A DNA stretch of 64,000 nt from Siphonodentalium dalli (taxonomy: Eukaryota > Mollusca > Scaphopoda > Gadilida > Siphonodentaliidae): contig CP136063.1 in assembly GCA_032622095.1 (NCBI GenBank), forward strand, positions 66,911,897 to 66,975,896, read 5' to 3'. Of this stretch, positions 1 to 64,000 are shown one piece after another. Each line of letters begins with the position of its first letter. The first letter of the stretch is position 1. The notes under the pieces were generated by a model. It saw only the letters and a program-made list of their open reading frames with translations, searched no databases and had not been told where the DNA came from. The translations under genes and the position numbers were made by a program.

Positions 1-42
1 CATCGCTATAGCTCAATTGACACGGCCAGATAAGCCTTCCTA

Positions 43-618
43 CAATATCCCACAGGCCCCTGGGGAAAATTACTAAAATACCAATATAGACTATACCAGT
101 GTATAGTCTATATGTGACCCGCCATATCAAATCCAGTCGTAAGTCGGGATTTGTTTTACCCTGTGCCAATGCATTCTCTTATATATGCGAGTCGACCATA
201 GGTCGCCTCGCATATATAAGAGAATGCATTGGCCTAACAATTTTTACAATTTTAATAAAAAAATTCTTGTATTCTTTAACAATTTTATAATTTCACCCAT
301 ACAGAGCCCCAGACAAACATAAGTAGACGACACTCTTCTATATGCTTCTATATATGCGTGGAGCTCCCTGCAGGGTAATGGATGTTTTTTTTATTTTATG
401 TCCTAATAATTGTAAGAAAGATTTATTTTTAAAAAATGATAAAAAATTGTTAGGCCAATGCATTCTCTTATATATGCGAGGCGACCTATGGTCGACTCGC
501 ATATATAAGAGAATGCATTGGCACAGGGTAAAAAAAATCCCGACTTACGACTGGATTTGATATGGCGGGTCACATATTGGTATTTTAGGTAATATTTCCC
601 CAGCCCGAGGGGCCTGTG
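43..618. mobile_element. Foldback MITE, family A, copy 1 (paired 67-nt hairpins)
   Basis: The ends GTGACCCGCCATATC (from about 115) and its complement (to about 575) are inverted. Directly inside each lies a 67-nt near-perfect hairpin (166-232 and 455-521), and the second hairpin is the reverse complement of the first. The central spacer is AT-rich. In this copy a weaker outer inverted repeat (about 50 nt) extends to 43 and 618. Short apparent reading frames across it are by-products of the hairpins. It is non-autonomous, and the superfamily is not determined. Confidence 0.8.
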
Positions 619-708
619 CAATATCCTAAAACAATAAAGCTTCTCAAACATCGGCATAGTCAGGCATAGTCAGGCATAGTCAATAGAACTTTCACGAACT
701 TGAACACT

Positions 709-890
709 TTCCGATCGCTCTACATATGCATGGTCAGACCTATCATCGAATAATGTAACTCTGCATGGAGCCCACATCACAAATATCAAAGCATTGTGTT
801 AGAGAAAATACAAAGAAAAGCAACGAAACTAGTTCGTCAAATCAAAACTCTATGCTGACTTACTGAGACAGTTTTAATTCCTTAATAATT
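709..890 (+). pseudogene. LINE ORF2 fragment (CR1/L2-like), upstream part
   Basis: In one frame the sequence reads as the C-terminal part of a non-LTR reverse-transcriptase ORF: FRSLYICMVRP, then NSAWSPHHK, then KIQRKATKLV. This matches the usual LINE order (LVRPxLEYxxxVWSP ... LExVQRRATK). There are in-frame stops after MVRPIIE and after KTL, so it is dead. The ORF is broken near 890 by a hAT element and resumes at about 2990. Family placement is from motif memory only. Confidence 0.7.
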
Positions 891-2093
891 AAATGATGGA
901 TACATGTATGTGTTACTAAAATACTCTATTATTTTCATTTCATAGCGAAAGCATCAATATGTCTTTGAATCCACAGTCACACAAGCACCATCAGCAAGTG
1001 ACCAACAACCTAGAATCTTTCAGTATGCAAAAAACATCAGCCAAGAATGCCAAAGCATTGAAGATAGTTATTCAAACTTGAAGTTCACAAATCTCTGATA
1101 TCATCCCAATTTCTAGAAGATCAACCCCGGCTACAAGCTGCCAATGCAACACGCTGGAATTGCCAGCTATAAATCATGATTCGCTTAGTTCTACAAACAC
1201 CTATCCTGGACTCAGTGCATTGGCGTCTCTGTACCAAGTGTGCTTCATTATTGTGCTTTTTCGTGTATTTTATCTTGCTTGTATTAAATTTATGTTTTGT
1301 TATCAAATAAAGTTCATATCAATAAAAAGTGTTCCTATACTTCAATTTTGTACTGAAATGTAATTGTAATTGAATTACATTTCAAAGTAATTACGTGCGC
1401 TCGCGCAACAGTATGGCGATCAGTCAGATTCGTAGGTACGTACGTTGGTGTCACCCTACCGATTTCACTCCATGACGTCACCCTTACGCAGTACATGCCG
1501 GCGACGTTACGGAGTAGATTATAGAGTTGACGCCCTTGGCACTGACTTCCGTTACTAGCTCGTTGCTATATAAACAAACCAGCGATGTGGCTTTTGTCGA
1601 AAATTGACAGTCAGTACATTCGCCCCGTATACATGTACTTTCAGAAAATACAAAACACCACGTTATACCCCATCAATGTCAGTGTCTCGATATGATTTGA
1701 CCAAATTTCTTGACACGAAACAGCGACAGACACGGCGTAAAATACATCGCATTGAGTAAACAATTTCCCATTGTTTCAATTCAACTTCAAGATCGCGGTA
1801 AAATCAAAACCGCAATTTGTAAGTGGTAAACATCTGAAAAAGACATCAGGTACATGCAGAAACTAATTGTTGTGCATATTTATTTCTATTTGAGGTGGCA
1901 ATTTTTCATGTTTATCAGTATTTTTAACGATAAGAGCGATGGTAATTGGGGGACTATATTTTATCTAGCGCATTAAATTTTAAATAAAAAGTCGTGAATT
2001 GGCTGAGTGTTTTCTATGGCCGCACATTTCGTTGATAATTACGAGCCATTTGTTTGTCTAAATAACATTTTTAAGTTCGAAGAGCATTAGAAT

Positions 2094-2261
2094 GGGGATA
2101 ACAGTGTGGTGTTTTGTGATTTCGGAAAGGTACATGGCGAATATACTGTGGCAAATACCCGTTAATGGGATCCGGCTCCGCCGTCGCCCATTAACTAAAT
2201 TTGCCACAGTATATTCGCCATGTACCTTTCCGAAATCACAAAACACCACACTGTTATCCCC
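2094..2261. repeat. 168-nt perfect-arm hairpin
   Basis: Arms of about 63 nt starting GGGGATAACAGTGTG are exactly complementary. The centre carries a second stem (GTTAATGGG / CCCATTAAC) around a GC-rich loop. It is consistent with a very young foldback MITE. Confidence 0.85.
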
Positions 2262-2319
2262 TAAATAAAATTATTGAAGATTGTAATTGTCTTTTTTTGC
2301 TAACATTAAATTAAATTAA

Positions 2320-2788
2320 AGGTACTCAACCCGTAAAGAGGGTCCCCATCTCAACAGATTCCAACAACAACAATCCGATCAGAGGGTCCTATATTACTAT
2401 TTCTTTGGCTTTGGGGGTAAAAAATATTTGATTCGAGTCGAGGAACCCATCAAACAAAGCTCAGAGTTATTAGATATTGATTTTTCAAATTTGTTATGTT
2501 CTCGAGATTAGTACTAATAACTGCCGTAATCTGCTCTGGATGTGTACTCAAAATCTATTCAAACAGACAAGGATGAATAACTCTAAAATCAAGTGGTAAT
2601 TTTAACGCAATTTTTACTGAGTTCTGGGCCAGATAGTATTCCCGATAATGAAAAATAATAGATTTCTAAAATCGATATCTAACAAATCTGAGCTTTGATG
2701 GGTGACTTCCTCGACTCGAATCAAATATTTTTGACCCCCGAAGCCATTGAAATAGTAATTGAGAGGAGTTTTATCGGGTTGAGTACCT
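2320..2788. mobile_element. TTAA-flanked MITE, AGGTACTCAACCCG ends (copy 1)
   Basis: The inverted ends AGGTACTCAACCCG / CGGGTTGAGTACCT are flanked on both sides by TTAA (2316-2319 and 2789-2792). A second full copy lies in opposite orientation at 14523-14991, also with TTAA on both sides. TTAA duplication is the piggyBac-type signature. No transposase is present. The equivalent site in the element at about 52190 lacks this insertion. Confidence 0.8.
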
Positions 2789-2989
2789 TTAAATTAAATA
2801 AATTAAGTAAAATACAGTGAAATTATTTTATTTTTTATTACATTTTTGCGCACGTTGGCATCTCTCTGAGTGCATTCTAGTTGTAATTGTAATTAATTAC
2901 ATTGTGAACTAGATGTAATGGGAATTGTAATTGAAAAATGTTGATGTAATTGTAATTAATTACATTCACAAGTAATTGCCCCAAGCCTG

Positions 2990-3155
2990 CAGATGAGCAC
3001 AAGGACATTGGAAAAATATTTCTTCACGCAAAGGGTGGTAAATAGCTGGAACTATCTGCAAGATTTCGCTGTTGAGGCTCCAACACTTGATCAATTCAAA
3101 ATATACATAGACTCATTCTTCTCTACAATATATTTTGAGACTTCCGTATATGTGT
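2990..3155 (+). pseudogene. LINE ORF2 fragment, C-terminal end
   Basis: This reads TLEKYFFTQRVVNSWNYL, then TLDQFKIYIDSF. It is the typical C-terminal motif of CR1/L2-type ORF2 (FFxxRVVNxWNxLP ... FKxxLD). It is the continuation of 709-890 across the hAT insertion. About 50 residues expected between the two pieces are not found, so the insertion site is also deleted or rearranged. Confidence 0.7.
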
Positions 3156-3678
3156 TTGTCCTTTATAGACTCGAAAACGGCTGGACCGATTGGGCTCAAA
3201 CTTCTCATCTAAGGGTAAAAACACACGGGAATGGTCGTCGCTGCGTTTTGGAGAAGCTCCGATCACCCGTTCTCCACTCTCAGTCACAAAAACGGCACTG
3301 TGGGGTTAATCGCGTTGATAGTTAAAGAGCGTTCGTATCCACAGTGTCGTTGATAAAGAGCGTATGTGTGTAATGGGATTCTTACGTCTGGGTCTGGGCG
3401 TGTGCGTGTAAGACTGTATCCAGACATGAGCGTGTTGTGTGACGTACTTAGGGCTTCCTAGGAACGGGGGAGATTTTCATCGGGTCAGTTTTTCCGCCCG
3501 AGATGATCTTCACCTTGAAACGGGTACCCACAAACAGGGTTGGGGTAATTGTAATTTGTAATTGTAATTGAATGTAATTAATTACATTTTCCCAAGTAAT
3601 TGGATGTAATTTGTAATTGAAGGTTTTTTCAATTACATGTAATTGAATGTAATTAATTACATTTAGAAAAGGGTGTAA

Positions 3679-3811
3679 TTTCAATTACATTTTCAATTAC
3701 ATTTTCAATTACATTTTCAATTACATTTTCAATTACATTTTCAATTACATTTTCAATTACATTTTCAATTACATTTTCAATTACATTTTCAATTACATTT
3801 TCAATTACATT
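3679..3811. repeat. 12-bp minisatellite in the hAT terminal region
   Basis: About eleven uninterrupted units of TTTTCAATTACA, grown out of the element's TAATTGTAATT sequence. The unit is a multiple of 3, so frames stay open on the minus strand (ENVI repeats). That is not evidence of a protein. Confidence 0.9.
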
Positions 3812-3913
3812 CCAAAAATACAGACCAATATAACAAGTTAACACATCAGCATTTACTTGACTAGTGTTATACACATGGGGTCATTATCCTCATATTTTTC
3901 TTCTATTCATTAG

Positions 3914-4031
3914 GCAACATTTTACCTTGCCCAATGATATTTCTGACAAATTCAAAGCTACATGTAAACATTGTCCAACACTGATTTCGGGTTCAGCAAA
4001 AGCAACTTCAAATTTCATCACACATCTAAAG
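3914..4031 (+). pseudogene. hAT transposase remnant, BED zinc-finger exon
   Basis: An acceptor-like TTCTATTCATTAG precedes 3914. The exon reads ...DKFKATCKHC, then SNFITHLK, and ends at a strong donor (AAAG|GTAAGT) at 4031 in phase 0. With the next exon (from 4605) it gives HLK-RKHRDQY, so the finger is C-x2-C ... H-x4-H followed by Y, the BED pattern of hAT transposases. This is a DNA-binding domain that would recognise the element's own ends. The upstream start is not found. Confidence 0.7.
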
Positions 4032-4604
4032 GTAAGTCATGTTGAATTTTATTTTATATTATTTATATATGTTATTGTTATTATTATATGTATATGTTTT
4101 AATACACCTACAATAATGTGTATATCATCATGACAATATGTACATAATTAATACAAGTACATGTTTTGAATTAAAAAAAAAAATCATAAACATTATTGTT
4201 GTTTCTGAACATTCCCGGAATATATCTTTAAAAGTAATACATTCATTTTAAAACAATAATTATTTTATAACATTAATAATAAATGCATTTTGTCTTCATA
4301 ACAAAACATCATTTAGTCTATTTGTTTTAAGCTTAACTGTATTCACCTCCATATCTGGTCAGTTTTGTGCACTTAATCTGTCTTGCTGTCCTAATTATAT
4401 GACTCCACTGCAGTATTTTAGCAATGCGTTAATCCCCTAACAAAGGCAGCCTTAGGCAGGTGGCCTGTTTTACTTCATAATCCTGATTATGTCATTGTGT
4501 GTGATTTACAACCCTAGCTGGCTTGATTGTTTTAATCCCTGCTATTAGTATGTAGGCAAATTATACATAATGATGTATCTTAATGTTAATTATTTTTGTT
4601 TCAG

Positions 4605-5256
4605 CGGAAACATAGGGATCAATATGAGCGCGCCCTCTTCATTTTCATGGATGAAGTGCCAACTACACCGATCCTCACAACTGACAGTGATTACGAAATA
4701 TCTGCAGGAACCGTGCGTGCCCAGTGATACCAGTCCACTCACATACTGGCGACTTCAGGGGCAGCGGAGCCGGGGGGGCACAGGGGCACGTGCCCCCCCC
4801 CACTTTTTCCCCAATTGTGGGTACAAAATCTTCCAATGCTAAAAACATTGGATAAAATAATTTTGTATTCCCAAGAAAACATTCCATTAATAGACACATG
4901 TGTTTAATCTTATCACTTATGCTGTTATGGCTATGGCTAGCAAGATAGCAAGTTAATCCCTTGGTCAGTATTTGGCTGCAAACATAAGTGATGAGCAGCA
5001 GCCTACCATAATTTAAACTCTTGTTTTATACTTTCATACAGGTAGCCACGAATAACATCATACTAAACAGTCTTTGCAAAATATTGCGGCGCACATTTGA
5101 ACAGTTTTTAACTCATATATGTAGTATATTAAAAATGATGCCCCCCCCCCCCCACATTTTTGTAGCTTCCGCCGCCCCTGGGCGACTTAATTGTACAAAC
5201 TTTCCTGGGTTAAGCCTGCTAGCTGCAATTCGAAAGAATGATGACGGTCAGGTGTA
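4605..5256 (+). pseudogene. hAT transposase remnant, exon 2 with dimerisation tail
   Basis: The exon follows an acceptor (TTTTGTTTCAG). It continues the BED finger in frame (RKHRDQYERALF) and reaches a stop TGA at about 4724. In the +1 frame the same exon reads TKYLQEPCVPSDTSPLTYWR and, once the nested insertion at 4756-5188 is skipped, LNCTNFPGLSLLA. This is the hAT C-terminal dimerisation motif (dPLxYWxxNxxxFPxLxxLA). So the N-terminal finger is joined almost directly to the C-terminal tail by an internal deletion with a frame change. It cannot encode an active transposase. Confidence 0.65.
4756..5180. mobile_element. Nested hAT MITE, 425 bp, 8-bp TSD
   Basis: The ends CAGGGGCAGCGGA and CCGCCGCCCCTG are inverted. 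They are flanked by the exact 8-bp direct repeat GGCGACTT (4748-4755 and 5181-5188). Long C tracts lie just inside both ends. It is non-coding and inserted in the 3' coding tail of the larger hAT element. Confidence 0.88.
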
Positions 5257-6225
5257 ACCACCACATCAAATGAACAATTTGTGCTCTACATGTAGTTGTT
5301 GTTTTATTGTTTTGTTTACATTGTTTCACTGTGTTACATTTATTTGCTTTTATATTTTATGTATATCAATAAAGTTCATCAAACACAAATGACTTTCCTC
5401 CTTGAAGCTGTTCCCGAATCCCGATTTTCATTAACCAAAAGTAATTGTAATTGTAATTGAACCAATGTAATTGTAATTGTAATTAATTACACTGCATTTC
5501 CAATGTAATTATAATTGTAATTGACATATTTCAATGTAATTGTAATTGTTAGTAATTACATTTCAATGTAATTGACCCAACCCTGCCCACAAATGATATA
5601 TATGTGTGTGTCCTTTATAGACTCGAACCGATTGAGCTCAAACTTGCTACCTACGGGAAGTGTCATGGACGGGTTAAATTGTGACCCCGACCTGACCTTG
5701 ACCTTGAAAATGATCAATTCAAGGTCAAATCGGGTAAAATTGAAAAACAAAAAATTTAATTCAAAAATTAAAAAGGCACAATTAACTCATTGAAAAACAC
5801 AAAATTAAATTACAAAATTAATTAAAAAAATTAATTAAAAAAGACAGTAAATTAAAAAGGCACAATTAACTCATTGAAAAACAAAACATTAATTACAAAA
5901 ATTAATTACAAAAATTAATTAAAAATTGTCATGTTTAATTAAAAAGGCACAATTAACTCATTGAAAAACAAAAAATTAATTACAAATATTAATTAAAAAA
6001 AAATAATTAAAAAAGTTAATTAAAAAAAATAAAAATTGTCATGTTTCTGACGATTGCCGCCAGTGGCGGGCTAACCTGCTAGTATTATATAAAATACGAG
6101 TTCGACGACAAGTAATATGTTCAAGTGACTCACAAGAAAATATCGAATGACGATACAAATATTTGTAAACACACATTGCAAATAATGTTATTGGGACGAA
6201 AAGTCGCAAGACTTATTCCGTATTA

Positions 6226-6280
6226 TGATGATGATGATGATGATGATGATGATGGTGATAATGATGATGGTGGTGATAAT
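6226..6280. repeat. GAT trinucleotide microsatellite
   Basis: About ten GAT units followed by an impure GAT/GGT stretch. Confidence 0.85.
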
Positions 6281-6477
6281 ATAATTGATAGAATAAACCA
6301 CTATTATGATGATCGTGTCGTTATTTGTTTAAAATACGTATCAATTGACATATACCACCCGTTCCCTCATTAAAATCAATCAACCTATTTCGACCATTTT
6401 AGGGGACCTCCGCGAATTCGGGAGCTCCGCAAATGGACTTCCGCAAATAGGGGACATACTCCAAATTGTCACACCGA

Positions 6478-6690
6478 TCAGCACCTAATTGACGAACCGG
6501 TGACTGACTCGCTGTCTCCGACTACACTCTTTAAAATACCAATTGACATATACGCATTTTACAAATTATCTTTTTAATTTCTTCTATTTGTAATTGGCAT
6601 AGCTTATCACAAACCAAGATCAACGACAATAAACGAAATTGAAATTCCAACTGCACGTTTTACCGGACTCGGCCTCGGGGTCGCACTACA
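6478..6690 (+). repeat. Dispersed repeat, first of a direct pair
   Basis: A ~210-bp block beginning CAGCACCTAATTGACGAACC and containing ACAATAAACGAAATTGAAAT recurs in the same orientation at 8838-9100. No coding or TIR structure is recognised. Confidence 0.6.
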
Positions 6691-7330
6691 ACCTTTAATG
6701 CGTCCAAAATATATAAATAATATCTATAAATAAAACCCCCATGGCCTGTGCATTTGCAATCTTTTGGAAACAGATGCAGAGAATACTGTTTAGGATATAT
6801 GTAAAAAAAATACTTTTGCCATTTTTCAAGTCATCTTTAATAATTTTGTCTAAAAACAAACCAGTGTGACCATGCATAAGTAAAAAATAAACTTTTTTTT
6901 AAACAAAATTAGGTTGCTATTTTTTAAGTCATCTTTAGTAATTTTGTCTAAAAACACATCAGTGTGATGCAGTTAAAGGGGTACTGTACACTAAATCCCG
7001 GCTGGCCATTTACGGGACAATCTCCAATTTATCAACAACAGAATATATGCAACAAATGCATGAATTTGAGCCATGGATTAGTACAAATACGCTCTATATG
7101 AACGATGCAAACAACATGGTAATTATAATGAAAATAAATTTATGATTCCATGTCACTGGACTATATCATTAGATCATTACTATACACTGACATCGATCAA
7201 ATCGAGTTTCGCGTTAATCCAAACAGTTAATTCACATGTTCTCGTAAAACATACACATAATTGTGAATTTTAGCGCCGGAAGTTCCGACTGAAGCCACAT
7301 AAAGATGATAGGATAAACCGGCCGTTATTG
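6691..7330. other. Non-coding interval with a dispersed repeat
   Basis: 6720-6960 is AT-rich with two diverged copies of AATTTTGTCTAAAAACA. 6975-7060 (GGGTACTGTACACTAAATC onward) recurs at about 35862-35935. No gene is recognised. Confidence 0.5.
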
Positions 7331-8345
7331 TTTGAAGAATCGATTTCCTGATATTGATTCTTTCATTCCCCGCCGCCGAAATGATATCAGTCATCATCAG
7401 CCGAAAAGCATTCTTTTCCCCCAGGATCGATTCCCCTGGAGCTCAGGAAGGGTGTCACCCTCTACCACTCCCATATTTAAGCGACTGTTGTGAGCCGATT
7501 TCACTTTGCCTCGCTTATAATAGAGACCTTTCGCAAATTCACGATTACGATTACGGATATGGACAATATACGGCCAAAAATTCGATCTTTACGTAACGAG
7601 GCTATTATGTGAGACGAAATATACTACACGCAGTTTAATTATATGTGCAGATGCGTCGAGGACTTGCCACCGGTCCTGCTTAGGGGACGCTCTAACATTT
7701 TATTACATATCTATCAACGTAATTCGCATGATCGCACTAGTTTCCAGGCGTGTGATAATTCTCAGAATCGCACTATATAGTGCAATCTGTCGACGGAACT
7801 ATTTCATTCAGTGTTAAAACTCAATTAAATTCACATTTTCTGTACGATAGTGAGTCAACTTACTATGATACGGAGATATGTAATAAAAATAGAACCGCAT
7901 GAGTGTCTGGATTTTGACGAATTATCGCACTCGATTTGTTGGCGGAACGCGATACCTCTCGTGCGGGACTGCGTCCCGCACTCGAGGTATCGCTCCGCCA
8001 ACAAATCTCGTGCGATAATTTCGTCAAAATCCAGACACTCATGTGGTTCTATCTATATCCGTGTATTAATTCGCGTGGTGTACAACACACGGATAAGAAC
8101 ATGGAATCTGAAAGATACACACATTACTCTTTCCATCTGAATATAGTGGGGCACATGCCGTCTCACAAATTAACCATCATAGGTAAGTTGTGGTGATGTC
8201 CACCTTAATTGTAATAGGACCATATGGCCTGAAATTCCTTAAATGGGGGGTCTCGTTTTAAAATTCGATATATATATATATCATATCCGTAATCGTAATA
8301 GTGATTTTGCGAAAGGCCTCTAATCAGGAAATTTTCCCGGGTAAT
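7330..8345. mobile_element. Inverted-repeat element around a central palindrome
   Basis: Left CCTTTCGCAAATTCACGATT (about 7528) is inverted at about 8300 (CGTAATAGTGATTTTGCG...). Outer CCTGATATTGATTC / AGGAAATTTTCCCGGGTAATC are weaker. The centre is the long palindrome at 7866-8075. It is probably related to the TIR elements at 21180-22095 and 60310-61460. The ends are not precisely defined. Confidence 0.45.
7866..8075. repeat. ~210-nt palindrome
   Basis: It is nearly perfect from CATGAGTGTCTGG (about 7898) to CCAGACACTCATG (about 8042), with weaker complementarity outside. The centre is GC-rich (GTGCGGGACTGCGTCCCGCAC). Short apparent frames on both strands come from the symmetry. Confidence 0.82.
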
Positions 8346-8360
8346 CAATTCAATGTTTAT

Positions 8361-8470
8361 CACGAAATGAGCTAACAAAAGTCGCATAAATCACGCAGTC
8401 TAAATCTGGAGCCTGCACGAAATGAGCTAACAAAAGTCGCATAAATCACGCAGTCTAAATCTGGAGCCTG
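8361..8470 (+). repeat. Exact 55-bp tandem duplication
   Basis: CACGAAATGAGCTAACAAAA to GGAGCCTG is present twice, head to tail, without visible changes (8361-8415 and 8416-8470). Confidence 0.9.
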
Positions 8471-8837
8471 CATGTGACCTTCGTCTATATATACTGCATA
8501 TGGAATGCATTATTACAGAGAAGGTATATATATTAACTAAGAAATATAATAGCTGCGTTATTTTTTCAATTGTATAATTCTTCGTCGGCTAGAAATTAAA
8601 CAAGTTCCCAGTGTTTGAACTACATGGTGATTTGTGAATATATCAACACGGGCGTATTTTATATAGCCACACAGTAGAGATTCTTGGCACGATCGAATTA
8701 CAAGAAAACCATAGTCAGAAATGGTAACGCGCTCAAGATCATATATTATATACCCATGCTTGTAATTATAGAATATAAAATATATTGGTTTCGCGAATGA
8801 CCAACTCAGAAATCCGTTAAAATAACAATAACAACCA

Positions 8838-9100
8838 GCACCTAATTAACGAACCGGCGGCCGACTCGGCCGTCCCCCGACCACAACCATCAGTGGGCTG
8901 CAGAACGAAACATATCTATAAAAGTTGAAATATAAGACTTACAAATTATCTTTTAAATCTCTTTTATTGGTAATTGACATAGCTTGTCACAAACAAAAAA
9001 TCAACATTATATTGACTTAATAATGTAAAGGACAATAAACGAAATTGAAATTCCCAACTATACACCTTTTACCGAACTCGACCTCCTGGTCGCACAGTTC
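8838..9100 (+). repeat. Dispersed repeat, second of a direct pair
   Basis: It matches 6478-6690, with a ~40-bp extra stretch around 9005-9030. The following 9100-9590 is AT-rich with a (TA) run at 9183-9205 and no recognisable gene. Confidence 0.6.
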
Positions 9101-9820
9101 GACTTTTAAACCAGAAAAAAACAATTATCTATCAATAAAATGCCCATCGGACCACAGCTATCAAGAATTTGCAGAACAGTATACATGTAGGCCTATATAT
9201 ATATATATATATACACGCGGCGCGCGCTATAAGTATTCCCGTCTCGACAGTATAAATATATTAAAACACGGGCAGCTATAGCAATATTTGCATTTTAAAA
9301 TGGTTGTTCTTGTCTGAGACTTTTAATAATAGAGGAATCAATAAGGAAAACTTATATTTTCTTTATAAATTTAGCCAGAACTATAGACATTATAGACATA
9401 TAGTAAATTCGTGTAATGATAGCGCATTATATCGATTTATTGTCATGATTTATTCGCAAAACATGTTTCAACAGACAAAAGATAAGGGGCTATTTCTGTA
9501 AAAGTGTCAATTCGCACCCAAATACCCATCAATCATAATCCAATACCAGAAAATTGTGCAGATGATTGAATAAATATTTCAACAATCGAATTTTATGAAC
9601 GCACACCTCGTAACACGCACGCCAAGCAAGCTTGGTGTCTGTTGTATGGGAAATTGCGATGTGTTTAGTTTTCATTGGTTGTCGATGATAAATTCCTATG
9701 AATATTGTCGGTTTGGATCCCATTACATAATTGATGGGGTCTGTTTGATATTTAAACAAGAGACATTATCCGGAGATAGCCCCACGGGAGACAAACTAAT
9801 GGATTGGAGAAACAGACAGC

Positions 9821-10565
9821 GGTCTCTCCCATTCTCACCAAGAACGCCAATATCGGCTGCAACAACATTGCAATACAAGGCGATAACTATCAGCAAATTA
9901 ACCACTACAATACCACTGGTTAAGGGGGGGGGGGGTCAAGTGACCAATTTTGAATGGGGATTTTCATGCAAATCTCCACAGCAAAAGTTATATATGAAGC
10001 GGTTTTCTGGGCACTAAAGCAGCCATATCATTAAACAGACATAACATTTAACGGGTGGCTGCGCTTGGTAAATTGGCAATTTTTTTGTTTTTTTTTCTGG
10101 AATTACAAAATTTGACCTAGTTTAAACAAAAATTAAAACCAACTTTCTAATGCAATATATGTATTGTTTTCAATACCGCACACAAAGTCAGACCCAGAAA
10201 TATTTGCAACTCTGTAACTTTTGCTGCGGAGATTTGCATGCTAAAGCCCATTCAAAAATTGGTCACTTGACCTCCTCCTCAAGTGGTCCTTGGCCATGAT
10301 TTTGTTGAGTCCTGTTGAATTACCATGGTGATGGTGGGGCAAAATGATCTACGTTGTTAAGTAAACGTCCAGTTCTATTTTCTTGCTTTGTCATTTTCGC
10401 GGTGTTTGTCTATCCGAGCGAGTTAACAAAATAATATATTGGAGAAGCATGCAATGGTCTCTCACCAATAACGCCAGTATTCGGGCTGCAACAACATTGT
10501 AATTATATATATACAAGGCGATCGATACCCACAAGGAGATTAACACAACGCGATATCCACAAGTA
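9821..10565 (+). repeat. Direct-repeat pair flanking a TIR element
   Basis: 9821-9905 (CGGTCTCTCCCATTCTCACC onward, with GGCTGCAACAACATTG) recurs diverged at 10457-10565. Between them, 9913-10285 has inverted ends (GTCAAGTGACCAATTTTGAA / TTCAAAAATTGGTCACTTGAC), i.e. a ~370-bp MITE with G/C tracts near its ends. Confidence 0.6.
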
Positions 10566-10796
10566 GATTAACCACTTTTGACTCCATATAACAACCGCAA
10601 ATGTAACACAAAAAATGGAAGGAAAATGAAACAATTGAACAAACTCAGTAACGATTTTGAGTTATTTGAAAACACGTGCCCACATACTGGAACTGATACT
10701 GAACGATTATCTTTAGAAAGCAGATGGTTCCGACAAAAATTAATCGAACATAAAATGGATCTCCTTTTAAAGGCACGGATGATCTTCGCGGTGAAG

Positions 10797-11235
10797 TAAG
10801 TCGGCATTTTTTTTACCCTGTGCCAATGCATTCTCTTATATATGCGAGTCGACCATAGGTCGCCTCGCATATATAAGAGAATGCATTGGCCTAACAATTT
10901 TTTATCATTTTTTAAAAATAAATGTTTCTTACAATTTTTAGGACATAAAATAAAAAAAACATCCATTACCCTGCAGGGAGCCCCACACATATATAGAAGC
11001 ATAGAGAAGAGTGTCGTCTGCTCATGTTTGTCTGGGGCTCTGTATGGGTTGAAATTATAAAATTGTTAAAGAATACAAGAAAAAATTATTAAAATTGTAA
11101 AAAATTGTTAGGCCAATGCATTCTCTTATATATGCGAGGCGACCTATGGTCGACTCGCATATATAAGAGAATGCATTGGCACAGGGTAAACAAAATCCCG
11201 ACTTACGACTGGATTTGATATGGCGGGTCACAAAT
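10797..11235. mobile_element. Foldback MITE, family A, copy 2
   Basis: Paired hairpins lie at 10823-10889 and 11113-11179. The right end (GATATGGCGGGTCAC) is intact. The left end is truncated to GTAAGTCGG before the CCCTGTGCC junction. Confidence 0.85.
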
Positions 11236-11420
11236 AGTCACATTCGTTAAAAGTGCCAAAACAGAAATAATCATAAAATATAGACATAATTTGTTCTTAT
11301 ACCAATCATAAATATGCCGTAACTAGTATGTTATTGTCCAGTTCGTACGCTTTGCTATGTAAACAAAAGTCAAAAACGTTACAGAACCTGACTGTTGTCT
11401 ATACATATCACAGCATAAGA
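11236..11420 (+). repeat. Dispersed repeat shared with 60870-61040
   Basis: Stretches such as ATAAAATATAGAC, TTTGTTCTTA, AGTATGTTATTGT and AACGTTAC occur in the same order at 60870-61040. A short fragment of the family-A hairpin arm lies at about 11655-11680. Confidence 0.5.
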
Positions 11421-11879
11421 TAAGATATATAAGATTTACTTCCAGAAACACAAATAAAGTCAGTATGCATACATAATAAAACGAGAGGCGATCACGATCG
11501 GCAGATGTTAACCCATCCCATGGCGAAAGTAAATTACTCTGATCGGAATCATAAATGAGAGTTTTGATGTTGAATTATAGAGTATACTGTTAGGTACTAT
11601 TATAGACAATGCACATACCACAAATTATTGGAATTTATGTGTCACTCACATTTATATAAGAGAATGCACTGGAACAGGATCTGTAATGCTGAACCACCAC
11701 AGCCTTGGGTTGGGATGTGAAAAGGTGACCTGGACATGCAATACTTGGTCAAGAGATTCCAATATAACAGCCATCAAGATAAACACATCACTGCTGACCA
11801 ATTAGTATCAATTATACAGCAGAGATGTCAACAAATCACAGGCTTATGTTAAATAGGGCAAGGAATTCAAACTAAAACA

Positions 11880-12880
11880 TTTTTTTAAGAGTGAATATTT
11901 TTTTTCGAAAAAGGGCCATAAAACAGTTTGAAATAGTCTGATCAAACACATATTCAAACTCGATCTGTCTTTTGTGCTGAGAAATTCATATACAAAATTT
12001 GGTTCCGATCAGATAGAAAATGTTCGAGTTATCGCACCATGTGTAAAGTGTCTACAGACAAACAGACGGGTGGACTAGTGACAGTTGGTCAATCCGGATG
12101 TTGACACTTCCATACTATGATATGGGTAAACATAAAAATTAGTCTTTTGTGGATACTTAAGTATCAATTTTCCCATCTCCACTAGCATGGGCATGCATTT
12201 GATTTTTTTGTCTGTGAAACACTGGACAAACATGACAAAATATGTGATAAAACACAATTTATTCCCATCTTTCCTGGCATAGAGACCTCTAAGAAATCCA
12301 GACTAAGAGTGCAAATTAATTACTGGTACATAAGAGCTGCAGCCTGTATACCAACGTCCTATAAAAGTATATCTGGTTACACTTCACACTGATGGCTAAA
12401 ATAACTATAAATATCAATTATACATATTTACTGTTTGTCTCTCACAGAGCTAAAGTCATACCACTGATAATCAATTAGCTGTAGGCTGCTATGGTTATCT
12501 GTTCAATTCTTAGTTGAAAAAGGGCCATAACTTTTGTATAAATTGTCAGATCTAACCCATATTCAAACTCGATCTGTATTTTGAGTTGAGAAACTCACAT
12601 ACTAAATTTGAGTCCTATCAGTTGAAAAATGGTTGATTTAGCGAAGCATGCATGAATTCTATGTCAAAGGGCCATAATATCGGATCAAACCCATATTCGA
12701 ACTCGATCTGTATTTTGGGCTGACAAACTCGCATACCAAATTTGGTTCCGATCAGATGAAAAATGTTTGAGTTAAGACAGCATGCATGAATTCGAAATCG
12801 AAAAAGGGCCATAACTCCGTATAAAAAACTCGGATCTGTATTTTGGGCTGAGAAACCCATATACAAAATTTGGTTCAGGA
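11880..12880. repeat. GGGCCATAACTC-type tandem/dispersed repeat
   Basis: AAAAAGGGCCATAA followed by an ACCCATATTCAAACTCGATCTG-like block repeats at about 12525, 12663 and 12800 (spacing ~137 bp), with a related copy at about 11915. Similar blocks recur at 30.2, 34.2, 50.4 and 62.2-63.4 kb. Confidence 0.65.
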
Positions 12881-13240
12881 TTTAAACTGAATCCTAAATC
12901 TGAATGTCATGATGTGCTCTTGGATTATAAATTGGGTTATATGATCATATTTACATTTATTATTCATTAAGCGAACACAATTATTTATCAAAATGTCGAT
13001 CACATCAGGCAGTTTCCACCTAACAACAAAATGAGCTGGACCGCAAGATGACAGGCAAACTTAAACGACGAAGAAAAACGACAAGAGATGAAGAAACCCC
13101 AGTCTGTGATTATTGTCTCACTCGAAACAGGCATATCTGGGCTATTAATTGCATGTGTTTCCGCTTCACCTGTTTTTAAAGATAAAGACATGATGACAGG
13201 CGATGAGAATAAGATAACACATACGATATGTTCCCGGATC

Positions 13241-13896
13241 CATGTGGTTCGAATAGTATGCATGCATGTGGTTCGAATGGTATGCATGCATGTGGTTCGA
13301 ATGGTATGCATGCGTGTGGTTCGAATGGTATGCATGCGTGTGGTTCGAATGGTATGCATGAGTGTGGTTCGAATGGTATGCATGCATGTGGTTCGAATGG
13401 TATGCATGCATGTGGTTCGAATGGTATGCATGCGTGTGGTTCGAATGGTATGCATGCATGCGGTTCGAATGGTATGCATGCATGTGGTTCGAATGGTATG
13501 CATGCATGTGGTTCGAATGGTATGCATGCATGTGGTTCGAATGGTATGCATGCATGTGGTTCGAATGGTATGCATGCATGTGGTTCGAATGGTATGCATG
13601 CATGTGGTTCGAATGGTATGCATGCGTGTGGTTCGAATGGTATGCATGCATGTGGTTCGAATGGTATGCATGCATGTGGTTCGAATGGTATGCATGCATG
13701 TGGTTCGAATGGTATGCATGCATGTGGTTCGAATGGTATGCATGCATGTGGTTCGAATGGTATGCATGCATGTGGTTCGAATGGTATGCATGCATGTGGT
13801 TCGAATGGTATGCATGCATGTGGTTCGAATGGTATGCATGCATGTGGTTCGAATGGTATGCATGCATGTGGTTCGAATGTAGTATGCATGCATGTG
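13241..13896. repeat. 24-bp minisatellite, about 27 units
   Basis: The unit is ATGCATGCATGTGGTTCGAA plus TGGT, with scattered single-base variants (GCGTG, GAGTG). It contains two palindromes (ATGCAT, TTCGAA) and alternating purine-pyrimidine TGCATGCATGTG. Since 24 is a multiple of 3 and the unit lacks stops in most frames, long frames appear on both strands. These are repeat artefacts. Confidence 0.93.
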
Positions 13897-14522
13897 CATG
13901 TTATAGGTGTGCGTGTGCCATATCACCATATCATATATTTCACAGAGCGGGTCTGGCAGTTCCGGTTACTCATTTCAAAATTACATAAACAATAACATAT
14001 TATGGGTAGTCTGTTTTGTATTGTATATCAACAGTGTCAACAACCATGGAGTTGATTCTAAACAGAATCCGGATCTCTTGTACGCATGATCCGGGTTTAT
14101 AATATTAACTGTGTGTCGTTGATCTTGAGTGTCAAACTCCATGCAGCGCCCTCTCCATTTCACTGCGATATATGGAATCACTGAACTAAATGGTTTCCCA
14201 TAGGCGACAGTGTTAACGTTTCGGCCAAATTCACTGAATTGAAGCCTGCAGGCCATACCAGTGATGTTTACCCAGCGAGATTGACACCAGTTGATCACGA
14301 AAATGCAAGAAAAATCATAGGTCATGTGTTTACTTTTTAAAATAAATCCCCAAGTGTACGACAGGGCTATCCCACAGCCAAATTTGATATGGAAAAACCC
14401 AGATCTACAACAGCTAGTTATATACATTTCCCGCTCACAAAAATCCGTTCCCCCATTCATTCACCAGTTTAAATTATTTAGATATTATGTGCAAATCAAA
14501 TAAACGCGATATCATCCTTTAA

Positions 14523-14991
14523 AGGTACTCAACCCGATAAAACTCCTCTCAATTACTATTTCAATGGCTTCGGGGGTCAAAAAAATTTGATTCGAGTCGA
14601 GGAAGTCACCCATCAAAGCTCAGATTTGTTAGATATCGATTTTAGAAATCTATTATTTTTCATTATCGGGAATTCTTACTGGCCCAGTACGTAGTCAATT
14701 ATTACCACTTGATTATAGAGTTATCCATCCTTGTCTGTTTGAATAGAATTTTGGCGTAAAATCTCGAGCATGTTACCAAATTGACGGCAGTTATAAGTAC
14801 TCATCTCGAGAACATAAGAATTTTCAAAAATCAATATCTAATAACTCTGAGCTTTGTTTGATGGGTTCCTCGACTCGAATCAAATATTTTTTACCCCCAA
14901 AGCCAAAGAAATAGTAATATAGGACCCTCTGATCGGATTGTTGTTGTTGGAATCTGTTGAGATGGGGACCCTCTTTACGGGTTGAGTACCT
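14523..14991. mobile_element. TTAA-flanked MITE, AGGTACTCAACCCG ends (copy 2)
   Basis: This is the reverse orientation of 2320-2788 and almost the same length (469 bp). It is flanked by TTAA at 14519-14522 and 14992-14995. Internal landmarks TTGATTCGAGTCGAGGA and CATCAAAGCTCAGA are shared. Confidence 0.85.
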
Positions 14992-15534
14992 TTAATAACG
15001 TGTCGCATGTATCAGGTGAAGGTCAATCTTCAGTTACCTTCACCTTTAGCAATTCCACGGTGTACTCGCTCCCCGACTCCAGAACACATTTAGCTCCCTG
15101 ATTCCATATAGATCACTGCCGGAAGGATGGTACTTTGCGGACCGATAAATCTATATTTCGTATCGTCGGAACTATATTTAGTCACCTATTATCTTATTTT
15201 GACCACCAAAAGTGTTCACTAATGGTAATTATTTCGGTATTGATACGAACAATATGAACTGAGCCAGACATGAACAATTTTAATCGTAAAACATAAGAAC
15301 TAAGATCATGTCCGAGATCCTTACCAAATGTCCTTGTGGCAGTGGTATCTTAGAGGAGCGATGGGAGATAACTTTTCCTGGTGTTTGCTAGAGTGCCATA
15401 ATTATGACGTACGTGCCCGCGATAATGACTATCAATTTATATCCGAGGGTGTCCTCGGCATCATCCCCAGTGCCTGATTCAAAATGGAGACAAATCCAGA
15501 TGGGGATAATCCCAGAATGTTAAAACATACTTAC

Positions 15535-15607
15535 CACTAGGCGCCGTGACATTTCTCCATTGCTGTATGAATACATTATTAGGATCCTTTATGGTGATCT
15601 TGTCATA
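15535..15607 (-). CDS. TEP/CD109-like gene, exon 4 (MG2 continuation)
   Basis: The acceptor GTTTTTGCAG precedes TATGACAAG and the donor is AGTG|GTAAGT. It encodes YDKITIKDPNNVFIQQW, then RNVTAPSG, matching the V.DP..N.IQQW segment that follows the MG2 signature in CD109/TEP proteins. It ends in phase 1. The next exon, beginning with two bases of a Gly codon, was not found. Confidence 0.8.
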
Positions 15608-18600
15608 CTGCAAAAACAATACACAAATATAAAGATGCAAGCATCTGATGCGGTGCCACTTGTAAAGTAATTTAAACACTAGTCCAAAATTGACTATACA
15701 TTGAATATCTTTATTATCCCGTAGATTTTCGACTACTTAAACACATGATCGATGTCAACATTAACATATATTATGTGATATTCAGCAAGAAACGAAGGAA
15801 AACATATGTGTGCATATAATTATTCTATTTTTCAATCCCCCCCCCCCCCCCCCCATTGAATTTGTCAAAAAATAATAAAAATTTATCTCCTTCCTCGATC
15901 AGAGGAGACGAGATGATGGACAATCGAGCGTTGCAAGGCGAACACATGCAACCTAGCTAGATACGCACTGTAACTCTCGATAGCTGAAGAAATAGTTCTT
16001 GACTATAGTTAGCACTCTTTGGTATGCTACGTTCCACGTTGTTTCACCTCCGATTTTTAGTGTTTAAAGATGCATTATCCGAATTAACGATCCTAAATTA
16101 CTATTTCTTTGGCTTCGGGGTAAAAAATATTTGATTCGAGTCGAGGAACCCACCCATCAAAGCTCAGAGTGATCAGATATCGATTTTTGAAGTTTGTTCT
16201 TTCTCGAGATGTGCAATTATTTGTGGCCCAGAAAAGTCGTCAAACGGACGGTCTCGGAAAAAATTGCGGATGAAGATGGATAACTCTAAAATCAAGTGGT
16301 AATACGCGCGGCCAAATTTCGTGATACCCAAATGATAATACGGCCATATTTCGTTGAACAAAATGTTGATAACACGTTTTGGGAAATTTGATTCCATAGT
16401 TGACAGTGGTTAGCATTATTTTGTTGCAATTAATCGATTCTGATAACTAAAGCGTATTTTGATGAAATGTTGTTTTTGTTGTTGTATCTTGATGATATGG
16501 GGACCGTCTGATCGGATTGAGTACCTCTCTGACTATTTCATTAAATCCCATCAATGATTGGGGTACATCATATATCATTCAAACAAACAAAAACTAATAT
16601 AAACAAAATTAATAAAACACAGCACAACGAAAAACAAATAATAAAAAAAGACAAACAAACAAACAAGAACAATGACACAATGGGGTGGCTGTGCGTGGCA
16701 TTGTGAATTCTCAGTGCAGCATTGTATTTCTATGCTGTGTCACTCCCTCTGGGAACTATCTTGTCGTAGTCATGCAGGTCATGCGATATGTCCACCTGAC
16801 TATGCTATATATATAGTGACTTACCTGGTCGACCTGCGGAATGAGGTCCCTATTAACCGTCATCACCCGGAATCTAACGGTTTGTCCAGGTTTATACATA
16901 GGTTTATCCGTTTGAATGAAAGTGATGAAGGCACTTCCGACGACCTTGACCTTCGCTTGGGTTATCGGATTGGACGAATTCCCCTCATTCTGGAATACCT
17001 CCAAGTCATATCTGCCTTCTCTGGAGGGGACTTTTAATTTGTGACACCTCCCCTGACCTTAAAGCAGAAAAGGTGCTGAGGTGAACATTGAGTCGTTGAA
17101 TCGTATATGTGACCCGCCATATCAAATCCAGTCGGAAGTCGGGATTTTTTTTACCCTGTGCCAATGCATTCTCTTATATATGCGAGTCGACCATAGGTCG
17201 CCTCGCATATATAAGAGAATGCATTGGCCTAACAATTTTTTATCATGTTTTTTAAATAAATGTTTCTTACAATTTTTAGGACATAAAAAAAACACCCATT
17301 ACCCTGCAGGGAGCCCCACACATATATAGAAGCATATAGAAGAGTGTCGTCTGCTCATGTTTGTCTGGGGCTCTATGGGTGAAATTATAAAATTGTTAAT
17401 GAATACAAGAACAAATTATTAAAATTGTAAAAAATTGTTAGGCCAATGCATTCTCTTATATATGCGAGGGTAAAAAAAATCCCGACTTCCGACTGGATTT
17501 GATATGGCGGGTCACATATATGCTATGCAATAAGAGCCAATTGTGTTCTATTTGATTCTCCCGTGGGATGAACTGATTGAATTCGAACAGAAATACAAAA
17601 AACTCAAATCGCACCTAGTCATGCATGTGACATCTTAACCCCTTTTATTTATTTGTTATAATTGAGTCGACACCTTGTGGTGGTCGTCAGTGTGTGAAAC
17701 CGGCATTTATATCTGAGCTTGTTGCATTCTTGAAGGTCGGTCATTCGGCTGCTGCTTAAGTTCCAGTGCTTTCATTTGCAATAAGCGAGATTCAGCTCCG
17801 TTCTGTGGTTTAATAGATTGTTCCAGTCCCGGTTCCGTGGTTTTAGTGCTACTGATCAAAGTTTTGGAGTAGCATTTCCATATATCGAGCTCTTGAATTA
17901 TTCATGACTTCTATATATGGAATGCTACTCCAAAACTTATTACAAAACTACTTCAAAACCTGTAGAACTAAAACCACGGAACCGGACCTGGTAAATCCAA
18001 TATGGCCGCGAGTTAGTGACAGGACGTTCCATTCCCACCTTTATGAAGAAAAAAATCACGCCCATTATAATAGGGTTTATATATCGGTTTGAAGTAAGAT
18101 CTGGTGCAGTTATGCCATAAACATTCTGTTTTTTCGGTTAAACGCATACTGATTATGTTGATTTTATGGAAATGTTTAATCACTGTTCGACGCGTAAGCT
18201 ACATATTTGATATCAGGTTCTCACCTTCTTCATATAAGAACTCTTGTGAAGTGTTATAGGATTTGGATTTTTGCCATTTCAACAACAAGATAAACGAGAC
18301 GTCGTCTTCATATCCATCGAGAGTTGCGCAGAATTTTTCGTCTGCACCGATCCTTAACGTCCGAGGAAACGTAAACAGGAATTTTCTGAAAAAACAAAAA
18401 CAAAAGCATGTTATGCGTGTGGTACAAGGGGGAGTGAGGGAAGCAGCACCCCAAATGTTTTGAAAGCTCAAAATTCGGGCAATTTTCGGGCAAATTGGAG
18501 ATATTTGCGGTCAAATTCGGGTAAATTGAATGGTATTTCTGGGGAAATTGTGGAAAATTACAGTATTTTTAAAATTTCTGCCTAAATTACACATATTTAT

Positions 18601-20151
18601 GGTTGTTAATCTATTTTGTTATATTTATGTGTATGCACGAGGTATATTATACAAAACTGTGTAACAACCATGAGCATATCTAGCATGTAAAACTGCTGAA
18701 GCACATCCAAGGACGTGACGACATGGGATTTGGGGGTGTCTCAACTGTTCAGTGTTCTCCTCCCCAAACTTTGATTATATTTTCAAGTTGTAAATTGCAT
18801 GCCCGAAACAACATTAGTTGATAATATCAGACCGAAAATAGCTTGATATTGATTTGACATGATTTAAATTTCCAACCAGTATTTACTGGGAAATTTGTTG
18901 TTTCGCCCATGGCCCATGGGGGTGTAAATGGAATTTTCCGGACATGCATGAAGGATCGGGATCAGGTGGGTTGCAGGCAGTTGGACATTCTAAGTTGGAC
19001 ATCACCAAGCGGTTACCCAATAGCAACGCCCCCTATTACATGCAAGCTCATTTAAAGCTACTAAAATGGATAGTATACGAAGCTAACTTTTCTCTTCTAA
19101 TAATACAGCAATGCTGTTTTAGTTGATACTAGCAGGTTAGCCCGCCACTGGCGGCGTTCGTCAGAAACATGACAGTTTTTAATTTTGTTAATTAATTTTT
19201 TAATTTAATTTTTGTTTTCAATGAGTTAATATTAATTTTTTGTTTATAACATGAATTAAATGTGCATTTTCAATTTACTGGATTTTTTTTATTAATTTTG
19301 TTTCAATATTTGACCCGATTAGACCTTATTTTACCCGATTAAGGTGACGAAGACATATGAGGTATGATTTGAAGTACATCGGGCGGAAAAACTGACCCGA
19401 TGAAAAATTCCCCCGTGCCTAGGAACGACAGACATAAGAATCACACAACACGCATTTGTTTTTTCACACAACACGCAGTACCCGTCCCTAAAAGAGGTAT
19501 GATTGAACATTTTCCCCGTTCCTAGGAACGACAGACATAAGAATCACACAACACGTTAATTCTGCCTTTTTAATCGAGATAAATGGATTTCGCGTTTTGC
19601 ATCCGTAGTTTCGTATGCATGGGTAACCGTTATACGTAGTTCTCAAAATATATAGTAGATGAAACATTTCCTCCACTGTGAGGAATGAAAGGGCAACTGA
19701 ATGAACAACTTTACGATGTCAAGAAAGAGGGTCGTTGATGTTCTAAATGTGTTATTTTGACACCTTTGTTTCACATTAACAAATTGAAACCAATCAAACA
19801 TAGGTACATAGCTCTGTGGAAATAATCATTAGTTGACAAACTTGATATTGCATGGGAGAGCAAAGTACCCCCGCCTCTATGTCAGCAACAATTATTGATA
19901 TTCTATTTTAGTTATGTCAGTTCAGGGTTAAGTGTCGCCGGAACTATATTTTCATCAGGCGAAAGTTATCAAGAATCTTCTTTTTTTTTGGCCAGTGTTA
20001 AGCCTGCCAAAATCGGCAGCATGCAACGGGTAAGTTACATTTAGTTATTATATGCTGTGAAGGGTTAAATCTCGGAGAATAATGGTACTTACGATTTGGT
20101 TATGACCACAAATGTGAGAACTATAAGTCCTGAGAGAGCTTTGTCTCTCAT
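15535..20151 (-). CDS. Thioester-containing protein / CD109 / A2M-family protein, N-terminal exons
   Basis: Four exons on the minus strand (20151-20093, 18385-18225, 17057-16825, 15607-15535) join in frame with GT-AG borders and give 175 codons plus one base. Residues 1-20 form a signal peptide (MRDKALSGLIVLTFVVITKS). Residues 21-110 fit MG1 (FLFTFPRTLRIG; C39 and C78 could pair). Residues 117-150 carry the family-defining MG2 signature TDKPMYKPGQTVRFRV, and exon 4 gives KITIKDPNNVFIQQW, which continues MG2. Members are secreted or GPI-anchored thioester proteins acting in complement-like opsonisation, protease trapping or TGF-beta co-reception. Which of these applies cannot be told, because bait and thioester regions are absent. 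No further exon is recognised down to position 1. The introns hold MITEs. A TATA box lies upstream. Confidence 0.82.
15838..15854. repeat. Poly-C tract
   Basis: A pure C run of about 17 inside intron 3 of the TEP-like gene. Its length may be unreliable in the assembly. Confidence 0.85.
16068..16530. mobile_element. Diverged relative of the AGGTACTCAACCCG MITE (intronic)
   Basis: It shares TTGATTCGAGTCGAGGA, CATCAAAGCTCAGA and GATCGGATTGAGTACC with 2320-2788, but starts GCATTATCCGAATTAACG. The same variant occurs at 20630-21072. TTAA flanks are not preserved. Confidence 0.7.
16825..17057 (-). CDS. TEP/CD109-like gene, exon 3 (MG1 end, MG2 start)
   Basis: The acceptor CTGCTTTAAG precedes GTCAGGG and the donor is CAG|GTAAGT. 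It encodes CHKLKVPSREGRYDLEVF, then FITFIQTDKPMYKPGQTVRF. The TDKPxYKPGQ motif is the strongest family marker in the window. 233 nt, phase 1 in and phase 0 out, matching its neighbours. Confidence 0.9.
17106..17517. mobile_element. Foldback MITE, family A, copy 3 (intronic)
   Basis: Both GTGACCCGCC ends are present. The left hairpin is complete at 17161-17227. The right one is cut to its first half (17443-17469), where GCGAG runs straight into GGTAAAAAAAATC. It lies in intron 2 of the TEP-like gene. Confidence 0.88.
17829..17981. repeat. Foldback repeat, ~150 nt (intronic)
   Basis: GGTTCCGTGGTTTTAGT is complementary to ACTAAAACCACGGAACC at the other end. An inner perfect stem AAGTTTTGGAGTAGCATT lies around a ~30-nt loop. 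It is unrelated in sequence to the other palindromes. Confidence 0.8.
18225..18385 (-). CDS. TEP/CD109-like gene, exon 2 (MG1)
   Basis: The acceptor TTTTTTCAG precedes AAAATTCCTG and the donor is GAAG|GTGAG. It encodes KFLFTFPRTLRIGADEKFC, then LDGYEDDVSF, the typical start of macroglobulin domain 1. It ends in phase 1. 161 nt. Confidence 0.82.
19129..19560 (-). mobile_element. Helitron-like element, reverse orientation (intronic)
   Basis: On the minus strand it ends GCCGCCAGTGGCGGGC...CTGCTAG then T, the same terminus as at 6057-6082. It also shares the TGACCCGATGAAAA and CCTAGGAACG blocks seen at 3460-3500. Two ~40-bp units beginning CCTAGGAACGACAGACATAA lie at about 19417 and 19513. It lies in intron 1 of the TEP-like gene. 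Confidence 0.5.
20093..20151 (-). CDS. TEP/CD109-like gene, exon 1 (signal peptide)
   Basis: The ATG at 20151-20149 opens MRDKALSGLIVLTFVVITK and ends at a consensus donor (ATC|GTAAGT) in phase 2. The start is chosen because it gives a basic N-region and hydrophobic core and lies about 60 bp downstream of a TATA box. The phase matches exon 2 (TC + A = Ser). Confidence 0.78.
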
Positions 20152-20207
20152 TCTGTTCGTTGGTCGATCCTCGTTTAAAATGAAAGAGTGTCTGCCAGAG
20201 TGGTCCT

Positions 20208-20217
20208 CTTATATAAG
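20208..20217 (-). promoter_or_regulatory. TATA box of the TEP/CD109-like gene
   Basis: CTTATATAAG (the same on both strands), followed on the minus strand by GAGG and, about 30 bp on, CACTCTTTC as a possible initiator. The ATG at 20151 is 57 nt downstream, so the 5' leader would be about 30 nt. Confidence 0.65.
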
Positions 20218-20629
20218 CCGCCACTTCCGACAAACAGCTAATCATCGATTGCCAGGCAGTGTAAACAACGCGGCATCTCAAACTTATAATCGCATGCACC
20301 TTGCTAGTCTGGGCTTCCGTCGATGTAAATATCGGACCCCGATGGGAGCAATGGACTGCATCGAGGTGTTTGGGGACCCGATTATTTCCATATTTGTATT
20401 ACTGATTACTTTAGTGTGGGTGAAGTCCCGTAATCACATATATGACAGACAACGTTCGACGCATTGTATCGGAATGAAGGAGAATATAAATCCCACGAAT
20501 TATTGTTATATAATTTTCCGCTAAATCACACGCAGATGGTTATACATGTATATATGCATGTAGAAGCTTATATATGGATATATCACCATGGTAACCATAT
20601 TAGGGATTCATCCCTGTACCAGTTAAAAT

Positions 20630-21072
20630 GATGCATAATCCGAATTAACGCTCCCAAATTACTATTTCTTTGGCTTCGAGGGTAACAAATATTTGATTCG
20701 AGTCGAGAAACCCACACATCAAAGCTCAGAATGATCAGATAGCGATTTTTTAAATTGTTATTTCTCGAGATAAGTACTTATTTGCAGCCTGAAAAATATA
20801 TCTCAATGCGACGGTCTCTGACAAAATTTCGGACGAAGGTGGATAACTCTAAAATCAAGTGGTAATACGGCCAAATTTCGTGATAATCAAGTGATAATAC
20901 GGCCATATTTCGTTGAACATGTTGCCCGGGGAAATATTATACCATCGTTGACAGTGGTTAGAATTAGAGTGTTGTAATTAATCGATTCTGGTAACTAAAG
21001 CGTATTTTGAAGAAATGTTGTAGTTATAACTTGATGATATGGGAACTGTCTGATCGGATTGAGCACCCTTCA
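20630..21072. mobile_element. Diverged AGGTACTCAACCCG-type MITE upstream of the TEP-like gene
   Basis: Same variant as 16068-16530 (GCATAATCCGAATTAACG start, CTGATCGGATTGAGCACC end). It lies about 480 bp upstream of the TEP exon 1 ATG. Confidence 0.7.
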
Positions 21073-21179
21073 TGTGGACAGATATTGCACTAATAATGTT
21101 CAGCATATAGATCGAGTTGACCGATTTTCATCAAACTTTGTCACTGGCTAATTGCGAAGTAACCAAAAGTTTGAACATT

Positions 21180-22095
21180 GCACGGGAAAACCCTATAGAT
21201 CATGACACGAAGCTCTACTCTGGCTAACGCCCGAACGCCCGTATAGAGATCATATTCCACCAGTACAAAACCTTGGAACTTTTTGAAGTTTTGACAGGAA
21301 ACCTTATAAAGTGGGAAAACAACATGGGGAATATATTTCTTAGTTACTATATATGTATCTTAATAATCTAATTCACTACATGTGAAGGTCCCAACTAGAA
21401 ATTCATTCTTTTCTGTGACTTGTGTGAGCCGATATCGCAATAAACATTCAATTAATTACCCTGGAGAAATTTCATAACTGTAAGAAACGCAAAGCAAAAT
21501 CGCTCAGTGTCACTTTAACCCTTTACCCAACAAAACGGCCAAATAAAGCTTCAACAGCCTAAAATATCTTCGGTCTGTCTCAATAGAACCATACAAATAT
21601 GGATATCATTGGAACCGGCTCCTTGACCACATTGTGATAGTTACAGTTATGCCCTGTGCCAATGCATTCTCTTATTCGCATATATAAGAGAATGCATTGG
21701 CCTAAAAACATTTTTTAACAATTTTTATATTTTTCTACAAATCTTTGACAATTTTATCATTTTTAATATGTGTTAAGCCAATGCATTCTCTTATATATGC
21801 GAGGCGACCTATGGTCGACTCGCATATATAAGAGAATGCATTGGCACAGGGCCCTTCTGTTGGGTAAAGGGTTAATCGTGAAATTCCGAGTTGGGACCTG
21901 CACCTATACAGTGAATTATATTATCAACAGATAATAATAAACACAAATATTCCCGTGTTATTTTTTCAACTCTAAGGTTCTCTGTCAAAACGTCAAAAAG
22001 TTCCAAGGTTTTGCACAGTGTGGAATATGATCTCTACGGGCGTTAGCCAGAGAAGAGATTCATGTCATGATCTAGTATATAATAGGGGAAACCCC
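21180..22095. mobile_element. TIR element (~900 bp) hosting a TTAA MITE
   Basis: The ends are inverted over more than 100 nt: GATCATGACACGAAGCTCTA, then TAGAGATCATATTCCAC, then CAAAACCTTGGAACTTTTTGA on the left, with complements at 21990-22070 on the right. A second inverted pair is TGTGAATGG... / CAATAAACATTCAATTAATT. The family-B MITE at 21519-21871 sits in its centre. A related element lies at 60310-61460. Confidence 0.7.
21519..21871. mobile_element. TTAA-flanked hairpin MITE, family B, copy 1
   Basis: It starts CCCTTTACCCAAC and ends GTTGGGTAAAGGG, with TTAA on both sides (21515-21518 and 21872-21875). The ends and target site fit piggyBac-type MITEs. The left hairpin (21659-21700) has lost its loop, and the right hairpin (21778-21844) is complete. 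Confidence 0.88.
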
Positions 22096-22735
22096 GGCCA
22101 CAATTGCTTGGGTAAACTCTCATTTTATATTCTTAGTTTGTATTTGCTCTTTATTCTTTCTTCTTTTATTTTTGCACAACTGTATAACCACTTCATCCGT
22201 CCCCAATCAACACTGTTAGCTGTGGTGGCAAAGACAGGACCGGCGACCTTGTGGCGCCAAAAGTCGAAATGCGTAATGAACAATTGAATTGCGGCCAATG
22301 TCAATTGCGACCACTCCAAAAACGATGAGTGCTCTCAGTAGTATGCGGGTCGTGACTGTATTGCTAGCAAGAACTTCGCGATTCCGGTGACAGAGGAGTC
22401 AATGTGACGATATTCGTGTGTACAACTATATTGGGTCGGAAATCGAGGGATTGTGTTGCTGGTTGATGTTGCACACAACTTTAAAGTATGTGACGATGGC
22501 TGGTGGAAGGTGTGCATTGTGTGACCACACAACAAAATTGAAGTATGTAATTACAAGACACTCAACAACTCTTGACAATACCACCCGACTGGGGGGAGTC
22601 AGCGGGGGAAAGAGCGTTCCTTATTTCTTACACATGCATAAGTATGTTTTGTGCACTCTAAGAAAACAACTCCCAATTTGGTTCCCCTGGAGAACCAAAT
22701 ACCATCATAGTCTCATAGAACCAAAGATCTATGAT

Positions 22736-24245
22736 AATGAAAGTGTCAATGACACTGTAGCTCAACTTGGAAAGGGAATAATTTAATGTATTACAGTCAA
22801 TGGAGCGATTAGGAATGTAGAAAGTTGAATGTCTAATACTAGTTTATAGACATGAAGAGAAAAGTAAAATCCAAGATGGCTGCTGACGGCCATGTCTTCG
22901 GCCGAATGACCCCAAAATGATTATATCCCATCCACATGTCATCGTTAACATCCATGACAAATTTTATGACGATCAGACTAAATGTACGACCTGTAGCCCA
23001 TGCTAATGGATTGAATTTAGTCATACAAAGAGTAAAATCCAAGATGGCTGCTGGCGGCCATGTTTTTTGGACAAATGACCCCAAAATGACTCGTTCCCAT
23101 CTACATGTCATTTATATTAACATTCATGACAAATTTTATGATGATGAGACTAAAAGTACGACCTGTAGCCCGTGCTAAATGATTTAGTCATACAAAGAGT
23201 AAAATCCAAGATGGCTGCTGGCGGCCATGTTTTTCGGCGGAATGACCCCAAAATGACTCGTTCCCATCTACATGTCATTGTTAATATCCATGACAAATTT
23301 TATGATGATCAGACTAAAGGTACGACCTGTAGCCTGTGCTAAAGAATTTAGTCATACAAAGAGTAAAATCCAAGATGGCTGCTGGCGGCCATGTTTTTTG
23401 GCCGAATGACCCCAAAATTACTCGTTCCCATCTACATGTCAATATTAACATCCATGACAAATTTCATGATGATCAGACGAACAGTACGACCTGTGGCCTG
23501 TGCTAATGGATTAAATTTTGAAATCAAAGATGGCTGCTGGTGGCCATGTTTTTTGTCCGAATGACCCCAAAATGACTCGTTCCCATCTACATTCTAATTT
23601 CAACAGCCATTACAAATTTCATGATGATCAGACTAAAGGTACGACATGTAGCCCGTGCTAAAGGATTTAGTCATACAAAGAGTAAAATCCAAGATGGCTG
23701 CTGGACGTGCTGGTGGCCATGTTTTTTGCCCGAATGACCCAAAAAAGACTCGTTCCCATCTACATGTCATTGTTAACATCCATGACAAATTTTATGATGA
23801 TCTGACCAAAGGTACGACCTGTAGCCCGTGTCAAAGGATTTAGTCATGCAAAGAGTAAAATCTAAGATGGCTGCCGGTGGCCATGTTTTTTGGCCAAATG
23901 ACCCCAAAATTACTCGTTCCCATCTACATGTCAATATTAACATCCATGACAAATTTCATGACAATAAGACAAACGGTACGGCCTGTAGCCCGTGCTAATG
24001 GATTGAATTTTGAAATCCAAGATGGCCACTGGCGGCCATGTTTTTTTCCCGAATGACCCTAAAATGACTCGTTCCCATCTACATGTCAATGTCAACATCC
24101 ATGACAAATTTCATAATAATCGGACCAAAGGTACGAACTGTAGCCCGTGCTAAAGGAAATTGTTGACGCATCACGCACACACGCACGACGGATACCAAGC
24201 CATGGCAATAGCTCAAACTTTACAAAGTAAAGTTGAGCTAATAAT
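22736..24245 (+). repeat. Tandem array of ~165-bp units with conserved ends
   Basis: Eight units carry AAGATGGCTGCTGGCGGCCA at about 22874, 23041, 23210, 23371, 23527, 23691, 23863 and 24020 (spacing 156-172 bp). The array is framed by AGTGTCAATGACACT plus GTAGCTCAACTT at the start and AAGTTGAGCTA at the end, which are inverted relative to each other. Related elements lie at 30357-31275, 46406-46938 and 53520-54115. Reading frames inside are not conserved between units. Confidence 0.88.
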
Positions 24246-24254
24246 GGCCCAAAT

Positions 24255-24885
24255 TACCTCAATTCTATGTTTACCTTAGCAAATCCTTCCCATGACACAA
24301 GATCTGGAAAATTCAAATATAATATCCCCTCTGTTGGACCCTTTGGTTCGAAGAGTTTTATGTATTCCGGCATTAAATGCTGGAATAATGTTGTAAAGTA
24401 TTTAGATCCTTCATGTAATGAGAAACAATGGAGAGTCCACATCATTGATAGAATCTGGATAGATATCAAACAAAGTGATGAAAGCATCTATAAATACTTT
24501 TGAAATAAGTTTGAATTAAGCAAATCCCCCTTTGATTGATCATTTTTGACAATTACATCGTGTATATAGTTGGAAGCAATTTTCATGGTGTGGTCGAGGA
24601 GTCATGTGATCTGAGGTCAGCAGGGTCCACAATGGAATCAAATTGGCTACGCCAGCTTTTTGTGCAACCCTGTTGGCTCTAGATCTCATGAAACTTGTCC
24701 CACTCTGTGACATGTCACACTGAATCTGCTTATACTTATCTCATTACTGATTCCATTTATACTCTACAGTCACATCTAGATTCCATTTGCAACCTCATAT
24801 AACACATATACATATTATACCTATTCTTACTCTGTTACACGATTCTAGTGCCAATAAACTTATCTTATCTTATCTTACCAAACAG
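24255..24885 (+). mobile_element. Non-LTR retrotransposon 3' end
   Basis: 24290-24500 encodes NPSHDTRSGKF, then GSKSFMYSGIKCWNN, the C-terminal motif of many LINE ORF2 proteins (HxYxTRxx ... SFxYxGxxxWN). After about 330 bp of 3' UTR it ends at AATAAA and the repeat (CTTAT)n at 24857-24878, a typical LINE tail. It is 5'-truncated. Confidence 0.72.
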
Positions 24886-26520
24886 TTTGGTTCCATCTGG
24901 AACAAAATCCTATGTTAGTTCTATGGTCATAGAGGGTTAATTTCACATGAACATTGATATACATGTATTATAGGCCATAATCACGGCGTAGTCAGTTCTA
25001 TTGCTGGAGGAATTAAGACTCCCCCCCCCCCCATAGGGTTAATTTTCACAGGAAAATCAATCCCCTTCACATAGAAACCACCGATCCACAGAAAGCGGAC
25101 AAACTTGCCCAGATACACAAACCAGATCCCTTTGAGTGGACAACAAATCTGTGCTTACCAGGATTTAAACCAGCTTCGCCGTCAATGGACGGCTTATGTA
25201 GGAATACGAGTCATCAGTGCCCCAACATGGCTCACTAATAATGTGCTACAGTATGAAGGATGGTGTCTGAGAGAGTGAGTAGTTGGGCGCGAAGCGCCCG
25301 GGATGGTCGAAAAGATCGAGTGATCTTCTCCTTCACCCCACGGTTTGTTGTTGTTGGAGATATAGCACATAGAAAATAGTCATGTCCGAACCCGGCAAAA
25401 ACGGACATAATGAATTAATGTTATTTCTTTGATTGAATTGATTGGATGGATTATTTGGGGAAGAGCCCACGAGCTTTAATATGGGGTGTGAGGGGTGACC
25501 CGGTGGGTCCCTTTAATATATGGTTGAGTATATGGTTGAGCTGAGCGTGTCATCTGGTGCGCTGAAAAAGGAGCGGGGCCCGTGTTATAATTTTAAAATA
25601 GTGTTAGTTTGTTAGTTGTTTAAAAAAACAACCAACCGCAAGGCAGAGCGTGTGATTCAATGCGCCATCATACCGCTATTCTGCTATAGCCAAATGCGCA
25701 GAGACAGTATGTTTTGTTTATTTCGTTGTTACTGGATGTGCCGCCCTACATTCCATAGCACGGGCGTAGGTGAAGACTCTCACAATTTTATGTGCAGAGT
25801 TGTTGGGTTCCGATCAGTGAAGTAAATCTGAAGATTATGTACAAGATAGACTTTAATTGTTGACGATGTGAATGGTTTTGTACAGAGATATATGATTACA
25901 TGGTTATATTCAATAGATTTTTTTTGGTTTTATATTTTTTTGGTAATTTCTTTATTTTGTTAAAATTTGTATACATTTTGTACATTTCAGTGTGTTCTAT
26001 TCTTGAGCCGTAAACCGTCCTACTCCCGAAGAAAACGTCAGAGTGGCAAGCGGGACGATCATATTTTGGTATATGTCGTTCCTAACTCGTTGAGAGCTAT
26101 GACCACTTATGGGTCTGTAGATCCTGCACCCCACCCCAAGCTAGTGCTGGGTCGGTTTTCAAGCCGGATCCCGCTTGGTTGGTGTTGTTAGGTGAGTGGA
26201 ATGTGTATGACATGAGCGCTAGCTTCTGAAAGTGAATTTGTAATTATATTGGTGGCGGGCACTGCCCTGTTATAGAAATGGTTGCGTCTTCCCCCAGTTT
26301 GAATGGGTTCCCGGGGCGCGGGCGTAAGTGAAGTCATCTTCATGTTCTAGTTGTAGTTTATTGGTTGAAAAAATATGTACGATGGTAGACAATGGTATAT
26401 GTGGATGTATATATATATATATACAGTGAATATTTTGTTTTTGGTTTTTGTGATTTTTTTTGGGTTGTTTTTAATATATTTTGTAAAAATATTGAATATA
26501 TATACACAATTTCTGTAAAG
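24886..26520. other. Repeat-derived interval, no gene recognised
   Basis: Contains a poly-C run (25021-25032), the block ACTTGCCCAGATACAC shared with about 59110, and stretches at 25600-25830 and 25990-26190 with scattered open frames but no recognisable domain. The second stretch has an acceptor-like TTGTACATTTCAG and a donor-like GTGAGT on the plus strand. I could not identify a protein. Confidence 0.4.
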
Positions 26521-26524
26521 GAAG

Positions 26525-26905
26525 TGTTGTCAATTTAGTAGTGTTAGTTGATTTTGGAGGAGATAATTGTTCGACGGCTTATACTACGGCACGACAAGCG
26601 TATATTGCCGCCCGAGGACATTCATCAGCGCCCAAGGAGCCATCTAGGGCGTGAGCCCGATATCCTATGTTTTGATTTTGGTGTTAGTCAAATTTTTTTT
26701 TTTTTTTAATTTTTTTTTGGCGAATGCCGGTATACAATGAGTGTTAGTTATGATTGTAGGAGATAATTATTCGATGACTTATAATACGGCCACGACAAGC
26801 GTATCTACACCGCCCGAGGACATTCATCAGCGCCCAAGGAGTCATCTAGGGCTTGCGCCCGCTAACCTATGTTTTGATTTTGGTGTTAGTCAATGTAATA
26901 TTATG
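26525..26905. repeat. Two ~200-bp tandem units
   Basis: GAGGACATTCATCAGCGCCC with flanking GATAATT...CGACAAGCGTAT and CCTATGTTTTGATTTTGGTG occurs at 26541-26700 and again at 26740-26900. They sit directly downstream (minus strand) of the reverse-transcriptase remnant, so they may be its 3' UTR repeats. Confidence 0.75.
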
Positions 26906-26951
26906 CATATATTCAATAAATACAAGTTCAGTAATAATAGGTGTTAGGTGG

Positions 26952-27617
26952 TTAGTCCTTGTTGAGGAGTAACTTTCTTAGATTTAGTTCGGTTATGAGA
27001 CTGGAGTTACTGATACGGGTTAAAGTTAGGTCCGCCAGTTCTTGAAGCCTTTGTTTTATGTATGGGACGTCTGCAGTCAAATGAAGGGCAGAAATAGGTG
27101 TTGACCTTATTTCGGAAAGGGCTCTTCTAAGTGCTACGTTTTGGGCCCGCTGCATTCTGCATAGGTTTGTTTGACTGCATTTTGAAGTAACTATTGCCCC
27201 GTATTCCATGACTGGGCGAATGAATTGTTTATATAATTTGATTAGGGTGCTTGGGTTTACCCCCCACCCCGTGCCCCGAAGTCTCGTTAGGAGTGCGGTT
27301 CTTTGTAAAGCTTTAGTTGAAATATTCTTAATATGCTTGTTAAGTCTGAAGTTCTCATCTAGAGTGAATCCTAATAGAGTTGCTTCTTTATTTTGTTTTA
27401 TTGGTTCGTTAAATAGCGTGAGTTTTGGCTCTGATCTATGAGTTCGGTTCCCAAATACTACCAACTGTGTTTTGTTTGCATTTAGTTTTATTGGTGTCTT
27501 TCCATGCCTGATAACAGTTATTCCATACCCTGGCACTAATTTAAACTGGGACTCTGTATTGCACCTGAATTTATAAAGTGGTACGCCAATACCACTGTTG
27601 GTAGTTGATACCACCAA
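26952..27617 (-). pseudogene. Non-LTR reverse transcriptase fragment (Jockey-like)
   Basis: An open frame of 221 codons matches the C-terminal RT and thumb region of Jockey/I-type LINEs. It contains LNANKTQLVVFGNR, LLGFTLDENFRLNKH, LIKLYKQFIRPVMEYGA, then QRAQNVALRRAL. The catalytic YxDD part would lie upstream (higher coordinates) and is missing. The frame begins after an unrelated-looking junction near 27600, where a short YVDGTKTHE stretch might be an RNase H scrap out of its usual order. It is truncated and presumably inactive, though with no internal stops. Confidence 0.78.
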
Positions 27618-27769
27618 CTCATGTGTTTTAGTACCATCTACATACTATTCGTCACTTTAATTGTTGACTTTTACAACATGAGAGGAGTATTTATGGTATT
27701 GTATGACAATGTTGTGGTCATTTGTGTGTTCATACTATAATATATGCTTAATTAAGTCATGTATGGCAT

Positions 27770-27930
27770 ATTAATCCAAATTTACAACAAACATCGTCAT
27801 TCTTTTATATTAATTAAATGCAATGATGGCGAAATCATATGCATTAGTTTATCGCCCATTGTTGCGTCCCGAATCAAGATGTAAATATTTACAATTCCGT
27901 GTAGTTCAGACAATATGGTCGGATTTCTTT
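27770..27930. repeat. Dispersed repeat inverted relative to 35625-35800
   Basis: Blocks AATTAAATGCAATGA, GTTTATCGCC and ATGTAAATATTTACAATT recur in reverse order and complement at about 35635-35790. Confidence 0.55.
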
Positions 27931-28146
27931 GAGATTTTCTGCGATGTTAGTATAATGATACATTCCCCCAGTTGACATAGCACCTGCGAACTAATTTATC
28001 AGTTGCACACACCCGAACAAGTCCATAATATGTCTTTAAAATATTATATAATGTTTCTTGCAAATTTTAGGAACTTATGTCTAATTCCATACTGACTGCA
28101 ATTCCATATTCCACACCCTAAATTAAGCGATACGCCATATTCCAGT

Positions 28147-28168
28147 GGGGGGGGGGGGGGGGGGGAGA
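28147..28168. repeat. Poly-G tract
   Basis: A run of about 20 G. 28170-28560 shows no gene. Confidence 0.85.
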
Positions 28169-28566
28169 GGGTCACACTCTCATGAAATGCATCACTGTTA
28201 ATTTACTAGTCTGAAGTTTCAGGATGTGGTGTTAAATTGATTGATGTTTTTTATAACAATTGTCAAATGTTTAGTGCCAGTTTCAGTTCATGTATAATGA
28301 GTTGTTTTGCAATATATTTTCATGTCATATTTATGTAATTATCAGTCACTGTCGGTGGTATAAAACATCCTGTTAACAACATTTCAGGCTGAGTTGCCTA
28401 TGACTCATACTATTTTACTACTAGAAACAATGTCATCTATTACTATATGTATCATAGCCTGTATATGAGTTGTTGTTCCATAACGGCATGTTGGTCCAGA
28501 TTATCCAAACAGGAGTGGAAGCGATGACAAAGAAGATTGTTCCTCTGTGAAATCAATGAGTTTAGT

Positions 28567-28935
28567 GTGTGTCATTTACAGAATGAGGTCCCCAGAGGGG
28601 GAATTTAGTGACACTATCCCACATAGTGGGCTAGCATCAACAAATTCACCCTATGTGGACCTCATCTGCGGTGGGTGACATAGACTCAGATTGAAGTTCC
28701 CAAATGGTGAATAATGTGATGTACACCCATTTGAAACCTTGATTATGCAATGTGTCGTCTGCCAATTTGGGGATATAGAGAAATTAAACTAAAAAAGTAA
28801 TAGAATCTATGTGAAGAAATTTCTATAGAAATTTTATAATAAAGAAACTTTCCAGAGAAAGGGATAGAATCACTAAATTCACCCTTTGGGGACCTCATTC
28901 TGCATATGGCAGGCACACTAAACTCAGGCTTGATC
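28567..28935. repeat. Inverted-repeat family with GAATGAGGTCCCC arms
   Basis: GTGTCATTTACAGAATGAGG with GGGAATTTAGTGACACTATCC (28570-28625) and its inverted partner at 28861-28925 belong to a palindromic repeat. The best copy is 33954-34108. The intervening 28680-28860 also recurs at 40290-40470. Confidence 0.65.
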
Positions 28936-29039
28936 TGGATGCATGTTTTACATAATAAATTAATCTCCCTTGGTCGTGAGATTAAAGGAATTATAGGGAT
29001 TATGTACATGAAGCCATCGTGTGTTTGGCCTGGTCTTAA

Positions 29040-29431
29040 CCCTTTACCCAACAGAAGGGCCCTGTGCCAATGCATTCTCTTATATATGCGAGTCGACCAT
29101 AGGTCGCCTCGCATATATAAGAGAATGCATTGGCTTAACACATTAAAAATTATAAAATTGTTAAAGAATGTAAGAAAAAATGGTAAAAAGTGTTAAAAAT
29201 ATATTTTTTTTAGGCCAATGCATTCTCTTATATATGCGAGGCGACCTATGGTCGACTCGCATATATAAGAGAATGCATTGGCACAGGGCATAACTGTAAC
29301 TATCACAATGTGGTCAAGGAGCCGGTTCCAATGATATCCATATTTGTATGGTTTTATTGAGACAGACCGAAGATATTTTAGGTTGTTGAAGCTTTATTTG
29401 GCCGGTTTTGGCCGGTTTGTTGGGTAAAGGG
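29040..29431. mobile_element. TTAA-flanked hairpin MITE, family B, copy 2
   Basis: Reverse orientation to the other family-B copies. TTAA lies at 29036-29039 and 29432-29435. Both 67-nt hairpins are complete (29067-29133 and 29215-29281). Internal landmark: TATCCATATTTGTATGG. Confidence 0.92.
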
Positions 29432-29990
29432 TTAAAGTGCAACACAATAAAATGTAAACGATACAGCTGTCACAGCTGGTGAAGTGTCACGAAGACTTGC
29501 ATAATTATGACTCATGATTTATTGGAAAAGATAATGACACTTGTCAACTTCACCATGTCTGCTTCAAGGTCATACACTATGCGTGTGTGTGTGTGTGTCC
29601 AGACATCAAATATAATATTGCTGTAGTTAGGTCATTTGTTGAATTATTATCAGAATTTTCCATTTAATAAATAGGATTCCTTCTGCACTTTTTATTGGCT
29701 GTTGTCTGCTCATATTTTCTGAACACCCCCTTAAGACGAATAATAGACAATTCCAAGATATACATTTATAACTGATGGTAGAATCTATTTAGTAAAGAAA
29801 GGGTTAAAATATATCTCAGACAGGCATCATGACTCAGATATTACATGGTGCAGCAAGATTGAGAAAGGCAAAAAGTCATGGTGGTGTCATGAATACCACC
29901 TACTGGTCCCATCAAGCTGCCAAAGAAAATAGTTGAGGGGAGCCTTCCTTCTTAATTTATTATGAATTGTGACTCCATCTATTGGGAGCT
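29432..29990. other. No gene recognised
   Basis: Contains a short (GT)n at about 29582-29598 and AT-rich sequence. Confidence 0.4.
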
Positions 29991-29991
29991 A

Positions 29992-30215
29992 CAGTAATGC
30001 CCTAAATAATCAACTCCTTGACCACAGCAGAATTATGGGTAATTTTTCAGGATTTAGTCGGAAATATGGCTTGTTGCCATTCATCGGAAAGCTCTCCCCA
30101 AGAGCTTTCCAATGAATGGCAACAAGCCATATTTCCGACTAAATCCTGAAAAGATCCTGAAAAGTTATCCATAATTCTGCTGTGGTTAAGGAGTAGATTA
30201 TTTAGGACATTACAG
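29992..30215. mobile_element. Palindromic mariner-like MITE (copy 1)
   Basis: It begins TA|CAGTAATGCCCTAAATAATC and is complementary end to end (arms about 105 nt) around CTCTCCCCAAGAG. The CAGT... ends beside TA suggest Tc1/mariner-type insertion. Other copies: 33383-33595, 35511-35620 (half), 38655-38820, 39325-39496. Confidence 0.8.
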
Positions 30216-30356
30216 AAATCATACTTTGGCTGGAGGGATCCCCAAAAATACTTTCCTTTTTAGAAAAAGGGCCATAACTCGGTAAAAAAAATTGGATAAA
30301 ACTGTCGGTATTTTGGGTTGAGAAACTGACATACCAAATTTGGTCCCGATGAGATA

Positions 30357-31275
30357 AATGAAAGTGTCAATGACACTGTAGCTCAACAAGAGGGGATAAT
30401 TTCATGTGTTACAGTCAATGGAGTGATTAGGAATGCAGAAAGTTAAATTTCTACATTAATGTAATACTAGATGCGAACATGAAGAGATATATATAAATTA
30501 AAATACAAGATGGCTGCCAGCGGCCATGTTTTTCATAGAAAATAATTCAAATTTGATAGCTCCCATCTTGTGGCGATCCTGAACATGGCTGCAAATTTTC
30601 AAAATAATTCTCCAATAAATTTTTGCAGGATGTGCCCATGGATTCAAAATTTCGGAAAAAATTTATGCCTCCCATCTAGAGGTCAACCGTGAAGATCCAT
30701 ATGAAGTTTGGTGATTGTCGGATGAGGGATGTGGTGTCTTGGGTGTGCCAAAGAATTTAGTCATTCAAAGAGTAAAATCCAAGATGGCTGCCAGTGGCCA
30801 TATTTTTCATTGAAAATCATTTATAATTCGATAGCTCACGTTTACAGGTGATCCTAAACATGCCTGAAAATTTTCAAAACAATTCTCCAAATGCGGGTTG
30901 CAGGGTGTGCTGATGGATTTAAATTTGAAATCCAAGATGGCTATTGGAAGCCATGTTTTTTAACAAATTTCTGAAAATATCGATGGCTCCCATCAAGAGG
31001 TCAGCCCGAAGATCCACATGTGAAGTTTGGCGATGATCGAATGAGAGAAGTGATCTGTAGGGTGTGCTAACAGAAACTGTTGACAGACGCATGGATGCCA
31101 ACCCATGGCAATAGCTCAAGCTCAAGTTGAGCTACAAATGTTGAGTTATCGCACCATGGGTAAAGTGTCTCCAGGCACACAGACAGACGGACGGACGAAC
31201 AACGAGTGGTCAATCCGGATGTCGACAGTGTAAGAACCCATGACAATAGCTCAAACTTACCTCAAGTTGAACTAA
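30357..31275 (+). repeat. Relative of the ~165-bp tandem element (copy 2)
   Basis: It starts AAAGTGTCAATGACACTGTA and ends CAATAGCTCAAACTTACCTC / AAGTTGAACTA. It holds three diverged units with AAGATGGCTGCCAG at about 30510, 30783 and 30930. After it, to about 31660, are degenerate AAGTTATCATCCGGAAAC-type repeats. Confidence 0.75.
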
Positions 31276-31669
31276 AAATTGGTGGACAAAACAGAATATT
31301 GAACTTGATCTGTACTTTATGTTATACCAAATTTCATTCCATTCAGTGAACGTTAATTGAAGTTATCATCCGGAAACAAAGACAACCTATGACTGGTAAA
31401 TATGGGCAGACGGAACCCAAAATCAAACTAGACCCAAATTGTATGGTTTTATACCTGCATACCCAATTTCATTCAATTCAGATCTGGAAACGAAAATTGA
31501 GCCAAAATGAAACTTGACCTATATTTTGAGGTGGTAAACATACAAAATAATTTCATTCCATTTATGATTTAGTTGAGAGGAAACCAAATCCTGATACCAA
31601 ATATGCAAAAATAGTCGACATGTTATTGATCAACATTGAAACTTAATGTGATTCGCCGCTATAAACTGG

Positions 31670-32110
31670 AAGTGATCTTTGAGCGGTTAATACTATTGTG
31701 TTGTCCATCGCCTCGGTCCAGGCGAGTGATATAATGTTCTACGCTACGTTAATTTTCCCACTATTTAATGGGGCAGGATATAATTGACCCAGACAATGAG
31801 CAAAACATTCCAATTTTGTTCTCTCTTTCCAAAGGATACGACCAGGTCAGACACATTTCAGTGATAACTATTTTGATTTCTAATGTTTCTTATATATCCA
31901 ACTTATATCACAGAGATTACCACGTTATTCTAACATTCTGGGGAATGATTCCTGGGAATCGAAGAATACTTATTTTTGAATGCATTTGTAGCCAGTTTTG
32001 TTGGTTAGAAGATTGTATATATTTTTGGTACTTTTGTTTCTTATTTCATTCAGATTATTATTGAAGACATGCCTTATCTGCTACATGCACCCCTGTCAAG
32101 AAATGTTGTT
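31670..32110. other. No gene recognised
   Basis: Open frames here are AT-rich and have no recognisable domain. Confidence 0.4.
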
Positions 32111-32116
32111 GGAATC

Positions 32117-32585
32117 GTATATGTGACCCGCCATATCAAATCCAGTCGAAAGTCGGGATTTTTTTTACCCTGTGCCAATGCATTCTCTTATATATGCGAG
32201 TCGACCATAGGTCGCCTCGCATATATAAGAATGCATTGGCCTAACAATTTTTTATCATTTTTTTTAAATAAATGTTTCTTACAATTTTTAGGACATAAAA
32301 TAAAAAAACATCCATTACCCTGCAGGGAGCCCCACACACATATATAGAAGCATATAGAAGAGTGTCGTCTGCTCATGTTTGTCTGGGGCTCTGTATGGGT
32401 GAAATTATAAAATTGTTAAAGAATACAAGAAAAAATTATTAAAATTGTAAAAAATTGTTAGGCCAATGCATTCTCTTATATATGCGAGGCGACCTATGGT
32501 CGACTCGCATATATAAGAGAATGCATTGGCACAGGGTAAAAAAATCCCGACTTACGACTGGATTTTATATGGCGGGTCACATATG
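32117..32585. mobile_element. Foldback MITE, family A, copy 4
   Basis: Both GTGACCCGCCATATC ends are present. Hairpins lie at 32175-32239 (2-nt deletion in one arm) and 32463-32529. The left flank GAATCGTATATGTGAC is shared with copy 3, so the true end may lie a few bases further out. Confidence 0.9.
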
Positions 32586-33380
32586 GGGACCATCAAATCT
32601 GATTGTGTACCTTTAAGTTTTTGCTGTATGTACATGTGATAATATTTCAATGGATGGTATATACTTATTACAATAAAAGATATGAGAATTAAGATTGACA
32701 TAGATCTGTTTTAATAATAATTTATGATAAACTATTTCTACAATATACATAAGGTTGATGCACCACAGATCAATAGAACACAACATATTAGTTTTTTTCT
32801 GTTCGAGATGATCAAAGCAAGAACAAACAAATTTTCAAACTTACCCATTTATAACCCAGTGTTTGAGAATTAAATATAAACTTCCCCAAAAATGTCTTTA
32901 GGGAGAGGCATGCATTCTCTGCATCAGCTTAATAACATGAATTCAATTAAGTATTTTATATTCCGGGATGTGGCTCAAGGGCCTCCATTGACACACCCCC
33001 TTGAACCAGATTTTCCAACAGGTACCTCAAGCTTTTCAACTGTTGAAAATGTCCAATCTGCGACAACACACAAACACACCCACCTATGGTAAAATAAATT
33101 TCCACAATAAAATACTGGTTAGAAAAACTATCATAACAATTTCAACATATTTTTTATCTGAAATGTCAACTTCTAATGTTGATTATATATTATAAGGTAT
33201 TAAAATTTGAAGACAAATTCTATAAGATGTGGGGTTTATGTTTGAAAATTTGTAATGATCTTGTGGGAAGTCCCACTCTCACTGGTATTATCAGTCAGTC
33301 GACAGTTAAGCTTATCTGAATAATAAATTATTCTGGCTATATTAATTAACATCCAGATGAATGTGGCTGAGAAAAAAAAC
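32586..33380. other. No gene recognised
   Basis: AT-rich. 32940-33100 has a short open frame rich in Thr/His without a recognisable domain. Confidence 0.4.
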
Positions 33381-33382
33381 TA

Positions 33383-33595
33383 CAGTAATGCCCTAAATAA
33401 GCGACTCCTTAACCACAGCAGAATTATGGGTAACTTTTCAGGATTTAGTCATAAATATGACTTGTTGCCATTCATTGTAAAGCTCTCAGTGAGAGCTTTC
33501 CGATGAATGGTAACAAGCCATATTTCCGACTAAATCCTGAAAAGTTACCCATAATTCTGCTGTGGTTAAAGAGTCGATTATTTAGGGCACAACTG
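33383..33595. mobile_element. Palindromic mariner-like MITE (copy 2)
   Basis: CAGTAATGCCCTAAAT to GGGCACAACTG, flanked by TA on both sides. The central arm contains CTTGTTGCCATTCAT. Confidence 0.82.
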
Positions 33596-33953
33596 TAGCA
33601 TGCTGAAGTACCAGATAGAGAAGCGGTGTGAAATTCAGAACGTTGGGTGAAAGTTTGAATGAACCGACAGTCAATGTCAAATGATCTGCCCCTCGCAGGG
33701 AGCAGAAAGATCATTGTTTCTATTTTGTAAAATGAACAGTTAGTAATACAAAAACCTCAAACATGCAAATTGCACATTATTTCCTTTCATGAAACATTGT
33801 AACTAATTCAATGTTCCAAAAACTATCATCTTATTAAATAACATATATAATAATCCTAAATCAATTAAATGAAATCATATAAAACAATGTCATCAAATCA
33901 AGAAAATAGACTGAATAAAGATACTCCTCAGACCTTGTATGAAAACACTATTA

Positions 33954-34108
33954 TCAAGCCTTGAAATAGTGTGTCTGTCATTTGCAGAATGAGGTCCCCA
34001 GAGGGTGAATTTAGTGATGCTACCCCGCATAGCGGGCTAGCATAACCAAATTCACCCTCTGGGGACCTCATTCTGCAAATGACAGACACATTATTTCAAG
34101 GCTTGACT
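33954..34108. repeat. Palindrome with GAATGAGGTCCCCAGAGGG arms (best copy)
   Basis: Arms of about 70 nt run from CAAGCCTTGAAAT to ATTTCAAGGCTTG around GCATAGC. Other whole or partial copies: 28567-28935, 35934-36000, 40198-40290, 40500-40612, 42540-42655, 63972-64000. Confidence 0.85.
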
Positions 34109-34229
34109 ATTATCAAATTTATTATATTTCATAACGGAAATGAACATGGCGGGATATTTATTTCATTACTTTAGTAAGAAGAAAACAATGGTTGCACATC
34201 AAAGATGGCCCTCATCAATCTTTTTTTTT

Positions 34230-34975
34230 TGCCTAAAAATAGACAAAGGGACATAACTCAGTTTAAAATAAACCCGACAAACCTGGTTATTGAACTCAAT
34301 TGAGATATTGTTGTAAACGATTCATATGCCAAATATGAATGGAATCGGTTGACCTGGAACTCTGATTTTCTAACTCGTTCTAGATATTTTTGTAAAAGAT
34401 CCATATACCAAATATGAATGGAATCAGTTCAAGTTATCTGACACCACTGACAGCCTTAAAATTGCTAAAAATAGACAATATAAGGGGCAAAACTGCGGTA
34501 AAAATAACGGACAAACCAGGTTTTCAAACTGTCGAAATATTGTTGTGAAAGCTCCATATACCAAATAGAATGGAATCAATGTTTTTTCAAGTTATCGCAC
34601 TAATGGCCTTAACATTTCTTGATGTTTGATAAAGTTATCGCACTAATGGCCTTAACATTTCTTGATGTTTGATAAAGTTATCGCACTAATGGCCTTAACA
34701 TTTCTTGATGTTTTTTCAAGTTATCGCACTAATGGCCTTAACATTTCTTGATGTTTGATCAAGTTATCGCGCTAATGACCTTAGAGTTGGTAAGTATAGA
34801 CAAAGGGCCATCACACTGGCAAATAGGGACTGATTTTCTGTGTGAAGCTGTCAAAAATGGCTTTGAACTCACATACCAAGAATTGTCAAAATCCATTAAT
34901 AAACAACTAAGTTATAGACAGTTAGGTATGCCTGCCTGCTAACTGTCCCTAGTCCAAAAAAGTTTTTTAACCCTG
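34230..34975. repeat. GGGCCATAACTC-type repeats with a 43-bp tandem array
   Basis: 34588-34785 holds about four and a half copies of a ~42-43-bp unit (GTTATCGCACTAATGGCC, then TTAACATTTCTTGATGTTT). The flanks carry degenerate CATATACCAAATATGAATGG blocks. Confidence 0.8.
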
Positions 34976-36240
34976 ACTGAACATTTACTTCATCGATCTA
35001 AAGTTTTGTGAGCCTTAGTGTCCATGTGGTACTAACAGTTTCCTCACTCAAACGGAAAATTGTGGTGAATAGGTGGAATAAACAGGATAACACGTGAACG
35101 TTGTAACTTTACAGACAAAACAACATTAATTGAACAATAAATTAGATAAATAAATGAACTTCTCCACATAACTGCTTTCACGCGTTTTCCGAATTGCATA
35201 ACCACATGTTTTATGGTGCCGAAAAATCAGTAGTATAGGGATTTATAATTCCCAAAATTTTTTGTAAGCAAGCTATCAATAACTTCATTAGAATACCTTC
35301 ATAGTAGGAATATTTTGAAGTTTCATCTCTCAAATTATGTAACTCTTATAATTATAATGATCTTGAACACCGCCATGAGCATTTGAGTTCTGTCAACTTA
35401 AGGGGGCTGAAGTCAAAACGAATGAACTAAATGTGAGAAACAAATCTGTCATGTTTGTGCTAATTTGAAACTATCTGATACTCTAGACATCTAACCCACT
35501 GTGCCAGATACAGTAATGCTCTAAATAATCGACTCCTTAACCACAGCAGAATTATGGGTAACTTTTCAGGATTTAGTCAGAAATATGGCTTGTTGCCATT
35601 CTTTGGAAAGCTCTCACCGAGATGTTTAAACATCGTCTAAACTACACTCAATTGTAAATATTTACATCTGGATTCGGGATGCAACTATCGGCGATAAACA
35701 AACACAAATGATTTCACAATCGATAGTCATTGCATTTAATTAATATATCAGAATGACTGTTGTCAATTTGGATTAATATTTGTAAAAATAACTTCTTTGA
35801 GTAAGATTATTCTCCATTTCTATTTGATCACCCTACCGGAGTGTTTCACATCACTTTAAAGGGTACTGTACACTAAATACGGCCATTTTTGGGACCATCT
35901 CCTTTTATACTCAACAGAATATATGCAACAATAAAGTGTGCCTGTCATTTGCAGAATAAGGTCCCCAGAGGGTGAATTTAGTGACGCTATCCTGCATATC
36001 ATCTTTGTCAGTATCTATCTCAGGGTACCCACAGACATAACGAAAGGCCATTTTTGCAACATTTTCTATCTGCTACTCTAAATAACATGGACGTTCAAGG
36101 CCTTTTTAACTCTTTTTTTTCAAAGCTTGTTATTTGCACGTTCAGTGAGCAGTACATATTCTGTAAACTCTGTAAAGGCCACCTATGGTAATACAAGCAC
36201 CCTGTGGGAATCCTGTATGGGGGCCGTTGTCAAAATGTTT
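34976..36240. other. Repeat fragments only
   Basis: Half copies of two palindromic families (mariner-like 35511-35620; GAATGAGG type 35934-36000), joined to dispersed repeats at 35625-35800 and 35862-35935. No gene seen. Confidence 0.45.
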
Positions 36241-36248
36241 TATACATA

Positions 36249-36395
36249 GACAGAACACAACGCGCATCTTAATCGAGAATCTTTTATCGAATGAGTTGCG
36301 GATGGCGCAAGGATATATTTCGCGAGAAATGTAACTATGCGCCATCCGCAACGAGTTCGATAAAAGATTCGAGATTATGATGCAAGTTGTGTTCT
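36249..36395. repeat. ~147-nt foldback repeat
   Basis: CAGAACACAACGCGCATC to a complementary end GTTGTGTTCTG. The inner stem GTTGCGGATGGCGCA is perfect around a ~25-nt loop. Confidence 0.82.
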
Positions 36396-36399
36396 GTAT

Positions 36400-37860
36400 T
36401 CATTTCAATCCATGAATGTCACCTTCATTGTTACCATAGCTACCTTTATTGCGATTTAAGTCTGACAAATAACCAGTAATTATGGGGGAATCACCAGAAG
36501 CGGATGATCGACGTAATGTACGTCGTCTTTCTTGGAGACAACATCAACACGAATAGTTCCGGCTTGTATTCCACTAGAGGTATACACTAATATGTATTCA
36601 ATGACTGGGATTCCGTTGAATACATGTGCCTCACGTCAATGGGTGTGGAATAAATAAATGTACACCAGTTTCAGTTGACACGAGATTGAAATGTTGCCGT
36701 AAATAATTGCCATCTGTTTCAATTCGAAACTATTTTTCTTCCGAAATTCTGATAAAGGCATACATTTCTTTTAGCACAAGGACGAAACAGCGATAAAATT
36801 GATCATTGGTCATATATTGATCTTAGTATTAAACAGGGGCCGAAAGAACTGCATGTTTGATCGATGAATGGAAGAACATGAACTTACAAATAATATCAAT
36901 ACTGTGCGTGCATTTATGCAGAAAACGCTTTGACAATTACCCGTCACATGACATTACCCGAGACTGGTGAGCATTTATGTATATAGTCATGCACACGGTG
37001 TGCATCTATGTATAAAACGTTACGACAAAAAATCCATCAGCATCACTGCCTGGTCTAGAAATGATTTTCATATAATGGAAATAAATACATTTACACTCAC
37101 GCCAACATATGATGAAGCTAATTTACATAGGATGCACACATGAATAATAAACATAGGCTGACAAACGAATATAGTTCATCAATAGACTACTCAATGGTAC
37201 AAACTGGTGAATTCATTTCCAAGGTTACACTCAAGGTCGTTATTGTAACAGTAAGATTGTTTTGAGATATCAACGGAAAAAGGTTGTTTAATTATCAAAA
37301 CAAAAATATCACTTAAATCATATTTAGTCATTAACTATGTGCAAAGTTCTACCTATAAAGGAAATTTGTTTAGATAATTTGGTGCACAAATGAGGTTCTG
37401 AGATAAAAAAAATAAAAAATTTACAGGCACAAATAACTGCATACATGTAGTTCCATAGTTTGTAAACAAAAAGAAATTTGCATTCAGTTACATATTTTTG
37501 CTTTTGTTCACTAACCACGAATGATGAAATTTTCAGAATCTGAATCGGTACATAGGAACAAAATTTTCAAAGTCATATTCTCCCAGTCCAAGTTTCCTTC
37601 TACGTAAACCAGCTGGTAAAATCAGTTGGGTTATTGCTGTTTTATGTCAAAGTTCAGTTCATATACATTTCTATAGCCCAGGTCCAGTGGTGAGATTTTT
37701 TTTATAGTTTTTAATAATTTTTACCCTACAAATCCGTACATGATGCTATATACATTGGAAAGAGTGACATCTTACGGTCATAATAATGTATAATAATCTC
37801 ACTTTCATGCTATATTGTGCATCAAATATGTCGCGTAAATACAGAAACCTCAGTTTGTTT
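36400..37860. other. No gene recognised
   Basis: Relatively repeat-poor AT-rich DNA. I see neither coding signal nor TIR. Confidence 0.4.
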
Positions 37861-37868
37861 ACATTTAA

Positions 37869-38259
37869 CCCTTTCAGTGCCAGGGGCCGATCTCATCGGC
37901 CCTAATTTACAGCCCTAAATTTTTTTTCTTTTAAATGGGTTGAATTTTGTTTGGGTATGCATGCTATAGCGAATTTAAAAACAAACTGGATATAACCTTA
38001 GGGGCATGTTATAACTCAAAACTATCACCAAGTATTCATAGTAATAATTTTGATGCCCATGAAAAACGTAAGATTCCCTGGCACCAAACCTACAAAATAA
38101 GTCTGTTAAAGAATATAAGAAAAAATTATTATAAAATTGTAAGGCCAATGCATTCTCTTATATATGCGAGACGACCTATGGTCGACTCGCATATATAAGA
38201 GAATGCATTGGCACAGGGTATATGGGTCGATACAAAAATCGGACCTGGCACTGAAAGGG
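37869..38259. mobile_element. TTAA-flanked hairpin MITE, family C
   Basis: The ends CCCTTTCAGTGCCAGG / CCTGGCACTGAAAGGG are flanked by TTAA (37865-37868 and 38260-38263). It carries one 67-nt hairpin (38145-38211), identical apart from one loop base to those in families A and B, although the ends differ. Confidence 0.88.
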
Positions 38260-38654
38260 TTAATACACAGTCATTTCACGAGGTCATATGAGTTTGTATT
38301 CTTGTAAACATTGGGATAAAATATATTTTTCATATTCCATGATTTCTTTCAGTAACAATATAATATTTTCTATGGAATAAACTGGTTTACTGTCACAATT
38401 TTCAATTTTGTTACATTTTAGTACACTTTAATGGGATTTCCGGTGAGTGGTTCAACAACGCTAATCAAATCCCCCCTCCAACATTGAAAGATATATACAC
38501 AGGATTTCATTGTAAAACAGGATTATCCCAAACTATTTCATTAGCTGGTTTTCGTCGAAGGAAACTTGTACTGATGTTCTCCCTGTTTAGTTTGTGATTG
38601 AGCTTTCAAATTAGTTGGTACAAAAAGACATGTATGCATGTAGAAATATCAGAT

Positions 38655-38820
38655 ACAGTAATGCTCTAATTAATCGACTCCTTAACCCGAGCAGAATTAT
38701 GGGTAACTTTTCAAGATTTAGTCGGAAATATGGCTTGTTGCCATTCATCGGAAAGCTCTCGCTGAAAAGTTACCCAAAATTCTGCTCTGGTTAAGGAGTC
38801 GATTAATTAGAGCATTACTG
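38655..38820. mobile_element. Palindromic mariner-like MITE (copy 3, short)
   Basis: CAGTAATGCTCTAATTAATC ... CATTACTG, flanked by TA. One arm lacks the GATTTAGTCGG-CATTCATCGG part, so the stem is asymmetric. Confidence 0.8.
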
Positions 38821-38833
38821 TATGGTACTTTAA

Positions 38834-39150
38834 CCCTTTCATGACAGCTGTGCTGGTGCAGCATTAAATATTCAGTGCCAGGGCATTCTCTTATTTATGC
38901 GAGTCTCCCATAGCAGACAGGAGCTGCGCTGGTGCAGCATTAAAGATCCTGTGACAGTGCATTCTCTAATATATGCCTCACATATATATGAGAAAGCACT
39001 GGCTTACATGGTCAAGGTAAATTTGTTTAGCCAATGTATTCTCTTATATTATAATGTATGCGAGGTTCCTTATGGGAGACTCGCAAATATAAGAGAATGT
39101 ATTGGCACAGGATTTTTAAAATATTTAGAAAGCCAGTCATGGAAGAGTTA
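38834..39150. mobile_element. Diverged TTAA hairpin MITE, family D
   Basis: It starts TTAA|CCCTTTCATGACAGC, and the right end is decayed (GTCATGGAAGAGTTATA). It contains degraded hairpin arms (GCATTCTCTTATTTATGCG, AATATAAGAGAATGTATTGG). GCTGGTGCAGCATTAAA occurs twice near the left end. Confidence 0.65.
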
Positions 39151-39324
39151 TAAGAAGGCATAGAAACAGTGCATACAAACAAAAACATGTTTGACATGTC
39201 TGTCAGTTTCTGGTAGGAGAAAATCGGGTAAAAACTCGCAGTTCAGATTAAATCCAAACAATATCAAACTGCCTTGAATTCTACATGATGCAAAAGAATC
39301 TGTCATTCAGCTGCAAGTTACAAA

Positions 39325-39496
39325 TAATTGACTCCTTAACCACAGTCTCAATGAGAGCTTTCCGATGAATGGCAACAAGCCATATTTCGGACAGAGCTTT
39401 CCGATGAATGGCAACAAGTCATATTTCCGACTAAAGCCTGAAAGGTTACCCATAATTCTTCTGCGGTTAAGGAGTCGATTATTTAGGGCATTACTG
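39325..39496. mobile_element. Palindromic mariner-like MITE (copy 4, rearranged)
   Basis: The right arm is complete to CATTACTG. GAGCTTTCCGATGAATGGC is duplicated in the centre, and the left end is missing. Confidence 0.7.
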
Positions 39497-39677
39497 TAAC
39501 TAAATTATTCCAGACTGAATCAAAAAGAATATATTTCATCAATGCTTTAGTCAGATTGTCAATACATTACCAATGGTGAGAACATGCAAGGATTTCACAC
39601 TTTAAAAAAAAATAAATATAGACGATTAAACATTTTTAAAGATTCAGTCATTGTGGCAAACCTGTTCAAGCCTTTAA

Positions 39678-40141
39678 CCCTTTACCCAACAAACCGGCCA
39701 AAAACGCACAAATAAAGCTTCAACAGCCTAAATATATAATTATATTCGGTCTGTCTCAATAACACCATACAAATATGGATATCATTGGAACCGGTTCATT
39801 GACCACATTGTGATGGTTACAGTTATGCCCTGTGCCAATGCATTCTCTTATATATGCGAGTCGACCAAAGGTCGCCTCGCATATATAAGAGAATGCATTG
39901 GCCTAAACAAATTCTTTTTTTAACACTTTTTACCATTTTTTCTCACATTCTTTAACAATTTTAGAATTATTTCTTACATTTTTTAACAATTTTCATAATA
40001 TTTTTCTACATTCTTTGACAATTTTATCATTTTTAATATGTGTTAAGCCAATGCATTCTCTTATATATGCGAGGCGACCTATGGTCGACTCGCATATATA
40101 AGAGAATGCATTGGCACAGGGCCATTCTGTTGGGTAAAGGG
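39678..40141. mobile_element. TTAA-flanked hairpin MITE, family B, copy 3
   Basis: TTAA lies at 39674-39677 and 40142-40145. Hairpins at 39835-39901 and 40048-40114. It lies about 560 bp beyond the p66 stop codon. Confidence 0.92.
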
Positions 40142-40197
40142 TTAAATTCCCCCAAATTCTTGCCGGATGATAGCACATACAGATGAAGCCTGAGTTT

Positions 40198-40612
40198 AGT
40201 GTGCCTGTCATTTGCAGAATGAGGTCCCCAGAGGGTGAATTTAGTGACGCTATCCCACATGAGGTCCTCATTCTGCATGGCCTCATCTGCTATGGGAGAC
40301 ATAGACTCAAGATTGAAGTTCCCAAATGGTGAATATTGTGATGTACACCCACTGGAAACCTCGATTATGCAATGTGTCGTCTGCCAATTTGGGGATACAG
40401 AGAAACTAAACTAAAAAAGAAATAGAATCAATGTGAAGGAGTTCCTATAGAAATTTGATAAATTAATAAAGAAACTTTCCAGAGAAGATGAGTTCTAAGC
40501 AGAATGAGGTCCCAAGAGGGTGAATTTAGTGATGCTAGACCGCTATGTGGGATAGCATCGCTAAATTTGCCCTCTCGGGACCTCATTCTGCAAATGACAA
40601 GCACACTCCTGA
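40198..40612. repeat. Two GAATGAGGTCC palindrome copies, 3' of p66
   Basis: 40198-40290 and 40500-40612 (the latter complete: AGCAGAATGAGGTCCC to GGGACCTCATTCTGC). They probably lie in or near the 3' UTR of the p66 gene. Confidence 0.75.
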
Positions 40613-40704
40613 GCACAATAAAAATCGGCCACAATGCTCCAAAATTAAGGGAATTTAAAGGCGTGCTTAGTTGAAACAGATTGTCTCTTATTACATGGCC
40701 GTGA

Positions 40705-46603
<5,899 letters not shown>

Positions 46604-46938
46604 TTCTAGAATATATAAAATTGGAAACAATTATTTCCATTATAATTTGACAATATACATGTACATGTACCACCAGAAACGGGGAACACTTTACTTTCAA
46701 AATTACATCATAACATGGGAGTAAAATGGTATACAAAAATCTTAATTGCATAGCATTTTCCCCAGTGCCTCATACTGCTTTAATAATTTCATATCACAAC
46801 TTATTAATTTATCTGACTATCTCAATAAACACAAGCTTATGAGTTAAATAGTAAGGAAGACAGTGATAAATGAGTGGTGTTCGTCCATGACAAATTTCAT
46901 GATGATAAGACAAACATTAGGGCCTGTAGCCCGTACTA

Positions 46939-48191
46939 AGGCCAAAAAAAAACATCTGTGTTTCCGGTTACCCGACCGACCTGCCGAAATTGGGCCGACC
47001 TGAACTTTTTTTCTTCAAATTTCAACCCAAAAAAAAAACATTCAACCCAAAAAAAACAAACTTTTTTTTTTTTTTTTAATGCATGTAATTGGCATGTAAA
47101 CACATCTATATCATTAAATATATACTATATACTATGTTTACATTAAGCAGCAATAATTTTAGATGGAATTTTCCAAAACAATTTACTTCTATTAAAATAC
47201 ATGTCCATTTGTGGTTGCAGATGAATCCCAATCTCACCAATAAATCTGCAGTCTTTAAAACCTGCCTGTGGTAATCTTGTTTGTTCAACTCCCATGTCTT
47301 GTGGGAAGAAGTCTTATCTGTTAGAGAGCAATATACATTTAGAAGACATTCTATATCAGAATTTAAAGTTCCTCTCCCCAGTCAATCAAGGATTCATAGT
47401 GTTCATGCATAGTTACTAGTATGTATACAGACAGTATAAAGATGACTGCATGTCTACCATATCAAACACCCTTCTGTGATGGGCACTAAAAAAGCACATG
47501 AAATTATCTACTGGTTTGTTTGGGTGTATGATGTATCAAACTTACAAGCATGCATATGCCAGTGTGTATAAGGAACTTCAAAGTTGGGGCCAATTTGAAT
47601 GCTGAGGTGTGGTACCTCAGTCAAGTTGTGGCCTGTGGTACCATTTTCAGTGTGGTGTGGGACTTTATATTTCAGTGCAGTTGAGGGGTGTCTGAGGAAC
47701 ATTTACACCCTGTGCAATGAGTCTGAGGCGCATGTGAGATATGTGTCTTAGATACTGAGGTGTATGACCAAATATTTAAGTGAGGTTTGAATTAATATCA
47801 TACAAGTTATGTTATTATAAAGTAATATAAAAGCCCTATTATGGTGTATGTCTTGGGCCTGTTGATATGTCAATATTGTGCTCTGAGGAAGATGTGCCAC
47901 CACAATCTAAACTGAGAGAATAATTACAAGAGAGCTGCATAATTGAGTGCCTGGGAGGCATTTGTTTGTTCACATTGACAATACTTATCATATTATTGTG
48001 CTACATTAACTGTTTACTTGCAATATACATGGACAGCCTTAACACAAGTATAAAGAGTAAGCATTAATGTACTTCTTAACTGTTCGGGGGAAAAATAAAA
48101 AAATATTACCAAAAAAAAAAAAATCCCTACCTACCTACCTGGAATTTTTTGGCACCGTAATAGGAAACAAATAAGTTGTTTTTTTAGGCCT
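46939..48191. mobile_element. TIR element inserted in a ~165-bp repeat unit
   Basis: The ends AGGCCAAAAAAAAACATCTG (then GTTTCCGGTTAC) and the complement of TAGGAAAC...TTTTTTTAGGCCT are flanked by ACTA (46935-46938 and 48192-48195). The interrupted repeat continues across it (CCCGTACTA | TACTAATGGATTG). Interior 47100-48100 is AT-rich without a recognisable ORF. Confidence 0.65.
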
Positions 48192-48195
48192 ACTA

Positions 48196-50600
48196 ATGGA
48201 TTGCATTAGATCCCTTCAACAGCCCCCTTCCCCTAGCCAAGTTTTATCCTGTTGATTTCTCCTGCTACGATACTCTCACCTGCTGAATAATAGTGCATGC
48301 AATTGCATGATTATTTAATTTCAGCCAAAAATACAACCCTGAACAGATTGAAAGTGAAAATAACCCATATTTACTGTGTTTTTTTTAGCAATCTAGGTAG
48401 AAAATCCTTGCAAAACATGGTTTTTGTGTATCATGATATGTATCGTATCGTATCATTGGTAATGTATCGTGATATGTATCGTATCGTGACAAAGTGTATC
48501 GTTGCAGCCCTAGTTGCTACATTATATTAATCTTCCTTTCATGGCCTTTGACTCTGTGATAATGAACACATGCTTGTCGCTTGATCATATAACAGGGCAA
48601 GGGGCTCTCGATGGAATATTTTGTGTATAAACGCGTACAATACAGAATAACAACATTATGTTATAGTATGTTTACATATAAATGCACTAGTTTAATAATA
48701 GGCAAAATATTAATAACACCTGTTTACGATTTGTTGACCTGAAAACTCCAGGTAGCTAGGTACCGGTATATGTATGTCAGCATTTTCATAGATGTATACT
48801 GTTAGCATAAAGTGTGTTGATGTTATAACATAACTACCAGTATCTGAGCATTGTTCTTGTAACGGAAATGTAATTGTATAATTATCATATAATTGTACAT
48901 AAAACATGTAAACATGGCAAATTTACATTGGAAATGAAAGTGAAAAAGAAAGTAAGATTCTGGAATCCTATGAGGTAACTCTGCGTGATTACGAAATGTT
49001 ACAGAAAATAGGTCCCGAACAAATCACTGTTTAATTGTTTTATAATCCCAATGATATTTGTTGGTGAATAAAACAACACAATTGTGTTAAATACATGGAT
49101 ATACATGTAGCTCCAAAATCGTGAAGTAAATATAGAGCATGTGGTCGCCTTTTCTAGTTTTAGTACACTGTACCTAACTTACTCGACACTTGAAATTATA
49201 GGAGGACCTCAACCAAATGAGGCGATCTTACTAAAAAAAATGAAACTATGGCCATTTCCTTGATAAAGTAATGCATTTTATAAGCCAACAAGACAGATAC
49301 AAAAAATGGCTGTTATATGACAATATATCTGGCCGTCATATCACTCGGTGGACAAAAAAATGGCTGTCGGAACGTCTTTATCCCCACAAATCACTGTTAG
49401 AATCTAAGATACGGTTCCATTTTGTTCACAACAACCAACACTGTGTTATATTTTGTTGCGGGTTATCTTGACCTTGTTTTGTTAACAGTTACACCGACCA
49501 CGTTATATTGCATTGACGGGTACCTCGTCCGCTTTGAAAATTTCAACTGCGTTGGAGTAACATTACGACCATGTTGCGTTAACACTAAAACCGCATTGGT
49601 GGTCATTTTTAAAGTGGTCTCACAGCGGTTCCAAAGCGGCCGAGAGGGACACTTAATTTTAGAATATGTGTAGAGCGTCTGCGGATTATTTATTTATAGA
49701 CTCCATTGTATGTATTTATGATGGCAATAAATTTCTATTGCTTTTGAAGTTAAGATGGTTTGATAGGTTGACAACTCTGGTAGAAAATATATGAAGGTAA
49801 AACGATCTGCCAATTACAATATCTTACACTTCTATAGATTATAGACCAAAATGGCAAAAGTACGTCGATAAATCTGTGTTCCTACATTGAAACTATTTAC
49901 ATGATTTTCCCCTTTAATAGCAGCTACCAGCCCCATTCCCCGACCCCCAGCAGCAACCCTGGCTAATGTTGAGTCGTTGACATGCATTTTATATTTATTT
50001 GCCTCGGCTGAAAAAAATGCTTATCATTTGAGCTCACGTAGCTAAATCGAGCTAAATTTGTAATGAGATTTCAGTCTGTTTTCATCCGTTCAAAACCTAT
50101 CGCAATGTATTTTGCAATGCGAATTTAATTTTACTGGATCAAAATAACATTGAGCTTTTCAAAAATACCTTGCGCTCATCTACTCACTCGGCCAGTGTCC
50201 CCCTGAAAAAGTGGCTTCATTGGGGGGCATCAGCTTTTCTGAAAAAAATAACATGGAACTTAAATCCGAAGCAACCAGACAAAAAACGGGTGGATTTTAC
50301 CCATATTCGAACTTGATCTGTATTTCGAGCTGATAAACTCATATACCAAACTTGATTCAGATATGATCGCACAAACTAAAGTTATCATCCGGAAACCAGA
50401 AAATTATAAGATTCTAAGTAAAAAAAGGGCCATAACTCTCGCAAAAATGGGTGGAGCAAACCCATATTCGAACTTGACCTGTATTTTGGTCTGATAAACT
50501 CACCCATGAAATTTGCTTTTGATCTAATAACCGAAACTAAAGTTATTATCCGGAAACCATTTCCGGACGCACGCACGCACTGACGGACACCCGCTATTTT
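48196..50600. other. Repeat fragments, no gene recognised
   Basis: 48425-48512 is a GTATC/ATATGTATCGTATCG low-complexity block ending CGTTGCAGCCCTAG, which looks like a hAT terminus. 49260-49680 has overlapping open frames with no domain. 50280-50570 holds GGGCCATAACTC and GTTATCATCCGGAAACC repeats. Confidence 0.4.
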
Positions 50601-50605
50601 AATAG

Positions 50606-50640
50606 CCCCCCCCCCCCCCCCCCCCCCCCAAAAAAAACTT
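50606..50640. repeat. Poly-C / poly-A tract
   Basis: A pure C run of about 23 followed by A. Probable assembly weak point. Confidence 0.85.
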
Positions 50641-52084
50641 CGGGGGACAATGAAACAAACATTTTGATTGGCTCCACAAAACGGTCTCTCGCAATATGTA
50701 TAAAAGTAGGATTTCAATTGAGTTTTTCTGGATGCAATGTATGGTAAAGCCGAGTGCAATTACTGATGCATTTTTGTTATCTTCGATCGCCGCCGATGAC
50801 AATGCACTCATAACAAAGATCATTGATTGGCTATTTCTTCCGCTTAGTTCATTAACCAATTTATTGCACAAATTATGCAGAGTGAGGTGCAATCACATCA
50901 CCAAATTGATGTTCACACATGATTTCCTTGATCTTCAAAGTTATTTGTGTCGTGACCAATCGTGCTTCCGTATTTCTTCCTCTCCTAATGGGAATCCAGC
51001 CACTTTGAGAAAAATATTTCTCATAAATGGATGCCAGAGGTTTATCCAATCAGACAAGATGCTGTAACATTGTGTCCTTAACCTTCATAAATACAATCCA
51101 GGTAAATTCATATGCAGAAGCGGCAGTTTTTTAAACACATTTCGTAAGTTTGGTAAAAAGTTTAATCTATCTCATAAAAGTTTTAATCAAATCGCCTTAG
51201 ATCGCACCTAGTGTTGGAAGGTTGTGGAATTCTGTTTCGGTTTCATTTTTTTTGGGGTGAAAAACCTCGGTCTCGGTGTCAGTTTTAGTACATGTATGCA
51301 ATCACTTAGCATATAGCAATTAGTCCAACACAATTGGACAAAACAGGCACTACCGGTTTATACAGAGGGTTAGGATAAGTTAGGGAACAGCTTGCTGTGT
51401 TGCTAAATCATAAACTTTAATGAGAATGTGAGATAAAAGTCATATTGAACCATCAAGTTTAAGCACACACAAAATAGTTGTGCCCGACTGACCATATTTT
51501 TTTACGCTGACTCTAAACTTTTTTTCCGACTATACACAAATATTTCCCCCATACCAAAATCAAAACATAAAAGTGAAACGCAAATACAGAACGTTTCATG
51601 CATACAAGATGAAGTCACGTGCGACTTATATTGATAACGATATCATTTACAATCAATACTGCGTTGAATTGTTTAATAAAGACAAGGCCGTGGTAATCAA
51701 TCAGTTACGATGTAGCATGTGCCCAGTTCTGACATGGACAATGATGACGTAATTACGTGTTTGATGTTCCCGCTCAGTTTGTGGGTGAGAGATACCGATG
51801 CGCGCATAAATAACTGCCGCGATCAACAAGGCGCAAATAAGTGCACAGTCCTCCTCACGAAGAATTCCTAGCGGGAGCAATAAATTACTCCTGTATAACA
51901 GGTTACTGGAGCAATTTCTCTCGCAATTCACAAATAAGTAAATGTTCATCTTATTGGTAAATTGAATAGTTATTACTGTATTATATATTAAAATTTTAAT
52001 TTACAATGTACATGTTATTGTTTCTACTTTGTGTTTGTGTTGACTTAAATTATTATTCCATGGGGTCTTATTACAATGAATGCC
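50641..52084. other. No gene recognised
   Basis: 50690-51070 keeps frames open on both strands but shows no domain and no consistent splice sites. 51700-51950 likewise. Confidence 0.35.
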
Positions 52085-53072
52085 AAGTCAACTAGAATGC
52101 ACTCAGAGAGATGCCAACGTGCGCAAAAATGTAATAAACAATAATTTAAAAAATAATTTCACTGTATTTTTAATTAATTTAATTTAGTGTTAGCAAAATA
52201 AGACAATTACCATTCCTCATTTCATCACAGATAAAAGGCAAATTACTATATTAATCATTTAAGTAATTAAAACCAATTCCATGTTGCCGAAAGGGTGAGA
52301 CTTTAATATCGATTACATTTTTTTCAGCGGCATATTTTCATTTTCATTTTCCGATAGTCAAAGTTGACCAAAGGAGCAATTATAAGAAATAATTAATACT
52401 ATTTGTGTAAATATTGATAGCAGCCAATATGCAACAATAAATATCAATAACGATCATTTTATGTAATAATAAACTCTTCAAACGGTGTTTGTGTCAACAA
52501 ATGCGTTTTGTTTTGTGTTACGTCATTCGTCGTATTTGACCCGGAACTCGGCTGGAGGTTAGGCTATTCAGCATATTGCGTCGAATTACGAAATCGTGTT
52601 TTGAATGTCTCTCTTTTCCCGCACGATAAAAAGAGGTCTTCGCACGAACCAAAAATGATAAAACTTCCCAATTATAAGTAAAAATACCCAAATGAAGGAG
52701 TCTATGTAGGTCCCGAAGGAGTCTATAGACTCTTTGATGTAGAGTTCTGATGGAGAAAATGTAGGTCGGTCTATTTTTGTCATAACGTATTTTGACCTGG
52801 GAGAAAAAAATCGAAATCGAGGCTCACTACGAGCATGCCAGTTTTAAATATAGAAACAGGAAATCCTGACAAATGGCGATATCGGCGACAAACAAATAAT
52901 CGAAAACAACACATAAAATAAACATAGCAAAAACGCGGCACAGTAAAAATGTCAGTACGCCACGAGGTTTTACGTCGTTTTTGGTGACGTCATGGAGTGA
53001 AACGGAGTAGGGTGACACCAACCTACGAATCTGTCTGATCGCCATACTGTTGCGCGAGCGCACGTAATTAGG
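52085..53072. mobile_element. Element sharing termini with 1395-2880 (inverted)
   Basis: CTAGAATGCACTCAGAGAGA (52092) and CCATACTGTTGCGCGAGCGC (53042) are the complements of the termini of 1395-2880. Near 52180 the sequence lacks the TTAA MITE present in that copy. The middle (52220-52970) is unrelated to the other copy. Confidence 0.6.
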
Positions 53073-53103
53073 GTCCATGCAATTTTGTTAATAAATAATT
53101 CAA

Positions 53104-53395
53104 TTAAAATAAATCTATGAAAACAATACTAGTACCAGTTGTTGTACTATTTTCGGCATCAAGTTGCTCGAAATACACAGCACTCAGGTGGCTTTTTGTG
53201 TTTAAGTGCCGCACCAGAGTCCATTTGGAAATAAAAGACGAACTGGCTGCCATTTCGTCAAACTGCTTTAAGGCTTTACCGGTAAGTTTTTTTCCAAACG
53301 CGGTCAGAATGCTTGGCGCATGCTTTACAATAAGCTTTCGTGACGATTGTTTTGCCATCCCTGTACTCATTATCATAACCAAATGATATTTTAAA
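53104..53395 (-). pseudogene. BED-like zinc-finger ORF remnant
   Basis: On the minus strand one frame reads YRDGKTIVTKAYCKACAKHS then DRVWKK, and the adjacent frame continues ALKQFDEMAASSSFISKWTL then VRHLNTKSHLSAVYF. Together these give C-x2-C ... FISKWxxVRHLxxxxH, a BED-type finger as found in hAT-derived proteins, broken by one frameshift near 53282. There are no upstream exons. It could be a decayed transposase or a host ZnF pseudogene. Confidence 0.55.
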
Positions 53396-53519
53396 CGTCC
53401 ATGACAGGAAAACCATGATTATTTATTTTATTTTCAAAATGTTGGTGCGTTCGATATGGTTTGCCGAAGTTTCCGGCCAGAATTCACACTAAAGCGCCGG
53501 TTTCCACTACCGGGTATGA

Positions 53520-54115
53520 AATGAAAGTGTCAATGACACTGTAGCTCAACTTAGGTAGGGGAATAATTTAATGGTTGACAGTATATAGGAAAGGAAAGGT
53601 GCTAGTTGCAATGTCTGACCTGTGCCAAAGGATTTAGTCATGCAAAGAGTAAAATCCAAGATGGCTGCTGGCGACCATGTTTTTTTGGCCAATTGACCCC
53701 AAAGGACTCGTTCCCATCTACATGTCATTGTTAACATCCATGACAAATTTCATGAAGATCTGACCAAAGCTACGACCTGTAGCCCGCGACAAAGGATTTA
53801 GTCATGTAAAGATTAAATTCCAAGATGGCTGCTGGCGGCCATGTTTTTTGGCCGAACGACCCCAAAATGACTCGTTCCCATCTACATGTCATTGTTAACA
53901 TCCATGACAAATTTCATGAAGTTCCGACCAAAGCTACGACCTGTAGCCCGCGCCAAAGGATTTAGTCATGCAAAGAGTAAAATCCAAGATGGCTGCTGGT
54001 GACCATGTTTTTTGGTCGAACGACCCCAAAATCACTCGTTCCCATCTACATGTCAATATTAACATCCATGACAAATTTCATGATGATCAGACACATAGTA
54101 CGACCCAGTGCTGGC
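53520..54115 (+). repeat. ~165-bp tandem element (copy 4), truncated
   Basis: It starts AAAGTGTCAATGACACTGTA GCTCAACTT and has three units (AAGATGGCTGCTGG at about 53658, 53822 and 53988). It breaks off at about 54107 in the CAGACACATAGTACGACC block without the terminal AAGTTGAGCTA. Confidence 0.82.
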
Positions 54116-55480
54116 CTTATGAAAAATCTGCAGGGGCTAAAATTCGCCCTCGCCAAAATACTTTGCAGGGGCTAAAATATTTTGCAGGCCAGGGGCAATT
54201 TCTGTTTTATGGATAATCATATATTAATTGTGAAATTATCAATGAATGTTGTATAACTTAATAATGTTTAATAAAATACTTTTATAAATGTTATACCATG
54301 TCTTGCATACCGGTATATGGTATTGTTGTGTTTGTTCCTTTATGCCTGATCCAAGTGACCTAATGGTTAACCAGAATCAATCAATCATTATAATATATTT
54401 ATATCATATATCACATGCGGTTATAGTACTGTATAATACATGTATGAGGTGACATCATGGTAAGATATTATAATGTGTAGGCCTACCGTATCATAATTTG
54501 ACGTCAAACACGTCACTCACCCATACATGATCTGTCAATAATCTGGATGCATGCATAGGCCTACGTGCAGGCGTACTAAGATAAGAATAAGCATAGCTGC
54601 ATACAGTAGATTTTCCAAAAGTCGCATAGTTGTATGTATAGGCCTACACAAAGTAAGTTGAGCTAAAAAGACGGGAGCGATATGTACATCACGCCAGGGA
54701 AATCGAAAATTTGGGCGCTGCCGGGTGCGAGCGCAATAGCGCCCGCTTCCTGAGGAGGACTGTGTACACAGCAATTGGCCGGCTCAAATTCGTAATACTT
54801 TGTTGAACGTTATAGATAAAAGTTCAATTTTATTGACCGATTAGCCGGGAGAATGAAGTTTCAGAAATTGCAGTTCTAACTGCCGACTTTATTTCCGCAC
54901 GGAACGAAATGTTTCGTCATGTACACGTCATCAATTCAATTAAAGTGCACACTTATTCTAAGACAGTTGACAATAAAGGTGACAAAAGTCAACGACGTAC
55001 TGAATGTAGTTCGTGTTGACTGTGTGGCTACTCATCGATCTGTAGGTTCCAGAACAAAATGTTTCCGGACCATTTCCCATGTGGTATAACATTTCTTTTC
55101 AGTTCGCATTCTCATTTTTGCAACGACATGCTTCCTCATTTCAGTTTCGTTTGGCAACGCAAACACAATCATGATTGTATTATGGGTGCAATTACACGTC
55201 TTCTGAATTGCGAGAGCAAATAAGTGCTCTCGCTGTTTTTTCTTCATGGGAAGGACTGCAGACTGAAATCACATTAAAAATTTAGCTCGATTTAGCTAGT
55301 GAGTTCAAAGGAGCTACTTAGTCTTACATGTAGCTCATTTGGCACCTCTGCCCGACCCGATTGATGTCAATTTTGTCATACCAGACCGCCAATTTTGAGG
55401 AGAGCTTGAGCACTTGGAATTGAAAAGACTACTTAAGCAGGGAACCAAAAGGTGTGTGCATCACGATCTTGAATGCGGAC
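54116..55480. other. Mostly unassigned; one 71-codon ORF
   Basis: 54120-54200 repeats GCAGGGGCTAAAAT twice. 55247-55032 (minus) has a 71-codon frame (MKKKQREHLFALAIQ ... EPTDR), basic and Met-rich, that I cannot assign. About 55258-55310 is the complement of 50040-50080 (AGCTAAATCGAGCTAAATTT). Confidence 0.35.
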
Positions 55481-55484
55481 CTCC

Positions 55485-56680
55485 TATTTACCGAGAACAA
55501 CCGAGAACAAGTCCAAAATTAATAAATAAGTCATAATAATGTCCAAGTATAGTGTATATATCACTCTTAAGTAGATATTGTACCATATTTGACCATTTAA
55601 ATGACATATATGTAGTTATTTTACGTATACCGAGAACTTGAAACATCGCCACCATGTTCTCGGCTGGCGGTAACACAAAGGCATGAGTCGTGCCTAAGTG
55701 TTAATTAACGGGACCTAGGTCTGTTTGGCGATTAGAATTAATTGAGTTGTGTACACTAATATGTGTTACTGTTTGTTAATCACTGCGATGTGTGAGTGCA
55801 TAACATTGTAGGTGAGAAATATATTAAAGAAATAATTACAACTGATGCAAAAAAACACCTTCTGTAATCTGTCACTTGGAAGAACAAATCCTACTTCTCA
55901 AATCAGCAATTGAAACTGGATCTATAATTGGTATCAACGGAACATTTAATCTTGCATCTTGCTATGTAACAACTATTATTTAAAAAAACCCTAATATTAT
56001 AAGGAAATCAACTTCAGATCCACCAATACTTTTAGGACCTTTATTGTTGCATTGGGATGGTACTTTTTAATCTTACCATCGGTTTTTATCTTATTTATCA
56101 AGTAAATTAGCAGGCATTTCACAAGATAAAGTAACATTTGGACATTTGACATACTTACGCAAAACAGACGATATTTGACAAAATCATTCATGCCGAGATT
56201 ACGAACTAAAATATTTGACGCTCGGAAGCAAAATAAATTGTAAATGATCAACTCAGGGATATTAGAAGTGCGCTGCACTCAACTGGTGACTTTCAGTTAG
56301 CGGAAAAATTCAAAGTAAGACACAAGCACTTTAAACAAAACATAGGGGCACGTTGTCTGCCGTTCCGAAGCCCGGATAAAAGCTGATGGAAGTTTAAATT
56401 CATGTCAAACCGAGAAGACACTACAAACCGAGAACAAGCTTAATTATCAAACCGAGAAGACACTACAAACCGAGAACAAGCTTAATTAATTAAGCCGATA
56501 AGCTGTGTGTTAAACGAGATCGTCGCTGGGTGGCGCTTACAATTTGTTAACAATATGTCGGTTAAATGCATAAAAGTAAACATTTTAATGAAAATATTGA
56601 TGTCTACTGTAGATATTTCAAATAAAACACTATATTTAATGTATATAATGCATTTTAAACCTTGTTCTCGGTAAATAGGG
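55485..56680. mobile_element. TIR element with repeated CCGAGAAC motifs
   Basis: The ends CCTATTTACCGAGAACAA and TTGTTCTCGGTAAATAGG are inverted (55485 and 56662). CCGAGAAC or its complement recurs at 55491, 55501, 55630, 55656, 56428, 56470 and 56664, with two CCGAGAAG variants. A 42-bp unit is duplicated at 56409-56480. No transposase ORF is recognised. Confidence 0.65.
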
Positions 56681-58732
56681 TGACCCCTTGAATGAGTTGA
56701 CACAATACTTGGCAAAGAAATCATTTATGTATACCGGTACAGAAACTTGCATGTGTGCATTTATGTATAAAAGTTTATGACATGTGGCAACCCCATCATG
56801 ATCATGGGATCAGCATCACAGGGTGTTACTGCATCGTCACATGCCCATTTTTATGACATATGTACATGTCAGAAACAGAATCTTCACTTCTGACATTATT
56901 TTCTTTGATGATTATAATTAAAACAGTTTTTGAGAAAAAAGAATTTGAGAATGAGTGGCCAGTGTGGTTGTGGTTTATTCCTAAATGCTATAAACACAAC
57001 ACACAGTGACACACTGAACATGACGATAAAAAAGTCAATGTTTTGATCTGAAAAAAATACAATATTTCATTATCTCTATCTAAAATATCAAACAAACACG
57101 TTGATTCTGCCTCCTAGCGTCCTACAAATGTTGCACGAAAATACGCGTGTCAAATTGTCGGCGTGACCGACATGGTTTTGAACTGAATGCCCCAATTTTC
57201 AAATTCCATGATGTGCATAATGTATTGCATCAAAACGATTATATTTACCACGAAATCGATGAAATCTAATCGCCTAAATGGTCTTCCGGTTCAAATACAT
57301 TCGAATCACATGGATTTAACGATTTCCGCCATCGTATAATGCTTTAATTATCTTTGTTCGTTTAGCGTTATCAACTTCCTATTGTCTTCCTTCCATCTTG
57401 CTATCCAATATGGCTTCTGCTTCTTTCTCTTAATTATTTGGGGACCACGAATGCGCCACAAGGAGCAAACAAACAATTTTGTTTACTAGTAAACAACAAA
57501 TGATTTACCGATTGGTTTGTTCCGTCACGTGACTTTTTTTCAGGAAAAATGCATACCTCGTATAATGTGTCCACATTATATTGACCCTGCTCTAAAAATA
57601 GAACATCTTCTATTTATCACTGCATCTGACATCTGGCACTCTTCCACTAAAGAGAGTCGGCTTACATCAGAAGGCAATTAAATTGGAAACAAAATTCAAC
57701 AAAATCTCTCATCTGATAGAAAATACGTTTTTATCTAATTAATCGCTTTTTTATAATTAAGGAATGCACTAATTACGACTTTGATGTTTATTGAAGTGCT
57801 TTGCATACTCACCCTGCAGAGAAGATAGGTGTAATACACATAATCTGGGCTGTATGAGCGGCCACTGTGTGTGCATAATTCATGTGTCACTGGAGTGTAA
57901 AATCGATAATACCACTTTGACTCTATCATTGGGATCGTCAGACGACGTGTCCATAAACCATTTGGGGGAAAAAAAGTTTTTCAGCAAAATTCTTTCATTT
58001 GAAACTTTAATTAAACTTGTCAAATATTAATCACTTTTTATCTGCAATAATAAGAGTATGGAGAAACGAGAATTCACTAACTTTTGTAAGATTATTCCTA
58101 TATAGTAGTAGCCTGCCAGTATAATCACGATTGGACGGTCTTTATAACTATAGGACAAGATACACAGCATACTTTGTATCAATTTTAATTAACACGGTGT
58201 ATATACATATATGTACGGTAAATATATTATTTTTAAGTTCAAAGTTATTTTTCAAATAGCTGTTTGGTCCAAAACTCTATATTTTGAGAAAAAAATATCT
58301 GAGTCTTTTTTCATTTTCTGTTGATCAACAGAGAGCTGACGATTTGCTATAAATCAACGGCAGTATAGCATTAAAAGGGTTATATTCGGATTAGTAATAA
58401 TTAAATCTTATCCGCATACGTAGATCTGGAAAAAAAAACCCAAAAGAAAACGAAACAAAGAGGTCATATGCATGTCATTACCAAGACGCCCAGTCGCCAG
58501 TTCCATCCCGATTCCAGACTCCCAAGAAATCTCGATGTTAAATTCATGGTCAAGACACGAACTTAGACCCTAATGCGATTTTCACTGTAATTAAATTATC
58601 ATATATATAATTATAAATATGGCCCACCACTAAAACCCTTATTTTTTAAATATGCTATATATAGTCTATGCCTACATTGTGCACATCGCAACATGATGTT
58701 CAAATATATCAAATACCGGTATGGTGCCTTGA
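56681..58732. other. Unassigned; one possible exon
   Basis: Minus-strand 57929-57805 could be an exon (KWYYRFYTPVTHELC, then SPDYVYYTYLL) ending at a donor (TGCAGG|GTGAGT). I cannot assign it, and no partner exon was found. 57370-57430 has CATCTTGCTATCC and ATATGGCTTC, possibly promoter-like, but this is unproven. Confidence 0.3.
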
Positions 58733-58748
58733 GGGGGGGGGGGGGGTG
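58733..58748. repeat. Poly-G tract
   Basis: About 14 G. The following 58750-60300 shows no recognisable gene; about 59110-59190 shares ACTTGCCCAGATACAC with about 25095. Confidence 0.8.
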
Positions 58749-60309
58749 GATCAATGTAGAACGCTTTTCTCAAGTAGTGTACGCAATGGCAGATGCGCGT
58801 AACGTACAAGATTGTGCGAATAAACGCAATTAAATTATGACGTCATATATGGCTGCAGGTGCCCGTTGCATATGCGACGATGTACGTAATTTTTGAGGAG
58901 GTATACATTATACAAGACACATTACCGTACGTGAGTTTTGGTTCACATCGTTGCAGCTGCTAGATCATATCACCATATATATATATACGTCAGGTTTATT
59001 GGTGGAGGAAAAACCGCGTGTTCATCATATGATTAATTCCACTGGAAAATAACTCTACTGCACGGACAAAACAGCAACCCCTGCATGCATGGAAAGGAAA
59101 CTGGCATACTTGCCCAGATACACGAATCAGATCATCTTCCCTGTGCATGAATCAAAAATTCAAGCTTGTCGGGATTGGAACCATCTTCACCATCGCTGAC
59201 TGAACGACTTGTGGTATGGTAATATATATGCCTTGTAATATTTCGCTAATATACCAACCTGTAAGTTACGGTGCCAGAGGGTCTCCGTGGGGGAGGGGGT
59301 CTGAATTGTTGCATGGAAAGCCAACCTCACACTCACTAAGGTTTGGAAATGTTCCAAATGATGGTAATTTCAGTCTAAAACTTTCAGGAAAATTATATTG
59401 GACTTTTTGTCGAAAAACAACAAATGCATGCTGGTTTGAAAATAATTATATCAGGTCATGTTCAACCTATTTTTCATGTTTTTTTTGCGTTAAATTTCCA
59501 ACAAACGTTATCAGACGTGAATCCCTATTGGGGTGGTGGGTTATATACGCGCCCCTGTACAGGGTACCCTATTTTCCCGTATCACTCCCCTCCCCCGTAT
59601 AATACGGAACCCGACCAAAATATGGCTTATTTTGTCATTGTCGCATTCATGGTTTCGTGCAAAAAATACACAGAGCTGGGATATATACGAGGGTCTCCAT
59701 TGTGGATGTCCACCTTGGAATTTCCAAATGAACCAGGCCAAAGTCCCAAGTTCGCGTATATAATTGCATTTGCAACCCTCCCCGGTTTGAAATTTCCCCA
59801 AACATCTATTTGACGCACGATGACACATAACCCAAAAACTGCAAAAATTCTAGCGTCTATTATATAGGTCTAACTCCAGGCATCTTCAGGCCTTGATTAA
59901 AAAAAATGGTTAGTAGTTTTTGACTGGCCACACGGAATGACCGGGACCCCTCGGCACAGCGGGAGACAAATTTGAAATCTAAACCCGAAAACTGCCAAAC
60001 TGCAAAACATTGCACGATCTAGACTGGTCTCATATTGTTCGAAATGTTGGAAATTTACAACCTGACCTGACCAGAACATTTCCAACTGATGGTCATTTCA
60101 CTCCAACCTTTTGACCTAAAGTATGAAAATATGACTGTTGGTCTAAAATCTAAAAATTTCCCAGTAATTACTCGTTGGAAAAGCCAACTATATACGAGAA
60201 CATTTTTCAACCTATTGTTGGTGCGAAATCTCGAACTATAATGTGCCAGGTATGAAATTTCCAACAGTACTGTTGAACATGATGACCAATGTGGCATGGT
60301 TTCTCGTAT

Positions 60310-61460
60310 TTCATGCCACGAGTCTCTACTCTGGCTACGCTATAAGCGCTTTGCATCACTAACAATCATGGAATTGCATCCGGGTAACCAATTCAATGTT
60401 TATTACGAAATCGCCTAAATCTTGTAGGCTCGACATTCACCTACTACGAAATATATTTTTTTTAAAAGAACAGATATCAACTATATATAGAAATATATTA
60501 CCTGCGTTATTTAACGTTCCGTGCATATATTCCACCAGTTGAAAACGTGGGAACTTGTTGATGTTCAGACGGGGAACTTTATTAAATTGAACAAACACAA
60601 GGATTATATTTCTTTGTCAATTCGTGTTCCTTAATCTATTTAACAGTAGGGAGTAGTCTCAACTCGAGATTGCATGATTTTACAAGTCGGTATCGCAATA
60701 AACATTGAATTGATTATCCGGGATCAAGTTCACGATTGTAAGCGATCCATATCGAAATCGGCTCAACAGAGTCTCCTAAGTCATGGAATATATCGAGCCG
60801 AGACCTTCGCCAACTGTGAAATATATTAAAGATACGGGCGGCGTTTGCGGTGGGTATGCTGTTAAAATATTCACGTCCGTCAAAAACCGCCATAAACAGA
60901 AAGAATAGTAAAATATAGATAGACTTTGTTCTTACACAAATCAGAAATATGGCATAAACAGTATGTTATTGTAAAAATTCCCCGCCCCCGTTGTTATGTA
61001 AAAAAAAAAAAAAAAAACGTTACGTTACCTGGCTTTTGTTTAAAATCCGGATATGGTAAACATAAAGAAATAAAGAGCGTTTATATCATTTGTGTGTGAT
61101 CAACCAATATAATTGCGCTGTGTTATGTAAACAGAAGCACAACTTCTGTAACACGAGCAGGCTCTTGTTTACGTACACCATCGTACGTCTTGACGACAAT
61201 ATACTATTTACGCGCTGATTATGTTTGGCATATGAACAAAACTATATATATTTTATTTTTAAGATCCCTTCTGTTGATGGCGATTTGAACAAATGTGAAC
61301 ATTTCTGCAACGAACGCCGCCCGTGCTACATATGGCCATGGGAATACTATAGATCTGTGTTACAAACTTCCCTGTCAGAACACCAAACTGTTTTGAACAT
61401 TTGGAATATGATCTCTAGGGACGTAGCCATGCAGAGTATATATATTCATAGCATGATCAA
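60310..61460. mobile_element. TIR element related to 21180-22095
   Basis: The left CATGCCACGAGTCTCTACTC and the right TGGAATATGATCTCTAGGG then ATTCATAGCATGATC match the two ends of 21180-22095. An inner inverted pair AATTCAATGTTTATTACG / CAATAAACATTGAATTGATT lies at 60390 and 60700. A poly-A run lies at about 61000-61016. Confidence 0.55.
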
Positions 61461-61499
61461 CGTCGGCACAGTCCTGATACAACAGCGGTCATCTACTGC

Positions 61500-62035
61500 T
61501 GTTTTCTTCTTATGAGATAACGGGCAGCACTCGCCAACGTACCAGGTAAGGATAAGGGTATATAGTGTACGTATACATATATATACACCTCGTTCTATGC
61601 GGGATTAATTATTTTGTGTTGAAGTTATACTATTTTTTTTATACATCTCCCTCAACCAGGAAATACTTAAACGGAACTTGGAACATGAATAAAAGCGAGC
61701 AGACATACCAAGTTGCTTGACCCATAACATACTCCAGAATTTACTTGATCTGGATGGCGAAAGCAGAAATCATTTCCCGCTATCTGTGGACAACACGCCA
61801 TGCTCGCAACATTAGAATTAATGGTCCAATGGGGTTGCAAATAAATAGAGTTATTCCCCTTTAAATTGGCGTGTTTGTTTGGTACTCTGACAAGACAAAT
61901 AGAGTTATCCCTCTTTGGGTGTGTGGGGATGGATTTGCAATGCTCAGTTTGCAGATGAATGGCAGATTTTCGAAGTTGCCTGAAAATAGCTGGCATGATT
62001 TCCTTTTGCTTCGGATCCGTTGAAGTCGGTGCTAA
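61500..62035. other. No gene recognised
   Basis: A 109-codon minus frame at 61667-61996 has no recognisable domain. AAATAGAGTTAT occurs twice. Confidence 0.35.
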
Positions 62036-62039
62036 TATT

Positions 62040-62155
62040 TAACAGGGGTGCCTTTCCAAAATGCTAATTAACAGGGATGCCTTTCCAACGTTAAATAACA
62101 GGGGTACCTTTTCAATGGCAATTAACAGGGTGGCTTTCCAATGGTAATAACAGGT
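62040..62155 (+). repeat. Short tandem repeat, ~30-bp unit
   Basis: About four diverged units of AACAGGGGTGCCTTTCCAA plus ~12 bp. Confidence 0.75.
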
Positions 62156-62224
62156 CGGTAGACCTCATGTCCGCCTCTAAGCGCCGGCTTGATACGACCG
62201 TTGTTTGCGCATAAAAACCTGTCT

Positions 62225-62935
62225 TTAGTGCTAGTAAAGCTACATACCAAATTTAATTTCATTCAGTACACATTTACTAAAGTTATCATCCGGAAACCTC
62301 AAATTGGCAAAAATTCTAAGTCAAAAAGGGACATAACTCTGGTGAAAATTGGCGGGCGGAACCCGAATTCGAATTTGACCTGTGTTTTGCCGGGAGAAAG
62401 ACACATACCAACTTTGGTTCAGATCAAATAATCCAAACTGGAGTTATAGGTCGGAAACCAAAAATGTTAACAGACGGTCAAATTCTAAGTCGAAAAAGGG
62501 CCGTAACTCATGTAAAAATAATTGGACGGAACTCATATTCGAACTTGGCCTGTATCTTTAGCTGGGAAATACACATACCAACTTTGGTTCAGATCAAATA
62601 ATCCAAACTGGAGTTATCGGTCGGAAACCAAAAATGTTAACAGACGGTAAAATTCTAAGTCGAAAAAGGGGCATAACTTTGGTGAAAATTGGCAGACGGA
62701 ACCAGAATTCAAACTTGACCTGTCTTTTCTGCTAGTAAACCCACATACCAAATTTAATTTAATTTGGTTCACTCTAACTAAAGTTATCATCCGGAAACCT
62801 CGGACGCACAGACGCACAGGCTGATTATAATAGTCCTCCGAACCCGTTGGGTCAGCGGACAAAAAGGACCATAACTCATGTAAAAATAATTGGGGGAACC
62901 CATAATGCCAGACGGATGGACAGACTGATAACATA
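62225..62935. repeat. Tandem ~178-bp GGGCCATAACTC-type array
   Basis: The markers AAATTCTAAGTCGAAAAAGG (about 62312, 62484 and 62651) and CCAACTTTGGTTCAGATCAA (about 62410 and 62579) repeat at 169-178 bp. The last unit runs into GGACGCACAGACGCACAGG. Confidence 0.8.
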
Positions 62936-63031
62936 ATAAGACCCTTTATTTCATGGTTGTGATATTTCCATATATCAAATGTGAATAGATATAGTTGACG
63001 TTTGTTTAAGTAACCATGCTAATAGCTTTAA

Positions 63032-63366
63032 CCCTTTACCCAACAAACCGGCCAAATAAAGTTACAACAGCCTAAAATATCTTCGGTCTGTCTCAATAGA
63101 ACCATACAAATATGGATATCATTGGAACCGGCTCCTTGACCACATTGTGATAGTTACAGTTATGCCCTGTGCCAATGCATTCTCTTATATATGCGATTCG
63201 ACCATAGGTCGCCTCGCATATATAAGAGAATGCATTGGCCTAAATTTTTTTTATAATTTTTAATGTGTTAAACCAATGCATTTTCTTATATATGCGAGGT
63301 GACCTATGGTCGACTCGCATATATAAGAGAATGCATTGGCACAGGGCCCTTCTGCTGGGTAAAGGG
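63032..63366. mobile_element. TTAA-flanked hairpin MITE, family B, copy 4
   Basis: TTAA lies at 63028-63031 and 63367-63370. Hairpins at 63172-63238 and 63273-63339, with a shortened centre. Confidence 0.92.
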
Positions 63367-63369
63367 TTA

Positions 63370-64000
63370 AACCAAGGGCTATAACCCAGACAAAAAAAAT
63401 CAGACAAACCTGGTTTCGAACTCATATCGAGATATTTTGTTGTGAAAGATCCATATATAAATATGATTAGAATTAGTTGACGTTTGTTAAGCTATCGTGA
63501 AAACGGCCATAAATTTTCTATAAATATAATAAGGGCCATTTCACACATATATATAAAGTCATCAACAGTTACCAAAATTTGTCAAAATCCATTAGTAATG
63601 TTATAGAAGTTTAGGGCTGCCAGCCCGCCAACAGTCCCTCGTTAAATCATAAGTCGAGTTTAAAAAACAAACTCAACTAAAAACGATGATAGACACCTTA
63701 CCAAAAAGGTTAATAATTTTAATAGTCTGTACATTTGTGGACATTATGAACAAATGTAGAAATGACATGGATAGAACGAGTGAAAATGAATGATGTAATT
63801 TATAAATACAATTGTATTCGATATTATTGTGGACTCAGCACATGTTGTGTACAGGTTTCGGAACATAAAAACAACAGTTATTTATCAACCCTGGTGAAAT
63901 GGTTCCGCCAAAGCTCTCCGTTATTTGGGGGTCCTGACTAAATAGCTGAGATGTAGGTAGTAGCCTGAATTTAGTGTCTGACCTTTGCAGAATGAGGTCC
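63370..64000. other. Repeat fragments to the window end
   Basis: Degenerate CATATACCAAATATGA-type repeat to about 63640. From 63972 a GAATGAGGTCC palindrome begins and is cut by the window edge. Confidence 0.5.

What the first reader, a model, noticed from the sequence alone, without database searches (positions are those of the whole stretch)
37869..40141. One 67-nt hairpin module is shared by miniature elements with different ends
A hairpin starting CCAATGCATTCTCTTATATA (26-bp arms; loop TCGACCATAGGTCGC is itself a 5-bp palindrome) occurs about 17 times. It is found in family A (GTGACCCGCC ends: 43, 10797, 17106, 32117), family B (CCCTTTACCCAAC ends, TTAA target: 21519, 29040, 39678, 63032), family C (CCCTTTCAGTGCC, TTAA: 37869) and, decayed, family D (38834). 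Hairpins are far better conserved than the spacers between them. In most elements two copies face each other and are flanked by CCCTGTG / CACAGGG. Either the hairpin is a functional part recognised by a transposase or processed as RNA, or it is itself a mobile unit that inserts into different MITEs. I know of no described case matching this.
Basis: partly seen in the sequence, partly recalled or inferred. Interest (0 to 1): 0.8.

Follow-up and report, generated by a model that had tools for sequence, protein, structure and literature searches.

The report
Hairpin core shared by unlike MITEs
In this animal genome, several families of tiny jumping DNA elements with different ends carry the same near-identical hairpin cassette inside; a similar pattern was described in corals in 2010, but here the shared part is a hairpin, mostly in facing pairs, and it also sits behind an unrelated kind of end.

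Summary
Nine elements of families A, B and C carry 17 hairpins; 14 are full length, with 6 substitutions in 966 nt. Decayed relatives lie in family D and at 11653.

The hairpin is not a free unit. Wherever its outer flank and loop survive, it has one orientation, CCCTGT outside and a T-rich spacer, shared by A, B and C, inside: a polar module of 120-135 nt. No intact copy lies outside an element.

B, C and D have piggyBac-type ends (CCCTTT, TTAA). A has unrelated ends, mostly with TA flanks.

Counting substitutions only, hairpins vary less than outer flanks within A and B (5/276 against 21/253 columns, p=4e-4), and less than the spacer between A-B and B-C, not A-C.

New here: a hairpin, mostly as a facing pair, behind two end types.

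I read these as modular, CMITE-like elements whose hairpin is probably a cis-acting part. Hairpin-driven gene conversion and recency stay live rivals. No genome or small-RNA data were available.

The parts
113..574 (-). Family A element A1 (complete; reverse orientation relative to A2-A4), two facing hairpins
10796..11232 (+). Family A element A2, left end truncated, two facing hairpins
17108..17516 (+). Family A element A3; the right hairpin lost its loop, one arm and part of the adjoining CACAGGG
32122..32581 (+). Family A element A4; the left hairpin has a 2-nt deletion
21519..21871 (+). Family B element B1 (TTAA flanks); the left hairpin lost its centre
29040..29431 (-). Family B element B2 (TTAA flanks), two facing hairpins
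39678..40141 (+). Family B element B3 (TTAA flanks), two facing hairpins, spacer expanded as a 31-nt tandem repeat (39919-40034)
63032..63366 (+). Family B element B4 (TTAA flanks), two facing hairpins, short spacer
37869..38259 (+). Family C element (TTAA flanks), one hairpin near the right end
38834..39147 (+). Family D element, decayed, TTAA/TTAT flanks, three diverged hairpin copies
11653..11703 (-). Half hairpin relic of D type outside any recognised element
38144..38212 (-). 69-nt hairpin of family C (27-bp stem, inner 5-bp stem, 3-nt loop)
39834..39902 (+). Left hairpin of B3
40047..40115 (-). Right hairpin of B3
32402..32536 (-). Shared polar module in A4: CCCTGT + hairpin + T-rich spacer, homologous to the B left half and to C

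Best explanation
These are non-autonomous DNA transposons (MITEs) built around one interchangeable core. The core is a facing pair of [CCCTGT - 69-nt hairpin - T-rich spacer] modules, or a single module in C. B and C carry it behind two different piggyBac-type ends; D, which is decayed and so probably older, carries diverged hairpins behind a third. Family A carries the core inside an unrelated palindromic shell with TA flanks, most simply because the core entered the centre of that shell, which then became the mobile end pair. Shown here: the shared module, its polarity, the abrupt change of sequence outside CCCTGT, the different ends, and the lower substitution level of hairpins. Inferred: that piggyBac-like enzymes move B-D at TTAA, that a D-like lineage was ancestral, that A arose by nesting or end exchange, and that hairpins stay intact in source copies because they help mobilisation in cis, for example as a subterminal palindrome bound by transposase.
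For: Outside CCCTGT the sequence changes at once in four contexts: A shell, B left, B right, C. Inside, A right, B left and C share 45-60 nt of spacer; 0 of 300 shuffles reached the score for each of five pairs, A4-B3, A4-B2, A4-C, C-B3, C-B2. TTAA on both sides of B1-B4 and C, with CCCTTT ends; PMC10813416 (passages) calls CCCTT the most conserved piggyBac end motif. Hairpin columns vary less than outer columns (5/276 against 21/253, p=4e-4; cells 5/1033 against 24/985, p=1.6e-4). Coral CMITEs give a precedent for a conserved core under different TTAA ends and for a new element made by nesting (PMC2872659: abstract, first part of Results, CMITE-IN section, Discussion). piggyBac ends hold identical 19-bp palindromic repeats placed asymmetrically, and the palindrome is bound by C-terminal cysteine-rich domains (PMC11707139, passages); in B the hairpins also lie at unequal distances from the two ends (about 149 and 26 nt).
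Against: No transposase was identified; only four proteins were scanned against Pfam and none matched one. No hairpin-free copy of A, B or C was found in the window, so nesting is not demonstrated. A role in piggyBac transposition would not explain family A, whose ends are of another type. C has only one hairpin. The core in A is bounded by TA on both sides, but B shows no duplication at the same place. For A-C the hairpin is not better conserved than the spacer (1/69 against 2/45, p=0.34). Three of 17 hairpins carry deletions, which the substitution tests ignore.
Confidence: 0.55

Rival explanations
1. Hairpin-driven gene conversion. The perfect palindrome extrudes, is cut, and is repaired from other hairpin copies. 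This homogenises hairpins across families and moves the module between elements with different ends, with no selection on the hairpin. (Compatible with the modular anatomy above; it replaces the cis-function step.)
For: Hairpins are identical in consensus between A and B while the spacer differs at 7/54, 9/56 and 11/60 positions. Two of 17 hairpins show large internal deletions, as expected of a palindrome that is cut or slipped over. The decayed D hairpins have diverged from one another and from A-C.
Against: The outer edge of the shared module lies at the same base in four contexts, whereas conversion tracts should end at varied places. One hairpin of B4 carries three unconverted substitutions.
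Confidence: 0.2
2. Recent common history only. One MITE lineage changed ends a short time before A, B and C amplified; the hairpin looks conserved because everything is young, and the spacer looks diverged because T-rich repeats change fast.
For: A and C differ little in the spacer (2/45 plus 7 gap columns) and the hairpin difference is not significant. The spacer is T-rich and repeats in tandem in B3.
Against: Outer flanks within families also vary more than hairpins (21/253 against 5/276 columns). A-B and B-C spacer divergence exceeds hairpin divergence (p 0.0001-0.01).
Confidence: 0.2
3. The hairpin is itself a mobile element that inserts into different MITEs.
For: Related hairpins lie behind four types of end.
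Against: Fixed polarity, linked CCCTGT and spacer, no convincing target duplication; 38 of 39 arm matches lie inside ten elements and the one outside is a decayed half.
Confidence: 0.04
4. The hairpin is transcribed and processed as a small-RNA precursor (microRNA or siRNA), and is conserved for that.
For: Size and perfect stem suit a Dicer substrate in principle (the family C hairpin folds at -37.6 kcal/mol as DNA, z -13.8). The whole A4 element folds as RNA at -276.9 kcal/mol, z -34.9.
Against: No Rfam family reached its gathering score in the window. The six substitutions in full-length A-C hairpins change one side only, by inspection, so none is compensatory. No expression data.
Confidence: 0.06

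Closest known systems
CMITE and CMITE-IN families of Acropora corals (PMC2872659; abstract, first part of Results, CMITE-IN section and Discussion read)
   Same: Several TTAA MITE families with CC[C/T]T-type ends differ in TIRs but share a highly conserved internal region; a further mobile family arose by insertion of a CMITE into another sequence.
   Different: CMITEs are about 100 bp with a 75-nt internal region, and the words hairpin and palindrom do not occur in the main text. Here elements are 314-464 bp, the conserved part is a hairpin, usually in facing pairs, and it also occurs behind non-TTAA ends. Sequence homology could not be tested.
piggyBac and piggyBat transposon ends (PMC11707139, passages)
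   Same: TTAA elements with subterminal palindromic sequences; in piggyBac they lie at unequal distances from the two ends, as the B hairpins do.
   Different: 19-bp or shorter palindromes, not 69-nt hairpins; family A lacks piggyBac-type ends.
Repetitive hairpin-forming elements of sponge mitochondria (PMC2800124, abstract and outline)
   Same: Repeated hairpins that spread in a genome.
   Different: Those are described as inserting into mitochondrial intergenic regions; here intact hairpins were seen only inside longer elements.
MADE1-type palindromic MITEs (recalled, from no call)
   Same: Short hairpin-like sequence.
   Different: There the hairpin is the whole element with its own target duplication; here it is internal.

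Membership tests
piggyBac-type MITE (B, C, D) | TTAA target duplication | tested here: met
   B1-B4 and C have TTAA on both sides; D has TTAA/TTAT
piggyBac-type MITE (B, C, D) | CC[C/T]T termini | tested here: met
   CCCTTT at both ends of B and C; D has CCCTTT on the left and a degraded CTCTTC on the right
piggyBac-type MITE (B, C, D) | Mobilised by a piggyBac-like transposase | not testable with these tools
   no genome held
piggyBac-type MITE (family A) | TTAA flanks and CC[C/T]T ends | tested here: not met
   ends TGTGACCCGCC; flanks TATA/TAT in A1, A3, A4; A2 right flank AATAG, left end lost
Kolobok MITE (B, C, D) | TTAA with 5'-RR and YY-3' ends (PMC9587614, passages) | tested here: not met
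   B and C ends are CCC...GGG, D CCC...GAG
CMITE-like group | Internal region more conserved than TIRs across families | tested here: met
   hairpin at most 1/69 between A, B and C consensus while the ends differ
CMITE-like group | Sequence homology to the coral internal region | not testable with these tools
   that sequence is in a figure, not in the text that I saw
CMITE-like group | About 100 bp in size | tested here: not met
   nine elements with both ends, 314-464 bp
Free mobile hairpin | Copies outside other elements, with own target duplication | tested here: not met
   1 of 39 arm matches outside, a decayed half; no convincing duplication
microRNA precursor | Processed small RNAs | not testable with these tools
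   no RNA data; no Rfam match at gathering score

The most novel reading that the evidence does not exclude
The hairpin pair is a portable amplification module that works independently of the transposase: placed behind ends of two transposon superfamilies it makes a successful MITE, and its own breakage and repair both keeps it identical across families and moves it between them.
Probability: 0.12. Interest if true: 0.75.

Novelty: new variant of a known kind. Interest (0 to 1): 0.42.

Why it matters
How MITEs reach high copy number, and why some internal sequences are kept while the ends change, is open; the coral paper left the origin of its conserved core unexplained (PMC2872659, Discussion). 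A core that sits behind two different end types would let one separate the effect of the ends from that of the core, by genome-wide counting and by a transposition assay.

Tried and rejected
Mobile hairpin unit: rejected on polarity, the linked module and the lack of solitary intact copies. Kolobok: rejected on end letters. Known structured RNA: no Rfam match at gathering score. A TTAA insertion of the core into the A shell: rejected because the flanks read TTTA and TAAA.

Relatives elsewhere: the 26-nt arm had no match in viral contigs, a 21-nt core none in genome contigs, the A end none in genome contigs. Shorter patterns in viral contigs gave 35, 3 and 1 stretches. In the 35, hairpin matches are 16-19 nt exact (10 of 35 reach 19 nt, more than independent chance would give) or in one case 23 nt at 91%, each at one place without a second arm; I took them as unrelated and did not pursue them. 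The printed part also shows two AT-rich matches to A4 of 31 and 33 nt; the rest of its output was cut. The other four stretches match the queries over at most 23 nt. Family C against phages gave no match and against plasmids 51 records, best E 0.1, taken as chance. None of six sequence strings occurs in the held papers.

Corrections to my own work: the first A alignment had A1 in the wrong orientation (redone). One search counted only 20 of 46 left outer columns of A because its reference copy A2 is truncated; the 26 dropped columns are identical in A1, A3 and A4 and were added back by hand. A misaligned block of 11 columns in A was counted as one event; uncorrected, one search gives 29/285. 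One search used a wrong spacer count (10/54) for A-B; one search replaces it (7/54). Left out before counts: hairpins A3R, A4L and B1L from the 14, because of their deletions; columns with fewer than three letters; the CCCTGT columns (12 in A and 12 in B, none variable), which were counted on neither side.

Full report
What the window is. The sequence is a eukaryotic nuclear stretch: it has a GATAD2/p66-like exon (P66_CC domain) at 40705-42357 and an MG2 (macroglobulin) domain match at 16756-17058, no tRNA found and no Rfam match at gathering score. No genome is held for it. I take it for a mollusc from general familiarity with such repeats; no call shows this.

The observation. The arm CCAATGCATTCTCTTATATA is found 39 times with up to 3 mismatches against 0.03 expected; 38 lie inside ten elements and one, at 11653, is a decayed half. 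Families A, B and C hold 17 hairpins. Each full copy is 69 nt with a 27-bp stem and an inner 5-bp stem (three A-C hairpins folded). Fourteen full copies hold 6 substitutions in 966 nt: none in the six from A, five in the seven from B, one in C. Two others lost part of the palindrome (A3 right, B1 left) and one lost 2 nt (A4 left). Family D has three diverged copies (the third is a half).

The shared unit is larger than the hairpin and polar. In 16 of 17 A-C copies CCCTGT lies on the outer side; the exception, A3 right, has lost that part. The asymmetric loop reads the same way from the outside in the 15 copies that keep it. The inner side begins CTAA, CTTA or TTTAA. Outside CCCTGT the sequence differs at once between A, B left, B right and C. 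On the inner side the spacers of A right, B left and C are homologous over 45-60 nt: 0 of 300 shuffles reached the score for each of the pairs A4-B3, A4-B2, A4-C, C-B3 and C-B2. The A4-B3 match is to an inner unit of the tandemly expanded B3 spacer, not the one next to the hairpin. Ten other spacer pairs were compared: A4L-A4R also exceeded all shuffles; A4L-C, A4L-B3, A4R-B3R, A4R-B2R, C-B2R and the four D pairs did not.

The ends. B1-B4 and C have TTAA on both sides and CCCTTT ends. D has TTAA on one side and TTAT on the other. A1, A3 and A4 run from TGTGACCCGCC to GGCGGGTCACA between TATA and TAT; A2 has lost its left end and its right flank reads AATAG, so a TA duplication is likely but rests on three copies. 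In A the core is bounded by ...TTTTA and TAAAA..., and the two outer parts are inverted copies of each other (identical but for one base of length in A3, 1 difference in A1, 2 and one base of length in A4). This would suit insertion of the core at the central TA of a palindromic shell, but no empty shell was seen in the window and B shows no duplication at the same place. Ten query segments of A-D were searched outside the ten elements: the hits were three short matches of the AT-rich A spacer and the D-type relic at 11653-11703; end motifs were also scanned.

Conservation, substitutions only. Within A, 0 of 138 hairpin columns vary against 19 of 311 flank columns, counting a misaligned block of 11 columns as one (p=8e-4), or 6 of 92 outer columns (p=0.004). 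Within B, 5 of 138 hairpin columns vary against 15 of 161 outer columns (p=0.04) or 30 of 234 flank columns (p=0.002). Pooled against outer flanks: 5/276 against 21/253 columns, p=4e-4. Between families the consensus hairpins of A and B are identical, while spacers differ at 7/54, 9/56 and 11/60 positions (p 0.0025 to 0.0001); B-C 8/48 and 6/40 against 1/69 (p 0.003 and 0.01); A-C 2/45 against 1/69 (p=0.34). The tests treat columns as independent, are not corrected for their number, rest on few copies, and ignore deletions, which 3 of 17 hairpins carry; T-rich spacers may also change fast. The contrast is moderate evidence only.

Mechanism. A cis-acting role in source copies would explain why hairpins vary less than flanks while single inserted copies still collect changes (B3, B4). 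piggyBac ends hold identical 19-bp palindromic sequences placed asymmetrically, and the palindrome is bound by C-terminal cysteine-rich domains (PMC11707139, passages), which makes a subterminal palindrome in B, C and D plausible. Family A, with other ends, does not fit a piggyBac-only role; there the core may be a passenger, a host-factor site, or kept by conversion. Hairpin breakage with repair from other copies would explain identity across families and the two large deletions, but not the sharp common outer edge. These alternatives cannot be separated without the genome.

What is known. Coral CMITEs (PMC2872659: abstract, first part of Results, CMITE-IN section and Discussion read) are TTAA MITEs with different CC[C/T]T-type TIRs around a 75-nt internal region more conserved than the TIRs, and CMITE-IN is a mobile element made by insertion of a CMITE into another sequence. 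The words hairpin and palindrom do not occur in that main text. The present case is of the same kind, with a hairpin, mostly in pairs, as the conserved part and a non-TTAA family included. Nine paper searches listed no paper that, from its title and the start of its abstract, describes this hairpin or a hairpin shared by MITEs with different ends. Three of them listed only part of what they found (20 of 44, 10 of 35, 25 of 163), the library is open-access only, and repeat databases were not searched, so absence from print is not established.

Noticed in passing
13241-13896: Minisatellite of a 24-nt unit, 27 copies, 97% matches, open in several frames.
   Followed up: no
22863-24157 and 53626-54105: Two arrays whose roughly 164-nt repeat units share sequence, about 30 kb apart.
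   Followed up: no
29994-30213, 33380-33598, 38653-38823, 39385-39501: Another palindromic repeat family (ends like ACAGTAATGC) with inverted arms 89-98% complementary; copies lie on both sides of the D element.
   Followed up: partly
33954-34106, also 28565, 35937, 40198: A further palindromic repeat family sharing the letters GGTCCCCAGAGGG; one copy has 75-nt arms, 95% complementary, with 3 nt between.
   Followed up: no
40705-42357: GATAD2/p66-like exon with long glutamine runs.
   Followed up: partly
240-272: A1 differs from A2-A4 by a short block in its AT-rich spacer that may be a local inversion or template switch.
   Followed up: no
62310-62755 and 44402-44893: Short satellite-like arrays of 170-nt and 156-nt units.
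   Followed up: no
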